In this document: positions 1-64,000 of the stretch, piece by piece
Numbering within the stretch: position 1 is the first letter of the stretch
Layout of the letters: every line of letters begins with the position of its first letter
Assembly: GCA_024642205.1 (NCBI GenBank)
Contig: JAHEBQ010000006.1
Span: 12,283 to 76,282 of the forward strand
Length of the DNA stretch: 64,000 nucleotides
Direction: 5' to 3'
Source: Planctomycetaceae bacterium
GTDB taxonomy: Bacteria > Planctomycetota > Planctomycetia > Pirellulales > Pirellulaceae
The notes under the pieces: model-generated
The model's input: the letters and a program-made list of their open reading frames with translations, nothing else
The model's database searches: none
What the model was told of the DNA's origin: nothing
Position numbers and translations under genes: made by a program

Positions 1-394
1 CATCGGGAATGTTGATGTTCTCCGGCGGGATGTCGATGTGGTCGAACAAGTGTTCATGCATGAACCGGACATACGACTGCAGCTCATTGGGCTGCATGGG
101 AAAATACTCGTCCAGGTTGAAAGTCACCACGTTTTGAAATGAGAGTCCTTCTTCCTGGTGCATCCGGACCAGTTCGCTGTAGACACTGACCGGTGTACTT
201 CCCGTTGCCAAACCAAGAACGCAGTTTTCTCCTTCGGCCGCGCGCTGTCGAATCCGATCGGCAATTCGCCTTGCGATTTCCTTGGACGAGTCCAGGGCCT
301 GGCCGAAGACCTGAACTGGAATTTTTTCAAACTGGCTGGATACGGGCTCTTTGATTGTCATTTGGTCTACGTCGGGAGTCTGTCCAATGGCCAT
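1..394 (-). CDS. nagB: Glucosamine-6-phosphate deaminase-like (NagB family), 5' part only
   Basis: Reading the minus strand from an ATG at 394 (or an in-frame ATG at 361) gives the N-terminus of a NagB/6-phosphogluconolactonase-fold protein that runs off the left edge. Visible motifs are the phosphate-binding LATGSTPVSVY followed by VVTFNLDEYFP, which is the family's substrate loop and catalytic Asp region. Known family role: conversion of glucosamine-6-phosphate to fructose-6-phosphate and ammonia in amino-sugar catabolism. The wording of the motifs (GLSFQNV, FNLDEY) resembles the long NagB-fusion type found in Bacteroidetes and planctomycetes, but the C-terminal part is outside the window. 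Neither candidate start has a strong Shine-Dalgarno sequence. Confidence 0.85.
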   Translation of the reverse strand, partial: MAIGQTPDVDQMTIKEPVSSQFEKIPVQVFGQALDSSKEIARRIADRIRQRAAEGENCVLGLATGSTPVSVYSELVRMHQEEGLSFQNVVTFNLDEYFPMQPNELQSYVRFMHEHLFDHIDIPPENINIPD

Positions 395-859
395 GATAAA
401 TCGTTTCTGACGGGGTGCCGAAAACGCGAGCCTGATCCGCGCAAGCCCATTCAAGGAAGCCATTATCCAGTTTTGTGCGGACTTGATAAGTCGTTATGTC
501 GGACAATCTTGAACGGGTTTTCTTGAGACGTCATGGGAGGACGTTTTTTTGTCGTGCCGAGTCAGGACTGCGGCAACCGAAAAGAGTGCTGAATTGGAAT
601 GCCGTCGGCGAACCGTCGACCTTGTCCTCAATAAATTCCGAAACTGCCCTGGTATTTCGTCACAGACGGGAATCAGGGTTGGTCGTCGTGGACGGGGCTA
701 GGAGGCCTGGCGATTTCTTGATCAAAAGGTCTCGTCCTCGTCCACGACCCAAAATCAATTCTTGACGCTTGCCCCAGGAGCCGCCCTGTAATCGGGAGGT
801 TAAGGCTCCTGAAGAAACAGAGCTATGCAAAAACAAGTCTCAGCACCTCCCCAAAAACG
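395..859. other. Intergenic stretch without a supported gene
   Basis: About 465 bp between the NagB-like gene and the terminator of the oxidoreductase. Open frames here are short and show no family motif. A 7-bp inverted repeat (776-782 with 814-820) is visible, but no U tract follows it. Confidence 0.5.
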
Positions 860-888
860 AAAAAAGGTCCAGACCCTAAACGGTCCAG
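860..888 (-). terminator. Rho-independent terminator overlapping the end of the oxidoreductase gene
   Basis: On the minus strand the RNA forms a 7-bp stem, CUGGACC (888-882) with GGUCUGG (875-869), including one G-U pair, around a 6-nt loop. It is followed after three bases by six U residues (865-860), with more U shortly after. The stop codon TAG (878-876) of the upstream gene lies inside the loop, so the last sense codons form the 5' arm. Confidence 0.6.
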
Positions 889-2219
889 GGGATTCGCATC
901 TTTGGAACCAGCCGTTGCCCTGCGGCAGGGTCGTCGATCATGGCTTCTGCGGTAGGGTCCCATTTCAGCGTTCTCCCAACGCGCATCGCAATGTTGTTGA
1001 GATGACAAATCGTAGCGGTTCGATGCCCGATCTCGGCCGTCGCCATCGGTGCCTCCCGACTGATCACGCAATCGATAAAGTTCAGGTGGTGACCAGGACT
1101 GCGGCCCAGGCGGATCTGAAAATCTTCGGGAACCGGATCGTCAACACCGACAGGTTTACCTTCGCGGACGCCCGGTGGGAGCAACTGGGGATTTGACGCG
1201 GTCAACGCTCCACCGTGAATCGCCACGAACAACCAACCGTCAGAACCTTCGAATTTCAGGCCTCGCGGTCCCTCGGTCGTGCCGATCAATTTGACTCCGT
1301 TGGCATAAGTGTTCGTGAATTCGTAGTCCCAAAATGCATCATACGGGCTACCGGCAACCTGGCTGCCACGTGCCTGAAACTCGACCGGTCCGGTATCGTC
1401 GGTGCCCATGCCCAGTTGGGCAATATCAATGATGTGTGCGCCACGATCGGTCATCTCGCCACCGCCATAGTTCAGAATAAACCGCCACCAAAAGTGACAA
1501 CGCTCAGGGTAGTAGTCGGTCGGCTGGGTATGTCCCTGCCACATGTCCCAATTAAGAGTTTCGGGAACAGGTTCAATGGCTGGGATCGAAGTCATGCCGC
1601 GCGCGGTCAGGTGGTGGTCTTGTTCGCAAGGCATTTGAATACGGACCGTTTGAAGCTCGCCAATGCGTCCGTTACGGACCAGTTCGGCGGCGAAACGGCA
1701 ATTGCTGTTTGATCGTTCGTGGCTGCCACATTGCAGAATCCGACCGGTTTGCTGCGCCGCGTCGCGGATTGCCTTGCTTTCTCCTACCGAGTTGGCCAGC
1801 GGTTTCTCACAATACACATCTTTGCAATTTCGCATCGCCCTGACCGAAGCCACAGCGTGCCAATGGTCGGGAGTTGAAACATGTACCGCATCGATGTCGG
1901 AGCGATTGATCAGCTCGCGAAAATCTCCAAACGTCTTGCAGTCCTGGTTCCCGTAATGTGAGTTGATCCGCTCAGTGGCGATTTTCAAATGCTCTTGATC
2001 GACATCACAGGCAGCAACAAATTGGACCCGCGGGTCTTTGAGAAACTGGTCGGTGTTGTGACGACCCTTGCCGCCACACCCGATAGCTCCCATGACGATC
2101 CGATCACTCGGTGGGACTGCACCGCCAAATCCCAGTGAACCTGCTGGCGCGAAATAGGGCACTGCGGCAAGCGCCGAAGCGGTTTTCAAGAACCGACGAC
2201 GGGTTGGAACTTTTGACAT
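876..2219 (-). CDS. Tat-exported Gfo/Idh/MocA family oxidoreductase
   Basis: 447 residues. The start at 2219 is chosen because it gives a twin-arginine signal (RRRFLKTASALAAVPYF) directly behind the start and has GAGAAA upstream; the frame stays open further upstream but without such features. After the signal comes a Rossmann fold (IVMGAIGCGGKGRHN), then the EKP motif (VYCEKPLANSVGES) typical of this NAD(P)-dependent sugar oxidoreductase family, then the C-terminal beta-sheet domain. Exported members are abundant in planctomycetes and act on sugars or inositols; the substrate cannot be told from sequence. The gene stands alone, divergent from the M28 peptidase, and ends in a terminator that contains its stop codon. 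Confidence 0.88.
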   Translation of the reverse strand: MSKVPTRRRFLKTASALAAVPYFAPAGSLGFGGAVPPSDRIVMGAIGCGGKGRHNTDQFLKDPRVQFVAACDVDQEHLKIATERINSHYGNQDCKTFGDFRELINRSDIDAVHVSTPDHWHAVASVRAMRNCKDVYCEKPLANSVGESKAIRDAAQQTGRILQCGSHERSNSNCRFAAELVRNGRIGELQTVRIQMPCEQDHHLTARGMTSIPAIEPVPETLNWDMWQGHTQPTDYYPERCHFWWRFILNYGGGEMTDRGAHIIDIAQLGMGTDDTGPVEFQARGSQVAGSPYDAFWDYEFTNTYANGVKLIGTTEGPRGLKFEGSDGWLFVAIHGGALTASNPQLLPPGVREGKPVGVDDPVPEDFQIRLGRSPGHHLNFIDCVISREAPMATAEIGHRTATICHLNNIAMRVGRTLKWDPTAEAMIDDPAAGQRLVPKMRIPWTV

Positions 2220-2721
2220 GATTTTCTCGTGATCGGTGAAATGGAACGGGAAGTTCGGAGCTCCATCATCACCCGGTCGACCGCTTAATGCAAACCGAGA
2301 GGGCCCCCAAACGTCGTGAAAATATGACCCTTGGCGGAGACTGGATCGGGCCAACAGCATGTTCGTTCAACGCGTCGGCCGGCCGGTCCCAATCGGAGCC
2401 ACCAATCGGAGCCCGTGACCGGAGCCAAATATTCGGACCCAATGACTGGCTGGCCACAGGAACACCAACTCGGCGCTTTCAATGCCAGTACCCAATCCGA
2501 TCGGCTTTGATTCGCAAATCCCGATTCTGGCTGGAATGTGGCCAGCCTCTCCCTGGTTGACGTCCAGTGGACTCCGTAATTAAACATACCAATCTCGATC
2601 GCCTTGATTTTGCTGCAAACGGCCGACGGATTCGATATACTGCAGACCGCTCGTGGTTGTTCACACCGAGCCTGGACGCGCCACGACTTTTGATCTCCCG
2701 GTTTCTTTAAGGAATTCAACG
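2220..2721. other. Divergent intergenic region with short direct repeats
   Basis: About 500 bp separate the divergent oxidoreductase and M28 peptidase genes and must hold both promoters. No gene is supported. Around 2390-2437 the string AATCGGAGCC occurs twice within about 25 bp, followed by a partial copy CGGAGCC. This could be a protein-binding site, but nothing shows that it is used. Confidence 0.4.
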
Positions 2722-4368
2722 ATGATATCTCGGTGGTTTACTGTTGCAGCGTTGGCAATTGTTTTTGCTCTCCAGGGCAATGCAAGTGCGTTTCAGGCCG
2801 TCGCAGAAAAATCGGAAATCGATTCGGCGGCGTTAGCTCAGAAAATTATCGAAATCGGCAGAAAAGACAATCAGGTTCAAAAGCATTTGGATTATCTGAC
2901 CAACCGAATCGGCCCACGCCTTACCGGATCGGAAGGATTGCAAGCGGGCTGCGAGTGGGCTCGCGACGAATTCAAAGCCATGGGCCTGGAAAGCCGGCTG
3001 GAACAATGGGGAGAGTTCCCGGTTGGATTTGAACGCGGACCTGCCACGGGAGTGATGGTCTCGCCGAAGAAAATGAAACTTGAGTTTGGCACCAACGCCT
3101 GGACCGCCGGAACCACTGGTCGCGATCTCGGCAAAGTGGTGCTCGCCCCGAAGTCCATGGAACAACTCGAGGGGATGCGCGACTCGATCAAAGGTGCCTA
3201 CGTCCTGGCCGAGCGAGCGCCCCGCCGGTTCCGCGGGAGACCGCGAACGCCCGCCCCCAAGCCGGATGAAGAAGAAAAACCGGAAGCAGAACCGGACGCA
3301 AAACCGGCAGTAATACCAGCTGACGATAACGCCAACAAAGTGCCCAAGCCTGTCGCGCCGCAGGAAGAAGCTCCCGAGGAAGAAGCTCCCAAGTCACTCA
3401 CTCCCGAACAGCAAAAGGAATTGTCCGATGCCATTCTCGCCTGCGAGCCTGCCGGGATCATTCAATCCACATCGGACAATTTGATTCTGACCGGGGGTAA
3501 CCACCGGATCGAATTCGATAACTTGCCCACCGTTCCCAACATTTCACTGTTGAAAGAGCAATGGGACGAAATCAAGTCGATGGTCGAGAAAGGCGAAGAT
3601 GTTCAGTTGGCCTTCGATATCCGGAACCACTTTCGTCGCGGCCCAATTCCGCTATACAACGTGATTGCTGATATCCCGGGCACGGAATGGCCTGAGCAAT
3701 GCGTGGTTGTCGGCGGTCACATCGATTCCTGGGACGGTGCGACCGGAGCCACGGATAATGGAGCTGGCTGTGCCACGACCATGGAAGCCGCGCGAATCCT
3801 GATGGCCGCCGGCATAAAACCCAGGCGTACGATTCGTTTCATGCTGTGGTCAGGCGAAGAGCAAGGCCTTTTCGGTTCCCGGGCCTACGTCGAAAAGCAT
3901 CGCGACGAAGTCAACAGGAACGTGTCGGCGGTATTCGTTCATGACGGCGGCACAAACTACTGCTCCGGGATCAGATGCACTGAAGCCATGAAACCGGATT
4001 TTGAAAAAATCTTTGCCGCGGCAATGACACTGGATGAACGCGCACCATTCGAAATTCAAACGGTCGATTCGATTCGTCCTCGCGGTGGAAGCGATCACGT
4101 GTCGTTTATCCAGGCAGGAGTTCCCGGGTTTTTCTGGAACCAGGCCGGCCGGGCGACCTATCGCACGACACATCACACCCAGTTCGACACGTATGATTCC
4201 GTCGTTCCCGAATACCAGCAACACTCGTCGATCGTGATCGCACTGGGAGCGATGGGAACTGCTAATCTGGACCACTTGCTTCCGCGCGATGGAGTCGAAG
4301 GGCAAACGCCGCCGCCGACCCAAACTTCGGCCGCAGAGCAAAAAAAAAGCCCCCAGTCGCCAGAATAG
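2722..4368 (+). CDS. Secreted M28-family zinc metallopeptidase
   Basis: 548 residues from the ATG at 2722, which has AGGA upstream and is followed by a signal peptide (MISRWFTVAALAIVFALQ). The C-terminal half is a zinc-aminopeptidase domain of family M28. Putative metal ligands and catalytic residues visible are H333 and D345 (GGHIDSWDGATGATD), the EE pair E379-E380 (WSGEEQGLFGS) and H459 (GGSDHVSF). Between the signal and the catalytic domain lies a PA-like region interrupted by a Pro/Glu/Lys-rich low-complexity insert (about residues 180-235). Known role: release of N-terminal amino acids from peptides outside the cytoplasm. The last codons contain nine consecutive A (4340-4348), and the reading frame of the next gene, an S9 peptidase, begins inside this run. 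Confidence 0.9.
   Translation: MISRWFTVAALAIVFALQGNASAFQAVAEKSEIDSAALAQKIIEIGRKDNQVQKHLDYLTNRIGPRLTGSEGLQAGCEWARDEFKAMGLESRLEQWGEFPVGFERGPATGVMVSPKKMKLEFGTNAWTAGTTGRDLGKVVLAPKSMEQLEGMRDSIKGAYVLAERAPRRFRGRPRTPAPKPDEEEKPEAEPDAKPAVIPADDNANKVPKPVAPQEEAPEEEAPKSLTPEQQKELSDAILACEPAGIIQSTSDNLILTGGNHRIEFDNLPTVPNISLLKEQWDEIKSMVEKGEDVQLAFDIRNHFRRGPIPLYNVIADIPGTEWPEQCVVVGGHIDSWDGATGATDNGAGCATTMEAARILMAAGIKPRRTIRFMLWSGEEQGLFGSRAYVEKHRDEVNRNVSAVFVHDGGTNYCSGIRCTEAMKPDFEKIFAAAMTLDERAPFEIQTVDSIRPRGGSDHVSFIQAGVPGFFWNQAGRATYRTTHHTQFDTYDSVVPEYQQHSSIVIALGAMGTANLDHLLPRDGVEGQTPPPTQTSAAEQKKSPQSPE
4340..4348 (+). promoter_or_regulatory. A9 homopolymer, candidate frameshift or transcript-slippage site
   Basis: Nine A residues read as CAA AAA AAA AGC in the M28 frame. 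A -1 ribosomal slip on A AAA AAA, or one extra A in the transcript, moves translation into AAA AAG CCC CCA, exactly where S9A peptidase homology begins. The M28 stop TAG follows 18 nt later (4366-4368). No downstream pseudoknot was identified by eye. Confidence 0.45.
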
Positions 4369-6386
4369 TTCCGACCAGGCTGTCCAACCACGGAATTGAG
4401 CGCATTGACAATTACTACTGGTTACGTGAACGCGAAAACCAGGAAGTCATCGATTACCTCAATGGCGAGAACGATTATACCCAATCGATTCTCGCCGACG
4501 TCGCGCCGCTGGAAGAAAAACTGTTCGCGGAAATCAAAGGGCGAATCAAACAGGATGATTCGTCGGTACCCTACTCGGACCGCGGGTACGTTTATTACAC
4601 ACGGTTTGAAGCGGGAAATCAGTATCCCATCTATTGTCGCAAACTTGACCAGGCGAACGCTTCCGAACAGGTGATGCTCAATGTCAATGTTTTGGCCCAG
4701 GGTCAGCCGTTCTGCCAGGTTGGCCGGTTGAGCGTTAGTCCGGATAACAGACTGGCGGCGTTCGCCGTCGATTTCACCGGCCGACGAAAATACAACCTTC
4801 GTTTCAAGGACCTGGCCACGGACAAATGGTTGGATGATCAAGTCGAAAACGTCGACGGCGGTTGCGTCTGGGCGAACGACAGCAAGACCGTCTTTTTCAC
4901 GCGCAAGGACCCACACACCTTGCGCGCCTACCTCATCGTCCGCCATGAACTTGGCACCTCGCCGGAACAGGACGTCAACGTGTTTGAAGAAACGGACGAA
5001 GAATTTTCCTGTGGTGTCCGTGAATCGCGATCGCGCGAGCTGATCTTCATCCAATCGCGCCAAACGCTGAGCACGGAAGTTCGATACCTTTCAGCCGATG
5101 ATCCCCACGGGGAATTTAAAGTCTTTTCATTTCGACAGCCGAATCACGAATACTCGATCGATCACCTGGGAGGCAGGTTCTATATCCGCAGTAATGACCA
5201 CGCCAAAAATTTTCGGCTGTTGACCGCGGAAATGGGAAACCACGGGAGGGATCAATGGAATGAGGTCATTCCGCATCGCGAAGACGTGTACTTCCAGGGG
5301 TTTACGCTGTTTGACGACTACCTCGTGCTGTCCGAGAGAAAAAATGGATTGGTGCAGCTGCGAGTCAGGACCAACCAGGGCGATCGGGATTTTTACATGC
5401 CCTTTGAAGAACCAGCCTACGTGGTTTCCACGGCTGCGACGCCGAATCCAAACACCAGTCGCCTGCGATACGTTTACACGTCGCTGACCACGCCCAACAG
5501 TACGTTTGAATTCGACATGAAAAGCGGAACGAAATCACAACTCAAACAGGAAAAGGTGTTGGGAGGGTTTGACCCCAAAAATTATCGTACCGAGAGAGTC
5601 TGGACGACCGTTCGTGACGGCGTCGAAGTTCCCGTTTCAATTGTCTACCACAAAGACACGAAAATCGATGGAACTGCGCCCTGCCTCGAATACGGCTACG
5701 GATCATATGGCGCGAGCATGGATCCACGGTTCAGTTCAGCGAATCTGAGTTTGCTCAATCGAGGATTCGTTTATGCCATAGCCCATATCCGGGGAGGGCA
5801 GGAAATGGGGCGTCAGTGGTATGAAAACGGAAAACTGTTCAACAAAAAAAATACATTCAACGATTTCATCGACGTCGGTAACTTTCTGATCGAGAAAAAG
5901 TACGCAAATCCCAAACAACTGTACTGCCGCGGTGGCAGCGCAGGCGGGCTGCTGATCGGAGCCGTGATCAACCAGGAACCGGAGCTGTATCACGGTGCAA
6001 TCGCCGACGTTCCATTTGTCGACGTGGTCACGACGATGCTCGATGACACCATACCGCTCACGACGTTTGAGTATGACGAGTGGGGTAATCCGAACGAAAA
6101 ACCGTATTTTGACTACATGCTTTCCTATTCTCCTTACGACCAGGTGACTTCGGCGAACTATCCGAATCTGCTGGTCACCACGGGACTTCATGATTCGCAG
6201 GTTCAGTACTGGGAGCCGGCAAAGTGGGTGGCCAAGCTGCGTGTGATGAAGCAGGGTGACAATTTGTTGCTGTTGAAAACGAACATGAAAGCCGGTCACG
6301 GCGGGGCATCCGGTCGATTCGACCGGTTCCAGGAAGAAGCCACACGTTACGCGTTCCTGCTGAAACTGGCAGGGATTGAGGAATAA
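4350..6386 (+). CDS. S9A prolyl oligopeptidase / oligopeptidase B family, no conventional start
   Basis: Serine peptidase of the oligopeptidase B type. Catalytic triad codons are Ser in GGSAGG (5937), Asp in HDSQ (6192) and His in KAGHGG (6297); the rest reads as a beta-propeller followed by an alpha/beta hydrolase. The first ATG/GTG/TTG in frame is a GTG at 4671, but clear family homology (HGIERIDNYYWLRER and following) is encoded upstream from about 4350. The frame is open back to a stop at 4263 and contains no ATG, GTG or TTG. Starting at 4671 would delete about 100 conserved residues. The N-terminus is therefore probably supplied by a shift from the M28 frame at the A9 run (4340-4348), by a rare start codon such as CTG 4380, or the A run is miscounted. 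Confidence 0.85.
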   Translation, partial: PPVARIVPTRLSNHGIERIDNYYWLRERENQEVIDYLNGENDYTQSILADVAPLEEKLFAEIKGRIKQDDSSVPYSDRGYVYYTRFEAGNQYPIYCRKLDQANASEQVMLNVNVLAQGQPFCQVGRLSVSPDNRLAAFAVDFTGRRKYNLRFKDLATDKWLDDQVENVDGGCVWANDSKTVFFTRKDPHTLRAYLIVRHELGTSPEQDVNVFEETDEEFSCGVRESRSRELIFIQSRQTLSTEVRYLSADDPHGEFKVFSFRQPNHEYSIDHLGGRFYIRSNDHAKNFRLLTAEMGNHGRDQWNEVIPHREDVYFQGFTLFDDYLVLSERKNGLVQLRVRTNQGDRDFYMPFEEPAYVVSTAATPNPNTSRLRYVYTSLTTPNSTFEFDMKSGTKSQLKQEKVLGGFDPKNYRTERVWTTVRDGVEVPVSIVYHKDTKIDGTAPCLEYGYGSYGASMDPRFSSANLSLLNRGFVYAIAHIRGGQEMGRQWYENGKLFNKKNTFNDFIDVGNFLIEKKYANPKQLYCRGGSAGGLLIGAVINQEPELYHGAIADVPFVDVVTTMLDDTIPLTTFEYDEWGNPNEKPYFDYMLSYSPYDQVTSANYPNLLVTTGLHDSQVQYWEPAKWVAKLRVMKQGDNLLLLKTNMKAGHGGASGRFDRFQEEATRYAFLLKLAGIEE

Positions 6387-6668
6387 TACCCGGCTCCGAA
6401 AGTTGTTTCAGCGCGGTTGTTTTGTGTCAATCGAACCGAAAGACATTCGTGGGTCATGCCTGCCGGGCGCCATCAAGACGACGATTCTGCCCATTCCAAC
6501 GACTCCGTGCGATTCGAAAACGCTTTCGGTAGCAAATTCAAGACCCGCAAATGTGATCCATGGCTTGACAGGAGTTCGACTTTGCCTGGATGGTGATGGA
6601 GTTCAGCTGCCGGTCTGAATCCGGAATTTCATGGCCCGATCGATCAACAATTCCCAGCGAGCACGACG

Positions 6669-9600
6669 ATGAAGCAGATACGAGTCGCCCAGAAGTTTGT
6701 CGGCCTGATCGTGTTATTGTGTCTCGGCCTCGGATCCAGTCCAGAAACCGCGTTTGCCGAAGAATGGCAGTTCGGGTTTTCCAAAATTGACATTACTCCG
6801 ACGAATCCCATTCGGTTATCGGGCTACGCCAGCCGTCAGACGCCTTTTGATGGAGTTGATGAAAAACTCCATGTTCGCGCGATGGCGATGAGAACAAGCC
6901 CGGCGGGCGAGTTTTACATTATTGTTTCCGTGGAAACGATTGGCTTTCCCGCCGAAGTCACCAACCAGGTAATCGCTAAAATCAAACCGCTTGGCGTTTC
7001 CCGCGAGCAACTGGCGATTTGCGTGACACATTGCCATACCGCTCCGCATATCTTGCCCGGTTTGGACAATCTGTTTGCGCCGGCTCTCAACGTGCAGGAA
7101 AACGAAGCGATTCGCGCCTACACGCAAATGGTGGTTGACAAGACAGCCGAAGCGATTGACCAGGCAATGCATGACCTGCAACCGGGCAGGTTCTCGATCG
7201 CGACCGGGAAAGCAGTATTTGCCAGAAATCGCCGGGTATTGAAAGACGGCATCTGGATCGGATTTGGCGAAAATGCAGACGGGCCTGTCGACCATTCGTT
7301 GCCGGTCATTCGCATCACAGACCCTACAGGAACCAGAACACGCGGACTACTTTTTAACTATGCCTGTCACTGCACCACATTCGGTGGCGAATATAACCGG
7401 GTCAACGGCGACTGGGCCGGCTATGCGGCGACCTATCTCGAGGCATCCAACGAGGGTGCCTTCGCCCTGTGTACGATCGGCTGCGGCGCCGACGCCAATC
7501 CGCAACGCGATGCGGGTCGAGCGCTGGAGCTGGCTCAGGCCCAGGGCAAACAGATCAGCGAGGAAGTCAATCGATTACTGGGAGGGAACCAGTGGCGCGA
7601 AATAGCGATTGCCCCAACCGCGAGTCTTGGATTTGCCGGATTGCCGATTGACCGTCCGAGTGACGAAAGGTTGCAGGACGCGATGGAGGGTTCCAACCCG
7701 CACGCCCGTCGGCACGCCCAGGTAATGATGGAAACGAAACAGCGAATGGGTCGATTGCCGGAGACCTACCCGATGCCAATCCAGGTCTGGCGGTTTGGAA
7801 ACGAATTCGCGATGGTATTTCTCGGCGGCGAAGTCGTCGTCGATTATGCGGCCCGGATCAAACAAGAGCTCTCGTCCATTTCCGGGATCCAGCCCGAACA
7901 AATCTGGGTTTCGGCCTACACCAACGACGTCTTCGGTTACGTCGCGTCAGAGCGGATGCGATCGGAAGGGGGTTATGAAGTCGATTTCTCGATGATTTAT
8001 TACCTGATTCCCGGCAGATGGTCGACGGGTACCGAGGAAGTGATTATCAAGCGTGTCACCGAACTCTTCAGCAATAAAAAGATTGCCAAGCCACTCGACG
8101 TCGACGCTGCTATTCAGACCTTTGCCTTGCCGGAAGGTTTCCAGATAACGCCACTGGTCTCGGAGCCGCTGGTCCAGGACCCGATAAACTTTGCCGTTGA
8201 TGCAAGGGGGCGGTTGTGGGTGGTTGAGATGGGTGACTACCCCCGAGGTGCCCCGCACCGACGGGGACCCAAATCCGTTAACCCGGATCGTGAACCATGG
8301 GACGGCGAGCCGGGTGGCCGGATCAAGATCATCACCGATTCGGATTCCGACGGTCGATACGATACCGCATCTGTTTTTCTGGAGGGGCTTACGTTTCCGA
8401 CAGGAGTGTTCCCCTGGAAGGATGGAGCGATTATCAGCGCCGCCCCGGACATCATTTTTGCCCGCGATCAAGACAACGACGGATTTGCAGATTCGCAGGA
8501 AGTCCTTTACTCCGGTTTTGAAAAAGCCAACCCGCAACACCGCGTCAATGGTTTTACTTACGGACTCGACGGCTGGCTTTACCTCTCCGGCGGCACCCAC
8601 AACCATCAAATCAAGTGTCTTAAAACAGGACAAACGGTTCGATTGTCGGGCCGGGACATTCGTATCCATCCTGAATCCGGCGCCGCCGAACCAGTTGCGG
8701 GAAACAGCCAGTTCGGTCGTTGCCAGGATTCGCTGGGGAACTGGTATGGCAACACCAACAGTGAGCCCCTGTTTCAACTGGTGATCGAAGACCGCTTTCT
8801 CGGGCGCAACCCGTATGTGAAATCGCCTTCTTCAAAACATTTCCTTACCCAACCCGTTCTCAATCCGTTCGTGTTTCCGACCAGCCGCACCCTCGACCGG
8901 TTTAACGACTTGCACACCATGAACCGGTTTACGTCGGCCTGTTCACCTTTGGTTTTTCGCAACGATGCACTCGGGGCACCAATGCAATCGTCCGCCCTGA
9001 TTTGCGAACCGGTTCATAATCTGGTCAGTCGCATCCAACTCCAATACGGCGATGTTGCGGTATCAGGTTCGCGGATTCCCCAGGAGCTGCAAAGCGAGTT
9101 TCTGACGTCCACCGACAATTGGTTTCGTCCCGTCCGACTGATGACGGGGCCCGATGGTGGACTGTGGATTTGTGACATGTACCGCGAAGTGATTGAACAT
9201 CCCGAGTGGATTCCGGAAGCCTGGCAGACGAGCCTGGATCTTTACGCGGGATCGGACATGGGGCGGATTTATCGAGTGACGCGACAGGGACAGAAGGTTC
9301 ATCGGTTACCAGATTTTTCGAAGCTTTCGAATACCGGCCTGGTCGATCAATTGAGGTCATCCAATGGCTGGAACCGCGACATGGCCCAACAACTGCTGGT
9401 GGAACGATTCGCCAGGAACGGCAACGGACGACTGAAACCGGATGAATCGTCTCAGGTTGACGAGAAATGGACGTTGGCCGCAATCGAAAATATAGTACGC
9501 GATTCGAGCTTGTCGATACCGATCCGAATCCAGGCTGTTTGGACTGGTTCACTGTTGCAAAAACAACCAGTGTCCCGGCAGGCCGACCTGCTAACCGACG

Positions 9601-10997
9601 GAGATCCATATCTTGTTGCCAACGCGTTACGGGCCTTGACGTTTGATTTCGATGCTTTGCGCGAATTATTGACCGGCAACTCGCCGACGCGATTGCATCC
9701 CGCGGTGCAGGTTGAAGTCGCGCTGGCGGCGAATCAGTTCGACCCGGAGGAAAAAAAAGACATCTTGTCAACGTTGGCGAGCATGAATGTTGGAAACAAG
9801 TGGATTCGAGCCGCGATTCTCAGTTCGGCTGTTGGAGTCGCGGAGCCGACGTTGATGGAACTCCTCAAGCGCGTGCCGGTATCCACCGGACGATCGAGTT
9901 TGGCGGAAGGATTGATCGACACCGTGCTCGCCAAAGACCTCGAACTCGGCTTCATCAAGATTGCAGAACTCGCGGAGCCGGCTGATAAAGCGTTCGAAGA
10001 CTGGCAGCTCGTGGTATTGTCCACTTGTCTCGATCACCTGCGCCGCAAGGGGCAGCCGTATCATGAATTGAACAATCCGACACAGGGTCTGAAATCCGCA
10101 ATCGTGACGGCAAACCTCGCGATTAGTCAAGCGTTGGTGATTGCCGATTCGCTGACTGAACCGGATGATCGCCGAAAGATCGCGATTCGCTTGCTCGGTC
10201 ATGCCAAACAATCGGAGGACGAAGCGAAACGGCTGTTGATGCAATTACTTTCGCCCCGGTCGAATCTGGAAATTCAATCGGCCGCGGTTGATTCGCTGGC
10301 TTCGCTTGAATGTGCCCAGGAATTAATCAGTCTGATTCCGAATTGCGGGCCAACGATTCAAAACGAAATTCAAACGAGGTTGCTTTCGCGGCCCTCATGG
10401 ACGATGGCACTGTTGAAGGGTGTCAAAAACGGGATCATCCAACCCGGGCATTTGAATCCCGCCACGAGCCAGGCATTGCTGACACATCGGAGGACGGATA
10501 TCCAATCGCTCGCGACGGAATTGATTGGCGCTCCGTCGACAAGTTCGGAGCGGCAGTCGATCGTCGAGAAATACGTCAAGGCATTCTCCCACAAGGGCGC
10601 GTCGGACCAGGGTCGAACCATCTTCAAACAGCATTGTGCAAGCTGCCACCAACATCGTGGAGTGGGTCAGAATATTGCTCCGAATCTGTCCGCGTTGGAG
10701 GGCAAAAATGATGAATACCTGATTCGCTCGATCCTCGATCCGAATGCAGCCATGGAATGGAAATATAAATCCTACCTTGTACTGACCGTGGACGGCCGAA
10801 CCTCACGCGGCATGGTGCTCGAAGAGTCGGCGACCAGCCTGATCATGGCCAGTGCCGACGGACAACAGGAAGTCATTCTGTTGTCCGATATCGAAGAAAT
10901 GAAAAATTCTTCCTTGTCGTTCATGCCAGAAGGATTTGAGAAGGCCATCACGCCCGGTCAGATGGTGGATCTGTTGGCGTTCATAAAATCGAATTAG
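6669..10997 (+). CDS. Ceramidase-like / PVC-type dehydrogenase / heme-binding fusion protein
   Basis: 1442 residues with a signal peptide. Residues about 35-470 match the neutral/alkaline ceramidase N-terminal fold (FGFSKIDITPTNPIRLSGYASR, then CVTHCHTAPH with probable zinc histidines). From about 480 (FALPEGFQITPLV, LWVVEMGDYPRG, ...) it is the 'putative membrane-bound dehydrogenase' beta-propeller common in Pirellula and Verrucomicrobia. A HEAT-like helical stretch follows, and the end is the Pirellula/Verrucomicrobium heme-binding domain with a CASCH motif (C1323, C1326, H1327). The two halves are usually separate proteins. A plausible role is hydrolysis of an amide or lipid substrate coupled to periplasmic oxidation with electrons leaving through the c-type heme; this is inference. 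No obvious operon partner. Confidence 0.85.
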   Translation: MKQIRVAQKFVGLIVLLCLGLGSSPETAFAEEWQFGFSKIDITPTNPIRLSGYASRQTPFDGVDEKLHVRAMAMRTSPAGEFYIIVSVETIGFPAEVTNQVIAKIKPLGVSREQLAICVTHCHTAPHILPGLDNLFAPALNVQENEAIRAYTQMVVDKTAEAIDQAMHDLQPGRFSIATGKAVFARNRRVLKDGIWIGFGENADGPVDHSLPVIRITDPTGTRTRGLLFNYACHCTTFGGEYNRVNGDWAGYAATYLEASNEGAFALCTIGCGADANPQRDAGRALELAQAQGKQISEEVNRLLGGNQWREIAIAPTASLGFAGLPIDRPSDERLQDAMEGSNPHARRHAQVMMETKQRMGRLPETYPMPIQVWRFGNEFAMVFLGGEVVVDYAARIKQELSSISGIQPEQIWVSAYTNDVFGYVASERMRSEGGYEVDFSMIYYLIPGRWSTGTEEVIIKRVTELFSNKKIAKPLDVDAAIQTFALPEGFQITPLVSEPLVQDPINFAVDARGRLWVVEMGDYPRGAPHRRGPKSVNPDREPWDGEPGGRIKIITDSDSDGRYDTASVFLEGLTFPTGVFPWKDGAIISAAPDIIFARDQDNDGFADSQEVLYSGFEKANPQHRVNGFTYGLDGWLYLSGGTHNHQIKCLKTGQTVRLSGRDIRIHPESGAAEPVAGNSQFGRCQDSLGNWYGNTNSEPLFQLVIEDRFLGRNPYVKSPSSKHFLTQPVLNPFVFPTSRTLDRFNDLHTMNRFTSACSPLVFRNDALGAPMQSSALICEPVHNLVSRIQLQYGDVAVSGSRIPQELQSEFLTSTDNWFRPVRLMTGPDGGLWICDMYREVIEHPEWIPEAWQTSLDLYAGSDMGRIYRVTRQGQKVHRLPDFSKLSNTGLVDQLRSSNGWNRDMAQQLLVERFARNGNGRLKPDESSQVDEKWTLAAIENIVRDSSLSIPIRIQAVWTGSLLQKQPVSRQADLLTDGDPYLVANALRALTFDFDALRELLTGNSPTRLHPAVQVEVALAANQFDPEEKKDILSTLASMNVGNKWIRAAILSSAVGVAEPTLMELLKRVPVSTGRSSLAEGLIDTVLAKDLELGFIKIAELAEPADKAFEDWQLVVLSTCLDHLRRKGQPYHELNNPTQGLKSAIVTANLAISQALVIADSLTEPDDRRKIAIRLLGHAKQSEDEAKRLLMQLLSPRSNLEIQSAAVDSLASLECAQELISLIPNCGPTIQNEIQTRLLSRPSWTMALLKGVKNGIIQPGHLNPATSQALLTHRRTDIQSLATELIGAPSTSSERQSIVEKYVKAFSHKGASDQGRTIFKQHCASCHQHRGVGQNIAPNLSALEGKNDEYLIRSILDPNAAMEWKYKSYLVLTVDGRTSRGMVLEESATSLIMASADGQQEVILLSDIEEMKNSSLSFMPEGFEKAITPGQMVDLLAFIKSN

Positions 10998-11063
10998 TCG
11001 CAGCGAACCTGTCGATCCTTTCGAGCCATCAGGGTTCCCCAAAGATAACCCCGTGTCCGCGCA

Positions 11064-11549
11064 TTAGTACGTGAATACCATCGTGTCCGAACCAAGTTTC
11101 GAAAACAGCTTGGGTTTGCTCGTGACAAACGCCTCCTTCATGATTTCCGAGTCGGCGATTTTCAGGTCGTTCATGCAGACCGGGCAAACATGAAGTTCCA
11201 CACCCCGTTCGTTCAGCGATTTCAACTGCCCTTTCATGGGGTCGTGGTCCAGGTACCTGTAATCGTCGGGAAAGGAAGTCGTCGGCAGCGTGGTTCCTTT
11301 GACATTGAAGAAGATTGCAACGTCGTAGCCCTCATCGACGCAGAACCCGGCGAAAGTTAGGCCCATGTTGACCGCTTGCGGGTTGTTCATAGGATCACTG
11401 GTGATGCTGATCAAGGCAATCTTCTTCGCGCTGGATCCGGCCGTACCCGATGAATTCGCGGCAGTTCCGGATTGGGCGTTACAACCGATCAGCATCAAAA
11501 TACATGAGAGGCTGATGGTGGCCAAAAGCAGTTGGGTCTTTGCAAGCAT
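11064..11549 (-). CDS. DsrE/DsrF-like lipoprotein
   Basis: 161 residues. The N-terminus is a lipoprotein signal with lipobox LIGC (cleavage before the Cys), followed by a Ser/Gly-rich spacer and a DsrE-like fold (KKIALISITSDPMNNPQAV, then GYDVAIFFNVKG). A Cys pair (HVCPVCMNDL) sits where sulfur-relay relatives keep their active cysteine. Cytoplasmic DsrE proteins carry persulfide sulfur; an outward-facing lipidated version is common in environmental bacteria and its role is not known. The gene is convergent with the large fusion gene and divergent from the sulfatase. Confidence 0.75.
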   Translation of the reverse strand: MLAKTQLLLATISLSCILMLIGCNAQSGTAANSSGTAGSSAKKIALISITSDPMNNPQAVNMGLTFAGFCVDEGYDVAIFFNVKGTTLPTTSFPDDYRYLDHDPMKGQLKSLNERGVELHVCPVCMNDLKIADSEIMKEAFVTSKPKLFSKLGSDTMVFTY

Positions 11550-11592
11550 TTTGTTTCCGTTCGTGAAGTCGATTTACATTGACAATCGGCAT

Positions 11593-11598
11593 TATAAT
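11593..11598 (+). promoter_or_regulatory. Possible -10 hexamer for the sulfatase
   Basis: A perfect TATAAT lies about 150 bp before the sulfatase start, in the divergent interval. The TTGACA seen nearby is only 8 bp upstream of it, too close to act as its -35, so this is a weak call. Confidence 0.2.
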
Positions 11599-11744
11599 AT
11601 CCTCGGCGGCATTGGACCACATTGACCGATGGAATCGCGAAATCGATTCTTCCGGCAACCGGAAAGGAGATGCTGGCCCAAACGGATATTCGATGGAAGG
11701 CGATCATGATTCAAAAATTTTATTTTAACAGACCAGGACAAATC

Positions 11745-13592
11745 ATGAAGATCAAGGCTGCGACCCTGTTTACGTTACTGTCAGGTTTTGCATTGCTGAT
11801 ACCTCAACTGGTTGCCGATGATGTCCGGCCGAATATCCTGATCATCACCGTCGACGATATGAGCTGCGATTCGGTGGGTGCGTTCGGATGCAAGCTCGCC
11901 GACACGACGCCCAATATTGACCGTTTGGCTTCGGAAGGGATGCGTTATCAGTTTGCCCATGTGCAGGTGGGCAATTGTTACCCCTCGCGCAATGTGATGT
12001 TTTCAGGTCGCTACCCGCACAACACCGGGGTCGAAGGTTTTTACCAGGTCAAGAATCCCGGCTACCCGCATCTCGTCGACGCGATGAAACAAGGCGGCTA
12101 CTTTGTCGGGATCCGGGGCAAGGTTTCTCATTCAACGCCGTATCAACCTTATGGGTGGGATGCCGACCTCACCGTCATCGATGGAGTAAAACAACACGTC
12201 AAAAATGCCGAATCGTATTACCTGTCGACGAAACGTGGAATTGAGATGGCAAAAACGGCTGGTAAACCTTTTTGTCTGAACATCAATATTTCCGATCCTC
12301 ATAAGCCATTTTACGCGCTGGACAACAAAGGTGAGGTGGTCAATGACAACAACCAGCCGTCCCACATTTTCGAACCGGAAGAAGTGCCGATCCCCGGTTT
12401 CCTGTTCGACGCTCCCGATGTCCGCCTGGAACTGGCACATTACTATTCCTCGGTCCGCCGTGCGGATGACTGTTTTGCCGCCGTCCGGAAAGCGCTCACT
12501 GAGTCTGGTCAACAGGGCAATACGGTGATCATGTTTCTTTCTGATCACGGCATGCCGTTGCCGTTTGCCAAAACAGGAGTTTGGCATCACAGTACTCACA
12601 CCCCCTGGATTGTTTATTGGCCGGGCGTGACGCAGCCTGGCACTGTCGACACCGCCCACATGATTTCCGCAGTCGACCTGATGCCGACGGTTTTGGAAAT
12701 CGCCGGGATTGAACCCCCGGGTGGATTCGATGGTCGTTCGTTTCTGCCAACGATTCGCGGTCAATCCCAGTCCGGTCGAACCATGGTATACAAAGTCTAC
12801 AACGAAAACTCTGGCGGCAATCGAAGCCCAATGCGCAGTGTGGAATCCAAAAAGTTCGGATACCTGTTCAACCCCTGGGCCGATGGCACCCGAATTTTCA
12901 AGACTGCCACAACCGGCACGTTGAGCTTTCGGGCCATGCAACGACTGGCCGCGACGGACCAAAAAATCGCTGCCCGATTGAAACTCTTCCAATACGGAGT
13001 GCCGGAAGAGTTTTACGATTATGAAAATGACCCGGACGCACTGCATAACTTGATCGATGATCCAGAGTACGCCGATGCATGCAATGAACATCGCGCCGCC
13101 ATGCGAAAGTTCATGCAGGAATCCAACGATCCGGTTCTTGCGATCTTTGACAATCGAACTGATGCATCTCTGGTCAGTGCCTACGTCGACCGGGTTCAAG
13201 CGGAAGCAGATGCCCGCCGAACCAACAAGCGAAAAAACCAGCAAACCCGGGATCAGCGATATCAAAACGCAAAACTGTTCCAGCTGAGGTTGCCCGGGAA
13301 AGCGCTCCCGGGTAGCGACTTCACGGTCACGATCGATTACCGGCTACCGGCCGATCTGAACGAGCAGGATTTCCACGTGACGTTAAAGGACGCGGAAGGT
13401 AAGCGGATCGAGCGGAAGATCGTTTCGGCGTCAGGGAGCGGCCGTTTGCTGGTCACATTTATGCTACCCCGGGATTTCAACTCGAAATCGATTTCCGTTT
13501 CTGCGTTTGTGGGCAGAGAATATAACAGCAATCTGTTGCATCGGACCGAAGGCCCGGTTGTCGTGTCGAACGAGTGCGGCGTCAAGATGTGA
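11745..13592 (+). CDS. Secreted formylglycine-dependent sulfatase
   Basis: 615 residues; start at 11745 chosen for the signal peptide (MKIKAATLFTLLSGFALLIP) and AGGA seven bases upstream. The metal site (ILIITVDDMSCDS) is followed by the CxPxR motif CYPSR at residues 78-82, in which the Cys is converted to formylglycine in active enzymes. Later metal and substrate residues include FLSDHGMPLPF and HHSTHTPW. The C-terminal about 110 residues (from GKALPGSDFTVTIDY) form a separate beta-sandwich. Family role: hydrolysis of sulfate esters, in planctomycetes mostly on algal sulfated polysaccharides. No dedicated maturase is adjacent; a divergent FGE-like protein is encoded at 27.4 kb. Confidence 0.92.
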   Translation: MKIKAATLFTLLSGFALLIPQLVADDVRPNILIITVDDMSCDSVGAFGCKLADTTPNIDRLASEGMRYQFAHVQVGNCYPSRNVMFSGRYPHNTGVEGFYQVKNPGYPHLVDAMKQGGYFVGIRGKVSHSTPYQPYGWDADLTVIDGVKQHVKNAESYYLSTKRGIEMAKTAGKPFCLNINISDPHKPFYALDNKGEVVNDNNQPSHIFEPEEVPIPGFLFDAPDVRLELAHYYSSVRRADDCFAAVRKALTESGQQGNTVIMFLSDHGMPLPFAKTGVWHHSTHTPWIVYWPGVTQPGTVDTAHMISAVDLMPTVLEIAGIEPPGGFDGRSFLPTIRGQSQSGRTMVYKVYNENSGGNRSPMRSVESKKFGYLFNPWADGTRIFKTATTGTLSFRAMQRLAATDQKIAARLKLFQYGVPEEFYDYENDPDALHNLIDDPEYADACNEHRAAMRKFMQESNDPVLAIFDNRTDASLVSAYVDRVQAEADARRTNKRKNQQTRDQRYQNAKLFQLRLPGKALPGSDFTVTIDYRLPADLNEQDFHVTLKDAEGKRIERKIVSASGSGRLLVTFMLPRDFNSKSISVSAFVGREYNSNLLHRTEGPVVVSNECGVKM

Positions 13593-13797
13593 TTTTTGGG
13601 TGGTCGACGAGGTCACGAGCCCTTTTGATCGAGAAAACGCCAGGACTCGTAGCTCTTACTATGACCAACCCTTATTTTTGGCTGTGTCAAAACACGAGTT
13701 GCCGTGTTCCACTAAGGCAAGACCCAGGTATTTTGCCAAGAACGAAGTGCTGCCATCGAATAGACCCGCGAATTTCCCGGGGCAAGGAATGTCTTAC

Positions 13798-14670
13798 ATG
13801 CGACTCAAGAAAATCGTCATTCGGACTTTGTTGGTCGTCTTCGTGGCTTGGCTGAGCTTGGTGGGTTGGGGATTCGTGTTTGCATGGAGGCCACTGCCGA
13901 CGTATTCGCCCTCAATCTCAGCAGTGCCAGCAGTTCCGATCCTCACCAACAGCCAGTACCAACTGGGACATGATGAGCCCTTTCTGGTGCGATCGGAGAG
14001 GGAGGCCAGTTCCGGCGCGGTTCTGATTTTTGGATCCCGGCACACGAAAGATCCAAACGATCCGTCACTGAATCGAATCAGGACTGAGTTCACCGCTTTC
14101 GCGCCCACAGTCGTGTTGTGCGAGGGCCGTATGACCGGCTTGCTGTTCCCGGGTTTGATGAACCCGGTTAAAACTTATGGCGAACCCGGTTTGGTCCGGC
14201 AACTTGCCTACGAGCACGGATGCCGGGTGTTTTCCTGGGAGCCGTCGCCAGAAGCCGAAGTCGAAGGCTTGCGCAACCAGTCATTCGAAAAAAATCAAAT
14301 TGCACTCCGCCTCGTATTGTCTTCGTATTTCAGCAATCTTCGCTATGGTCAACCCGATGACCCCAACGAAGTGGTTAATGAGACGATTCGAAAGAAAAGA
14401 TCATGGCCGGGCGTGGGCAATCTTTTCGCAGACGTGACTGAACTTGATTTGGCATGGTCACGCTATTTTCCCGACGGACCCGACTGGCGCGATGTTTCCG
14501 ATGAACAAACGTTGCCCGGGTTTCTGGGTGAAATGGACGCAAACCTTGTCAGGGACGCTCATCTATTTAGCATCATTCATGAATTGGTCGCACAAGGCGA
14601 AAGAGTCTTTGTTATCGCCGGATCAAGTCATGCCGTGAAGCTGGAAGGCGCCATTACATCAATAAATTGA
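13798..14670 (+). CDS. Membrane-anchored TraB/GumN-like protein of unknown function
   Basis: About 290 residues from ATG 13798, chosen because AAGGA lies nine bases upstream; another ATG at 13789 is possible and the frame is open upstream without support. An uncleaved signal or anchor (IRTLLVVFVAWLSLVGWGFVF) is followed by a soluble domain beginning VLIFGSRHTKDPNDPS and continuing with a PTVVLCEGRMTG segment; near the end is FVIAGSSHAVKLEG. The arrangement (substrate-loop histidine, Glu, terminal SxH) resembles TraB/GumN-like hydrolase folds, but I do not recognise an exact family. It lies about 200 bp downstream of the sulfatase on the same strand. Confidence 0.6.
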   Translation: MRLKKIVIRTLLVVFVAWLSLVGWGFVFAWRPLPTYSPSISAVPAVPILTNSQYQLGHDEPFLVRSEREASSGAVLIFGSRHTKDPNDPSLNRIRTEFTAFAPTVVLCEGRMTGLLFPGLMNPVKTYGEPGLVRQLAYEHGCRVFSWEPSPEAEVEGLRNQSFEKNQIALRLVLSSYFSNLRYGQPDDPNEVVNETIRKKRSWPGVGNLFADVTELDLAWSRYFPDGPDWRDVSDEQTLPGFLGEMDANLVRDAHLFSIIHELVAQGERVFVIAGSSHAVKLEGAITSIN

Positions 14671-15172
14671 GCGTTGCACGCCACCGTTCAACGGTCGCGG
14701 GCCTCCAATAGCGAAGACGATGCTCGTCTTTGGGCAAGGCTGTCTTGTCCACAGTATTTCTTGCCGACAACGGACAACCGGGTGGATCGCGTTGGCCAGA
14801 CTCTGAAACCCTGAGCCAATCGGTTCGCAGCCTTCGAGAATCGATTCAATTCGAACTCACACCCAATTGCCGAGCCTCTGACTTCTCAGTCGATTGATCT
14901 GACGGCAAAAACGAAACACAGGGCAAGGTACCCGATTATTCGACGCACGATGGCTCAAATGTAACTCGACGACTGGGGTTCAAAGAGATGAACTGTCGCC
15001 TGAAATACGCATCAGCTTGAAAACTGGACCTGTCTCCGTTTACTCGTTTGAGCGAGATTCAAGGTTTGCTTGAGCTGGTTTATCTCGACATTCGTCCCAG
15101 CCGATGTCATTGCATACCGGTCTCGCAGGGATTTTGAACAAACACCTAACGCACAACGTTTGATCCGATCTA
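14671..15172. other. Intergenic stretch, nothing recognised
   Basis: Convergent interval of about 500 bp between the TraB-like gene and the acyl-CoA synthetase. No supported open frame, RNA gene or strong terminator hairpin was found. Confidence 0.5.
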
Positions 15173-16819
15173 TCATCGATTACGCAATTCGACTCGTCGA
15201 ATCTTGCCACTCGGTGTCTTTGGCAACTCTTTCATGAATTCGATTTCGCGTGGGTACTTGTAAGGAGCCGTCGCCAGTTTTGTATGTTGTTGAAGCACGC
15301 GCTTCATCGCCTCCGTCGGATGATAGCCCTCCGCCAGAACCACAAACGCCTTGACAATTTCCGTACGTTCGGGATCGGGTTTTCCGACCACGGCCACTTC
15401 GGCCACCGCGTCGTGCTGCATCAACGCATTTTCAACTTCGAACGGACCGATACGATACGCGGCGCTGGTAATAATGTCGTCGGCGCGAGCGACGAACCAG
15501 AAGTACCCGTCTTCATCGACGGAAGCACAATCACCCGTCAAATACCATCCATTGCGATAACTCTTCGCTGTCGCTTCCGAATTATGCCAATACTCCTGAA
15601 ACAGCCCGACAGGGCGATTGGGCTCGACTCGGACCGCAATCTCCCCTGACTTTCCGGTGGGCAAACGGTTTCCCTGCGAGTCGATCACGGCCAACTCGAT
15701 TCCCGGCGGCGGCAATCCCATTGAACCCGGCTTGACCGGTAGGTCGGGAATGCTGCAACAAAGAATGACGGTTTCCGTTTGTCCATAACCTTCACGAATG
15801 GTCAGTCCGGTCGCTTCGCGCCACTTCTCCAACACGCTGATATTCAGTGGTTCCCCGGCGGCCATGCACTGTGCCAGGTTTTGCGATTGAAAATCGGATA
15901 GTTTTTTTTGCACCAGCATCCGATAGACAGTGGGCGGCGCGCAAAGACTTGTAACTGGATAATTGGACAAGCATTTCAGCACATCGTCGGCGTCGAACTT
16001 GCCCGAGTGTTCGCGTAGAAATATGGTTGAGCCGGCGATCCAGGGTCCAAAAAAACCGGAAAACGCTGTTTTGGCCCAGCCCGTATCGGAAAGATTCCAA
16101 TGCAGATCACGGGCGTCCAGTCCGAGCCAAAATCGGGCCGTGATCTGATGCCCAATTCCATAACTGGCGTGCGTGTGCAAAACCATTTTGGGAGCGCCTG
16201 TCGTCCCGGAAGTGAAATAAATCAATGCCGGGTCGTCGCTTTTTGTCCGTTCAAACGTCGACCCGCAGGATCCGGTGTCTATCCAATTCTCATAATTCAG
16301 CCAACCAGCTCGTGATTTCCCACCAACCAGGATCTTGTGCTTCAGTCCTGGCAGCTGTTCGGCAATGTGATCGACTTTCTCTGCAATCGTATCGTCGGCA
16401 ACCACGGCATCAATCTCTGCAGCCTCGACCCGGTATTCAATGTCCTTTTCGGTAAGCAAGGTCGTTGCCGGAATGGCAATCAGCCCTGCCTTGCAAAGTC
16501 CGATCATGGTTTCCCACCAGGCAATTACATTGGGAAGGTTGACGAGAACCTGATCTCCCTTGGAAAGCCCCAGCTTCAAAAACGCATGAGCCAACTGGTT
16601 TGACCGGCTTGCCATCTCCGCAAACGAAACTCTCTGTTCTTTTCCGTCGACCCCGACCCAATGCATGGCCAGGTGATCTGGCCGTTCGTTGGCCCATCGA
16701 TCAACGACATCGAATCCAAAGTTGAACATATCGGGACGTTCAAGTCGGAAGTCCTCGCGCAGGCTTTGGTATTCTTCCAGGGACGAAAGCCTGGGGAAAG
16801 GTTGGAAGGTGCCGCTCAC
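15173..16819 (-). CDS. AMP-forming acyl-CoA synthetase, medium-chain (ACSM-like)
   Basis: 548 residues. A GTG at 16819 is chosen as start because AGGAGA lies eight bases upstream, and the resulting length matches the family; the open frame extends 40 codons further but that part overlaps a decayed gene in another frame. Adenylate-forming motifs are present: FTSGTTGAPKMVLHTHASYG, then EGYGQTET, then WYLTGDCASVDEDGYFWF, and the C-terminal lysine motif PKTPSGKIRR. The middle (GPWIAGSTIFLREHSGKFD) is typical of the ACSM branch, which activates medium-chain or branched acids to acyl-CoA. It sits 13 bp behind the remains of a Glu/Leu dehydrogenase, suggesting an old branched-chain amino acid or keto-acid operon. 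Confidence 0.9.
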   Translation of the reverse strand: MSGTFQPFPRLSSLEEYQSLREDFRLERPDMFNFGFDVVDRWANERPDHLAMHWVGVDGKEQRVSFAEMASRSNQLAHAFLKLGLSKGDQVLVNLPNVIAWWETMIGLCKAGLIAIPATTLLTEKDIEYRVEAAEIDAVVADDTIAEKVDHIAEQLPGLKHKILVGGKSRAGWLNYENWIDTGSCGSTFERTKSDDPALIYFTSGTTGAPKMVLHTHASYGIGHQITARFWLGLDARDLHWNLSDTGWAKTAFSGFFGPWIAGSTIFLREHSGKFDADDVLKCLSNYPVTSLCAPPTVYRMLVQKKLSDFQSQNLAQCMAAGEPLNISVLEKWREATGLTIREGYGQTETVILCCSIPDLPVKPGSMGLPPPGIELAVIDSQGNRLPTGKSGEIAVRVEPNRPVGLFQEYWHNSEATAKSYRNGWYLTGDCASVDEDGYFWFVARADDIITSAAYRIGPFEVENALMQHDAVAEVAVVGKPDPERTEIVKAFVVLAEGYHPTEAMKRVLQQHTKLATAPYKYPREIEFMKELPKTPSGKIRRVELRNR

Positions 16820-16832
16820 GACCGGTCTCCTG

Positions 16833-17384
16833 TCACTGATGAGAACTAAGTTGGATCCGCAGTTTAACTCGACGCTGTGCCATCTCAATCGCTGCCATCC
16901 CCGGTTGCTTTTGCTCATTACGAATGCGAACAAGGACATCCCGGGTATTGCGGGAAATCTACTCGTGAATCGTCTCCACCGCTGGTTGCTCGGCTCTGCG
17001 ATGTTGTTCGACGGCGGCGCAGATCAACCCGCCCGCATTGCAGATAAAATCCGGAAGGTCAACAATGCCTCGATCGCCATTCTCGAGGTCGTCAGATCTC
17101 GCAAAAATCGGCAGCCACCTCGGCCGAGGCTGTGATGCCAAGCCCGGTCGCACGCATTTCGTCCAACGGTATTCTGCCAAACGACCGCGGTAGGCCGAAC
17201 GCGCTGCCGATGCTTTTGTGAATTCAGGCCATTCGGATTCCGCCGATGGAGGAAAGCGGGCGACGTTTTCACTCGCGAGGATCCCGCGAAGATCAATCTC
17301 CGGATCGAAAAGTTGAATCGCTCTTGCCGGTCCCGGTTCATCGCAAAAATCGTGGAATTGAAGATGTGGATTGACACTCGTCAT
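16833..17384 (-). pseudogene. Decayed Glu/Leu/Phe/Val dehydrogenase
   Basis: Fragments of one amino-acid dehydrogenase occur in order but in different frames. An intact start (17384, with GGAGG five bases upstream) gives a normal N-terminus (residues ...EIDLRGILASENVA). The next motif, SSIGGIRMA, is in another frame and is cut by a stop. Then comes LPRSFGRIPLDEMRATGLGI followed by TASAEVAADF, after a loss of roughly 100 residues. Most of the NAD-binding domain is missing, and the C-terminal PDFICNAGGLICAAVEQH is followed by a nonsense TAG at 16959-16961, beyond which the C-terminal helix (ISRNTRDVLVRIRN...) still reads. Functional relatives are about 360-420 residues; this locus has room for about 185. 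The ribosome-binding site of the acyl-CoA synthetase lies just past its last stop. Confidence 0.85.
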
Positions 17385-17896
17385 TAAGGCCTCCATTTCG
17401 ATAGGTCCTTCAAAAAGCTATTGCCGGAACAGTCTTGACGGGTCCGTTTTGCCGTGTCGGTATGGGTTGCAGCATCGTATTGGCAAATGTCATGCCATCG
17501 AATTGGCAGGTCGATTTGCTTCTGGAAGTACATCCAGGTGGGAGAATCAGTGCATTGCATGCGACACGGCGGATGATCTGGAAACCCTGGCTGCGCGGAT
17601 CCGCACAAGTGGAAATGGACTCAACGACTTGGCTGGGATATCTGGCTGGTAACGAAACCTGGTTCCTTAACCAGGCCGATGCCGACGAGACCTCCGTGCC
17701 CTTATGGCGAGTGGCGGCGGCTCCGTCGGCGGGAAGCGGCCTGCCGAAGACGGAAGGTGCTTGAGGTCGCATTACGAACGGTCCAGCTATCGCTTCCTGA
17801 ACACTCTCACTAGTTCAGTCCCGGAAAATTCACCCAGCATCAACTGTTTGCGTGTCTGGTGTTGAAATCGTTTTTGAAAACTGACAGTCGAACGTC
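17385..17896. other. Region with unassigned open frames
   Basis: About 510 bp upstream of the dehydrogenase relic. Overlapping frames of about 110-120 codons exist on both strands (17435-17764 plus, 17410-17772 minus); neither shows a motif, signal or good ribosome-binding site. This may be regulatory sequence or further gene remains. Confidence 0.35.
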
Positions 17897-19699
17897 TCAT
17901 TTCGACTTCTCGACATCCGGACGGGACAATACCTTTGTCTCTGAGGTGGCTGCGGCGATCGTTTGAAAAAACCTGGTCCACCAAGCCGAGTCCGTTTTTC
18001 CGAATTTCCGGCGGACCTGGACAATCACAAGTTGCTCTTGGAGATCAACGACCAGGATGCAACCTGAGAATGAACCGTGTCCAACGGTTTGCGTGCTGAA
18101 CAGCAAGTCTTCAGGATTATCCGAGTCGGCCGGCGCATCGGGTTTAAGATGACGCACCCAGTGCATTCCCAGGCCAACATCCCGTTCTTCGCCGGGCACC
18201 GTTAATGGCTTCGGAAGGAGTTTCTCAAAAGTCTCGGCAGAGATGAATTCTCGACCGCCGTAACTTCCCCGGTTGGCAATCCATTGTGCCAAAATACCCA
18301 ATTCCATTGCCGTGAATTCACCATCGGAGCTGGCATTTCCGAGGACGACATCCCCAAACCCGAGCGGCTCAAAAAGGTGTTCATGGTAAAGTCGTACCGC
18401 GCATTTGCCGGACACGCATTCCATCGCCTTGGCAACCAGTTCAAATCCCACGCCGGTGTAGCTATATGCCTTGCCTGGTTCGTTGGCGTCGATTCCGTTC
18501 AGGATGATGTTTTCCAGATGAGGATTTTTCATGCCGCCGAAGTCACCAAGTCCGGAAAACCCGCCGGTATGGTTCAGGCACTGACGAAACGTTGGAACAT
18601 TCGGGTCGTTGAGGGGGTAGCCCGGAAACACCTTGGAGATCGGTGCATCGAGCTCAATCAACCGTTGATCGACGAACTGGCTAAACATCAAAGCGGTGAC
18701 AGTCTTGGTGAGGGACGCGATCCAGCAACGATAGTTCTTGTCGATCGGAGCACCGTTGTCGGGGCTTTTGCCGAAGGCTTCATGAGTGACAATCACGCCG
18801 TTACGGGCGACCAAAGTTACAAACGGCTCGCCCGTCGCCGTGGCCCACTCACAGCAAAACTGGTCGATCACGGCTTTGGCGCTGGCCGGCACTCCCGCCG
18901 CCTCCGCGGGGCCATGATGCAAAACGGGAGAAGGAGGAGTCCGAACTCGAGCAGGCTGAAGCCCTGAAGCCACGTCAGAGAGACCCAGTATTTTCCGCTT
19001 GAGCGCCAACTGGTATTCGCTGTTGACCACCGACGTCGATTCAACAAATCGCTTGGGACGACCAAGCAGTTTCGACTCGGCAATCCCTGCGATCAGGATG
19101 GCCCCCTGCTCGCTATCGATCAAACCCCGCGTCAAAAAATCTTTCGCGGATCGGTCAAATTCGGACTTGTGCTCCAGCCAAGCGGGAGGCGCCTCTTTGC
19201 CTGGGAAGTTCAGAAAGGCAACCGACAAATCAGGCACGAAACTGTTTTCGATCTTCTGCGGAAAAGCAAAGAAAGTAAAAGACCGGCGGAAAGGCGTACC
19301 GTTGGGTGCTTGCCCCTCGACCCAAGCCATCCAACGGCCCGGTTTGTCTGGCTCTTCGGATTCATTCAAATCGGCATCGAACCAGCGAACTCGAAACGTG
19401 ACATCGCGACCCAGTCGGCGAACCTCGTCGACGTCCCGCCAAATGAGACGCGGCGAGTTGCCGACCTGAAAAACCCACCCGCCGAATCTGGACGGGATCA
19501 ATTCCTGAACTTGAAACTGCTGCCGCTCCTCGCGCAGGGAATCGTTCGTTTGCTTCCCAATCGCCTGTTGAGCAAAACTGGACATCGCCAGGCCGATAAT
19601 GATCGACCAGAGAAACCCGCAAAGACGCCTGTGTCGGGGTCCGGTCTGATTCAGCGTCGGACGTTGCAATGTTGAAAGAGGCATTCGATTACGGGTCAT
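17897..19699 (-). CDS. Secreted serine hydrolase, beta-lactamase/DD-peptidase family
   Basis: 600 residues. The N-terminus has a basic stretch and a membrane or signal segment (FLWSIIIGLAMSSFAQQA). An N-terminal domain of about 230 residues without clear identity precedes a serine beta-lactamase-like domain. The SxxK motif is S329-L-T-K332. The second motif reads Y412-S-Y-T-G, where most relatives have YSN; a GHGSFSG segment near the end fits the third motif. Family members are esterases, peptidases or D-aminopeptidases; a substrate cannot be assigned. The start ATG overlaps the stop of the upstream radical SAM gene (ATGA at 19699-19696), so the two are probably translated as a coupled pair. 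Confidence 0.82.
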   Translation of the reverse strand: MTRNRMPLSTLQRPTLNQTGPRHRRLCGFLWSIIIGLAMSSFAQQAIGKQTNDSLREERQQFQVQELIPSRFGGWVFQVGNSPRLIWRDVDEVRRLGRDVTFRVRWFDADLNESEEPDKPGRWMAWVEGQAPNGTPFRRSFTFFAFPQKIENSFVPDLSVAFLNFPGKEAPPAWLEHKSEFDRSAKDFLTRGLIDSEQGAILIAGIAESKLLGRPKRFVESTSVVNSEYQLALKRKILGLSDVASGLQPARVRTPPSPVLHHGPAEAAGVPASAKAVIDQFCCEWATATGEPFVTLVARNGVIVTHEAFGKSPDNGAPIDKNYRCWIASLTKTVTALMFSQFVDQRLIELDAPISKVFPGYPLNDPNVPTFRQCLNHTGGFSGLGDFGGMKNPHLENIILNGIDANEPGKAYSYTGVGFELVAKAMECVSGKCAVRLYHEHLFEPLGFGDVVLGNASSDGEFTAMELGILAQWIANRGSYGGREFISAETFEKLLPKPLTVPGEERDVGLGMHWVRHLKPDAPADSDNPEDLLFSTQTVGHGSFSGCILVVDLQEQLVIVQVRRKFGKTDSAWWTRFFQTIAAATSETKVLSRPDVEKSK

Positions 19700-21417
19700 G
19701 ATCCTGCACTAAATCCAACACGAATCGAAGCATCGGCGCATTTGCTTGCTTCCATTGCCAGCCAAGCTGCATTTTTTTCGTAAAACGTGGGAGGCTCATA
19801 CGTCCATCCTTCTTTCAATCGTTGTTCCTCTTCGCGAATCTTTTCCAGCACAAATGGGCCTGCAACTCGGGCCATGTGTTCCGCCTGTTCACCGAATTCG
19901 ACCAAAAGTTCGGCCATCAAGCCTTCAATTCGGGCTTTCAACGCCGGTTGATCATGGTAATACGCCAGCGCCGCGGCCACCATCGGCACGCCGTGCTTCA
20001 CGAGATCTTTGGATTCACGTTCAAACCGGGCGCGAACTCGTCGATCAGGATCTTCCCGGTGCTGTCGCCAGCCTTTGAGTGTCGTTGAGATGGCTCGCAC
20101 GACGCTCGGTCCATTGACAGCGAAATCTCGGTTGAATGCCCTCAGCAAATAACCGGTTTCCTGTCCGTCCCGAATCAGTGGGTGAAAAAAGTTGAACCGG
20201 TACTGCCCATGGTGATCGCTGGTCGGCACTTCCGTTTCGTCTTTGATCAAACCCTTGATTTTCAGATCGTTGTAAAGCGGCGTGCCCGCGAGCGCCGTGT
20301 ACAGCATGAATTGATGAAAGTCCGTGTCATGGCTGACGGCATAATCGATTACCTGGTCGATGTTTTCCGGGCAGTGGTCTTCCAGCCCAATGATGGTCGA
20401 TCCAAGAACCCGAACGCCGTGGCTTTGAAGTTGCTTCACGAGCGGTCGTGTGTCGATGCCTTTCAATTTCGCGTATTGACTGGCTTCACCCTCCAACCCC
20501 ATCCAGACCCAGGAGATCCCCAACCCGACCAGCTGTTCGGTCGTGTACTTGCTCAGCACATTGGCCGAGCTGAAAACATGGAAAGACCATGATTTGCCGT
20601 GCTCCTCCATCAGTTTCAGCAAGTCGAGAGCTCGCGGGCGATGGAGCAAGAAGTTCTCATCCATTACAAAAAACGATTGAACGCCCATCGAAGATTCGAG
20701 CTTGCAAATGATGTCAAACAGGTCCTCGCCGGTATGGTAGAAGTTAACGAACCTTCCCTTGCCTCCAAACATCGCCGACGTCACGCAAAAGTTGCATCCC
20801 AACGGACATCCAACGGAAGGGATTAATGTCGCGGTACGGTCTCGTGGTTTGATCTTAACCGTGGTTCCCATGTTTCGGTAATCAATGTAGGTCGGAATTT
20901 CCGGGTGAATGAATGGGCGACCGGTGTTTTCACCAAGGTACTCGCGGAACCAGCGCACCCCCTCGCCCTTGACGATTTCATCGGCGTCGATTCGTTGATC
21001 GAGATCGGGCAAGTTTGCGACATGTCCGCCGACCACGATCGTGGCGTCTGGCTGATGCTCACGCACCAACTCACACATTTTCTTGACTTTTAAAACATTG
21101 ATCGTGATGCTGCCGATGCCGATGATGTCGTATCGGTTGTTGGTGATTTCTTCGATGAACCGGTCCAGAGTGGGGAAGTCCAGCATTACGCAAGGTGCCT
21201 TGATGTTGGCCTGAATGAACAACATGCCAAACGATCGATTAAACATGCGCAACGAAAAAGGTCCCTGCACTCGCGTGACCTGGTTGTGCCACAATTCCAT
21301 GGGATTGATTTTTTGGCTGCCGAATTCGTCGTCCTGGGCATAGGGACCAAACACACTGGTCAACAGGATTTTTGCCTTGCTTCCACGTGGATGTACCCCG
21401 CCCTTCAAGACCATCAT
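19696..21417 (-). CDS. B12-binding domain radical SAM enzyme
   Basis: 573 residues; ATG 21417 has GGAG five bases upstream. Residues about 75-185 look like the Rossmann-type B12-binding module (DIIGIGSITINVLKVK, TIVVGGHVANLPD, ADEIVKGEG). The 4Fe-4S motif CPLGCNFC uses C204, C208 and C211, and a radical SAM barrel follows (FFVMDENFLLH, GLEGEASQYAKLKG). The C-terminal about 150 residues are helical and charged. Members methylate, oxidise or rearrange unreactive carbons; the class that begins near the B12 domain includes hopanoid and lipid-modifying enzymes, but no specific substrate is implied here. It forms an overlapping pair with the downstream serine hydrolase. Confidence 0.88.
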   Translation of the reverse strand: MMVLKGGVHPRGSKAKILLTSVFGPYAQDDEFGSQKINPMELWHNQVTRVQGPFSLRMFNRSFGMLFIQANIKAPCVMLDFPTLDRFIEEITNNRYDIIGIGSITINVLKVKKMCELVREHQPDATIVVGGHVANLPDLDQRIDADEIVKGEGVRWFREYLGENTGRPFIHPEIPTYIDYRNMGTTVKIKPRDRTATLIPSVGCPLGCNFCVTSAMFGGKGRFVNFYHTGEDLFDIICKLESSMGVQSFFVMDENFLLHRPRALDLLKLMEEHGKSWSFHVFSSANVLSKYTTEQLVGLGISWVWMGLEGEASQYAKLKGIDTRPLVKQLQSHGVRVLGSTIIGLEDHCPENIDQVIDYAVSHDTDFHQFMLYTALAGTPLYNDLKIKGLIKDETEVPTSDHHGQYRFNFFHPLIRDGQETGYLLRAFNRDFAVNGPSVVRAISTTLKGWRQHREDPDRRVRARFERESKDLVKHGVPMVAAALAYYHDQPALKARIEGLMAELLVEFGEQAEHMARVAGPFVLEKIREEEQRLKEGWTYEPPTFYEKNAAWLAMEASKCADASIRVGFSAGS

Positions 21418-21749
21418 GTTTCTCCGTCATTCCGAGAAATTCGTTTTCGTGCTTTGCAAGCCTATTGTGGCCGGGAACCAACGTCAACGTGAATTGGTTT
21501 CAATTCTGATTTGTTAGGACTCCCTTGCTGTGCGATATGGCGCGCTGCGAATAAAATCGCGATCAAGTTTCGAGTACAACCATGGATTTTCGTACATCGG
21601 CATGTCGGCGATTTGCCAATGACGCAAGAGAGCCCATGGATGCGCGAAGGGTTATATACTCCATCGCGCCGACGCGTCATATTGTTGCGTAAGCCAGACG
21701 ACCGGCAGAGTCGCGGGCTCTACACCTCTTGCCAATGGGAACGGTATTG

Positions 21750-22796
21750 ATGTTTGGCAGACAAAAACGTCTCACGGATTACGCATCGTGTGCTGGCTGA
21801 GCGGGTAAGATCCCGCCGGAGGCGATCGCACAGGTCGTGCGAGACTTACCCAAATCTTCAGACAGCCGATTGGTTGTGGGTACGGAAGGTTTTAGCGACG
21901 CAGGCGTGTTCGAGATTTCGCCGGACTTGCTGTTGGTTCAATCGCTCGATTTCTTCGCGCCCCTGGTCGATGACCCGTATCTGTTTGGTCAGATCGCCGC
22001 CGCAAACTCGTTAAGCGACGTGTTTGCAATGGGTGGTGTTCCGACGACTGCGTTGAACATCGTTTGTTTTCCGGACGACAAACTGGGGTTGGAAGTGCTC
22101 GCCGAAATCCTCCGTGGCGGAACCGACAAGGTCCATGAGGCTGGAGCCACGATCGTGGGTGGTCATTCGATTCGCGATCGCGAAATCAAATACGGACTTT
22201 CAGTCACCGGAATTGTTTCGCGAGACCAGTTGATGACCAATCAGAACGCTCAACCGGGCGACGCGCTGGTGTTGACCAAGAAACTGGGCACCGGATTTGT
22301 TACAACGGCGATGAAGGGCGGGAAATGTCCCGAGCATGTTGCCTCCGAAGCCCTCCACGGGATGGCTTCTTTGAACAAGATTTCGAGTGATGCCGCGAAG
22401 CAGTTCCAGGCAAACGCGGCAACCGACATTACCGGTTTCGGGCTCGCAGTCCATGCTTGCGAAATGGCAACGTCAAGCAACGTTTCTTTCCACATCGAAT
22501 TAAACGACTTGTCGGTTTTGCCCGGCGCACTTGATTTGGCAAAACGAGGGTTCATCACACGCGCCAACAAGACGAATCGAGAGTTCAGCCAGTCGATGGT
22601 CAGCATTGATGACGCGGCCGACGCATCTTTGTTGGAGATGGTATTCGACCCGCAGACATCAGGTGGGTTGTTGATCAGTGTACCTGCAGATCGAGCTGAA
22701 GCACTCAGAGACGGAATCAACACGCAAAGCCCTGGCGTTGCCCAGATCGTTGGAATGGTGGAATCTAATCGGGGCTACGCACTCAGGCTGACGTAG
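21750..22796 (+). CDS. selD: Selenide, water dikinase (SelD), itself a selenoprotein
   Basis: 348 residues if the in-frame TGA at 21798-21800 is read as selenocysteine. From ATG 21750 the N-terminus reads LTDYASCAG-Sec-AGKIPPEAI, placing Sec at residue 17 and the essential lysine at residue 20, as in other SelD proteins, where position 17 is Cys or Sec. Downstream are the ATP/metal motifs DFFAPLVDDPYLFGQIAAAN and the AIRS-fold C-terminus (DPQTSGGLLISV). SelD makes selenophosphate from selenide and ATP, the selenium donor for Sec-tRNA and for 2-selenouridine in tRNA. A conventional gene caller would begin at a GTG inside the SECIS stem (21837) and lose the active site. The gene is divergent from the radical SAM gene. 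Confidence 0.93.
21826..21842 (+). promoter_or_regulatory. Bacterial SECIS-like hairpin in selD
   Basis: A perfect 6-bp stem, TCGCAC (21826-21831) with GTGCGA (21837-21842), closes a 5-nt loop AGGUC. The Escherichia coli fdhF SECIS, bound by SelB, carries the same AGGUC loop sequence. The loop lies 31-35 nt after the UGA, inside the range for bacterial SECIS elements. A second short hairpin (gcggg/cccgc, 21801-21816) directly follows the UGA. Confidence 0.75.
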
Positions 22797-23832
22797 TCAT
22801 CGGATAAGAATGGTGCCAAGTACGATTGGTGCTTGATCGGCGTAGGCGATTGTGTTGTAACGAGCTGACAGTGGTTCAATTGAAGATGTTGACAAATACC
22901 GAAACCCGAAACGGACCGACTATTTTGGTTTCATGTTGAGCTGCTTGCCGAGCTGTGGATAGAAGTCGCGAATGACGATCGCGTGCTCGTGAAACGAAGA
23001 ATTCATACCCAAATCGCACCGATTTCCAACCTCGGTCCCCGCAATTTTCCAGTTCCGTTAATTCAATTCGCCCGTCGTTTGTTGGCCTTCACCAGCAATT
23101 CGGAAAGCCAGCAAGTTAATGTGATTGCCCAAGGTGGACACGATCGTTTCCCGCGAGAAATCTGAACACTCTCGGAAGCCCGAAAATCCTGACGGATTTT
23201 TTTGGTGTATTACGACGGCTTTCGGCAGATCCACTGTGTTCCCTGCAATTCTCTCGACGCGTGAATTTTTTTGACATCTTCATGCCTCCAATGGCATTGT
23301 GCAGGCGAACACAATGACCAATCCATAAAACCAGCCGTCGGGGTCTTCGCTGGGCTTTAATTCTTAAAAGGTCGACAATCTCATCAACGGGTACAAGATA
23401 AATGGCGAACCACAAATTCCGACGGAAAACAGAAATCATCCGAAACGGTAATTCCTGTCATCGAAGCACATTTCGTTGAAATGCGGGAAGCTTAGGGTCT
23501 TTTCGTAGCTGACATCCATGCGGATCGTCGATTCAAATGAGACGAGCCACCGAGCGACGGGTCCCCTGCAATAGATGCACCACGTTTCGCCTTAAGTGTT
23601 TTCCGTTTCGCCAGTTGGATTTTTCATTTGACGACCTTTCGTCACTTTCGCGAGCATGGGTGAGTTTCAAGGTCTGATGGAATTCATGGGCATTAGGCAG
23701 GAACCGACATTCGGAGCGACAGCGCGCAAATTTTGGATAGAATCGGAGATTGGTTGTATTTTTGGGAAATCACTGCGGTAGTCCGTTAGAATCCTGTCAC
23801 GAATTCTCTTGTTCTTTTGAGGTGCTTGGCGG
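22797..23832. other. Gene-poor kilobase
   Basis: About 1 kb without a convincing coding region. The longest frame is about 107 codons on the minus strand (23116-23439), with no motif I can defend. Together with the truncated sigma factor that follows, this may be eroded DNA. Confidence 0.45.
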
Positions 23833-24276
23833 ATGGACGTCAATCAGGATCGACGGCTGACTGGGAATCAAGCTTTATTGCGGCGACTGTTACTGGCGAA
23901 TTACGAGGGCCTCACAGAGCAGATGCGTCCCCGAATACCGGTCCAATTACGAACCACGATCGACGTTGAGGACATTCTCCAAGTCGCCTTCCTTCACGTG
24001 TTTCGTGATTTTTCAACCTTCCAGGGTGCTGGCTCTTCTGCGTTTCGAGGCTGGGCGCGAACCATCGCCGACGCTCGACTGGCCGAAGCGATCCGCTCGG
24101 CGACGCGTCAGGATCGGGGAGCAGGTCGAAACCGTCTGGAGAATTCTTCGGCAAGTACATCTCCATCTTTTCTGAATCTCCTGGATGTGCGGTTGGATTC
24201 CAATTCATTTTCGGAGCCATGGTTCGTATTCCATCGACCGGTTTCACCACTTCTTATGCCCTTCACGGTCAGATAA
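23833..24276 (+). pseudogene. Truncated ECF sigma factor (region 2 only)
   Basis: 147 codons from ATG 23833. Residues about 20-100 match sigma region 2 of planctomycete ECF factors (TIDVEDILQVAFLHVFRDFSTF, then AFRGWARTIADARLAEAIRSATRQDRG). After the Ser-rich linker the sequence turns into unrelated residues and ends without region 4, the helix-turn-helix that binds the -35 element; relatives need about 60-70 more residues. No region 4 is seen in the other frames before the next gene starts at 24279, two bases after the stop. Most likely a deletion fused a sigma fragment to this position; a functional region-2-only protein is less likely. Confidence 0.7.
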
Positions 24277-24278
24277 TC

Positions 24279-27149
24279 ATGCTTGGAAAAACGATGGGTT
24301 TAGTGTTCTCGTGTGTCCTGTTGACATTTACGTCGATTGCAGGAGCTGAGCAGAATCTGGAAATGGCGGCTCCGTTTACCGGGAACATGATTCTGCAGCG
24401 ACAGACGGAAGTTCCGGTATGGGGGTTTGATGCGCCAGGCGCCAAAGTCAACGTCGAATTTGCTGGCCAAACGAAAACGACCGTCGCCAACCAATATGGA
24501 GATTGGATCGTCAAGCTCGATCCGCTCGAAGTATCGCGCGAAAGGCGTCAACTGAAAGTAACCAATGACCGGAGTGAATCCATCATTCTCGATGGCGTGC
24601 TGGTTGGTGAAGTCTGGTTTTCTTCGGGGCAATCTAACATGGTTTGGCCGGCCGGCAAAAGCATGTGCAGTGGGATCGCTCGTGAAATCGCCAGTTCGGA
24701 GAAAGACGTTCCGATTCGAGAGATCAGCATCGATACGGTATCGGCTTTGTATCCACAAAAGAAAGCTACGTCGGAAGGTGGATGGAAGACTCACAAAAGC
24801 GCAGGCAATTTTTCTGCTTTGTCATTGTCGTTTGCCTATGAACTGTACAAAGAACTGGACATGCCAATCGGCATTCTCCTCAGCGCTCACAGCAATACAA
24901 GAATTGAGGCATTCACCCAGCGCCAAGCCATCGAAAATCATCCCAGGTTGCAACAGGACGCTGAACTCATTCACAACGCTGACCCTTTAACCGAGCAAGG
25001 ACGCCACGCATTCGAACAGTACGAAAGGGATGTGCAGGCCTGGCAGAAATTGGCGGGCGAGGCTGCTGTTGCCGGTGGCAAGATTCCCGCGCGGCCAAAG
25101 CTGCCGGGGATCGCAGGGATGTGGCGAGGGCCCTCTCAATTCTTCAATGGCAAGATCAATCCGGTCGTTCCGTATGCGATCCGCGGTGCGATCTGGTGCC
25201 AGGGGACAAGCAACTCGGGCGATGGCAGAATCTACGCTTCACGAATGGAAGCCCTTGTAAACGGTTGGAGAGACGCATGGGGGATGCCAGAAATGCCCTT
25301 TTACTTCACCCAAATGCAGTGTTACGGTTCGCCAGATCCGGAGACGGTTGGATTTGCGGACATCCGTCAGGGGCAACACCTGTTTTTTATGAATAACCGT
25401 GAGAACGTTGGGATGGTCGTTCAGTCCGACCTCAACTCGGCGAGACCTCAGGGCATTCATTACTTCAATAAACTTCACCCGGGGATGAGGATGGCCCGGT
25501 GGGCATTGGCCAAACAGTACCGGAAAAATATCGCTTACACAGGCCCAATTTATTCCGGCTATGACGTTAAAGGCAATCAAGTCATCGTATCTTTCGAGAA
25601 GGAAAGTCTCTTCGGCGGCCTGATGGTTGGCAGCAAAGGGATGGCCCAAGACTACCAGGAAGCAGAAAAATATGTTGAGCCCGCCAAGCCCACACCAGGC
25701 GAGAAGCTGAATCACTTTCGATTATGCGGCAAAGACAATAAATGGCACGCTGCAGAAGCCGTCATTACTGGCGACACCATCGTCGTCACCTCAAAAAATG
25801 TTCCTGAGCCCATTGGTGTTCAATACGCTTACAGCGCGGTTCCCGAGAATTCAAATCTTTACAACAAAGCCGGCTTGCCAGCGACTCCTTTTGCCATGAT
25901 TGGTGGCAAGATGATCTTTGAAGAAGATGATTTGGAGAAAGCGGCAGCCCTGAAAGCAAAGTACGCACAGTACTCCGATCCGGACTATCCGATCCTGCAA
26001 GTCGTCGAGTATTTTCGTGACGGCGCAATCATCCAACGCGACAGGCCAATTCCAGTCTGGGGTCATGCCAACAAGGGAGTTGAAGTAAAAGTCACTTTGG
26101 GTGACGTTACCAAAACTGTTGTCGCGAATGACCTTCAACAATGGTCGGTCGAATTCCCGGCACTGAAGGCTTCGACAAAGCGAATTGCGTTGTTCGTCGA
26201 AACGAGCCACGGTCACAGTCGAACCGTCCAGGATATTCTGGTCGGGGATGTCTGGTATTTGACCGGGTCAACGTTGCTCAACGGAGAGATGGCTTACAAC
26301 GGGCGCGAAAAAGAAGCGGAGATTCCGGAGGCTTTGCCGCTTGTTCGTGAGTTTCGAAGAAAAACAAGTGCCAGTACATTTCCGACACCACGAAAACGGA
26401 AGTTCGAGACAGGTGGTGGGAAGTACCGTTCATCCTGGATGACCGCTGATTTCTCGGTGGCAGACCAAGGCGTTTCGATGTTCGCTTATCATTTTGCGAA
26501 AACACTGAATCGAGAAGGAATTCCTCAGGGCTTTATTACGATGTCTTCCGGGCAGGGAGGACAAATGGCTTCACCACTTTCCTGGACGTCATATGTCGGG
26601 GTTAAAGATCTTGAACAGCCCGAATTTCGAGCTCGTCTGAATGAATTGTTCATGCAATTCCCAAACACAAAAGTTGCCCAAAAGGCTGTCGAAGAACATC
26701 TCAAAGAGGTAAAGATGTTTGTTACGACAATCCTCGAAGCAGACAAGCAAAGCGAAGACCTTGCGAAAGCAGCACCGCTTGGTGGTCCGGTATTTCCAGA
26801 AGCAGGCAATAGCAGCGAAGTTAAAGCGGATACGATTCCGACGTATGCCTACAACTGGTGTGTGAGTCCAATGACTCCAATGGCGGTTGCAGGTGTCATC
26901 TGGGTTCCATCCGAAAACAACATCGGATACGCGCCCGCAGACTACGCTGCCGAGATGGAAGTCTACGCGAAGAGCCTGGCAAACACTTACGGTCTGAAAG
27001 AGGTTCAATTCATTTACGCCCAGCCGTCCGATTCACTGGTCGAAGGGGTTAAGACTCCCGGGATTGCCGGGGCCAATAGGGTAAAGTTCGACCGATGGCC
27101 TAAAAGCTTGAAAGATCTGGCGATTAGAATGGCTCAAATGATCAAATAG
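24279..27149 (+). CDS. Tandem sialate O-acetylesterase-like (SASA) exported protein
   Basis: 956 residues; start 24279 chosen for the signal peptide (LVFSCVLLTFTSIAGAEQ), though no good Shine-Dalgarno sequence is visible. Two copies of the same module occur in tandem. Module 1 (about 25-530): sheet domain MILQRQTEVPVWGFDAPGAK, then nucleophile motif GQSN with S119, and a later D...H region around SDLNSARPQGIHYFNKLHPG. Module 2 (about 575-956): IIQRDRPIPVWGHANKG and GDVWYLTGSTLLNGE, where GSTL replaces GQSN, putting T665 at the nucleophile position, and the D/H element is not evident. Family role: removal of acetyl groups from sugars. Module 1 looks active and module 2 looks like a non-catalytic duplicate. 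Confidence 0.85.
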   Translation: MLGKTMGLVFSCVLLTFTSIAGAEQNLEMAAPFTGNMILQRQTEVPVWGFDAPGAKVNVEFAGQTKTTVANQYGDWIVKLDPLEVSRERRQLKVTNDRSESIILDGVLVGEVWFSSGQSNMVWPAGKSMCSGIAREIASSEKDVPIREISIDTVSALYPQKKATSEGGWKTHKSAGNFSALSLSFAYELYKELDMPIGILLSAHSNTRIEAFTQRQAIENHPRLQQDAELIHNADPLTEQGRHAFEQYERDVQAWQKLAGEAAVAGGKIPARPKLPGIAGMWRGPSQFFNGKINPVVPYAIRGAIWCQGTSNSGDGRIYASRMEALVNGWRDAWGMPEMPFYFTQMQCYGSPDPETVGFADIRQGQHLFFMNNRENVGMVVQSDLNSARPQGIHYFNKLHPGMRMARWALAKQYRKNIAYTGPIYSGYDVKGNQVIVSFEKESLFGGLMVGSKGMAQDYQEAEKYVEPAKPTPGEKLNHFRLCGKDNKWHAAEAVITGDTIVVTSKNVPEPIGVQYAYSAVPENSNLYNKAGLPATPFAMIGGKMIFEEDDLEKAAALKAKYAQYSDPDYPILQVVEYFRDGAIIQRDRPIPVWGHANKGVEVKVTLGDVTKTVVANDLQQWSVEFPALKASTKRIALFVETSHGHSRTVQDILVGDVWYLTGSTLLNGEMAYNGREKEAEIPEALPLVREFRRKTSASTFPTPRKRKFETGGGKYRSSWMTADFSVADQGVSMFAYHFAKTLNREGIPQGFITMSSGQGGQMASPLSWTSYVGVKDLEQPEFRARLNELFMQFPNTKVAQKAVEEHLKEVKMFVTTILEADKQSEDLAKAAPLGGPVFPEAGNSSEVKADTIPTYAYNWCVSPMTPMAVAGVIWVPSENNIGYAPADYAAEMEVYAKSLANTYGLKEVQFIYAQPSDSLVEGVKTPGIAGANRVKFDRWPKSLKDLAIRMAQMIK

Positions 27150-27412
27150 ATGCCCCACGGTTCAATCAGACTGATCTGCTTAAACGCCAGGCAACAGGCT
27201 ACATCAAAGGCGCTGTAAAACAGGTAACCCAAAGCGTCAACGAAGGACCGGAAAACAAGGCATTTACAGTACATGCTTTGTTTACGCATCGAATTAACCA
27301 ATGGTTATAAAACCGAGACTCAACTGGTACCCGACGCAACGAAATACGAAACCGGCGGTCATTCGCTGGCGAGTCAAATTCAAAAGCGACAAACGATTAA
27401 GGACGCGAAGCG

Positions 27413-29923
27413 ATGAGAACGAATTCGATGACAGTCATTTGTGGGGTACTGATGTCGCTGGCGATAGGGACCTCAAGCGTTTGTGCGGCGCGGCAACAGG
27501 CGGTCCCGCAAACTCCGCTCACCGAGGCTGGCCAGGAGCTTGAGACGCGGTATGCCGATCAGCTCAAGAGACTGCGGACCGAACTCACCGCTAACTTGCC
27601 GCAGAACGGTCGGGCAACGTCCGATACGCTGAGTGAGTTCCTGGCCAGCGACGCGCTGGACGCCAAGTTCGCAAAATACGTCGTCCTGCTCGAAGCCACG
27701 CCTCAAGGCCTGGCAGAGTTCGCCGAGCAGGGAAAGGAGCAGGCGGCGCTGGTCGAGAAGATGCTGGCGGATGCCGACCTCATGAAACAAATGCTGGTAG
27801 CCGACGGCGCCAGCGCCAAACAAGAGGGGCGCGGGACTGGTCCGGCACAGTACGGCCAGGCCATGAAGATCTATAGCAACATCCAGAAGTCGAGCAAAAA
27901 AGCCGCTACCGGTGCCCTGCAGCGACTGGCCCTTGCCATCAGTCTTGAACACGCGGTGCCGATTGGGGAAACAAACCCCACGGCCCAGTCCGAAGCGCCC
28001 GCCACCATCGACCCTGTCAAGCGGTACCATCACTACGAAAAGGCATACGTGGACGGCGAACTGGATCCGGCGTTTGATCGCCTGAGCACTTGGGAGCTTC
28101 GCATGGTCGTTAACGGAGACGAGCCGGACGAGACGCTTTCCTGGGGGCGAGAGATGCTCCGGAACTACCGACCCGATCACATCTACAACCCGGACTACGG
28201 CTGGCGCTACGTGAGCATCGTCGGCTCGGACGTCAAGTACGGGTCAGGGGACGTCAAGAACGACAGGCCGGAGTTGCAGAGGTATCAGAACATTCTCATG
28301 AACGGCGGGGTATGCGGCCGGCGCGCGTTCATCGGGCGCTTCATTCTGCGAGTCTTCGGAATCCCGACGACTGCTCGTCCCAGCCGCGGTCATGCCGCCC
28401 TGGCGCACTGGACTCCCAAGGGCTGGGTCGTCAATCTGGGCGGAGGCTGGGGCGCCGGCTGGACAAGCACACGCTACAAAAAGGACCTCGATTTCCTCGC
28501 AACGACACAGGCTCGCAACAACAGGAGGGCATACTTGATGGTTAAGCGTGCCCAATGGGTCGGCGATGTCCTGGGTGAAAAACGAACTTACGGGGAATCC
28601 GAAGGCGCCCCAGCCTTTTGGAACGACGTGGCGCTCCAAACACAGCGCGATATCATCGAGGAGACAAAGGCGGTTGTGCTCGACGCGCTCGGCGAGGAAC
28701 TCGGTGAGGCCAACGAGCCCACGGTGGCAGAGAAAGTCATGGCATCGCCGGTCACGCCGGAGGACAGGAAGATCACGTACGGCGAGGACGGCGTCATTTC
28801 GATACCAGCCGCCGCGTACAGCAAACCGCAGGGCAACACGCGGGAGGTCTTGGCCATGAAGAGCTTCGACAGTGGTCTGCAGGTTTTTCTACCGCGTTTC
28901 TTCCCTCAGGGCCAAACGATTATGCGCGGCGGCACTTGGAAGGGTGACGCCAACGCATGCACATCCGGTAAACGAATGCTCAGTGGTGGCTATGGCAAAT
29001 ACGAGAACTGGGGTCTCCGGGCAGCGATGTCCGATCCTGGCAGCGGTGCCCCGCGTGAACTGACGCTTGACTTGGGTGACGGTGTGACCATGGAGATGGT
29101 ACATATCAAATCCGGAACTTTCGTGATGGGTGGTGAAAGCAAGACCGATGGCAGGTTCGAGTGCATCGAGGTGCCGAAGCACCAGGTCCAACTCACCAGC
29201 GGTTTCTATCTGGGCAGGTACGAGGTGACGCAGGCACAATACAAGGCCATCATGGGCTCGAATCCCAGCAAGTCCACCAAGGGCCCGGACTGCCCGGTTG
29301 ACAATGTCGGGGAGCCTGATGCGTTGACATTTTGTGGGAAGCTCGCCGAAATAACTGGACGGGACGTGCGCCTTCCCACCGAGGCCGAATGGGAGTATGC
29401 CAGTCGCGCAGGCAGTGACACGAAATGGTTCTTCGGCAACGATCCCCTGCAGATTGGCGAGTACGCCTGGTTCAAGGACAACGCGGGTGCCAAGTCGCAT
29501 CCAGTGGGTCAGAAGAAGCCCAATCCTTGGGGGCTTTACGACATCTATGGCAACGTTTGCGAGCGAATATCCGACAAGTATTCCAAAAACTACTATGCAC
29601 AAAGCCCAAGGGTAGATCCGACCGGACCGAGCCAGGGCACAAAATCGCGTTTCGAGTACAAGGTCATCGCGCCGCGATCGGGCAAGTACTTGTTAACGGC
29701 GCGGGTGGTCACGGTGAATTACGATCAGCAACTGAATGTATCGGTCCATGACGCCGCGCCCGCGATCGTTATGGAGATGCCCTTCACAGTCGGGAACTGG
29801 CAGGACACCAAGCCAGTCGCGCTCACCCTCAGCGCAGGCGAGAACACCTTGCGGTTCTATCGCGACCAGCCGCCACAATACGGGCTGGCCATCAAGGACT
29901 TCACGCTCGCGCCAGTCAACTAA
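27413..29923 (+). CDS. Transglutaminase-like / FGE-like (SUMF1) exported multidomain protein
   Basis: 836 residues; ATG 27413 has AAGGA eight bases upstream and a signal peptide (VLMSLAIGTSSVCAA). An N-terminal helical region precedes a transglutaminase-like core with GGVCGRR (C301) and SRGHAALAHW (H327 or H332). Residues about 503-540 (MRGGTWKGDANACTSG, then YENWGLRAAM) resemble the C-terminal end of a formylglycine-generating enzyme, yet the N-terminal part of that fold follows afterwards (LTLDLGDGVTMEMVHIKSG, then LPTEAEWEYASRAGS, WGLYDIYGNVCE). The normal terminal RGGSW...GFR element is absent after it. The last about 90 residues form a beta-sandwich of carbohydrate-binding type. Base composition looks clearly more GC-rich than its neighbours, suggesting transfer. 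Function unknown; not a typical sulfatase maturase. Confidence 0.75.
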   Translation: MRTNSMTVICGVLMSLAIGTSSVCAARQQAVPQTPLTEAGQELETRYADQLKRLRTELTANLPQNGRATSDTLSEFLASDALDAKFAKYVVLLEATPQGLAEFAEQGKEQAALVEKMLADADLMKQMLVADGASAKQEGRGTGPAQYGQAMKIYSNIQKSSKKAATGALQRLALAISLEHAVPIGETNPTAQSEAPATIDPVKRYHHYEKAYVDGELDPAFDRLSTWELRMVVNGDEPDETLSWGREMLRNYRPDHIYNPDYGWRYVSIVGSDVKYGSGDVKNDRPELQRYQNILMNGGVCGRRAFIGRFILRVFGIPTTARPSRGHAALAHWTPKGWVVNLGGGWGAGWTSTRYKKDLDFLATTQARNNRRAYLMVKRAQWVGDVLGEKRTYGESEGAPAFWNDVALQTQRDIIEETKAVVLDALGEELGEANEPTVAEKVMASPVTPEDRKITYGEDGVISIPAAAYSKPQGNTREVLAMKSFDSGLQVFLPRFFPQGQTIMRGGTWKGDANACTSGKRMLSGGYGKYENWGLRAAMSDPGSGAPRELTLDLGDGVTMEMVHIKSGTFVMGGESKTDGRFECIEVPKHQVQLTSGFYLGRYEVTQAQYKAIMGSNPSKSTKGPDCPVDNVGEPDALTFCGKLAEITGRDVRLPTEAEWEYASRAGSDTKWFFGNDPLQIGEYAWFKDNAGAKSHPVGQKKPNPWGLYDIYGNVCERISDKYSKNYYAQSPRVDPTGPSQGTKSRFEYKVIAPRSGKYLLTARVVTVNYDQQLNVSVHDAAPAIVMEMPFTVGNWQDTKPVALTLSAGENTLRFYRDQPPQYGLAIKDFTLAPVN

Positions 29924-30293
29924 CAGTGAACTAAAAAACGGCGTTGCAGAATGTCCGGAAGTCAAAAGCACAAGTGAAAAATTGCCTTTCCGGGAAAGAA
30001 GCACCCCGAGCCGACTCCCAACGCAACTTTTCTGGTCTCAATTCAAACATCTTTGTGCCGTATTGCACGCGGTGAATTCAAAATCAATCGCCTCGTTGCA
30101 TAGGCGGCGGGAATTCGGAAATTGGCTTGCACCGATCGAAAAATATACGTTGCAAGTTGAGGTAAAACATGGATTTGCGTCAAACGCTATGCTTGCGTTG
30201 AAGATTGACAAAAAGAACAATTACCGGCTAAAGGTGACGCACGAATTAGTGTTATGAGTCTGGTCCAACTTGGTAATTTGCGAGGCAAATCCG
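29924..30293. other. Convergent intergenic region holding repeat copy A
   Basis: About 370 bp; apart from the repeat no gene or RNA is recognised. It separates the GC-richer FGE-like gene from the DUF1501/DUF1553 operon. Confidence 0.5.
29976..30032. repeat. Palindromic dispersed repeat, copy A
   Basis: 57 bp with near-perfect ends GAAAAATTGC (29976-29985) and GCAACTTTTC (30023-30032). The right half from 29999 to 30031 is identical over 33 bp to copy B. It lies between the convergent FGE-like and DUF1501 genes. Confidence 0.75.
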
Positions 30294-31730
30294 TCAGGCG
30301 ATCAATTCTTTAATAACTTCGCCGCCAAACTGGCTGAGTTGTTTGTAACGGCCAGCGTGGAAATAGGTCAGCTTGTTGTCATCGAGGCCGAGCAGGTGGA
30401 GCAACGTCACGTGCAAATCGCGAATCGGGTGAACACACTCAACTGCCTCGGCGCCGATTTCATCTGTAGCTCCAACAACCCCAGGTTTGACACCGCCGCC
30501 GGCAAGGAGCATGGTCATCGCATCGGCATTATGACCACGGCCAATCGAATAAACACCGCCACGTTTGTTGTTATCAGGAGTGCGACCAAATTCGCCCGTC
30601 CAGATCACAAGTGTATCATCGAGCATCCCACGGGCTTTGAGATCCTTGATCAATCCCGCCATCGGTTTGTCGACGCTTTTGATTCGCGAGGAATGCCCAC
30701 GTTCGAGATAGTCGTGACTGTCCCAACCGCCGCTGAATATCTGAACGAATCGCACGCCTTTCTCAACTAACCGGCGCGCCATCAAGCACTGTCTGCCAAA
30801 CGCGGCAGTCTCCTTGTCACCCAAGCCATACATGTCGTGGATGTGCTCCGGCTCTCCCTCAATGTCGATCACACCGGGGACTTCCGTTTGCATTCGATAA
30901 GCCAGCTCGTAACTTTCCACGCGTGCCGAAAGATCATGATGTTCGGGATGTTTCTTGGCGTGTTGTTGGTTCAAGAACGACAACTGATCCAGGAACTCAC
31001 GTTGATGAGCGCGCGATTTGAAATCTGCAGATTGCAAATCAAGGATTGGGCTTCCTTCCGGACGCAAGCGAGTCCCCTGGTAGTGGGCTGGCAGGAAACC
31101 GTTGTTCCAGTTAGTCGAACCACCCTGGGGCAGCGCTAGCTCAGTCATCACGACATAACCTGGGAGATTCTGGTTTTCAGAACCAAGTCCGTAGGTTGTC
31201 CACGAACCGATCGACGGATCACCACCAAGACGACTTCCTGTATTCATGTGAAACAGTGCTTCTGGGTGATTCAAAGACTCGGCAGTACAGCCCCGAAAAT
31301 TGCAAAGTTCATCAGCGACGTTTGGGTCAGCCAGGTACTTCCACTGATCCGACATCTCGATGCCCGACTCGCTCACTTTTCTAAACTTGAAAGGGCTGCC
31401 GACGAAAAATTTGAATCCATTGGCAAGACTTCGTGTCGATTTCGATTCCTTTTTGTGAAGGCGCGTTAATTCCGGCTTGGGATCAAACGTGTCCATGTGG
31501 CCAGGGCCACCTTCCATGAACAGCATGATGACGTTCTTGGCTCGAGACGGCAGCATCGGCGCCTTCGGGGACAACGGGCCTTTGTCGTCAACCGAGTTAA
31601 CATTGGCCAGAATCTCCGAAGCAAGCATGTCAGTCAGCGCGAGCGAACCGAGTGAAGCCCCGAGCCCGTAAAGGAACTGGCGTCGCGTTGCAGCGTTCGA
31701 TAGCGGGCGCGAGCAAATTGTCTTTTTCAT
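30294..31730 (-). CDS. DUF1501 family protein, Tat-exported
   Basis: 478 residues. ATG 31730 is chosen over an in-frame TTG at 31745 because it lies 11 bp behind the stop of the upstream DUF1553 gene. The N-terminus has a twin-arginine signal (ATRRQFLYGLGASLGSLAL). The body has the alkaline-phosphatase/sulfatase-like features of DUF1501: NVIMLFMEGGPGHMDTFDPKP near the start, then VQIFSGGWDSHDYLERGH, and LVIWTGEFGRTPDNNKRGG followed by GRGHNADAMTMLLAGGG. The family is hugely expanded in planctomycetes, nearly always paired with a DUF1549/DUF1553 protein. The biochemical role is not known; a periplasmic hydrolase partnered with a cytochrome-containing protein is the usual inference. Confidence 0.9.
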   Translation of the reverse strand: MKKTICSRPLSNAATRRQFLYGLGASLGSLALTDMLASEILANVNSVDDKGPLSPKAPMLPSRAKNVIMLFMEGGPGHMDTFDPKPELTRLHKKESKSTRSLANGFKFFVGSPFKFRKVSESGIEMSDQWKYLADPNVADELCNFRGCTAESLNHPEALFHMNTGSRLGGDPSIGSWTTYGLGSENQNLPGYVVMTELALPQGGSTNWNNGFLPAHYQGTRLRPEGSPILDLQSADFKSRAHQREFLDQLSFLNQQHAKKHPEHHDLSARVESYELAYRMQTEVPGVIDIEGEPEHIHDMYGLGDKETAAFGRQCLMARRLVEKGVRFVQIFSGGWDSHDYLERGHSSRIKSVDKPMAGLIKDLKARGMLDDTLVIWTGEFGRTPDNNKRGGVYSIGRGHNADAMTMLLAGGGVKPGVVGATDEIGAEAVECVHPIRDLHVTLLHLLGLDDNKLTYFHAGRYKQLSQFGGEVIKELIA

Positions 31731-31741
31731 AATGACTTGAT

Positions 31742-34525
31742 TCAATAAACGTAAAGGAACTCATTGCTGTTAAACAACATCAAACAAAGATCCGCCAACG
31801 CCCGTGTATCTGGCTCGACATCGGCTGGCTTTTTGTCCGGCGTGTAGTTCTCAAATACCGGAAGAATCTCTTGATAGTCAAACGGTTGGCCGGTGAATTC
31901 TTCCACCAAAGAACGGGTAATTTCGGTCGGATAGCTGACCGGTTGGGGCGTATTGGATTTGTGATAGTTCCGCATCTTTTGAACGTACTTTGTCATACGC
32001 TGACTTTCTTCGCCCGTTGGTTTGCGTCCCAACGCATGTTCAAACGCTTGGTCGACCTGCGATTCAAGCGAATCGTTTTCTCCGATCAATCGAAGCGCGA
32101 ATGCGATCGAGCGGTCACTCATCAAATCGCTGTTCATCAAAGTAAACGCCTGTGGTGAAACGGCGGCGACGTCGCGGACTTCACACGATTCATTTGGATT
32201 TGGCTGGTTAAACACTTCGAGAAACGGATCGGCTTGGCCGCGGACTCGATAAGCATAGATGCTTCGCCGATTTCGGTCCTTTGGCGTTGCCGAAGGCAGG
32301 TAGGCTGGGGCGATTGAGAACTGGATCATTCGCGGCTGAAGCGCGACCTCCATATTGATTTCTGGCATCACGGGAATGCCGCCAACGGTTGTTGATAGCT
32401 CGCCCGTGATCTTGAGCATCGCGTCGCGGACTTCTTCCGCGGTCAATCTTTTTGTTGGGAAGTAAGCAAGCAGGTCGTTGTTGGGATCATTGGTTAGCAA
32501 CGAATCCATATCGTCGTGCGAGCTGGATTGTCGATAAGCTTGCGACATCATGATTTGCTTGTGCAATCGCTTAATCGTCCAACCGTTTTCAACGAAATCG
32601 GAAGCCATCCAGTCCAACAGTTTCGGGTGAGTCGGCTTGGCTCCCTTCGCGCCAAAGCTATTGGGGTTGCCCGCAATCGGTTTGCCAAAATGTTGTTGCC
32701 AGATTCGATTGACGATCGACCTGGCGGTTAGCGGGTTTTCAGGATTTGCGATCCAGCGTGCAACGGCGAGCCGGCGACCGTCCCAGTCGTCGCCGATAAC
32801 GTAGGGATCTTCTTCAGCATTGTCGACCGGAACGCCTAACGCACTCATCACGCCTGGTTTAACTTTATCTCCGGGAGCCTCAAGAGAACCGCCGTTGAGG
32901 ATAAAGCTGACAAACTCGGTTTTGGTGTTCGCTTTTTCGGGCATTCGCATTTTTCGCGAATTCAGGAATTTTGGATCGGGGCCGTTGTAGACCGATTGAA
33001 CCATCGGTTGATACCGTTCTAGACGCCGGTTCCAAATCCAAACATCCTGCTCACGAACTTTTAGCCGACCTTGATCTGCGTAATCCAGACCGACATGACG
33101 TGGCGGTTTCTTGTCGTCGTCGATCCCTTGACGTTTTCCATGTTCGACATATTCGAGATCGTGTTCTTTGTACCATTTCTTGGCCGCCGTTTCGCGTTTG
33201 AGTTTTAGTTCATTGAGTTTCTTTTTTGCAAACTCATGCAATGTCTTGACCTGTTTCTTGCTTTCTTCAAAACCGTCCAGATTTTCGTAGGTAAGAAACG
33301 GGGCTTCACGCTCGGCAAGCTGGGTTGCTGCAAACGCTGCGTACATGCGGTAGTAGTCTTTGATCGGAATCGGATCAAATTTGTGATCGTGACATTTGCA
33401 ACAACGCAACGTCGTTGACAAAAATGTTTGACCCACAGAGTTCACAACATCATCAACATACTGTTGTCGCGCGTCGGGGATCTTAACCATCGCAGGATCC
33501 CACGCACCCATTCGAAGAAAACCGGTCGCAATGAGCAATTCAGAATCGCGTGCGTCTTCCGGTTGTTGTTTCCAAAGTTCATCCCCTGCAATCTGCTCAA
33601 CAATGAATTTGTTGTAGGGTTTGTCGTTGTTGAAGGACCGAATCACATAGTCACGATAACGCCACATGTTCGAGCGTTCGTAGTCGTTAGAGTAACCAGC
33701 GGTGTCGGCATAGCGTGCAACGTCCAGCCAGTGTTGCCCCCAACGTTCGCCGTAATGTGGACTGGCCAATAGAGAGTCGATCAGGTCAGCCCATGCTTTT
33801 TTGGAATTGACTTTCCATGCCGCTTTGAATTCTGTGATCTCTTGAGGCGATGGTGGCAGGCCCGTCAAATCAAATGTCGCCCGCCGAATCAGCGTCAATA
33901 GATCTGCCTGTTTGGCCGGCTTAAACCTGGAGTTGTCCAAGCGGGCCAAGATGAGTTCGTCGATAGGGTTCAACTTGCCGGACACCTTAACGGCTTGCAC
34001 TTCGCGAAACGCCCACATGTCCTCTGGCTTGTATCGGCGAAAAGTCCAATCGTCGCTTTGTCCGCCACTGGTCTTGATAATGACGCCTTCTTCGGTCGAC
34101 AGCCGTTGTTTCTCTTCCTCGCGATAGCGTTTTTGCTTTTCTTCGCTTGGCCAAGGGGCTCCGCTTTTGACCCACTTCCGAACCATCTCGATTTGTGCTT
34201 CGTTCAAACGGTCATTTTCCTTGGGCGGCATTTCCATGTCCTCCCAGGTAATCGCAAAAAGCAAAGTTCCTTCATCGATGTTTCCCGGAACGACGGCAAC
34301 ATCACCTGTCTCTCCGCCTTTGAGCAAAAGCTCACGACTGAGCATGCTGTATTCGCCCTTGATATCGTCGGCATCGGAACCATGACAGCCAAAACACTTG
34401 TCTGTCAGGATCGGCAAGACTTTCAACGTGAAATGACGTTCTGCTTTTTCATCAGCGAACGTCGTTGACGCGAATACCATTCCGGCTACCAGCATCCCTA
34501 TGATTTTGAAGTGGTTTCGATTCAT
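31742..34525 (-). CDS. DUF1549/DUF1553 protein with planctomycete cytochrome c domain
   Basis: 927 residues with a signal peptide; ATG 34525 has AAAGAG just upstream. The N-terminal planctomycete cytochrome c (PSCyt1) domain carries CFGCHG and the distal MEMPPKE methionine region. DUF1549 follows (IDELILARLDNSRFKPAKQADLLTLIRRATFDLTGLPPS, shown here as a description of that segment by its LTGLPPS core), with a second heme-like CCKCHDHKFDPI motif in the middle. DUF1553 ends the protein (AVARWIANPENPLTARSIVNRIWQQHFG by its NRIWQQHFG core, then TLMNSDLM). First gene of the two-gene operon with DUF1501. Presumed periplasmic redox protein; substrate unknown. Confidence 0.92.
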   Translation of the reverse strand: MNRNHFKIIGMLVAGMVFASTTFADEKAERHFTLKVLPILTDKCFGCHGSDADDIKGEYSMLSRELLLKGGETGDVAVVPGNIDEGTLLFAITWEDMEMPPKENDRLNEAQIEMVRKWVKSGAPWPSEEKQKRYREEEKQRLSTEEGVIIKTSGGQSDDWTFRRYKPEDMWAFREVQAVKVSGKLNPIDELILARLDNSRFKPAKQADLLTLIRRATFDLTGLPPSPQEITEFKAAWKVNSKKAWADLIDSLLASPHYGERWGQHWLDVARYADTAGYSNDYERSNMWRYRDYVIRSFNNDKPYNKFIVEQIAGDELWKQQPEDARDSELLIATGFLRMGAWDPAMVKIPDARQQYVDDVVNSVGQTFLSTTLRCCKCHDHKFDPIPIKDYYRMYAAFAATQLAEREAPFLTYENLDGFEESKKQVKTLHEFAKKKLNELKLKRETAAKKWYKEHDLEYVEHGKRQGIDDDKKPPRHVGLDYADQGRLKVREQDVWIWNRRLERYQPMVQSVYNGPDPKFLNSRKMRMPEKANTKTEFVSFILNGGSLEAPGDKVKPGVMSALGVPVDNAEEDPYVIGDDWDGRRLAVARWIANPENPLTARSIVNRIWQQHFGKPIAGNPNSFGAKGAKPTHPKLLDWMASDFVENGWTIKRLHKQIMMSQAYRQSSSHDDMDSLLTNDPNNDLLAYFPTKRLTAEEVRDAMLKITGELSTTVGGIPVMPEINMEVALQPRMIQFSIAPAYLPSATPKDRNRRSIYAYRVRGQADPFLEVFNQPNPNESCEVRDVAAVSPQAFTLMNSDLMSDRSIAFALRLIGENDSLESQVDQAFEHALGRKPTGEESQRMTKYVQKMRNYHKSNTPQPVSYPTEITRSLVEEFTGQPFDYQEILPVFENYTPDKKPADVEPDTRALADLCLMLFNSNEFLYVY

Positions 34526-34836
34526 CTCTTTCTCGTCGTTGTTGGTTTTTTTGGGCTCGCATCACGGACCCGCTTTGGTTGTGCCATTGTGGTATAGTTT
34601 GACAATGGCGTTGTCGGATCAAAAGGCTGAATCGTTTTAGCCAACAAACTTGCAACTTTGCTGGCAAGTGTATTTTCAATCCAGAGTTGGTAATTGTCAA
34701 ATCGCAGCTTACACTGGTTTTTTGAAGGACAAAAAGTTCCCGATCTAATTGTCTTGAGGCCGTCTAGTTTGCATGTTTTGACAAACACGTCTTGTACGTC
34801 ATCAGCTCTATCTTGGTACGTTTGGATGATTTGAGA
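34526..34836. other. Intergenic region upstream of the DUF1553 operon
   Basis: About 310 bp between divergent units. It must contain the promoter of the DUF1553/DUF1501 operon; no gene is supported. Confidence 0.4.
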
Positions 34837-35090
34837 ATGAGCGAGAATATTCAAAAACAGGGGCGAAACCTCCGAGACGCGTTTTCGGCAACACCCATCA
34901 GCGGAAACCGTGATTCATCTATTCGATTATCTGCCCGCCGTCTATTTCTTCGCCAAAGATTCCAGGCACCGGTACATCGGAATTAACCGAACGACGTTGA
35001 CCCAGGTGTTTGGACTGGAACATGAGGATGAAATCCTCGGGCGGACGGATAGTGAGTTTCAGCCGCCCGCTTTGGCCGCCGGAAGAGAAA
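34837..35090 (+). pseudogene. Relic of a PAS-domain transcriptional regulator
   Basis: ATG 34837 starts MSENIQKQGRNLRDAF. At about 34905 the homologous sequence moves to the next frame, which reads LFDYLPAVYFFAKDSRHRY followed by IGINRTTLTQVFGLEHEDEI and LGRTDSEFQPPALAAG. This is the PAS sensor region of AraC/LuxR-type regulators common in planctomycetes. After about 35090 the frame becomes unrelated charged sequence, and no helix-turn-helix is found. Frameshift plus C-terminal loss make it a pseudogene. It is divergent from the DUF1553 operon, a usual place for a local regulator. Confidence 0.65.
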
Positions 35091-35588
35091 GCTCGGCGAG
35101 ACAACCGGAAAGAGTTAGAGTTGCCGGGACACCGGGACAGCCGGACAACCTCGCAAAAAACTCGAGGAAACTGGTCGCCGGCCGCCGGGCAGGTCTTTGC
35201 CTGCTGACCGAATCGGAAAGCGACTTTCTTTTCAATTTCCGGACAAGATGCTGCGAAAGGTCTCAGAATTCAGCATGTTGCACCGAGAGCACGATGAGAA
35301 AACGGCCCTCCGCAAAAAATGCGAAAGACCGCCAAAAGCACCCCGAGCCGACTCCCAACGCAACTTTTTCGGTCCGCATTTCGAGCAAATTGGTTCGAAA
35401 AGAGAAAGGCCAGCATTGGTTGCTCATTGATCGTTGATTTCATCCGACTCAGGAAGCAATTCGTTCAATAGATCCTCCAGTTCCAGCCTCGATCATCTCG
35501 CGCGGGGAAATTAGATTTGTCGAATGATAGCTTGAATTTGTCATGCGTCGCCCAAGGTGTAGAATAGAATACAGAAGGGTTTATCAGA
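35091..35588. other. Non-coding stretch with repeat copy B
   Basis: About 500 bp between the PAS relic and the Uma2 gene. It contains repeat copy B (35314-35369); no gene is supported. Confidence 0.45.
35314..35369. repeat. Palindromic dispersed repeat, copy B
   Basis: 56 bp with ends AAAAAATGCG (35314-35323) and CGCAACTTTTT (35359-35369). Positions 35336-35368 are identical over 33 bp to copy A. The string AAAGCACCCCGAGC (35335-35348) also matches the 3' flank and end of the tRNA-Arg gene at 37183-37196 in the same orientation. Confidence 0.75.
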
Positions 35589-36155
35589 ATGATTCAGCAA
35601 ACAAACAATGAAATAACGTCAGCCGAGCAACTGATTCGGGTTCCCGATAGCGGAAATCGACTTGAACTGATACGAGGAATCTTGATTGTGATGTCACCCG
35701 CAGGAAGCGAGCATGGTTGGATTGCCGCCCGAATCTTGACTCGATTGGCAAATCATGTTGAGGCCAACGGATTAGGTAGGGTGTATGCAGCGGAAACTGG
35801 ATTCTTGATTGAAGTCAATCCCGATACGGTTCGGGTGCCAGATGCCGCGTTTGTAAGCCAGGAAAGAATTGACAAGGCCCCTCCGTCGCCTTCTTATTTG
35901 CAAGTCGCACCTGACTTGGTAGTTGAAGTAGTCTCGCCGAACGACTCGTCAACTGATGTCGAAGCCAAGGCAGAACAATGGCTTGAGGCTGGCTCAAGTA
36001 TCGTCCTCGTTGCTGACCCCAAGAACCAAACACTTCGCGTGTACAAGAGTAAGGCACAAATCGAAGTGTTTCATGGTGGTGAAGAGTTTTCGTCCGGTGA
36101 CGTGTGTGGTGGCTGGAAAATTTCAGTCAATGAAATTTTCGACATCCAAAATTAG
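35589..36155 (+). CDS. Uma2 family (DUF820) PD-(D/E)XK endonuclease-like protein
   Basis: 188 residues. Family pattern is clear: RLELIRGILIVMSPAGSEHG at the front, VRVPDAAFVSQERI in the middle (metal-binding Asp), then PDLVVEVVSPNDSS with the ExV/SP core, followed by EAGSSIVLVADP. Uma2 proteins have a restriction-endonuclease fold and occur in many copies in cyanobacteria and planctomycetes; their role is not established, and mobility or defence has been suggested. The gene stands alone; repeat copy C begins about 11 bp after its stop and may serve as its terminator. Confidence 0.88.
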   Translation: MIQQTNNEITSAEQLIRVPDSGNRLELIRGILIVMSPAGSEHGWIAARILTRLANHVEANGLGRVYAAETGFLIEVNPDTVRVPDAAFVSQERIDKAPPSPSYLQVAPDLVVEVVSPNDSSTDVEAKAEQWLEAGSSIVLVADPKNQTLRVYKSKAQIEVFHGGEEFSSGDVCGGWKISVNEIFDIQN

Positions 36156-36166
36156 CCAGTCTGTCA

Positions 36167-36231
36167 AAAAGTTGCGGAACCAGATTGGATGGCATCCATC
36201 GCACCCCAACCTGACTCCCAACGCAACTTTT
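36167..36231. repeat. Palindromic dispersed repeat, copy C
   Basis: 65 bp with perfect ends AAAAGTTGCG (36167-36176) and CGCAACTTTT (36222-36231); the arms extend inward as GGAACCAGATTGG pairing with CCAACCTGACTCC (10 of 13, G-U allowed). The right half matches copies A and B (GACTCCCAACGCAACTTTT). The left half (GCGGAACCAGATTGG) matches the flank of tRNA-Arg (GCGGAACCAGGTTGG at 37159-37173). Confidence 0.78.
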
Positions 36232-36313
36232 CCATTCCGCTCAATGTAAAACGACATCGGAAAAATCGTGGTGAAATCGAAAATATTTTGACGGATTGCT
36301 GTACAATTGTGAC

Positions 36314-36574
36314 ATGCCTTTAATAAACGCCATTAGCGATACTTCTGAAGACGCAGAAGCAGTCCTGATTGAACTGCTCCGAGCAAAGTCACCGACGCGA
36401 CGACTCCAAGATGCGATTTCAGCCAGCAATCTCGTTGCCGAGCAATGCAAGAACGCCATCCGTCGAATGAACCCCGGGATTTCCGAAGACGAAGTCAGGC
36501 TTCGGTTTGTCGAACTCAATTATGGTGATGCAATTGGAAGCAAGGTTCGAGCCTATCTGGCAAGCAATCCATGA
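36314..36574 (+). CDS. Small partner protein of a nucleotidyltransferase
   Basis: 86 residues from ATG 36314. Features are an acidic N-terminus, a basic helix (LRAKSPTRRLQDAISASNLV) and the segment NPGISEDEVRLRFVELNYG, which resembles the small helical proteins often encoded just before AbiEii/MNT-type nucleotidyltransferases. Its stop overlaps the next start (ATGA, 36571-36574), so the two are translationally coupled. A toxin-antitoxin or regulator role is an inference from this layout only. Confidence 0.7.
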   Translation: MPLINAISDTSEDAEAVLIELLRAKSPTRRLQDAISASNLVAEQCKNAIRRMNPGISEDEVRLRFVELNYGDAIGSKVRAYLASNP

Positions 36575-37152
36575 GCGATAACCCTGGGTTACTCGAAGCA
36601 TTGGAACCCGTTGCCAAAGTGTTGCAGTCACTCGAAATTCGGTTCTACATTGGCGGTTCGGTCGCCAGTTCCTACCATGGCGCTTCTCGCTCTACCCTCG
36701 ACGTCGATGTCGTGGCTGATTTGACGGAGGACGATGTCGACGCGTTTGTTCGTCAACTGAAGGATGAATATTACCTAAGCAAAACCGCCATCAAGGAAGC
36801 GATCAAGCGAAAATCTTGCTTTAATCTCGTTCATCTGGATTCTTCATTCAAAGTTGATATTTTCATATTAAAGAATCGCAATTTTGACAAGGCTTCGATT
36901 CAACGCGCGAAGATCGGATTAGTTTCGGAAGAAAGCGATTTGTCGGTTCCCATTGCATCCCCGGAAGACACGATTTTGAGCAAACTCGAATGGTATCGTT
37001 TGGGCAACGAAGTGTCCGAACGTCAATGGGATGACGTTTCACGGATGTTGAAGGTGCTTGGTGACAAGGCCGATCTGGATTACCTGAATCAGAACGCCGA
37101 CGAGTTGAAGGTGGCGGACCTGCTGCAGAAACTGCTCGACGTGCCGAGCTGA
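36571..37152 (+). CDS. Nucleotidyltransferase-fold protein (AbiEii/MNT-like)
   Basis: 193 residues. The polymerase-beta superfamily signature is present: FYIGGSVASSYHG with the GS motif, then STLDVDVVADL with the DxD metal pair, and the third acidic position near FKVDIFILKN. The C-terminal part (PIASPEDTILSKLEWYRLG) is typical of the DUF1814/AbiEii-type branch, some of which are type IV toxins transferring NMP to tRNA or other targets. It forms an overlapping two-gene unit with the small upstream protein and lies just before a tRNA gene on the opposite strand. Confidence 0.8.
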   Translation: MSDNPGLLEALEPVAKVLQSLEIRFYIGGSVASSYHGASRSTLDVDVVADLTEDDVDAFVRQLKDEYYLSKTAIKEAIKRKSCFNLVHLDSSFKVDIFILKNRNFDKASIQRAKIGLVSEESDLSVPIASPEDTILSKLEWYRLGNEVSERQWDDVSRMLKVLGDKADLDYLNQNADELKVADLLQKLLDVPS

Positions 37153-37185
37153 ATAGTAGCGGAACCAGGTTGGTTACAACCAAAG

Positions 37186-37259
37186 CACCCCGAGCAGGAT
37201 TCGAACCTGCGACCTATTGATTAGAAGTCAATTGCTCTATCCAGCTGAGCTATCGGGGC
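37186..37259 (-). tRNA. tRNA-Arg (anticodon UCU)
   Basis: The minus strand folds as a complete cloverleaf: acceptor GCCCCGA (37259-37253) with TCGGGGT (37193-37187), a D arm around TAGCTCAGCTGGATAGAGCA, an anticodon stem TTGA/TCAA closing loop CTTCTAA with anticodon TCT, and a T arm GCAGGTTCGAATCCTGC. The first pair is G-U and the discriminator is G; CCA is not encoded. Its 3' end and flank (37183-37196) recur at repeats A and B. Confidence 0.95.
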
Positions 37260-37440
37260 CTGGGTGGTGTTTCAACTCAGACCTAATCATACCAAAACCG
37301 GTCATTCCTTCAGGGGGACGGGGAGAAAAAGAGACGGGATGCGGTCGACCCGGGTTTGCGGCCGGCGTTAGAATAGGCCATTCTGCGGACGGTCCGATGA
37401 CTCAAACCACTGCCAGTTGAACTCAAATCAGGTTGGGAAC

Positions 37441-38376
37441 ATGAAAACTGTATCAACTCATCTCGGAATGCTAACCGTTTTCCTGGCCTTCGCGTTGACG
37501 GGGTTGACCCCCGATTCCCGAGCTCAGGAGAATCAGGAAATCAAAATTTGGCCAAATGGATTGCCCGCGGGTGCCGTCCTCCTGGATGAGAAAAAAGTTG
37601 AAGATTTGAAAGCCAAAGAAAGTCAGGATCCGCGCGGCCATCGGTTTTATGTCGCCTCCCCCTCCCTGACCGTTTATCCGGTGCCGAAAAATAGGGCAAA
37701 CGGGTGTGGTGTCGTGATTTGCCCGGGCGGTGGCTACAACGTTTTGGCCTGGCAACACGAAGGCGTAGCATTGGCTGAGTGGTTCAACTCAATTGGAGTT
37801 GCGGCGTTCATTCTCAAATATCGTGTCCCCAGAAGGATTCCCGACAATATACACTGGGAACCAATGCAAGACGTTCAACGTGCGATTCGACTGGTTCGAC
37901 ACGACGCGCAAAAGTACAACGTCGATCCCAATCGAATCGGCGTGCTGGGCTTCTCGGCCGGGGGCCACCTCACCGTGATGTCAGGTGTTCAGTACAACAC
38001 GAAGTGTTACGAGCCAGTCGATGAAGTAGATTCGGTCAGTGCTCGACCTGATTTTATCTGTCCAATCTATGCCGCATATCTGGCCGATGGCTACAAGGAT
38101 AACGTGGCGGAATTGGGTTCGTTGATTACCGTGACCGGAAAAACACCACCGACTTTCATGGCCGTGACCTGGGATGACGCTTTTCGCGGTGCCCAATCCG
38201 CTTTACTGTTTGCCAGGCTCCGCGAGAACAACGTCCCGGCCGAACTGCATGCCTATTCCAAGGGCGGCCACGGATACGGGATCCGTGAATCTGACAATCC
38301 CGTTTCCGGGTGGCATCACAACCTGGAAGCCTGGCTGAAAACGTCAGGTTTTCTGACGTCAACAAATAAACAGTAG
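37441..38376 (+). CDS. Secreted alpha/beta-hydrolase (acetyl-xylan esterase-like)
   Basis: 311 residues; ATG 37441 gives a signal peptide (LGMLTVFLAFALTGLT). Alpha/beta-hydrolase motifs are VVICPGGGYNVLAWQHEG (oxyanion hole), GVLGFSAGGHLTV (nucleophile Ser), TWDDAF (acid) and KGGHGYGI (His). This matches the BD-FAE/Axe-type esterases that remove acetyl or feruloyl groups from plant and algal polysaccharides, fitting the neighbouring sulfatase. The gene lies about 110 bp before the sulfatase on the same strand. Confidence 0.87.
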   Translation: MKTVSTHLGMLTVFLAFALTGLTPDSRAQENQEIKIWPNGLPAGAVLLDEKKVEDLKAKESQDPRGHRFYVASPSLTVYPVPKNRANGCGVVICPGGGYNVLAWQHEGVALAEWFNSIGVAAFILKYRVPRRIPDNIHWEPMQDVQRAIRLVRHDAQKYNVDPNRIGVLGFSAGGHLTVMSGVQYNTKCYEPVDEVDSVSARPDFICPIYAAYLADGYKDNVAELGSLITVTGKTPPTFMAVTWDDAFRGAQSALLFARLRENNVPAELHAYSKGGHGYGIRESDNPVSGWHHNLEAWLKTSGFLTSTNKQ

Positions 38377-38487
38377 TATTGGTCTGCGATTGGCCAGGCA
38401 GAAAGACATCGTACTTTGGCATTACTCTGGCGGCTGTCCCTCCGTGGTGATCCAACCCGCTATCAAGTTCACGAGGAACCTTCCATT

Positions 38488-40278
38488 ATGAAATTGTCCT
38501 GGCTGCCAGCTTTTCTCCTGGTCCTCGCGCTTGATGCAATGGGCGGATTGACGAGATTCGTCGAAGCGGACGAGCGCCCCAATGTGGTGGTGTTTCTGTC
38601 GGACGATCAAGGCTATGGCGACTTCAGCTGCAACGGTAACCAGGACCTGTTGACGCCTAATATCGATGGTCTGGCAAGGGACGGGGCGTTGGTTGAAAAC
38701 TTTTATGTTTGTCCGGTCTGTTCGCCAACGCGCGCTGAGTTTTTGACCGGTCGGTATCATCCACGCGGCGGTGTGTTTTCGACATCGGCCGGTGGTGAAC
38801 GATTGGATCTGGATGAAACGACGATCGCACAGGCTTTCCAGTCCGCAGGCTACGCAACCGCCGCCTTTGGCAAATGGCACAATGGAATGCAGGCGCCTTA
38901 CCATCCGAATTCGCGCGGGTTTGACGAGTTTTACGGCTTCTGCAGCGGGCATTGGGGGCATTACTTTGCTCCCATGCTCGAGCGCAATGGAACGCTGGTT
39001 CGCGGAAACGGATTTGTCATTGACGATTTTACCGATCACGCAATCAAATTCATTGAAGACCACCGCGACGAGCCCTTTTTCGTTTACTTGCCTTACAACA
39101 CCCCACATTCGCCGATGCAGGTTCCGGACAAGTATTGGAACAAGTTTGCTGACAAGGAATTAACCCAGTTGCCGTCTGGTTCGAAAGGAAACAAGAACAA
39201 CGACAAGGACCTGAACCATACCCGGGCAGCGCTGGCAATGTGCGAAAATATCGACCACAACGTGGGTCGGGTGCTGGCGAAACTGGATGACTTGAATCTG
39301 GCCGAGAATACAATCGTCGTTTACTTTTGCGACAACGGACCCAATGGACCGCGATACAATGCCGGGCTCAAGGGCCGCAAAGGTTCAACCGATGAAGGAG
39401 GAGTTCGTTCGCCCCTCTTCGTGCGCTGGTCAAGCCACATCGAAGCGGGGACCAAGGTCAACCTGGTCACCGGTGCGATTGACCTGTTTCCCACGCTCAC
39501 GGACTTGTGTGGGATCGAGACTGAGGAAAAAGTTGACCATCCGTTCGATGGACTGTCCTTCTCGCTCGAATTACAGGGAGCCAAAGTCAAACGGGTGCCG
39601 CGAAACCTCTTTTCACACTGGAACGGCAAAATCAGCGTCCGAACGCAGCAGCATCGGCTGGATCATAACCAGGTTTTGTATGATATGACCACTGACCCTG
39701 GGCAACAAACGTCCGTAGAGAACCTGCCTGAAATCAAACAGGAACTGATTGCCGCAGTCGAGCAGTGGAGGCGGGAAGTACTCTCGGAACTCGATCGTTC
39801 ACCACGACCATTTCCCGTTGGCCATCCCAGTCTCAAAACGACTCAACTGCCCGCCCGAGATGCCCAGGCAACCGGCAAGATCAAGCGTTCCAACCGGTTT
39901 CCAAACTGTTCCTATTACCTGAATTGGGTGGACATCAACGATACGATCTCCTGGCCGGTCGATGTTGTGGAGCCGGGAAAATACAAGGTCGATCTCTACT
40001 ATTGCTGTGCCGAACAGAATCTTGGTACCACAATCGAATTGGCGCTCGGCGATAAATCTGTTTCCAGGAGAATTACCGTTGCCAACGACTCACCGTTAAT
40101 CGGTGCTGAAGAAGACCGATCAGTTCGATCTGAATCACTTGTCAAGGATTTCAAACCAGTCGAGATGGGAGTGATTGAGCTTGTCCAGGGTCCCGGTCAA
40201 CTGGAACTTCGCACAACCGAAATTCCGGGAAAGGAATCGATTGAGTTTCGACTGTTGTTACTGACCCGGATCGAATGA
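38488..40278 (+). CDS. Secreted formylglycine-dependent sulfatase
   Basis: 596 residues from ATG 38488 (GAGGAA 11 bases upstream, signal peptide LSWLPAFLLVLALDAMGG). Sulfatase motifs: VVVFLSDDQGYGDFSCNGN (metal site), CSPTR with C78 as the formylglycine position, FGKWHNGMQAPY, and YFCDNGPNG (metal Asp/Asn). The C-terminal about 130 residues (from RFPNCSYYLNWVDIND) form a carbohydrate-binding-like beta-sandwich. Likely acts on sulfated polysaccharide outside the cytoplasm. The next gene, a folate cyclo-ligase, starts 9 bp after the stop and is probably co-transcribed. Confidence 0.93.
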   Translation: MKLSWLPAFLLVLALDAMGGLTRFVEADERPNVVVFLSDDQGYGDFSCNGNQDLLTPNIDGLARDGALVENFYVCPVCSPTRAEFLTGRYHPRGGVFSTSAGGERLDLDETTIAQAFQSAGYATAAFGKWHNGMQAPYHPNSRGFDEFYGFCSGHWGHYFAPMLERNGTLVRGNGFVIDDFTDHAIKFIEDHRDEPFFVYLPYNTPHSPMQVPDKYWNKFADKELTQLPSGSKGNKNNDKDLNHTRAALAMCENIDHNVGRVLAKLDDLNLAENTIVVYFCDNGPNGPRYNAGLKGRKGSTDEGGVRSPLFVRWSSHIEAGTKVNLVTGAIDLFPTLTDLCGIETEEKVDHPFDGLSFSLELQGAKVKRVPRNLFSHWNGKISVRTQQHRLDHNQVLYDMTTDPGQQTSVENLPEIKQELIAAVEQWRREVLSELDRSPRPFPVGHPSLKTTQLPARDAQATGKIKRSNRFPNCSYYLNWVDINDTISWPVDVVEPGKYKVDLYYCCAEQNLGTTIELALGDKSVSRRITVANDSPLIGAEEDRSVRSESLVKDFKPVEMGVIELVQGPGQLELRTTEIPGKESIEFRLLLLTRIE

Positions 40279-40287
40279 GTTTTTGAA

Positions 40288-40875
40288 ATGCGGAATGCGA
40301 GGAATCAGGGCGAGATTCGAAACCGTGTTCGGGCGGCTCGACGCGAGGTTTCAGAGCACCTGCGTCGTCGCTGGAGCAACGAGATCTCCCGGCGAATCGC
40401 CACGACAGACTGGTTTCTGGCGTCGAAAAAAGTCGCAGGTTTTCTTGCGTTCGATGGTGAAGCGGATCCGGTTGACTTGATGACCGAGGCGTTTGATGCA
40501 GGCAAACACGTATACGTTCCAATGATCGTGGGCAAAACACTGCCGCTCAGATTCGCGCCGTGGTCGCCGACGGTCGGCATGAAACCCAACCGTTTCGGGA
40601 TCCTGGAGCCCGAGGTTGCGGACTCTCAATTGATCGAAGCACGTGAGCTGGACTTTGTGATCACTCCACTGGTTGCTTTCGACAAGTCATGCCATCGAAT
40701 CGGAGTCGGAGGTGGTTTCTACGATCGAAGCTTTGCGTTTCTGCGAGAAGGCATATCGGGAGCACGGCTTGTCGGATTTGCCTTCGAGCTGCAACAAGTT
40801 GACGAGATCAAGAGAAATCACTGGGATGTTCCGCTGGCGGCTGTTGCCACCGAGGTTTGCCTCTACCAGCCGTAA
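40288..40875 (+). CDS. 5-formyltetrahydrofolate cyclo-ligase
   Basis: 195 residues. It has the family pattern of MTHFS: basic N-terminal helix (RNRVRAARREVSEHL), the middle FGILEPEV motif and the ATP-binding GVGGGFYDRSFAF loop, ending with a TEVC segment typical of the family. It converts 5-formyl-THF to 5,10-methenyl-THF using ATP, in the cytoplasm. It starts 9 bp after the sulfatase stop without functional link. Confidence 0.9.
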   Translation: MRNARNQGEIRNRVRAARREVSEHLRRRWSNEISRRIATTDWFLASKKVAGFLAFDGEADPVDLMTEAFDAGKHVYVPMIVGKTLPLRFAPWSPTVGMKPNRFGILEPEVADSQLIEARELDFVITPLVAFDKSCHRIGVGGGFYDRSFAFLREGISGARLVGFAFELQQVDEIKRNHWDVPLAAVATEVCLYQP

Positions 40876-41029
40876 CAGATGATTGAAATGCTGAATGTTT
40901 CTTGCGGGCATTCTATAAACCCGTTTGTCAATGAACTCGCTCGCCTCGGGCCAGAAATGCCAGTCACGAATCCAGTTCCTTGATGCTGGCCCGGGACCAT
41001 TGGCTACGGCTCAGATTTCGAAATACCCT

Positions 41030-41434
41030 CTATTCGAAGGACTGAATCCATTGGCCCAGTTTTCCCCCAATCGAAGAAGTCGTTTTTTGAAGCTCGAAGA
41101 CCAGTTTTCTTTCCGACTCGTTGTCAATGGAAAACTCATTCAGCATATCCGCCAGCCAGTCGCCTTCGGCTGGATCTATTTCGCCTGGGGAATTCATGTC
41201 CAATACGACCAGGCGAGAGATCGATGTGACAAAAAACTGCGCCCACTCTGGGCAGACATCTTCGCATTCGTCCAGGGCTTTGTTGACGCGGAAAAGAAAC
41301 TTGGCCTCGTCCTTGTCAATCACCCAGTCTTCTCTGACGAAGCGCTCAAGTTCCCTGACCTGGTCGACGCTGATCTTGGACTCCTGAACAACCCTCTGAA
41401 GCACGTCTCGTACAGGATGATTTTCCCAACCCAT
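41030..41434 (-). CDS. Hypothetical acidic helical protein (TerB-like)
   Basis: 134 residues; ATG 41434 has AAGGA eight bases upstream. Strongly acidic and predicted all-helical, with ISVDQVRELERFVREDWVID and EAKFLFRVNKALDE repeated-helix character that recalls the tellurite-resistance TerB fold (EF-hand-like acidic helices). No catalytic motif. Function unknown; it is convergent with the cyclo-ligase gene. Confidence 0.65.
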   Translation of the reverse strand: MGWENHPVRDVLQRVVQESKISVDQVRELERFVREDWVIDKDEAKFLFRVNKALDECEDVCPEWAQFFVTSISRLVVLDMNSPGEIDPAEGDWLADMLNEFSIDNESERKLVFELQKTTSSIGGKLGQWIQSFE

Positions 41435-41731
41435 CTCTGGTTCCTTCTCGTTTGAAATTCTGTTTTCCGGATTTATAAAAGCTATCCTAGCAAATCATTG
41501 ATTGTTCGCGGGGCGTCCGAGAATTATTTTACAATCCCGGCCGACTCAAGTATGTTGAACGATCGCATAACCGGAAAACCTGCCTTGGGAAGGAACCATC
41601 AACGTCAATACGAACTCCGGGAGTCACGGAATTCGTTGCCAAATCGTGGGTCATGGTACAACCGCGGGCAGAATGACTTGGCAGGAACCAGCTGATCACG
41701 CAATTAACTTCATTGGCAGAGTGAATTCGAT

Positions 41732-42214
41732 ATGGTCAAATCCGAACCGAAAAAACGGCAACTCAAATTCAATACACTCGACGAGATGATGGCGGATGTC
41801 CGTTCACTCAATGAGCACGGGTATCTCAGTCACGGCAACTGGACGCTGGGACAAGCCTGCGGACATCTTGCCAATTGGATGCGGTATCCTCTGGATGGCT
41901 ACCCGGTTGCTCCGTTACCGATCCGGATGATTTTTTGGGTCATGAAGAAAACGGTTGTTCCAGGGATGAAGCGGAAGATTCTGGCCGAGGGGTTCAAGGG
42001 AGGTATGATGACAGCTCCCGAATCCGTTCCCGCGCAGGATGAGTTAACGGATCAACAAGGAGTCGATCAACTGCAAAACGTCGTCGACCGGTTGAATGCC
42101 TTTCAAGGCGAGCTGATTCCTTCGCCGTTGTTTGGCGAAGTGGCAAAACCAATGCAAATTCAGATAAGCCTGCTGCATGCGGAACATCATCTGGGTTATC
42201 TCGAACCCAGGTGA
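41732..42214 (+). CDS. DUF1569 (DinB-like) protein
   Basis: 160 residues. Matches the DUF1569 pattern: LGQACGHLANWMRYPLDG in the first half and LLHAEHHLGYL near the end, giving the His residues that bind metal in the DinB/YfiT fold. A cytoplasmic four-helix metal protein of unknown reaction, frequent in planctomycetes. It stands alone. Confidence 0.78.
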   Translation: MVKSEPKKRQLKFNTLDEMMADVRSLNEHGYLSHGNWTLGQACGHLANWMRYPLDGYPVAPLPIRMIFWVMKKTVVPGMKRKILAEGFKGGMMTAPESVPAQDELTDQQGVDQLQNVVDRLNAFQGELIPSPLFGEVAKPMQIQISLLHAEHHLGYLEPR

Positions 42215-42259
42215 ACGCTGGCCATCTTGGCGGCTTCGATTCCGCGAACAAATATTGCT

Positions 42260-43129
42260 TCAATTTTTCGCACGTTTCATACGATAACCCATTGAATAAA
42301 AGGCGAACAGGACAACGGTCAGTGCCATTGTCAACGAAATGGTAAATCCATAAATGTTGATCAATATGCTGTGATTGAAACCTCCTGTTGTCACGGCGTT
42401 GATGGTCTCTCGAACGCCTATCGGTCCGGCAATGACCACTATGGCTGTTAAAATGCTGACCGGGACGCGACTGACATTTGAAAATACTAACGCCACGCAG
42501 AGCAAGGTGATCATCGAAACGAGCAGTTCAAACGCCATCAGAAATCCGGTGACTTCGACCCAGCGTACACCGCGATCAAGCTCCCCGGTCCCGAATACGT
42601 AGTTGGAAACGGCCGCGATCACCGCCGCAATTGCGGTCGCCATCATCAGGTGTTTGATTCCAAACTGAGATCCTTGTTCGGTTTCCTGGTGGGTTATCAG
42701 CGGTGAGATGAAGTTTCCGGTCGTGACCCGAAAAATCCACAACGGTACCTGGATCAGGACATTAAGCACCAAAGAACTGGCGACAAATACAATCGGAATT
42801 TCCAACGGCATGCTGTTTTCCATCACAAAAAGAGTGCCGGTGTAAAGGAAAACGAGGCAAGCAAGAATCCCCATTGTCAGCGGGATTCTCAAGACAAACT
42901 TCTGAGCACCCAACGCACACCAGACCGCCAGCGAACAAGGCTGAGCGACCATCAAACCGAGTGCCAGGCACAATGCAAATGCAGCGATCGGCCCTCCAGA
43001 CGTGTTCCAAAAAAATAGCGTTCCGCCAACATTGCCGATCGCAGATGCCAATACCAGCGCAATGATAGCGCCCTTCGCCGGACGACGGCGAGCCATCCTG
43101 GTAAGTCGAGAATTCGCAGTCGGTTCCAT
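42260..43129 (-). CDS. Polytopic membrane protein of unknown function
   Basis: 289 residues with about seven hydrophobic segments (for example AIIALVLASAIGNVGGTLFFW, ILACLVFLYTGTLF). A cytoplasmic stretch reads GIKHLMMATAIAAVIAAV, similar to the short 'xxHLMxxT' membrane motif found in many planctomycete proteins. It starts 3 bp after the pdxA stop, so it is probably the second gene of a pdxA operon. No function can be assigned. Confidence 0.75.
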   Translation of the reverse strand: MEPTANSRLTRMARRRPAKGAIIALVLASAIGNVGGTLFFWNTSGGPIAAFALCLALGLMVAQPCSLAVWCALGAQKFVLRIPLTMGILACLVFLYTGTLFVMENSMPLEIPIVFVASSLVLNVLIQVPLWIFRVTTGNFISPLITHQETEQGSQFGIKHLMMATAIAAVIAAVSNYVFGTGELDRGVRWVEVTGFLMAFELLVSMITLLCVALVFSNVSRVPVSILTAIVVIAGPIGVRETINAVTTGGFNHSILINIYGFTISLTMALTVVLFAFYSMGYRMKRAKN

Positions 43130-43132
43130 GAG

Positions 43133-44179
43133 CTATTTTTTTGAGGCCAGTTTCGCAGCCAGGATCACGGCAGATATCAAACTTGAAACATCCGCTTTGC
43201 CTTGCCAGGCGATATCGAGCGCCGTGCCATGATCGACGCTTGTTCGAATCAAAGGCAGTCCAAGCGTAATATTCACTCCGGTGTCAAAGTTAAGTGCCTT
43301 GAACGGGATCAAGCCCTGATCGTGGTACATGCAAATATAGCCGTTGGTTTCTTCGCGTCGCCACGGTAGAAAGGCGGTGTCGGGCGGGATTGGCCCAGCG
43401 ACGTCAATCCCCTTCGATCGGGCGTGTTCGACGGCTGGCAAGATGATTCGCTCTTCTTCCCGGTTGCCAAACAATCCGCCTTCGCCAGCATGGGGGTTAA
43501 TCCCCAACGTTAACAGTCTCGGTTGGCGATCGCAAATCCGAGTCAGCGCCTCATGAGTCAGCTCAATCACCTCGACGATTCGATCCGTCGTCAGCAGGTC
43601 AGGCACCTCGCGATAACCAACGTGGGTTGTCACCAGGCTGCAACTGAATGTGGGCGCCGTCATCATCATGCAAAATCGCTCCGATCGTGCCCGATCGGCA
43701 AACAGTTCGGTGTGCCCGGGGTACTTGATGCCGGCCATTTGCCAGGCTTCTTTATTGATCGGTCCGGTTGTCACCGCGTCGACTTTGCCGGCCAGCGCTG
43801 ACGCGATCGCGGCCTCAATCAACTCATACGATGCCTCCCCGGTATGCCGGTTGACTTCGCCGGGTTTCAGTTCGTCGGCTTTGATCAGGGAAAAATCCAC
43901 AACCAGTGGCTGAGTCACATCAGATTGATGCGCAAACTTGCTCGATCCGATGGTGTTTCGAGGCGGAGGAAGCTGGCAACGATCGGCGACGGTCGCAAGC
44001 GAAAACAGGTCTCCGAACACAATCGGGTGGCAATATTGGCGTACCGATTCGTCGGCCAGTAAACGGAGGCAAAGTTCCGGTCCAATGCCGGCCGGGTCGC
44101 CCATCGTGATTGCGATTCGCGGAAGGTTCAAGATTTTAGATTCCAGGTTGCCGGGTCGGTTGAATCGAAAATTATACAC
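43133..44179 (-). CDS. pdxA: 4-hydroxythreonine-4-phosphate dehydrogenase (PdxA family)
   Basis: Up to 348 residues from a GTG at 44179; a TTG at 44131 with GGAA upstream gives a start closer to the conserved PRIAITMGDPAGIGPE and is a real alternative. PdxA motifs: TGPINKEAW, YPGHTELFADRA, TLGINPHAGEGG and MYHDQGLIPFK, containing the metal-binding histidines. Known role: NAD-dependent oxidation of 4-phosphohydroxy-threonine in vitamin B6 synthesis; PdxA2 relatives act in four-carbon sugar-acid catabolism, which cannot be excluded. It is divergent from a sugar ABC transporter. Confidence 0.9.
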   Translation of the reverse strand: MYNFRFNRPGNLESKILNLPRIAITMGDPAGIGPELCLRLLADESVRQYCHPIVFGDLFSLATVADRCQLPPPRNTIGSSKFAHQSDVTQPLVVDFSLIKADELKPGEVNRHTGEASYELIEAAIASALAGKVDAVTTGPINKEAWQMAGIKYPGHTELFADRARSERFCMMMTAPTFSCSLVTTHVGYREVPDLLTTDRIVEVIELTHEALTRICDRQPRLLTLGINPHAGEGGLFGNREEERIILPAVEHARSKGIDVAGPIPPDTAFLPWRREETNGYICMYHDQGLIPFKALNFDTGVNITLGLPLIRTSVDHGTALDIAWQGKADVSSLISAVILAAKLASKK

Positions 44180-44302
44180 TGTATTCGCCGTTTTTCCTCA
44201 ATTGCTTTCGAGCAGCTGAATTCAGTGGTAACATCTGTCAATTGCGAGCGTGCCGCTGGCTACGCGTAGATTACTCAACCGAATACAAGTCAAGACAGTC
44301 AC

Positions 44303-45292
44303 ATGTTTCAAAACTTCTGCCGGATCGTCTTTTTACTGACATGTTTGATATCCGTCGGCTGCAGTTCAGGCGAGCAGACCGTCCAACCATACACAGGAAA
44401 ACCGTTGAAACTGGCGGTCATACCCAAGGGGACGAGTCATGAGTTTTGGAAATCGGTCCACTTTGGTGCCGAGAAAGCCGCGCGGGAATTGGGCAACGTG
44501 GAAATCGTTTGGCGCGGCCCTGTTGTGGAAAGCGATACCGGCAGCCAAATCGACGTTGTCAAAAACATGATCACGCTGGGGGTCGACGGGATTGTCTTGG
44601 CTCCCAATCAAAAAGGCGGACTCGTTGATGCGGTTGAAGAGTCCATTGACGAAGGGATTCCTGTCGTGATTTTCGACAGCGGTTTGGACGAAGGACCCGC
44701 GATCGCCAGCTACGTGGCGACCGACAATTACAAGGGCGGAAATCTGGCAGCCCAGGAAATGGCCCGGGCGATCGACAAAAAGGGAAATGTCATACTGCTC
44801 CGTTACCTAGCGGGAAGCGAAAGCACCGAACAGAGAGAAAACGGTTTTCTGGACGGTCTCAAGGAGTATTCGAAAATCAAAGTCGTCTCGTCGGATCAAA
44901 GGGGGGGAGACAACGCGACGACTTCCAAGGAAAAAGTTGATCAATTGCTGCAGTTGTTTGGCGAGGATCTGGCCGGAATTTTTGCCGTTTGTGAGCCCAA
45001 TGCCAACGGAACACTGGAAGCGCTTCGCAACGCAGGGTTGAACGGTAAGGTAAAATTCATTGCCTTCGACCCGAGTGATGCCCTGATCGAAGCTCTCAAG
45101 GATGGTTCGTGTTCAGGCATTGTCTTGCAGGATCCCGTCGAGATGGGTTACCGGGGTGTTTTGACACTGGTCGATCACATCAATGGCAAAACAGCCGAAC
45201 CGTTTATCTCAACCGGTGAATACGTTGCGACTCCGGACAATATGGATGACGCCAGAATTCAGGAGTTACTCAAGCCGTCGATTGTTGAGTAG
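44303..45292 (+). CDS. Sugar ABC transporter substrate-binding lipoprotein (ribose-type)
   Basis: 329 residues with a lipobox (LISVGC). Periplasmic-binding-protein I fold: KLAVIPKGTSHEFWKSVHFG, then GVDGIVLAPNQKGG, then GIPVVIFDSGLD and FAVCEPNANGTLEAL. Lipid anchoring replaces a free periplasmic protein. First gene of a three-gene importer; the sugar is unknown. Confidence 0.92.
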   Translation: MFQNFCRIVFLLTCLISVGCSSGEQTVQPYTGKPLKLAVIPKGTSHEFWKSVHFGAEKAARELGNVEIVWRGPVVESDTGSQIDVVKNMITLGVDGIVLAPNQKGGLVDAVEESIDEGIPVVIFDSGLDEGPAIASYVATDNYKGGNLAAQEMARAIDKKGNVILLRYLAGSESTEQRENGFLDGLKEYSKIKVVSSDQRGGDNATTSKEKVDQLLQLFGEDLAGIFAVCEPNANGTLEALRNAGLNGKVKFIAFDPSDALIEALKDGSCSGIVLQDPVEMGYRGVLTLVDHINGKTAEPFISTGEYVATPDNMDDARIQELLKPSIVE

Positions 45293-45493
45293 GCCAAACC
45301 GAAGAAAATTCAATGGTAACTGGAATGGTTTCCCAAGCTAACGAAGCCGATCGCGACTTGCGGCAGGCGATTGCGTCAGCCGGAACTGCCAGCGAGAATC
45401 GCCCTGATGAGTCATGGAAGCGGGGTTTACGACTTTCGTCACCTGAAAAATACTACTCGTAGTCAATCCGTCCCCTTCCCCCCTCCAACCGCC

Positions 45494-46975
45494 ATGACAG
45501 AACCCGTTCTCGAAGTCAAAGGCGTATCCAAGTCATTCGGCCCCACGCGGGCGCTGCACCATGTCGGACTTTCGGTCCGACCTGGCCAGGTCCTCGCACT
45601 GATCGGCGAAAACGGTGCCGGCAAGAGCACCCTGTTGAAAATACTGAGCGGTGCTCATCGCGCCGATTCGGGCTCGATGAAGATCGAAGGAAAACCGTTT
45701 CGCCCGAAGGGCCCGCACGATACGCGACAATCCGGCGTCGCGATGATATATCAAGAGCTCAACCTGGCTCCGGAACTGAGCGTCGAAGACAATGTCCTGC
45801 TTGGCCAGCCGGGAACGGGATGGGGGTTGCTAAATCGCCGGCTCCAACGCCCACGCGTACTTGAGGCGCTCAAGACCGTTGGGCTGGATGAGCTGAATCC
45901 GAAAGCGATGGTGGGAGATCAATCGGTGGCCACCCAACAGATGATCGAGATTGCCCGGGCGCTTGCAGGCGAGGCCCGGATCATCCTGTTCGATGAACCG
46001 ACCAGTTCGCTGCCGCAAAAAGACGTCGCGAGGTTGTTTGAAATCATCAACCAACTCAAATCGCGCGGGATCGGGATGGTTTATATCAGCCATTTTCTGG
46101 AAGAGGTCCGTGAGATCGCAGATCGCTATTCCGTCTTGCGAGACGGAGAGAACGTCGGCGAGGGCGAAATTTCCGACGTATCCGATCAGGAAGTTGTTGC
46201 CCTGATGGTTGGACGCGACGTAAGTAATCTGTTTCCAACCACTGACCACAAACCAGGAAAGCCGTGGGTGGTGGTTGACCGGATTAAGGGGACCCCCTAT
46301 CCACAAAACGTCAGTTTTCAGCTACGACGCGGAGAAGTTTTTGGGATCGCCGGTTTGGTGGGCGCTGGACGGACCGAACTGTTGCGTTCGATTTTTGGAC
46401 TCGACCATGTCGTCGGAGGAACGGTCTCGATTGATTCAAGGCGGATTCGCCAGTCAGTCCGGGCCCGAATGAATTCCGGATTTGGATTTCTCTCCGAAGA
46501 CCGGAAAAACGAAGGTTTGGCGCAGGACCTTTCATTGATCGATAACATTACCATCAGTAAGTTGGACGACTATACGAATTGCGGTTTCCTGAGATTGAGG
46601 AAACGGGACCGGGCGGCAGAGAGGTTGATGAAGCAGGTTCGCGTCAAAGCGCATTCCGGCTGGCAAGCCGTCTCCGAGTTGTCAGGAGGAAACCAGCAGA
46701 AAGTGGCGATCGCCCGAATCCTCCACCAGCAATCCGATATCCTGTTGATGGACGAACCGACCAAGGGCATCGATGTCGGTACCAAGGCCGAAATTTACCA
46801 GATGCTGGGCCAACTGGCAGCCAAAGGCAAAACGGTCGTGTTTGTTAGTTCGTACCTGCCGGAATTGCTGGCTGTCTGCGATCGGGTTGGTGTGATGGCA
46901 CGGGGAGAACTTCGCGAGGTACGCAATGCATGTGACTGGACCGAGGAAGAAGTCATGGAAGCCGCAATTGTTTGA
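45494..46975 (+). CDS. Sugar ABC transporter double ATPase (RbsA/MglA-type)
   Basis: 493 residues; start 45494 is the ATG at which homology begins (TEPVLEVKGVSKSFG), no Shine-Dalgarno visible; an ATG at 45407 is less likely. Two nucleotide-binding domains: Walker A GENGAGKST, Walker B ILFDEPTSSLP; the second domain has a degenerate Walker A (GLVGAGRTELLR) and signature SGGNQQKVAIARIL with LLMDEPTKGID. Powers uptake with the adjacent permease. Confidence 0.93.
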   Translation: MTEPVLEVKGVSKSFGPTRALHHVGLSVRPGQVLALIGENGAGKSTLLKILSGAHRADSGSMKIEGKPFRPKGPHDTRQSGVAMIYQELNLAPELSVEDNVLLGQPGTGWGLLNRRLQRPRVLEALKTVGLDELNPKAMVGDQSVATQQMIEIARALAGEARIILFDEPTSSLPQKDVARLFEIINQLKSRGIGMVYISHFLEEVREIADRYSVLRDGENVGEGEISDVSDQEVVALMVGRDVSNLFPTTDHKPGKPWVVVDRIKGTPYPQNVSFQLRRGEVFGIAGLVGAGRTELLRSIFGLDHVVGGTVSIDSRRIRQSVRARMNSGFGFLSEDRKNEGLAQDLSLIDNITISKLDDYTNCGFLRLRKRDRAAERLMKQVRVKAHSGWQAVSELSGGNQQKVAIARILHQQSDILLMDEPTKGIDVGTKAEIYQMLGQLAAKGKTVVFVSSYLPELLAVCDRVGVMARGELREVRNACDWTEEEVMEAAIV

Positions 46976-47097
46976 GCACCAAACAACACTCCGCGAAATA
47001 ACGCGTTCAAAGCCCGGCAGAACGTGAAAGTGTGAATTCAAGGAGCGAATTGCTACGTGACGCTACGTTGACGACTTGAACGGTAAGTGTAAAGCAC

Positions 47098-48174
47098 ATG
47101 AACACAGGCAGAGCCATCAAGAAGATTTTTCTATCTCAACTGGGTCCGATTTTTGCTCTGGTTTTCATCCTCGGGCTGTTCGCGATCGCCGACAACGAAT
47201 GGAGTTCTGGAAACTACCTTTCGGCACGCAACTTTCGCGTGATGATGAACTCGGCAGCGTTGATTGCGGTACCGGCACTGGGAATGACGATCATCATTAT
47301 CGCTGCCGGAATCGACCTCTCGGCAGGAACCGCCCTGACGCTGTGTGGCACCGTACTGGCGACTCAACTGAAATACGCAGCGGTTGCGTCCGGTGAACCC
47401 GGGTTTACCTGGGTCGTCCTGCAAGCCCTCGGATTGACCATCTTGACCGGTTGTCTGTGTGGTTTCGTGAACGGAAGCCTCATCAGCGCGACCAAAGTCG
47501 TGCCTTTCATTGTGACACTCGGGACGATGACGATCTTTCTCGGCATCGGGCAAATTATCTCCAGGGAATCGACCGTCTATGCTGATGACAAAAACATCCC
47601 CGGTTGGCTGGGCGATTTTTGTTACACGGGTTCCAATGCCGACCGGTATTTGAATTTTGGATTTTTACCAGACGTTCCCAACAGCGTCATTTTGACGGTG
47701 ATTCTCGCGCTGGGTGTGGCGTTGCTGCTGCGCTATACCGTTTTTGGGCGCAACGCATTTGCGATCGGTTCAAGTGAGTCAACCGCGAGGCTGTGCGGCG
47801 TCAATGTGCCGTTGACGATCATTTCCGTTTATACGCTGGCCGGGTTTTTCGTTGCGATTGGCGGGCTGTTGTACTACGCGAATGTAAAAAATGGCAATCC
47901 GTCTGATGGCATGGGAAAAGAGCTGGAGATTATCGCGGCGGTCGTACTTGGTGGCGGTAGTCTCAGCGGCGGTCGCGGTTCGATTCTCGGAACGATGGTT
48001 GGAGCATTGATCATCACCGCGATTCGCAGCGGCTGCGCGCAACTGTCGATCCCCAATACCTATACGCATATTATCATCGGCGGGATCATCATCATCGCGG
48101 TGATCGTCGATCAACTAAGGCATGGTTCACCCGAGTGGTTTTTCCGGATGTTACCGGCCAAGTCGGATGAATGA
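47098..48174 (+). CDS. Sugar ABC transporter permease (RbsC-type)
   Basis: 358 residues with about 8-10 membrane helices (GPIFALVFILGLFAIA, ALGMTIIIIAAGIDLSAG, ALGVALLLRYTVFG). The GIDLS motif and the EAA-like coupling segment (ARLCGVNVPLTI, then GGSLSGGRGSILGTMVGALI) are typical of RbsC/XylH permeases. Last gene of the importer; no regulator or kinase is adjacent. Confidence 0.92.
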   Translation: MNTGRAIKKIFLSQLGPIFALVFILGLFAIADNEWSSGNYLSARNFRVMMNSAALIAVPALGMTIIIIAAGIDLSAGTALTLCGTVLATQLKYAAVASGEPGFTWVVLQALGLTILTGCLCGFVNGSLISATKVVPFIVTLGTMTIFLGIGQIISRESTVYADDKNIPGWLGDFCYTGSNADRYLNFGFLPDVPNSVILTVILALGVALLLRYTVFGRNAFAIGSSESTARLCGVNVPLTIISVYTLAGFFVAIGGLLYYANVKNGNPSDGMGKELEIIAAVVLGGGSLSGGRGSILGTMVGALIITAIRSGCAQLSIPNTYTHIIIGGIIIIAVIVDQLRHGSPEWFFRMLPAKSDE

Positions 48175-48397
48175 TGAAGCGCGTTGATCGCTCTGCTGAT
48201 CGTATTCATCGCTGACTGGTTGTGCCGCAGCTTGAACCCTCAAAACCGAACTGCACGAAAGGCATCCTGTAACGCCCAGGAGCGAAAACAGGACGGCTGG
48301 CGAAAAGGCCGTCCCCAAGGCTCAAGCATTACGATTTCACACCGGCCAGGACGCCGCGCTGAAACAGCGTCGTCGATTCTGGTTTTGTCGACATGTC

Positions 48398-48428
48398 GGT
48401 TTCGCGGGGCGGGTTGGCCCGCGAAACC
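48398..48428. terminator. Strong hairpin at the convergent junction
   Basis: A perfect 11-bp inverted repeat, GGTTTCGCGGG (48398-48408) and CCCGCGAAACC (48418-48428), with a 9-nt loop, lies 9 bp from the stop of the large minus-strand gene. A weaker 7-bp stem (48291-48297 with 48308-48314) lies nearer the permease gene. Neither has a clear U tract. Confidence 0.45.
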
Positions 48429-48436
48429 TGCGATCA

Positions 48437-51400
48437 TCATTTGGTGGAAAGCTCAATATTCAGCGCGGATTCTTGCGAGGTACCGACGGTCGTCGTGAGC
48501 GTGGTTTCCGAATTGTACCGCGGCGGAATGGTTTCGAGGAAGTCGATCGCATTCTCATCTTCGGACTCAAGGTACGTGGTGATCGAGACTTTGTATTGGC
48601 CAGTCGTGACGCCTCGCCGTTGCGTGGGTCCGCCGGCCTCGATGCTGAATCGCCCCGCTTGATCGGTGCGGGCACTGACGGTCTCTCCCTGCCGGCCGAC
48701 CGGAATCAACTCGACCTTCGCGTTCTTCAGGACTTGACCATCCAGCGTGACCCGACCGCTAACGGTAACGAACTGCACGATGGGCCGGGATTCGATTCTC
48801 GGCGTCACATTTTTCCGTTGTCCAGCCTCCGGTTTCATGGAATCCGATACCATGTCCTCGGGCGGGTCGACCCTCGATTTGTACAGTGGTACGTTCGCAG
48901 TGATTCTCGGCAATTCATCGTCCGGACGGACAACCGGTTCCATTGCGAGAGCTGGGTTCGCCGAAATCCGTTCGGAAGCAACGATGCGAGGTTGAATTTC
49001 AACTGGAATTTCGATTGGTGAACCTGCCGCCGTGCCTGGAACCACGACCTGGACGGGGGTCGGCTTTGCGTTGGACGCGTTTCGCCGCGAGCCTGGGGGG
49101 CTGGATGCACGCGTCATTGCTGGATCTGTTTCCAACAGGGAGGCACGTCGCATCGGAAGCGGAGTTTTTCCAAGCGTTGATCGGGTCCGACTCAGGGTTC
49201 GCGTATCATCGTCAGAAATGGGTATTGCAATCGCCGGTTTCTTGACAACGGTTGGCTTGCTAACGTTTGGTTTGCCCAGGTTCAACTCCTTCGGGTCCGG
49301 GTTCGGGGTCATCTGAGTATCGGGTGGTGGCTGACTGGCCTTGGATACCTGTACGCCGTTCACGATGCGGTTGGACTCTGATTTGACGCCCGCCACCATG
49401 GATTTCACATTCGTCGAAACCTGTTCAGGCAACGGTTCTTCGTTTTCGGTAACGGGGTCTTGGGGCCTCGGTTCTTCGGGAGCAGCTTGTTGGTACAGCG
49501 GCAGCATGCGGTGACGGACTTCCAGCGAAAGCAAATTCATGGTTGTCACGTAAAGCCTCCCACCAAATGCCCCCCAGCGATCAGGTACGGGTCGATAGGG
49601 ATGCCAACTTCCGGAGAGGTCTCCTGACTTTTCCTGCGAGCGTGTCAACAACGGGCGAAGTTGATCGTTCCATTTTTCCCAGTCTGGACCGCCGACGTAC
49701 CTCAAGACCTGCGTGGCGTAGTACCAGTAGTAAGTGTCTCGAAGTTGCGGTGAGGAATCACTGGGCAATTGTCGATTGAGCAGGTACTCAGCACCGGCCA
49801 ACAGTCGTGGATCGTCTCGCTTCCAACCGGAATAGATACGCATCAGCAATCCGACGGAAGTCATCGCGGCGGTTGGCTTACGTCCCTGGATTCGCGAAAC
49901 CCCCTTGGAGTCGACAGCGTAGGGATTGTATCGGTACAGCGAAATGTTTTCCGGGTCGGCGGCAACTTCCAGCCAGTCGTCCACTCCTTCAAACAACGCT
50001 TCATCAACATCCAGTCCGGCCAGCCGACCACTCTGCATCGCCATCATCATCCAACCGGAAACCGACGTGTCCGTCGAGGTTTTGCCTGGCTCATCAAAAT
50101 AACGCCAGCCCCCTTTACGCGGGTCCTGTGATTTCTTGATGTAGTCAAGTGCGTTTTGGGCAGGTTCCTTCAGCCGCGCATCCTGCGTCATTCCGTAGGC
50201 CTCGGTTAACGCCAAGGCCGCGATTCCGTGGCTGTACAGTCGGCAAGCATTGTCGGATTTCTTGTTGGAGGGTACATACAGACCGCCATCAGCTGCCTGG
50301 TTCTCGATCAGCCACTGAATCGCGTGGTTGATCTGCCTCGCATATTTGAATTCACGATGGTTGTAGCCAGCGCCCTGGAACGCGAGTAAAGCCAAACCGG
50401 TTGCCGCGGTGTCACTGTCAAGTTGACTCAATTGTTGAGGATCGTCTCGGTCAAAACCGGTCAACGCCCAGCTCCCATCGGGAGACTGAAAGCGGGCAAG
50501 AAATTCGAGCCCCAGGTGAATGGCGGCTTCGGTCGTCGGCTCCGAAGTCATTGCCAGCGCCGACGGCGAACGGTTGCGAAACGCCTCCTGGGCGAGCACG
50601 GCGTCGGGGTTAATTGACGGGGCCCCGCCAAATGTCGGATTCCGAAAACGGTTCTTTGGATCGGGTTGAAGCTGTTCGCTTTCGCGCGACGCCGGTCGCG
50701 TCATTACTCCGATGGAAGTGTCGTGCCGAATCCCCAGACCGGCCGGTCCTTCGATGGCATCGACATCCAGTTTGCTTCCCTGAACCTGTTCCATCGCCTC
50801 AAGGTCGGACCGCGAAATCGAAACGGCCTGCGAGTCGAGATTGGCCGTTTCGCCTGAACCGCGGCCGGAAGCGTTGGCCGGTTTGGTCGCTACGGCTTGC
50901 GAAATCGTCGGCGTTGTACTGGAACGTGTGGTTCGAGCCCCACGGGGTACGGGCTGGATCCCTACACGGGAAGTCTGCTCTGGCTCGATTCGTCTTGAAT
51001 TTGTGGTTCCGGGTCGTCGACTCGGCGCGGCCTCTACGATCGGCAATGATGCCGCCGCCTGAAGTAAAACATTCGTGGCGGTCATTCCGATTCCGGAACC
51101 TTGTATCGCGGTACTTGTTTGACGGCTCACGATTGCCGAGACGGAATCGCTGGGTTCATCCTCGGATGAATCGGTTGCGGCCATCGATCTCTCGCCGTCC
51201 CGGGAGTTGCCGAAACCCGGATTGGATCGAGTGATTGGGGCCTGGGCTATGCGAGTGCGTTCCGTACCACGCTTGTTTTCTTCATCTTCGTTATCGGCCT
51301 CGTTCCAGCCGGATTCATCTTCGTTTTGACGGGCCCGGCGGCGGGAATCGGCAAGCTGTTGAGCGACATTTGATTGGCCGGCATCGGCAATCTCTCCGGC

Positions 51401-53335
51401 GGATTCGGACGACCAACGCTCCAGCGTGATTTCAGCTGTACCACCGGTTCGCGCGGCGAAGTCGGACTGGTCGGAGGCCTCCAAAGCGCTGGTTGTCGGT
51501 GGTGCGGCCGATTGGTTGCGTGGAGCCGAGACATCCGCGAAATTGCTGGCAACGAGTGATGGTTGCCGATCGGATCGATCCTTCGAACGACGTGTCGATT
51601 CGGGATTCAGCTGCGAGACTTCTGGCTGTCCACCGCCAGACTTTCGTTCGGATCGGCGGTCAGTGACAATTTTGGTGGCGCCGAGATCGACCGTTGCACT
51701 CCCTTTTTCCGCCGAGAATTCGTCGCGATTGCTGGTCGACGCAGCGTCAACTGTAGCGGCCGAAGATTCAAGCGATCGTTCACTCGGCGTATTGGCCCCG
51801 GAAAGTTTCGCCGCCGAGGAAATCTCGGCCTTGAAAGCACTGGTTGGAATTTCTGTTATCCCGCTGGATCGACGAGCCACGGATTTGTTCGATGACGTCA
51901 ACATTTGTGTGTCGGCCGTTGTGCTTTGTGTTCGTTCGCGTCGAGCTGAATCGGAAGCGCGCGAGGCGGGACTGTTCATGCCACCGGTGAACCGGTCAAC
52001 GTTCTTTGCCTGGCCGATTCCGGCAATACCTTCGGAGTTGCGGGAAACCGACATTGTCCTGGAATTCAGCTCTCGAGACGCGGTATTGGACTCCGGTGTC
52101 CGGTCCGGTTTTTCAATGGCAACCGGCGAAGTAGCGACCGATGATTCGGTGGTCGAACGTCGAGGTGTGATCGTAAACGAGGTGGGATTGGAGATACTCG
52201 GAATCGTCTGGGACTCCGTCTTACGCTCGACCGCTTTGGCGATTTGCGCGCGGGGGCTGAGCGTCACGTTGGGCCGGTTGGTCAACGCGGGGCGATTCGT
52301 TCGGTCCTCAACTGGTCGACGCGTCATCTCATCGGCTGATTTCGATGGTTCATCGGGAGTCGGTTGCGTTGCGGTTGCGGAAGCGACTTTTTCGGAGACC
52401 GAAGCCTGTTTGTTGGCAATGGGTAACCGCGCGGTACTGCGTGTGACCTGCGCGTTGGAAGGCGAACGTTGCGGCGCTGATGGAAGGTGCGTTTCAGCCG
52501 GTCGAGCTCTGCTCGGGCTGGATGAACTGCGGGCGACGGGCTGGACGACCGACTCGGGTACCGCGGAGGCCTTTTCCGGTTCGGATCGCGATTCCCGGAC
52601 TGCGGCGGATTGGTGGGCAATCGCATCGGCGTGTTTCGAACTTTCGATTTCCTGTTGCGTACTGGACGCGGGCGACGTCTTGTTTTCGGCAAATTTCTTG
52701 CCAGTCATTTGCTGACTGGATTGCGGTTGGAGGTTGCGAGTCTGACGTCTGAGTTGTGAAAGTTCTCGGTTTTGACGCGGAACGGACTGGGAAGTCGTTT
52801 CGCGCCGAACGAGTTGTGGATCAACTTCGGGCTTGGATTCAATAACCGGGATGGGTTGCGGTTGTACGTTTGTCGTCGGAGTTGCTGGTCGTTCCGTCTC
52901 AACCGTCGGCTCAGGTGTCTGGCGGGCGTTGGTTTCTTCCCACACGAAAGACGCGCGTTGGTCGCTGATTTCGATGGTGCGAATCGGGCGCTGGGCAACC
53001 TGACGCTCGTTTGGCTTGTAGGGATTCTCAAAGATATTGACGACGGAAGCGAACACGAGGATCAGCAAGTGCATGGCCAGACTGGTGATGATCGCAAACT
53101 GAAGTGAGCGGCGAAGTCGGCTGTTATCCAGGTTGAACAACAGGAAAATTGCCAGCACAGCCAGGAGCGGAAGCCCAAGCAGGCTGCCCCACATCCAGGG
53201 TCCGCGAAGAATCGTCAAGATCGCTCCAAGGGCAATCCCGCTGAGAACCGTAAGCGCCACCAGCACCGGCCAGAACTGCTGGTCGAATGTACCTGGCCGA
53301 GAGGGCGCTATTTTTTGAACGGTTCTACGTTTCAT
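48437..53335 (-). CDS. Giant TonB-like membrane protein with toroid and transthyretin-like domains
   Basis: 1632 residues. Three N-terminal hydrophobic segments (about 22-43, 49-69, 80-101); the third carries S85-L-A-M-H89, the SxxxH pattern of TonB/TolA transmembrane helices that contact ExbB/TolQ. A Pro-rich patch and about 800 residues rich in Ser, Arg, Thr, Glu and Ala follow, without predicted fold. Residues about 930-1280 are an alpha/alpha-toroid of squalene-cyclase/prenyltransferase type (LEFLARFQSPDGSW, WLIENQAADGGLY, QDPRKGGWRYF) without the cyclase DxDD motif. After another linker, residues about 1517-1632 form a transthyretin/carboxypeptidase-regulatory-like beta domain (VSGRVTLDGQVLKNAKVELIP by its GRVTLDGQ core). 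Last gene of the TPR-ExbB-ExbD operon. Likely force-transmitting partner; target unknown. Confidence 0.85.
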   Translation of the reverse strand: MKRRTVQKIAPSRPGTFDQQFWPVLVALTVLSGIALGAILTILRGPWMWGSLLGLPLLAVLAIFLLFNLDNSRLRRSLQFAIITSLAMHLLILVFASVVNIFENPYKPNERQVAQRPIRTIEISDQRASFVWEETNARQTPEPTVETERPATPTTNVQPQPIPVIESKPEVDPQLVRRETTSQSVPRQNRELSQLRRQTRNLQPQSSQQMTGKKFAENKTSPASSTQQEIESSKHADAIAHQSAAVRESRSEPEKASAVPESVVQPVARSSSSPSRARPAETHLPSAPQRSPSNAQVTRSTARLPIANKQASVSEKVASATATQPTPDEPSKSADEMTRRPVEDRTNRPALTNRPNVTLSPRAQIAKAVERKTESQTIPSISNPTSFTITPRRSTTESSVATSPVAIEKPDRTPESNTASRELNSRTMSVSRNSEGIAGIGQAKNVDRFTGGMNSPASRASDSARRERTQSTTADTQMLTSSNKSVARRSSGITEIPTSAFKAEISSAAKLSGANTPSERSLESSAATVDAASTSNRDEFSAEKGSATVDLGATKIVTDRRSERKSGGGQPEVSQLNPESTRRSKDRSDRQPSLVASNFADVSAPRNQSAAPPTTSALEASDQSDFAARTGGTAEITLERWSSESAGEIADAGQSNVAQQLADSRRRARQNEDESGWNEADNEDEENKRGTERTRIAQAPITRSNPGFGNSRDGERSMAATDSSEDEPSDSVSAIVSRQTSTAIQGSGIGMTATNVLLQAAASLPIVEAAPSRRPGTTNSRRIEPEQTSRVGIQPVPRGARTTRSSTTPTISQAVATKPANASGRGSGETANLDSQAVSISRSDLEAMEQVQGSKLDVDAIEGPAGLGIRHDTSIGVMTRPASRESEQLQPDPKNRFRNPTFGGAPSINPDAVLAQEAFRNRSPSALAMTSEPTTEAAIHLGLEFLARFQSPDGSWALTGFDRDDPQQLSQLDSDTAATGLALLAFQGAGYNHREFKYARQINHAIQWLIENQAADGGLYVPSNKKSDNACRLYSHGIAALALTEAYGMTQDARLKEPAQNALDYIKKSQDPRKGGWRYFDEPGKTSTDTSVSGWMMMAMQSGRLAGLDVDEALFEGVDDWLEVAADPENISLYRYNPYAVDSKGVSRIQGRKPTAAMTSVGLLMRIYSGWKRDDPRLLAGAEYLLNRQLPSDSSPQLRDTYYWYYATQVLRYVGGPDWEKWNDQLRPLLTRSQEKSGDLSGSWHPYRPVPDRWGAFGGRLYVTTMNLLSLEVRHRMLPLYQQAAPEEPRPQDPVTENEEPLPEQVSTNVKSMVAGVKSESNRIVNGVQVSKASQPPPDTQMTPNPDPKELNLGKPNVSKPTVVKKPAIAIPISDDDTRTLSRTRSTLGKTPLPMRRASLLETDPAMTRASSPPGSRRNASNAKPTPVQVVVPGTAAGSPIEIPVEIQPRIVASERISANPALAMEPVVRPDDELPRITANVPLYKSRVDPPEDMVSDSMKPEAGQRKNVTPRIESRPIVQFVTVSGRVTLDGQVLKNAKVELIPVGRQGETVSARTDQAGRFSIEAGGPTQRRGVTTGQYKVSITTYLESEDENAIDFLETIPPRYNSETTLTTTVGTSQESALNIELSTK

Positions 53336-53417
53336 TGAAACGGTTGGTCGAGTTCGGTTGTTGTTTTGGTATTAACATTCAGTGATACAGAATGGAAACC
53401 TGAAGTCCGGCGATTGC

Positions 53418-53831
53418 CTATTCCTCGTCCATCGTCGCAGTAAAATCATTAATGCCGACTTTCTTGCAAAGTCCAATCGCCGTTGCGACCGGTTCCCAGT
53501 GGGCTTTCCGGTCGGCCCGGATCACAACTGCTTGCGTTAACGGGTTGTTCGCTTTGGCACGGCGCAGGATTTGTTCGACCTGTTCGACCTGTCGGAATGC
53601 CCCATCGATGAAATAGCGACCTTGCTCGTCGACGTTGACGACCATTTCATCCGGCTGGGCGCTGGCAGGGAGGGCTTCGGTGACACTTGGTAGATTCAAG
53701 TCAAGTTCTCGCTCTTCTTCGGAAAACCGGGAGGAAACAAGAAAGAAGATCAACAGCAAAAACACGACATCGATCAGGGGTGTGATGCTCAGTGAACTAA
53801 TGGCCGACGTGCGCTTGATTTTTACTGGCAT
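53418..53831 (-). CDS. exbD: ExbD/TolR biopolymer transport protein
   Basis: 137 residues from ATG 53831 (homology begins at MPVKIKR; the open frame extends upstream without support). One transmembrane helix near the N-terminus contains the proton-carrying Asp (ITPLIDVVFLLLIFF, D21), followed by the periplasmic domain (VVNVDEQGRYFIDG, VVIRADRKAHW). With ExbB it forms the proton-driven motor that energises TonB or TolA. Only one ExbD is present, whereas many planctomycete clusters have two. Confidence 0.93.
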   Translation of the reverse strand: MPVKIKRTSAISSLSITPLIDVVFLLLIFFLVSSRFSEEERELDLNLPSVTEALPASAQPDEMVVNVDEQGRYFIDGAFRQVEQVEQILRRAKANNPLTQAVVIRADRKAHWEPVATAIGLCKKVGINDFTATMDEE

Positions 53832-53944
53832 GGTGGTTTGGCCGGTTTGAAATTGGAAACTTGATCTAACATCTGTAACAGCAAGACCGGGATTTGAATT
53901 CCAGGACCTGAAACTTGAATCCATCGCTGGCAGTCATGGTCTGT

Positions 53945-54952
53945 TCAGTTCTGACTCCGTTTGAGTTCCGCCCGGGCGCCCGAGTTTGTGATTTCGTCTG
54001 GTCCGACGCCATTCTCGCTCCCATATTGCAAATCATGGTCGGATTGGGAATCGATAGAATCGTCGCCGATTCCTTGAGTGAATCGAACCTGTCCTTCATA
54101 CCGTTCGAATTGGGGTAAGAGGTTGTAAACCATTTCCTCGATTTCGTTCATCAGTTTGATCACTCGATTCTCGTAAAAATGCGAAATGACGGCAGCGGGA
54201 ATGGCAATCATGAGGCCGGCCATCGTCGTCACCAATGCAACATAGATTCCGTTGGCCAGGGCGACGCCACGGTTCTGACCGGCGTTGAGTTCGGCCAGTT
54301 GCGTCGTGTCATAGAATGCCTGCGTGATTCCCCAGACGGTTCCCAGCAAGCCGATCAACGGCGCGATCGCGGCGGCAAGGCTTAACCAGGATGTCATTTG
54401 CGTCAGGCGCGTGGCTTCGCGTTGGCTGGCTTCGGAAACGGCGTTTTCCATTTCTGCCTGAGGTCGTCCGACCTTGACCAGCAACGAACGAATCACATAG
54501 GAAGCGGAAGAGGGGTACCTTTGACAGGCCTGATAGGCCCGCCTTGGATCCAAACCACCGGGTGATTGACTGAGCTGGGAAAGCTGATCGATCAGCTCCG
54601 GTGGAAATATCTTCTCGCGCCGCAGGGCCAGGAAGCGTTCGATTGCGATCGTGACCACGCCGACCGATAGCAGCAACAAGGGAAACATGAACCATCCACC
54701 CTGCGTCAGCAACGACAGAAAGTTAATGCCTTTCTTGGCCGGAACCGGAGCCGGACTCGACTCTTCGCCTCCGTCTTGACGGGTCACGACTGGCACGACC
54801 AGCGCCAACGGGATGTCGCGGGCGGAGCCAACCACCGGATCCGACGCGGAAACCAGGGAAGTTGTCGACGAGGCAGTGATCGCGCAGAAGACAATCAATA
54901 TGGCTCCAACCGCGAACGGAAATCGCAAGGCCCGTCTGACAGAAAAATTCAT
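53945..54952 (-). CDS. exbB: ExbB/TolQ/MotA-family proton channel protein
   Basis: 335 residues; ATG 54952 has GGAG six bases upstream. It has a signal-like N-terminal segment (AVGAILIVFCAITASSTTS) before the usual three-helix core: GGWFMFPLLLLSVGVVTIAIER, SWLSLAAAIAPLIGLLGTVWGI and GIYVALVTTMAGLMIAIPAAV (given as core segments). The conserved Thr/Ser and Pro-rich pattern in helices 2-3 matches TolQ/ExbB. An N-terminal extension is common in planctomycete versions. Motor partner of the ExbD encoded directly downstream. Confidence 0.93.
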   Translation of the reverse strand: MNFSVRRALRFPFAVGAILIVFCAITASSTTSLVSASDPVVGSARDIPLALVVPVVTRQDGGEESSPAPVPAKKGINFLSLLTQGGWFMFPLLLLSVGVVTIAIERFLALRREKIFPPELIDQLSQLSQSPGGLDPRRAYQACQRYPSSASYVIRSLLVKVGRPQAEMENAVSEASQREATRLTQMTSWLSLAAAIAPLIGLLGTVWGITQAFYDTTQLAELNAGQNRGVALANGIYVALVTTMAGLMIAIPAAVISHFYENRVIKLMNEIEEMVYNLLPQFERYEGQVRFTQGIGDDSIDSQSDHDLQYGSENGVGPDEITNSGARAELKRSQN

Positions 54953-55130
54953 GATCGCTCCGGGTTGGGTTGTCGTGCGTCAAGCACAATTCTGATCTGG
55001 CGGGTGGAGCTGGAAAGTCCAGTCGCCAACGCCGGTTCTATCTTAGTTGATAAACGTTGCTGCATTCGGAAATCTGGGTGGGGTTGCCGTCCTCCGTCGC
55101 GAAATCGAGCACGAATTCCGCAGCGGTCAC

Positions 55131-58100
55131 CTAGTTGCCGTCAATTTTTTTGAGTGTCTCAAGCTGTTTGCGTGCTTCGGGAGCAAGTCGATCGTCGTTG
55201 TAGTTTTCCAACAGGTATTCGAACTGTCGAATCGCTTCGCCGACCAGTTTGGGTTTCTGGTCAGCCGGTGCGCCTTCGACTTGAACAAAATTGCAACGAG
55301 CCGCTTCATAGATCGCATAGGCTTGCCAGGGCTTTACATCATCGGCAGCTTGCGGGCCGCCGAATCCGAAATACACAAGCTTGAATTCGTTGACCGCGTC
55401 GTCGAATTGCTTGTTTTTGAAATAGGTGTCACCAATCATGCAATGTGCGCGGGCTCCGGTCTTGCCGAGATTCTCAGCTGCCTTGCGGTAGTACTCCAGG
55501 GCCGGTTCGGGTTGGTTCAGTCCGCCATAGGCGGTTCCCATTTCGAGCCAGGCATCCTGTTTGAAACTGATGTCGGCGTCGGATTCTTCAAATCCCCTGG
55601 CTAACTCGATCGCCTCATTGTACTTTTTGAGCTTGTTGGCGCTCTGTGCCCCGTGCAGCATGGTAAGCCATTTGATTTTCGAATCGATTTGATTTGCTGC
55701 ATCAACGATTGGTTTGGCTGCCGTGTACGCCTGGAAGGCCTCTGCGTAATTCTTCAACCGATACTGTGATTCGGCGACCATGAACATTCCGTCAGCAAAC
55801 AGTTCGCCATCGGGAAACAATTTGACTTGATTTGCAAATCCATCATGGGCTTGCTGGAACTGGTCCTGCTTGTAATGGGCCCAAGCCAATTTGTAGGCGG
55901 CTTTTTCTCGGATGCTGTCCTCCGTTTTCGAGTCGACGCACAGCCTGTACGCCGCGATCGCCTTGTCAAAATCGTCCTGGTTATAAGCTGCTGAGCCGAC
56001 GTGAAAGTTCGCTTCGGCCGCCAGCGGGCTTTCCGGTTTATCCGTCGCAATTTTGGTGAAGAATTCCATCGCCAGGTCCTCCTGGTTGAGCGAACGATAC
56101 GCCCAGGCCAGTTCGTAGAAATAGCGGTCGATTCTGGGTGATTCCGCGGATTCGGCGATAAGTGTTTTGAACGTCGCGACCGCATCGCTCCAGTTCTTGA
56201 CATCGATTTGAGCCAATCCGAGTTCGTAGAGCGCATTGGTTCGAGATTCGCCTTGCGGATCGGAACTCAGGTACTCCTTCAAATCGGTGATCGAAGCCTC
56301 CACGTTACCGGTTTTTCGACGTGAAGCTCCCCGTCCGATTTTCGCTCGCTGGGCCAACTCGTGTCCGGGAAACGTATTGATCAACGTTGAAAATAACGCG
56401 TCGGACTCTTTGTAGTTTTTGAGTTCCAGTTGGCAATACGCTGCGTTGTACAGTGAATATGGCGCGAATTTCGAGTTGCTGTATTTTTCATTGATGAGAT
56501 CGAAGTGTTTGAGTGCGTCCTCGAATTTGTCGGCATCGTAGGCGTGTTCGCCCAAGTAGTAATGCAGGTCGCTGAGGAGCGGCGATTCGGGAAAGCCGTT
56601 GACCAGGTTTTCAGCCGTCTTGTTGGCCGCATCGGTTTGATCGGATGCCAATTGGGAGCGACAGAGAGTGACCAGGGTTTCTTCCGTTCGTTTCCATTGG
56701 TTGTTCCTGGCGTAAGAATCGGACAGTGACTGGGCCGCCGCGGAAAACTCCTTGAGTTGAAACTGGCTGGAACCGATCCAGAACATCGCTTCCGAATACG
56801 CGTCACCGTCGTCTGCGACCGAATCCAGCAACGGGTTCAGTTTGGCGATCGTCGAGTCGTAGTCTTTATTCATGTAGGTCGCCAGGCCCTCGCGAATCTG
56901 CCAGCGCGTTCGATGTTTGTGATCGAGGAATCTGGATATCAACGATTCGAAGACCTTGGCGGCCTCGGCAGGCTGATCATTCAGAAGATACGATTCGGCT
57001 TTGACTTCCAGTGTGTCAGCCAGAAAATCACTGTCGGCGTATTTGGTTTCAAATCGAGTCGCTGTCTCGATTGCGGTTTTGAAATCGTTGATGTCCAGCG
57101 ACGTGAAGGCGGAACTATGGAGCGCCGAGGGGGCGAGCGGGTGATCGGGATATTGCTCGGCAATCGTGTTGAACAGGTCGATCGACTCCTTTCGTTTCGC
57201 AGGAATCTCGAACGCCGCATCTGCCTGATCCATCAGGAGCGCAACCCAGACAGCATCCTTGGGCGTTTCGTTGATCGACTTCTCCAGTTGCCGGGTCGCA
57301 ACATCGTAGGCTGTTTGGGGTTCATTCGATTTCAAGTAAACGCCAGCCAGCCAATGCGCGGCGAGGGTCGCATTTTTCGGGTCGGTGGCGATGACCTTTT
57401 CCAGGACGGTTTTGGCCAAATCCGGTTTCCCGGCGTCGATGTAGTTGCGACCGGCGTTGGCGAGTGATTCGGCGGCCAGGGGCGATTGCGGATTCGCCGC
57501 GACTGCTTCAAACAGCCTGGCGGCCGATTCGAACTGCCCCAGTCGACGGGAGCAGAAGGCGAGTTCGTACCTGGCATCTTCTGCGATTTTGGCGAAGCCG
57601 GCATCCTTGGAGGATGGGTCCTGTTCAACGAGATCGGAAAGCAAGGATTGGGCGCGATTCAATTTTACGATTGCCGCGTCCTTGTTCCCCCCGTTTTCGT
57701 CGGCCGTCGCCAGGCGGATCAAGGTCGACCCCGTCCGGCCCTGGATCTCGTCCAGCAGGGGGCTGCTTTCGGCTTTCGCCTCGGTCAGGACTTTTTCAAA
57801 ATACTCAAGGGCTGTGGCGTACTGACCTAATTGGTCGTGCACGTCAGCGGTTGCGTAAAGCCCTTCAAGTTTGAACGTTTGCTTGGGGTAATCCAGCATT
57901 TTGGTATACGAAGCCAGCGCATTTTCACGCTGACCAAGTTCCTCAAAGGCACCTCCCTGGAAATAGCAGACCTGGTCAGCGTCGGCAAAATCGGCGTATT
58001 CCTTAAGCAGATTGGCAAAGGTCTGGGTTGCGGTGGTCAGGAGCTGATTCGCCTCCTCGGATTTGGACTCCTGCTTCAGTTGCTGTCCGCGGCGGAACTG

Positions 58101-58550
58101 GGCGAACCCGAGGTATAGATTGGCTTGCGGTTTTTGTACGGCTTGATCATTCTCCAGTTTGGGCAATGACGATTTGAAATGGGCAATCGCTTTCTCAAAT
58201 TGATTGGATTGCAGATAACAGATGCCGGCGTTGTAATGCGCTTTTCCGGCCAACGACGAATCGGCATGCTGATTCAGGAGTTTCTCCCATTGCTCGGCGG
58301 CGAAGACATACTCCCCGTTGTTTTGAGCGACCGATGCCGTTTGGGCCATGTTCAAGGCAGCCGCTTCGTCCTGAAGATTGGCGGCCTGCAGATTGGGTGC
58401 CAGACCAGCGGGAGCCAGCGCGATGGCTGTCACCAACATCACCAGGACGGCGAACTGTCGTTTGCGAGGCAGGCGGTTGTTGCGGCGCTGGATCGACTCC
58501 GGGGACGAAGTGATTTTGATTTCAGGTCGTGTATTCTTGTTAAATGTCAT
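55131..58550 (-). CDS. Exported TPR-repeat protein of the Exb cluster
   Basis: 1139 residues; ATG 58550 has AGGAA five bases upstream. After a basic N-terminus and a signal or anchor helix (FAVLVMLVTAIALAPAGLAP) the whole protein is made of about 25 tetratricopeptide-type repeats (AHYNAGICYLQSNQFEKAI, ALYELGLAQIDVKNWSDAV, AYKLAWAHYKQDQFQQAHD). TPR arrays are protein-binding scaffolds; YbgF/CpoB, a TPR protein, works with the Tol system in proteobacteria. It is the first gene of the unit with exbB, exbD and the giant TonB-like protein, so a scaffold role for that machine is likely but inferred. Confidence 0.88.
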   Translation of the reverse strand: MTFNKNTRPEIKITSSPESIQRRNNRLPRKRQFAVLVMLVTAIALAPAGLAPNLQAANLQDEAAALNMAQTASVAQNNGEYVFAAEQWEKLLNQHADSSLAGKAHYNAGICYLQSNQFEKAIAHFKSSLPKLENDQAVQKPQANLYLGFAQFRRGQQLKQESKSEEANQLLTTATQTFANLLKEYADFADADQVCYFQGGAFEELGQRENALASYTKMLDYPKQTFKLEGLYATADVHDQLGQYATALEYFEKVLTEAKAESSPLLDEIQGRTGSTLIRLATADENGGNKDAAIVKLNRAQSLLSDLVEQDPSSKDAGFAKIAEDARYELAFCSRRLGQFESAARLFEAVAANPQSPLAAESLANAGRNYIDAGKPDLAKTVLEKVIATDPKNATLAAHWLAGVYLKSNEPQTAYDVATRQLEKSINETPKDAVWVALLMDQADAAFEIPAKRKESIDLFNTIAEQYPDHPLAPSALHSSAFTSLDINDFKTAIETATRFETKYADSDFLADTLEVKAESYLLNDQPAEAAKVFESLISRFLDHKHRTRWQIREGLATYMNKDYDSTIAKLNPLLDSVADDGDAYSEAMFWIGSSQFQLKEFSAAAQSLSDSYARNNQWKRTEETLVTLCRSQLASDQTDAANKTAENLVNGFPESPLLSDLHYYLGEHAYDADKFEDALKHFDLINEKYSNSKFAPYSLYNAAYCQLELKNYKESDALFSTLINTFPGHELAQRAKIGRGASRRKTGNVEASITDLKEYLSSDPQGESRTNALYELGLAQIDVKNWSDAVATFKTLIAESAESPRIDRYFYELAWAYRSLNQEDLAMEFFTKIATDKPESPLAAEANFHVGSAAYNQDDFDKAIAAYRLCVDSKTEDSIREKAAYKLAWAHYKQDQFQQAHDGFANQVKLFPDGELFADGMFMVAESQYRLKNYAEAFQAYTAAKPIVDAANQIDSKIKWLTMLHGAQSANKLKKYNEAIELARGFEESDADISFKQDAWLEMGTAYGGLNQPEPALEYYRKAAENLGKTGARAHCMIGDTYFKNKQFDDAVNEFKLVYFGFGGPQAADDVKPWQAYAIYEAARCNFVQVEGAPADQKPKLVGEAIRQFEYLLENYNDDRLAPEARKQLETLKKIDGN

Positions 58551-59408
58551 TGGGGTTCCTGGCGGTTGAAGGCCGCATTACTTCGTTGGCACTTGTCGAG
58601 TCAGCGGCCGGGAACCGCCGAATCGGATCCAGTCCGTCAGTCTGCAACTGGGAAAACTTGTTTCAACGGAATCGAAGCGGTCAATCTTGACCATTCAATC
58701 CACTTGAACGGGTTTCGCTGGTCCATCAACGGGATTCGTTTTTCCATCACGAATGGGAGGCCTGTCGTCGATGGCAGCCGTAAAATCGCCAGCGAAAGGT
58801 CGTCATTATCGCTCAAAAAATCTTACTTTCACAGGCAATTGGGAGTGGGCGAGGTTCGACGTTGGAAAAACGTCGAAGAATGGAAATGCCTTGGCGTGAA
58901 ATGTGTCCGACTAAATTCGTTGGGTCAAAAACGTAAGTGTAAACTAAAACCAATTCGATGCATCGAAAACCAGCCAGCAGTAGGAAAATCGTAGTGCTGT
59001 CGGAAAAACGAATGCTTCGGCTGAACAAAGCGTATACGAAAACGAACTGTCTTTGTTTGTGAAAATTGTGTTCGGGAATAATTCGTGCCGTTGATTCGAA
59101 GTTTTGCCTTCGATATCGGGGAAATTATTGGCAGTCCGCCCTGATTTGGCAGGGGTCCCTGACTGACCTCAGGATCCGCAAGACATGGAGTTCTGTGGAT
59201 CGGCCCCGGAAAAATGGCGATCCTTGAGAGATCGCAGGTGAAATAACGTGTACAATTCGGGCGATTCTTGTAAAATCAAAGGGTCTTTTCTCGACGCTTA
59301 ACTTGTTGGATTTCGCCGGTCTATATTCCCACCCATGGCCTCCAAATTCGACAGCTGGTGCTTTCACTTCCAAGCAAAAGTACGAACCAACCTGCCAAGG
59401 AGAACTCG
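58551..59408. other. Divergent intergenic region, no gene found
   Basis: About 860 bp between the Exb operon and the pseudopilin gene, expected to contain both promoters. No coding frame or RNA gene is supported. Confidence 0.45.
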
Positions 59409-61022
59409 ATGACATCCTCTCGAACCTGTCCCATCCTGATCTCGCGAGGCGGATTGACGCTAGTGGAAGTGATGATTGCGTTGACGATGACGTTGATTGT
59501 GCTGGGCGCGATGATGACCGCATTCCAGTTTGCGAGCCAGCAAATGCAAATGGGCCGCGGTGTCATGGAGATGGCCAATCGCCTGCGGGCCGCCGAAGAA
59601 CTGTTGCGCGACGATCTGAGTAATCTCACGATTGATCCTCGGCCCTATACAGATTCAACCAACCCCAATGGTTACTTTGAGATTGTTGAAGGACCCCTTC
59701 GAGATTTGAATTTTCCGTTGACTGCTTTTGACGCGTCCAATGACGGAGTTCTGGATGGAATTCTCGATAGCAACGGCAATTCTGTTCCCGATCCGATCGA
59801 TGTTGCAACCACCGGTGGCTTGGATTTGAATGCGAATTCTGTTGATGACCGGTTCGACTCAACCATGCCTGGCAATAGCTACAAAGGCGATTATGACGAT
59901 GTCTGGATGGGCACCGTTCGCAGCGAACAGCAGCCGTTTCGGGGCAGGTACATCGCGCCCAACGGAACCATAACGATTGGCGCCATCGACTACAGCAGCC
60001 TGGATCCAACGGCAGGCTTCGCAACCGACATGATTGAATCACCGTTAGCCGAGATTTGTTGGTGGACCGCCTATGTCGACGACAATGGAAATCGTACTGA
60101 TGATTTCGTTGGTGAGAGCATTAAAGTCTATCGGCGCGTGCTGTTGATTCGACCGGGTTTGAACTTGCCAACATTCGGCTCGTTTGCCGACGCGGCCTAT
60201 TACCTGGCGACGAATGATATTTCCGCCAGGGTCGAAACGTTCACCGATGGTTCGTCGAAGTACTATCGAGTCGTCGCCAACGATATCAAAGATCTGGCCA
60301 ATCGACAGAATCGTTTTTGCCATACGGCTGCTCCGAACGCATTCAATGCAAATTTTGGGTCATACCGTTACCTTCTGGATCGATCCGCTTTGTGGGCCTT
60401 GCGTTCGGCGGATTACGCAATCAACGGAGCCGTGGTCTTACCCCCGGATTACAATGGGAATGACATCATTTTGACAGATGTTGTTTCGTTTGACATGAAG
60501 GTCTTTTCACCCAATGCGGGCGTCGCAATCGACGGTGGTGTCACGGTTGAACCAGGTGATATTGGATTTGTAAATCTCAAAAATAACTCTCCAGGTAATG
60601 TGGCCGGACTTGGGGCTTTCGTCGACCTCGGGCACGTGGGTGGCGGATGGTTTGGTGGTTATGCCACAAGTCTCTCCCAGTTGACCTACCAGTATCGTTT
60701 GGATCTTTTTCCTGGTCCTCCTGTCGAGATAGTCGGATTGATGGAGACGGTTTACGACACGTGGACTCCAATGTATGAAAGCGATGGCCTGAATCAGGAC
60801 GGCGATAATGATGGGGGCTCACCCGCACAAGCACTGATCGATGAAGGAACCAACGGTTTCGATAATGGTGGTCCGGCTGCTCCGGACGATGATTCCGAAC
60901 GCGAGACCCGCCCCCCCTACCCGTTCCCGGTTCGAGGCCTCAAAGCGACGATTCGGTTGATTGAAAAGAACACCAAGCAAATCCATCAGTCGTCAGTCAT
61001 TCACAGCTACGTGCCCGAGTAA
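59409..61022 (+). CDS. Large pseudopilin-like protein (prepilin N-terminal motif)
   Basis: 537 residues; ATG 59409 has AAGGAG six bases upstream. The prepilin peptidase site is RGG|LTLVEVMIALTM, with Glu at position 5 of the mature protein and a hydrophobic helix (MIALTMTLIVLGAMMTAF). It is far longer than ordinary pseudopilins (150-250 residues), resembling PilW-like minor pilins. Around residues 110-160 are Asp/Asn-rich loops (DSNGNSVPDPID, DLNANSVDDRFD) that look like calcium-binding repeats, and another acidic cluster near the C-terminus. Role: minor pseudopilin of a type II secretion or type IV pilus system; the rest of the system is not in the window. Confidence 0.85.
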   Translation: MTSSRTCPILISRGGLTLVEVMIALTMTLIVLGAMMTAFQFASQQMQMGRGVMEMANRLRAAEELLRDDLSNLTIDPRPYTDSTNPNGYFEIVEGPLRDLNFPLTAFDASNDGVLDGILDSNGNSVPDPIDVATTGGLDLNANSVDDRFDSTMPGNSYKGDYDDVWMGTVRSEQQPFRGRYIAPNGTITIGAIDYSSLDPTAGFATDMIESPLAEICWWTAYVDDNGNRTDDFVGESIKVYRRVLLIRPGLNLPTFGSFADAAYYLATNDISARVETFTDGSSKYYRVVANDIKDLANRQNRFCHTAAPNAFNANFGSYRYLLDRSALWALRSADYAINGAVVLPPDYNGNDIILTDVVSFDMKVFSPNAGVAIDGGVTVEPGDIGFVNLKNNSPGNVAGLGAFVDLGHVGGGWFGGYATSLSQLTYQYRLDLFPGPPVEIVGLMETVYDTWTPMYESDGLNQDGDNDGGSPAQALIDEGTNGFDNGGPAAPDDDSERETRPPYPFPVRGLKATIRLIEKNTKQIHQSSVIHSYVPE

Positions 61023-61210
61023 GGGTTGACAGCCTCGAACGATTGGCAACTCCGCTGACACAGTGGACTTTGCGGAATACGGTTCATTCACCCGGACGCA
61101 GGATTCGAAGTTCGGTCTGTTCGTTCGCGTAGTGAATTCACCCGATCCTACGCTGGCGCGTCGGGCTGGTAATAACAAGGCCCCTTCTCTCGACACGGCG
61201 GTAGACCGTT

Positions 61211-61660
61211 TTGCCTGATATTCATTCCATACGTTTGCACGGTCCCTGGCAAGCTTCGGTGCTGGAGTGCCTGATATCCGAATCAAACATCGAACCTGGG
61301 CAACGTGTGAAAATACCGTCGAATTGGGGCGACTGGCTGGGCGATTCGTTTCGCGGCCGAGTCGCCTATGTTCGCAACTTCGGGCGTCCAACCGGCTTGG
61401 CGGCCGATCAGGTCGTTTGGCTGGTCGTCGAAGAAGTTGATTTCCGCGGGAGCATTTCTCTGAACGATCAGCACCTGGGCTATTTGCAACTGGGGGATCC
61501 GCCCTTGAAAATTGCGGTTGAATCGGAACTTCGCAAATCCAACCAGCTGCGGATCGAAGTCGAAATGCCGATCCGGTCAGATCGCGGCGATCGCCAAAAA
61601 CGTGCCGGCGGATTGACGGGAAGCGTCAGGCTCGAGATTGAAGATACGGCTGGCCTATAA
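61211..61660 (+). CDS. Small jelly-roll (glycoside hydrolase 2-type sugar-binding) protein
   Basis: 149 residues from a TTG start at 61211. The sequence follows the beta-galactosidase jelly-roll pattern: LHGPWQASV, then VAYVRNFGRPTGL, then VWLVVEEVDFRGSISLNDQHLG and LKIAVESELRKSNQLRIEV. No signal peptide or catalytic residues. It looks like a free-standing binding domain; the start codon is uncertain and the function unknown. Confidence 0.65.
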   Translation: MPDIHSIRLHGPWQASVLECLISESNIEPGQRVKIPSNWGDWLGDSFRGRVAYVRNFGRPTGLAADQVVWLVVEEVDFRGSISLNDQHLGYLQLGDPPLKIAVESELRKSNQLRIEVEMPIRSDRGDRQKRAGGLTGSVRLEIEDTAGL

Positions 61661-61773
61661 CTGAATGACTGGAAAATTGTCTCCAGAACTGGTGCTGTTC
61701 GAAGAATATTCTAGACTGGGTTCGAATCAAGATACCAGTTTCCTGCCGCGATCCTCACCGTCCCAGGCGCTCG

Positions 61774-62226
61774 ATGACCCAGATCTCCACAGAACGAAAA
61801 ACGGCCTATTACCTCGGAACCGGGATTGCTCTTCTGGGGCTGTTGTTGTTCCTTTCCGTTTTCGTTACCGCGGCGTTGAACTTCGGTAACTTTGACCATT
61901 TCGAGGCCCAGGTCAGGTCGTTTGGATTGAGAGCGTTTGGTGGAATTGTCCTGTTATTCGTGGGTTCCGCGATTCGGAATGTCGGCGCGCGAGGGCTGGC
62001 CGGTTCCGGCGTCTTGCTTGACCCCGAACAAGCGCGTGAGGATCTCAAACCGTTCAGCCACATGACGGGTGGAATGATCAGTGATACTCTCGACAAAGCC
62101 AACCTGGGTAAGCATCTCGGGGTTGGCGCGCGACCGGATCGGGTTGTCATGCTCAAGTGTCGCGAATGCGGTTTTCACAACGAGGAAAACTCCAAATTTT
62201 GTCAAGAATGCGGTTCCGAGGTTTAG
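61774..62226 (+). CDS. Two-helix membrane protein with C-terminal zinc ribbon
   Basis: 150 residues. Two membrane helices (ALLGLLLFLSVFVTAALNF, RAFGGIVLLFVGSAIRNVG) are followed by a soluble part ending in a zinc ribbon, CRECGFHNEENSKFCQECG, with two CxxC knuckles. This arrangement is common in planctomycete and actinobacterial proteins of unknown function. No partner gene is evident. Confidence 0.75.
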   Translation: MTQISTERKTAYYLGTGIALLGLLLFLSVFVTAALNFGNFDHFEAQVRSFGLRAFGGIVLLFVGSAIRNVGARGLAGSGVLLDPEQAREDLKPFSHMTGGMISDTLDKANLGKHLGVGARPDRVVMLKCRECGFHNEENSKFCQECGSEV

Positions 62227-62642
62227 CGCCCCATCCGTCGGCTGGTCCGCCGGGAACCGTCCGTTCCGCTCGATTGCGCACTGCTCCCTACGCCGAGAGA
62301 GTGTATCCCGACTTATAAGAAGACGGAAAAACGGAGACGGAACAGCTGGCATCGACAGATCATCAAGATACGGAGCCCCATGTGCCAAGTCCCATGAATC
62401 AGCGGCTTGGTAGACTTTGCCGATTAGGAAAAGTTGATTGATATTAACGGCAAATTAACGATTCTACCGGATTCTCCGGCGAATTTTGCACCATTGCCTC
62501 AAACATTCACAACGGTAATTGCGATGAATGGAGTATGCGTCGCTATGGAAATACCGATCGTAGCTTCCGGTAGTCTGATGCAGAAAACCTGGCTTGAACA
62601 ATCCAATCGTTTTCAACTAGCCCGTTATTGTGAAATCTTCGA
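62227..62642. other. Intergenic stretch upstream of the Wzz-like gene
   Basis: About 415 bp, slightly AT-richer around 62430-62500; probably holds the promoter of the polysaccharide gene. No supported gene. Confidence 0.4.
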
Positions 62643-64000
62643 ATGAATACCACTGATTCTCAATCCGATTCCAATCAAAGAATCGATCACGTTCTTTCGA
62701 CGCTCTCCAAGTACCGAACGCTCTGGATCGCGCCGGCCATCCTCGGAATGGTCTTGTCCATCGTTTACGTTGTCGCGCTTCGTTCTGAAACCTGGTCGGC
62801 CAAACAATCGCTAATCGTTCGAGACGACCTGTTGGGCCAGTCGTTCAAGCCTGGTCGATTCGATTCGATTGAGTCCATGAAATCCGCCCAGGAAACGATT
62901 CTGGAGATTTCCCGCAAACCTCAGGTTATCCATAATGCCCTGGAGCAACTGGGGCCGGAATCCAAACCCTGGTTTGGAATGAGAAACAAGGGATGGCCCA
63001 GTGAAGAAACCATCGAGCAGGTTCAAGGCTCAATCACGTTCAACGCGCCCAATGGTGCCGAATTCGGAAAGACCGAAGTCATCGTCTTGAATACCAAGGC
63101 ATCGACCCGGGATCGTTCGCGAAAGTTTATTGAGTTGTTACTGGACGAGATCATTGTCAAAGTCGACGAAGTTCGTTCGCTCCGGCTGCAAAGTATGGAA
63201 TCTGAACTGATTCAGGCACGCGATGCCGCCATGGCGGCGCTCGCCGAATCGAAATCCAGGCTGCAAGCGATGGATGCAAACCTGGGGTCCGATTTCGGAT
63301 CGATGTCATCGCTGGTTGATTCCCAGTCCAGTGACAACCCGATCAAGCGAGATATTTCCCAGATTCGACTCGAAAAAAGGGCGACGGAACAGGAACTGGA
63401 ATCGCTGAAGATCACGTTGTCCCAGGTAGTTTCGGCGAAGGAAAACCCGCAGCGAATCTTCACCACGTCCGCAGCGTTGATCAAGTCGTTGCCGGCACTG
63501 GACGATCTGAAAAAAGCGCTGATCAAGACACAAGGCGAGTTGGCGGTGATTGCCGGTCAATACGAACCCGCTCACCCCAGTTATCGCAAAGCCAAAAATT
63601 CGATCGAAGCGATGAAGCAGCAGATGTTCCTTGAACTTGATTCATCAATCGCCGGCTTGCAGGAAGATATAACGTTATCGGAAAACCGGATCGAGCGTTT
63701 GAACCAGGAAATGGCAGATCTGGACGAACGGCTGGCCAGCCTTGGTTCCAAGCGGGCTGACCTGATGACTTTGGTTGCCGAAGTTAATCAGCGCGCTGAA
63801 ATCGCCAACAACGCTCAATCGGATCTGTCCGAAATTCAGGGTCTGGCTCAGGCAAAAAACGCAGAACTGATTACGCGGGTCGATGAACCACAGGTCTCCA
63901 CTCGGCCAGATGGCTTGGGAAAGAAAGCGATCGTCCTGGCTTGTGGATTCGGCGGTCTGATGCTGGGTTTGGGGTTGGTCATGCTGATCGCGCCGACACT
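62643..64000 (+). CDS. Wzz/GumC-type polysaccharide chain-length protein, 5' part
   Basis: 452 residues visible, continuing past the window. ATG 62643; a short cytoplasmic N-terminus precedes the first membrane helix (LWIAPAILGMVLSIVYVVAL), then the Wzz domain (KQSLIVRDDLLGQSF). A long coiled-coil region follows (about 185-410, rich in Glu/Leu/Lys, with YEPAHPSYRKAK as a family landmark), and a second membrane helix begins near the edge (VLACGFGGLMLGLGLVMLI). GumC/Wzz proteins set chain length and assist export of exopolysaccharide, often with a BY-kinase domain or partner, which would lie beyond 64000. Confidence 0.88.
   Translation, partial: MNTTDSQSDSNQRIDHVLSTLSKYRTLWIAPAILGMVLSIVYVVALRSETWSAKQSLIVRDDLLGQSFKPGRFDSIESMKSAQETILEISRKPQVIHNALEQLGPESKPWFGMRNKGWPSEETIEQVQGSITFNAPNGAEFGKTEVIVLNTKASTRDRSRKFIELLLDEIIVKVDEVRSLRLQSMESELIQARDAAMAALAESKSRLQAMDANLGSDFGSMSSLVDSQSSDNPIKRDISQIRLEKRATEQELESLKITLSQVVSAKENPQRIFTTSAALIKSLPALDDLKKALIKTQGELAVIAGQYEPAHPSYRKAKNSIEAMKQQMFLELDSSIAGLQEDITLSENRIERLNQEMADLDERLASLGSKRADLMTLVAEVNQRAEIANNAQSDLSEIQGLAQAKNAELITRVDEPQVSTRPDGLGKKAIVLACGFGGLMLGLGLVMLIAPT

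Follow-up and report, generated by a model that had tools for sequence, protein, structure and literature searches.

A planctomycete ExbB/ExbD operon with a giant toroid-tipped protein as a probable TonB/TolA-like force transducer

The four-gene operon and its conservation

The window, by which is meant the whole 64,000-nucleotide stretch of DNA that was analysed, carries on its minus strand four open reading frames in the order TPR protein, ExbB/TolQ, ExbD/TolR and giant protein. The TPR protein (55131..58550; 1139 aa) has an N-terminal hydrophobic leader and CpoB/YbgF-like repeats, the ExbB/TolQ-like motor subunit (53945..54952; 335 aa) keeps the equivalents of the pore Thr residues and of Pro190, the ExbD/TolR-like motor subunit (53418..53924; 168 aa) probably starts at 53831, and the giant, transducer-like protein (48437..53335) runs to 1632 aa. 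Met32 (53831) is the likelier start of ExbD because 33 of 35 rows of ExbD relatives measure only 135-148 aa; the intergenic gaps are 178, 20 (113 with the Met32 start) and 82 bp. Promoter and terminator scans gave scores near the shuffled means, and an Rfam scan of window positions 43000-64000 gave no matches.

The operon proposed in the sequence-only reading is real: all four frames were located, and Pfam recognises MotA_ExbB at 88.4 bits (cut-off 22.9), ExbD at 83.7 bits (cut-off 25.4), and the repeats of the TPR protein, besides the toroid of the giant described below. On the motor subunits, tolQ/tolR models outscore those for exbB/exbD, all being below cut-off. In the 35-row ExbB alignment (which includes the C133 paralog, L083 and L045, the last being the same operon as L056), and using E. 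coli numbering, Ser34 is present in 34 rows, Thr148 in 35, Thr181 in 34 and Pro190 in 35, and Asp52 of ExbD, part of the stretch SITPLIDVVF, falls on the ExbD/TolR Asp in the alignment. In the parts of PMC12215075 consulted, TonB S16/H20 contact ExbB S34/W38, and W38 touches P190; of this contact network the present ExbB keeps S34 and P190, and W38 is found in none of the 35 rows, 25 of which have V there. The TPR protein scores 242.6 bits against NCBIfam TIGR02795 (tol_pal_ybgF; cut-off 90.1), a figure summed over many repeats to which generic TPR similarity can contribute. A CpoB/YbgF-type TPR gene in the operon is a feature shared with Tol-Pal; genes for TolB and Pal are not among the four.

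Conservation of linkage had been set beforehand as a test of the proposal, and the genes do travel together. ExbB matches occur in all 60 relatives examined; by-eye comparison shows the ExbB ortholog and the giant N-terminus both strongly matched in 41 of them and neither strongly matched in the other 19. The two genes adjoin in 39 of the 41 giant-bearing genomes, the exceptions being G041, where the giant lies far from its ExbB, and G044, where it is on another contig. The complete row of four is preserved in 32 of the 40 regions and at 14 of the 18 additional candidate loci, and it recurs in other classes (G336, G426); within the genus, ExbB ortholog and giant are both missing from 8 of 27 other members. 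A profile of the giant N-terminus run over 392 phylum genomes matched in at least 16, a count that measures little since scoring was confined to 10 candidates per genome and, among the 18 loci followed up, two were false (L119, an Nramp-type protein, and L123).

Architecture of the giant protein

Three membrane helices are predicted from hydrophobicity at residues ~22-103 (53027..53272), the AF2 model being of low confidence (pLDDT 66, pTM 0.39). The third contains the SxxxH signature, S85-x3-H89 (53069..53083), that had been read as the mark of TonB/TolA, and here the sequence-only reading holds up well: 32 of 35 orthologs have the His (N, N and Y in the exceptions) and 27 the Ser. Of the 25 positions 78-102, 19 have an entropy above 1.5 bits, against 0.5 for H89, 1.13 for S85, 0.68 for L86 and 0.37 for Q79. 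Rows L061 (without N-terminus), L082, L083, L063, L084 and L085 were left out of alignment A1, and the same rows and L052 out of A2. The Asn at the His position in a few giant rows may be set beside the result reportedly obtained with TonB H20N. The full SHLS motif (S-x3-H-x6-L-x3-S) is absent from the giants, residue 96, where the motif has its L, being A in the window giant and L in 9 of the 35 rows; in the alignment of toroid paralogs its L is present in 34 of 40 rows and its last S is not conserved. After helix 3, IRTIEIS (52964..52984) is a candidate for the “motor box” strand, a feature described in the part of PMC12204202 consulted; it was judged by eye in the alignment, and the AF2 model of the N-terminus has no strand there.

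The motif is strongly associated with the toroid described below. In the same regions, 81 of 95 toroid membrane proteins have SxxxH in a membrane helix compared with 20 of 377 other membrane proteins, a contrast that does not count independent events, as the toroid rows are kin by descent and some are near-identical; control motifs occur in 4 (S..H), 2 (S....H) and 1 (H...S) of the 95. Profile searches were less telling: the best PDB match to the giant N-terminus was no better than E 0.88, and a profile of the paralog helix found no PDB matches and did not single out E. coli TolA (1.7 bits, rank 12 among non-toroid ORFs) or TonB (unlisted).

Beyond the helices lies a hydrophilic, low-complexity linker (residues ~104-925; 50561..53026), presumably disordered to judge from its composition (16% hydrophobic, against 31% in the toroid). 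Its 822 residues agree with the arm of approximately 800 originally described, and among 44 giants the length ranges from 400 to 1327 residues (median 810). Linkers of toroid paralogs are short, spanning 86-134 residues in the 39 rows other than L159; those of EcTonB and EcTolA are given as ~115 and ~300 residues in the portion of PMC12905483 consulted.

The linker ends at a predicted alpha/alpha toroid (residues ~926-1290; 49466..50560), as had been proposed. It is recognised in part by Pfam (SQHop_cyclase_C, 30 bits, cut-off 26.1, giant residues 926-1018), its AF2 model has a pLDDT of 86.9, and the nearest solved fold to that model is squalene-hopene cyclase (Z 26.8, rmsd 3.3, 290 residues); epimerases and GH76 also match, sugar-binding (a/a)6 enzymes being among the matches. 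The fold is thus that of class II terpene cyclases, whose acid motif is DXDD. Unlike squalene-hopene cyclase, however, the giant has one toroid, has no conserved DXDD (none of the invariant or near-invariant columns belongs to it) and is anchored in the membrane via a TonB-like helix; the NCBIfam squalene/oxidosqualene cyclase model gives it 31.7 bits, far below the cut-off of 322.7. Many aromatic residues are conserved in the toroid alignment, and both acidic and aromatic residues are invariant.

The C-terminal extension (48437..49465) is peculiar to the window giant, at 342 residues compared with at most 65 in the 43 other giants. Its transthyretin-like stretch (residues ~1524-1620; 48476-48766) matches CarboxypepD_reg at 21.4 bits, below the cut-off of 32.3, and a tblastn search of 67 fetched regions with the tail found no matches, the query finding itself in the window. 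The transthyretin-like domain, first taken as part of the tip, is therefore ruled out as an element of the design, being confined to one of 44 giants.

Two further variations occur among relatives. In G048 the TPR, ExbB and ExbD genes, the helices (with SLLFH) and the linker are kept and the tip, the last ~250 residues of P0006, is a different one. The operon can thus do without the toroid, and such an exchange would be expected of a transducer whose end can be swapped. In five relatives (G336, G426, G046, G040, G398) a PD40 propeller is inserted between helices 1 and 2, where the window giant has no propeller and a loop of just a few residues; the three compared with NCBIfam all resemble PorE and TolB, below those cut-offs. 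In these relatives propeller, transducer helix and toroid share one chain, which distinguishes them from PorE/TolB propeller proteins.

Toroid proteins and other transducers

That the operon lacks a classical TonB or TolA was correctly noted at the outset. Nor did a search for a classical TonB elsewhere in the same genome find one, TonB_C (PF03544) having no match there at E<=1; PF13103 has just two sub-cut-off matches (E 0.09 and 0.5). The idea that the toroid simply replaces a classical TonB fails, as TonB_C is present in 14 of the 41 giant-bearing genomes and absent in 27. The giant resembles TonB/TolA in its SxxxH helix, with the motif near the cytoplasmic end, its hydrophilic Pro-containing linker, its folded tip and its linked motor pair. 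It differs in having three helices rather than one, a linker of several hundred residues or more, and an alpha/alpha toroid instead of the usual C-terminal domain; because of this fold, and of the missing TonB_C match, it is not classed as TonB/TolA.

The design had been thought new to TonB systems, which overstated its novelty. Transducers with a non-TonB (vWA) tip were proposed in 2025 in Origin and Evolution of Bacterial Periplasmic Force Transducers (PMC12204202), which, in the parts consulted, gives them a helix of the SHLS type and, for the PVC group, a TPR - TolQ - TolR neighbourhood, and assigns no function. These likenesses to the giant are set against a vWA tip, a linker of ~100 residues and a pair of TolR genes, and the words toroid, squalene and cyclase are absent from that paper's main text. 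The present genome has a vWA protein of that proposed class, with the same helix signature, beside another ExbBD pair (L168:5942-6946, P0005), while the giant (P0001) has no Pfam vWA match.

Toroids of the SxxxH-helix type are widespread, occurring in 321 of 392 phylum genomes. Among 40 paralogs from outside the genus, 38 have SxxxH, one SxxxN and one neither; at 14 uncut loci outside the order the figures are 11 SxxxH, 2 AxxxH and 1 neither. The giant is thus one branch of a wider class of toroid-tipped, TonB-like proteins. ExbB/ExbD lie within the fetched stretch of only 4 of the 40 paralogs; in the tree several separate toroid clades adjoin ExbBD, and its labels give too few such neighbours, some of which were masked by overlapping ORFs (L083, L106, L111, L120). 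The window's own genome has seven MotA/ExbB genes, and at four of these loci (C117, C95, C129, C128) a TonB-like SxxxH protein was not found nearby, a weak toroid match without the motif adjoining ExbB at C129.

Mechanism, alternatives and meaning

We regard the four genes as probably (at about 0.7) encoding a proton-motive-force machine of the Ton/Tol kind with the giant as its toroid-tipped force transducer. The TonB/TolA-like role first suggested for the giant is supported by the SxxxH helix, linkage, co-occurrence and the retained ExbB residues, and was too narrow in that the giant is one branch of the toroid class. We infer the working of the machine as follows: ExbB and ExbD would make up the motor; helix 3 (N-in, C-out) would dock on ExbB via S85/H89, like TonB/TolA, while the stretch after it may bind ExbD; the linker would pass motion to a periplasmic toroid standing in for the C-terminal domain of TonB/TolA and holding on to a partner in the wall or the outer membrane; and the CpoB-like TPR protein would be periplasmic. 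Against this reading count the loss of ExbB W38, the incomplete SHLS motif, the helix profile that did not single out TonB or TolA, the small number of paralogs with motor genes in the fetched stretch, the four MotA/ExbB loci of this genome with no TonB-like SxxxH protein nearby, the parted genes of G041 and G044, the 8 genus members that miss both, and the toroid-less giant of G048. Ton/Tol tips, moreover, bind via strand addition, according to the part of PMC12905483 consulted, and it does not follow that a helical toroid would. The CpoB-like TPR protein, the higher tolQ/tolR scores of the motor subunits and the TolB-like propeller of five relatives favour a Tol-Pal-like job; the most likely function is to maintain or remodel the outer envelope over the broad periplasm of planctomycetes, rather than siderophore-type import.

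A linker far exceeding those of EcTonB and EcTolA is poor for pulling unless wound up, and the giant might instead dock on the motor as a sensor or anchor whose toroid, rich in conserved aromatics and akin in fold to sugar-binding enzymes, binds glycan, peptidoglycan or lipid and so gates the motor or ties it to the wall. This we consider unlikely: the Ser/His pair is kept over the order, its His being one that Ton and Tol cannot work without (PMC12215075, in the part consulted), the paralogs have short linkers, and the enlarged periplasm of planctomycetes described in the consulted part of PMC5394234 could need a long arm. Less likely still is a glycan- or lipid-acting enzyme tethered to the inner membrane, with the motor pair feeding or moving its substrate; the nearest solved folds are indeed enzymes and the toroid has invariant acidic and aromatic residues, but DXDD is not among them, fold likeness alone proves no function, and a plain tether needs no conserved SxxxH. 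Lastly, kinship among all toroid rows, which makes the motif counts non-independent, would suit an ordinary membrane protein with a squalene-cyclase-like domain, a functionless inherited SxxxH and an accidental gene order. That reading is disfavoured and very improbable, as H89 is retained in a helix that otherwise varies at most positions, separate toroid clades adjoin ExbBD, and genomes give strong matches either to both ExbB ortholog and giant or to neither.

Beyond the force-transducer reading of this operon, we would give roughly even odds to a broader picture, in which Planctomycetota evolved their own proton-driven envelope transducers, a terpene-cyclase-type toroid replacing the TonB tip; each genome would have several of these, for the most part away from any motor gene, and a few ExbBD motors may serve many interchangeable tips. 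The four-gene giant operon would be the dedicated, Tol-Pal-like form of this class, its arm very long, with a TolB-like propeller in the same chain in some lineages and an exchanged tip in one. A 2012 survey (PMC3422733, consulted in part) reported TonB in only four planctomycete genomes and took its lack in most to be in keeping with a membrane uncoupled from the other envelope layers; planctomycete ExbB-type motors have in the toroid proteins good candidates for what they drive, and these proteins bring to two, with the vWA class, the kinds of non-TonB tip. In the portion of PMC5394234 consulted, by which genetic tools exist for Planctopirus limnophila, 23% of 1,065 planctomycete cells had taken dextran up into the periplasm, compared with 0 of 816 cells given the uncoupler CCCP, the authors leaving the mechanism open; given a proton-driven outer-envelope machine, that mechanism becomes testable through gene removal.

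The operon and the architecture of the giant protein

The finding made in the sequence-only reading, a candidate toroid-tipped machine, is real, with better support and a broader scope than that reading had given it. Its four genes do lie consecutively on the minus strand (window ORFs and Pfam), and encode a TPR protein of 1139 aa, an ExbB/TolQ-type and an ExbD/TolR-type subunit, and the 1632-aa giant (48437-53335), with intergenic gaps of 178, 20 and 82 bp. The likelier start of ExbD is Met32, since its frame is 31 residues longer at the front than the orthologs, of which 33 of 35 rows measure 135-148 aa. Sugar-type ABC transporter genes on the plus strand (44303-48174; binding protein, ATPase and permease, by eye) are convergent with the giant gene, and a plus-strand gene (59358-61022) whose product has a pilin-like helix at its N-terminus (GGLTLVEVMIALTMT, by eye) is divergent from the TPR gene.

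Residues 22-103 of the giant form three predicted helices, also seen by AF2 at low confidence (pLDDT 66, pTM 0.39). Given the net charge of the N-terminus (+4) and of the loop ahead of helix 3 (+2), this third helix is expected to start in the cytoplasm and end in the periplasm, which places S85 and H89 near its cytoplasmic end as in TonB/TolA. The claimed long linker and toroid are both borne out: the linker has 822 residues (Pro 8%, hydrophobic 16%), and the toroid gives a good AF2 model (pLDDT 86.9, pTM 0.86; best Foldseek E 6.5e-07) which, among solved structures, is closest to squalene-hopene cyclase (2sqc; Z 26.8, rmsd 3.3, 290 residues, 17% identity). The transthyretin-like domain has to be given up as an element of the design, as the match within the last ~340 residues is below threshold and, among the 44 giants compared, this extension has no counterpart, the tail being 65 residues or less in all 43 others.

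Conservation, signature and an exchanged tip

Toroid matches occur in 60/60 relatives but take in many paralogs (shorter proteins of the same helix, linker and toroid design). The machine was scored by two marks, each separated by a clear gap: the giant N-terminus (E<=1.4e-26 versus weaker than 1e-6) and the ExbB ortholog (E<=6.2e-57 versus weaker than 1e-34). At these cut-offs both marks are present in 41 of 60 genomes (the own one counted) and absent from the other 19, of which two (G040, G046) carry a giant that is more distant and has a propeller. Within the genus, eight of the other 27 members are without both marks, five of these being more than 90% complete. The predicted linkage held: the two marks adjoin in 39 of the 41 genomes, the exceptions being G041, where ~1.45 Mb lie between them, and G044, where they are on separate contigs. 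All four genes stand in order in 32 of 40 fetched regions (30 giants, one giant with a propeller at L083, and L063, where the own genome has its paralog operon). The remaining eight comprise two single-helix paralogs (L084, L085), three regions that end at contig ends (L052, L061, L072), one with no ExbD seen within the 1.2 kb up to the contig end (L073), and two where no motor gene was found in the fetched region (L079, L082). A search across the phylum gave 18 loci, 14 with all four genes (in one, L107, the giant stops at the contig end ahead of the toroid, and in another, L108, the giant ends in a tip of a different kind) and two with ExbD and giant only, relaxed thresholds included (L109, L111); L119 and L123 were rejected as false hits. 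Among 11 further regions, chosen for long toroid ORFs, two from the same phylum outside the class (G336, G426) have the four genes and one (G373) ExbD and giant; no motor gene was found within the fetched stretch of the other eight.

Over 35 giant rows, position 89 of the SxxxH pair is His in 32 (N 2, Y 1) and position 85 is Ser in 27 (otherwise C 3, A 3, G 2); R76 (32/35) and Q79 (33/35), at the cytoplasmic end of helix 3, are also conserved. According to PMC12215075, S16 and H20 of E. coli TonB contact S34 and W38 of ExbB, and W38 contacts P190. In 35 ExbB rows, by E. coli numbering, Ser34 is present in 34, Thr148 in 35, Thr181 in 34 and Pro190 in 35, and Trp at position 38 in none, so that most of this contact network is present with one known member replaced.

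The G048 operon has close relatives of ExbB, ExbD and the TPR protein (E 1.9e-110, 3.9e-56 and 1.3e-303), and its 958-aa giant (P0006, L108:2516-5392) has three helices, an SLLFH motif and a long linker. No toroid was found in it by profile or tblastn, nor any Pfam match, and its end has an alpha/beta look by eye. This case speaks against the toroid being indispensable in the giant operon, and for the giant as a modular arm whose tip can be exchanged.

Toroid proteins beyond the giant

The own genome (6.8 Mb, a draft assembly with 158 contigs) encodes four further toroid proteins in which a helix precedes the toroid, each with SxxxH in that helix (SLLLH, SFLTH, SFVAH, STTFH); within the fetched stretches ExbBD lies beside only one, on contig C133, where the order TPR-ExbB-ExbD-toroid recurs (L063:3516-10226; toroid protein 667 aa, SFVAH helix). 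This operon has counterparts in G180, G385, G391 and G438, and perhaps, from ExbB and N-terminal hit positions, in G038, G040, G045, G049, G057 and G058. More distant own-genome matches (L042-L044) and a weak one next to ExbB (C129, L169) are without SxxxH; the survey excludes a ninth match, on C5. Of seven MotA/ExbB loci in this genome, two lie beside SxxxH toroid proteins and one beside an SxxxH vWA protein, no such protein being found within the fetched stretch of the other four.

A set of 40 additional paralogs was drawn from outside the genus, out of the first 41 such rows; in their helix 38 have SxxxH, one SxxxN and one neither. The usual form, P-x-W-L-x-S-x3-H-x6-L, holds three of the four residues of the SHLS motif (S-x3-H-x6-L-x3-S, of TonB/TolA-type transducer helices) at the correct spacing, with the Leu in 34/40 rows of the paralog alignment A3. 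ExbB or ExbD appears in the fetched stretch of only four of these 40, several stretches ending at contig ends. Phylum-wide, a toroid match at E<=1e-30 is present in 321 of the 392 genomes sampled (five candidates scored per genome, helices unchecked in most). Thirty loci from that search include 15 that run past the locus end (L190 shows SILVH although it does so), one from the same order with SxxxN, and 14 from outside the order, with SxxxH in 11, AxxxH in two and only a signal-like helix in one. In a control set, the 377 other membrane proteins of the fetched regions, SxxxH occurs in 20; these include the giants L107 and L108, in which no toroid was recognised, and two proteins whose tip is of vWA type (L168 by Pfam, L134 by eye).

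When 95 toroids are placed in a tree, the giants, together with their propeller forms, make one clade (98/88), with the long-branched L120 outside, and the C133 type another (100/98); ExbBD neighbours are found in several separate clades. Some loci are differently built: at L149, ExbB and four genes of ExbD type are followed by a toroid protein whose helix reads SFTVH; L221 (3939-12488) encodes a 2849-aa toroid protein in which no SxxxH helix was found before the toroid; and L218, L219 and L224 each have two nearby toroid ORFs, both with SxxxH helices in L219 and L224. Toroid proteins without an SxxxH helix occur at L207 (G098) and L159 (G051), and since that of L207 has a signal-like N-terminal helix only, free toroids may exist.

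An additional machine and its likely job

The operon had been said to lack a classical TonB; searches of the whole own genome turned up neither TonB_C nor the plug of TonB receptors. TonB_C occurs in 17/60 relatives (0/28 in the genus), and the plug is above cut-off in 23/60, two of them in the genus; among the classical TonBs of four relatives, three show SxxxH and the fourth AxxxH, by eye. Since giant-bearing genomes occur both with TonB_C (14) and without it (27), the giants are an additional machine.

As to its job, the TPR protein scores above the cut-off for YbgF, the motor subunits score higher with tolQ/tolR models than with exbB/exbD ones (all under cut-off), and in five relatives a PD40 propeller separates helix 1 of the giant from helix 2 (L214, L215, L083, L082, L120), the three tested being related to TolB and PorE, again under the cut-offs. 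On these likenesses a Tol-Pal-like envelope job would be likelier than nutrient import, by perhaps 2 to 1.

An internal control comes from contig C102 (L168:5942-9302), where the own genome has a 334-aa vWA protein with the helix IPAWVLSLSLH, followed by TPR, ExbB and ExbD, in keeping with the class of vWA transducers put forward in PMC12204202. Toroid-tipped transducers were not found described in titles or opening lines of the literature, which was covered in part and mostly outside subscription journals. The giant's long arm fits the enlarged planctomycete periplasm described in PMC5394234, and the toroid-tipped proteins, as putative transducers, extend a kind of system that had already been proposed.
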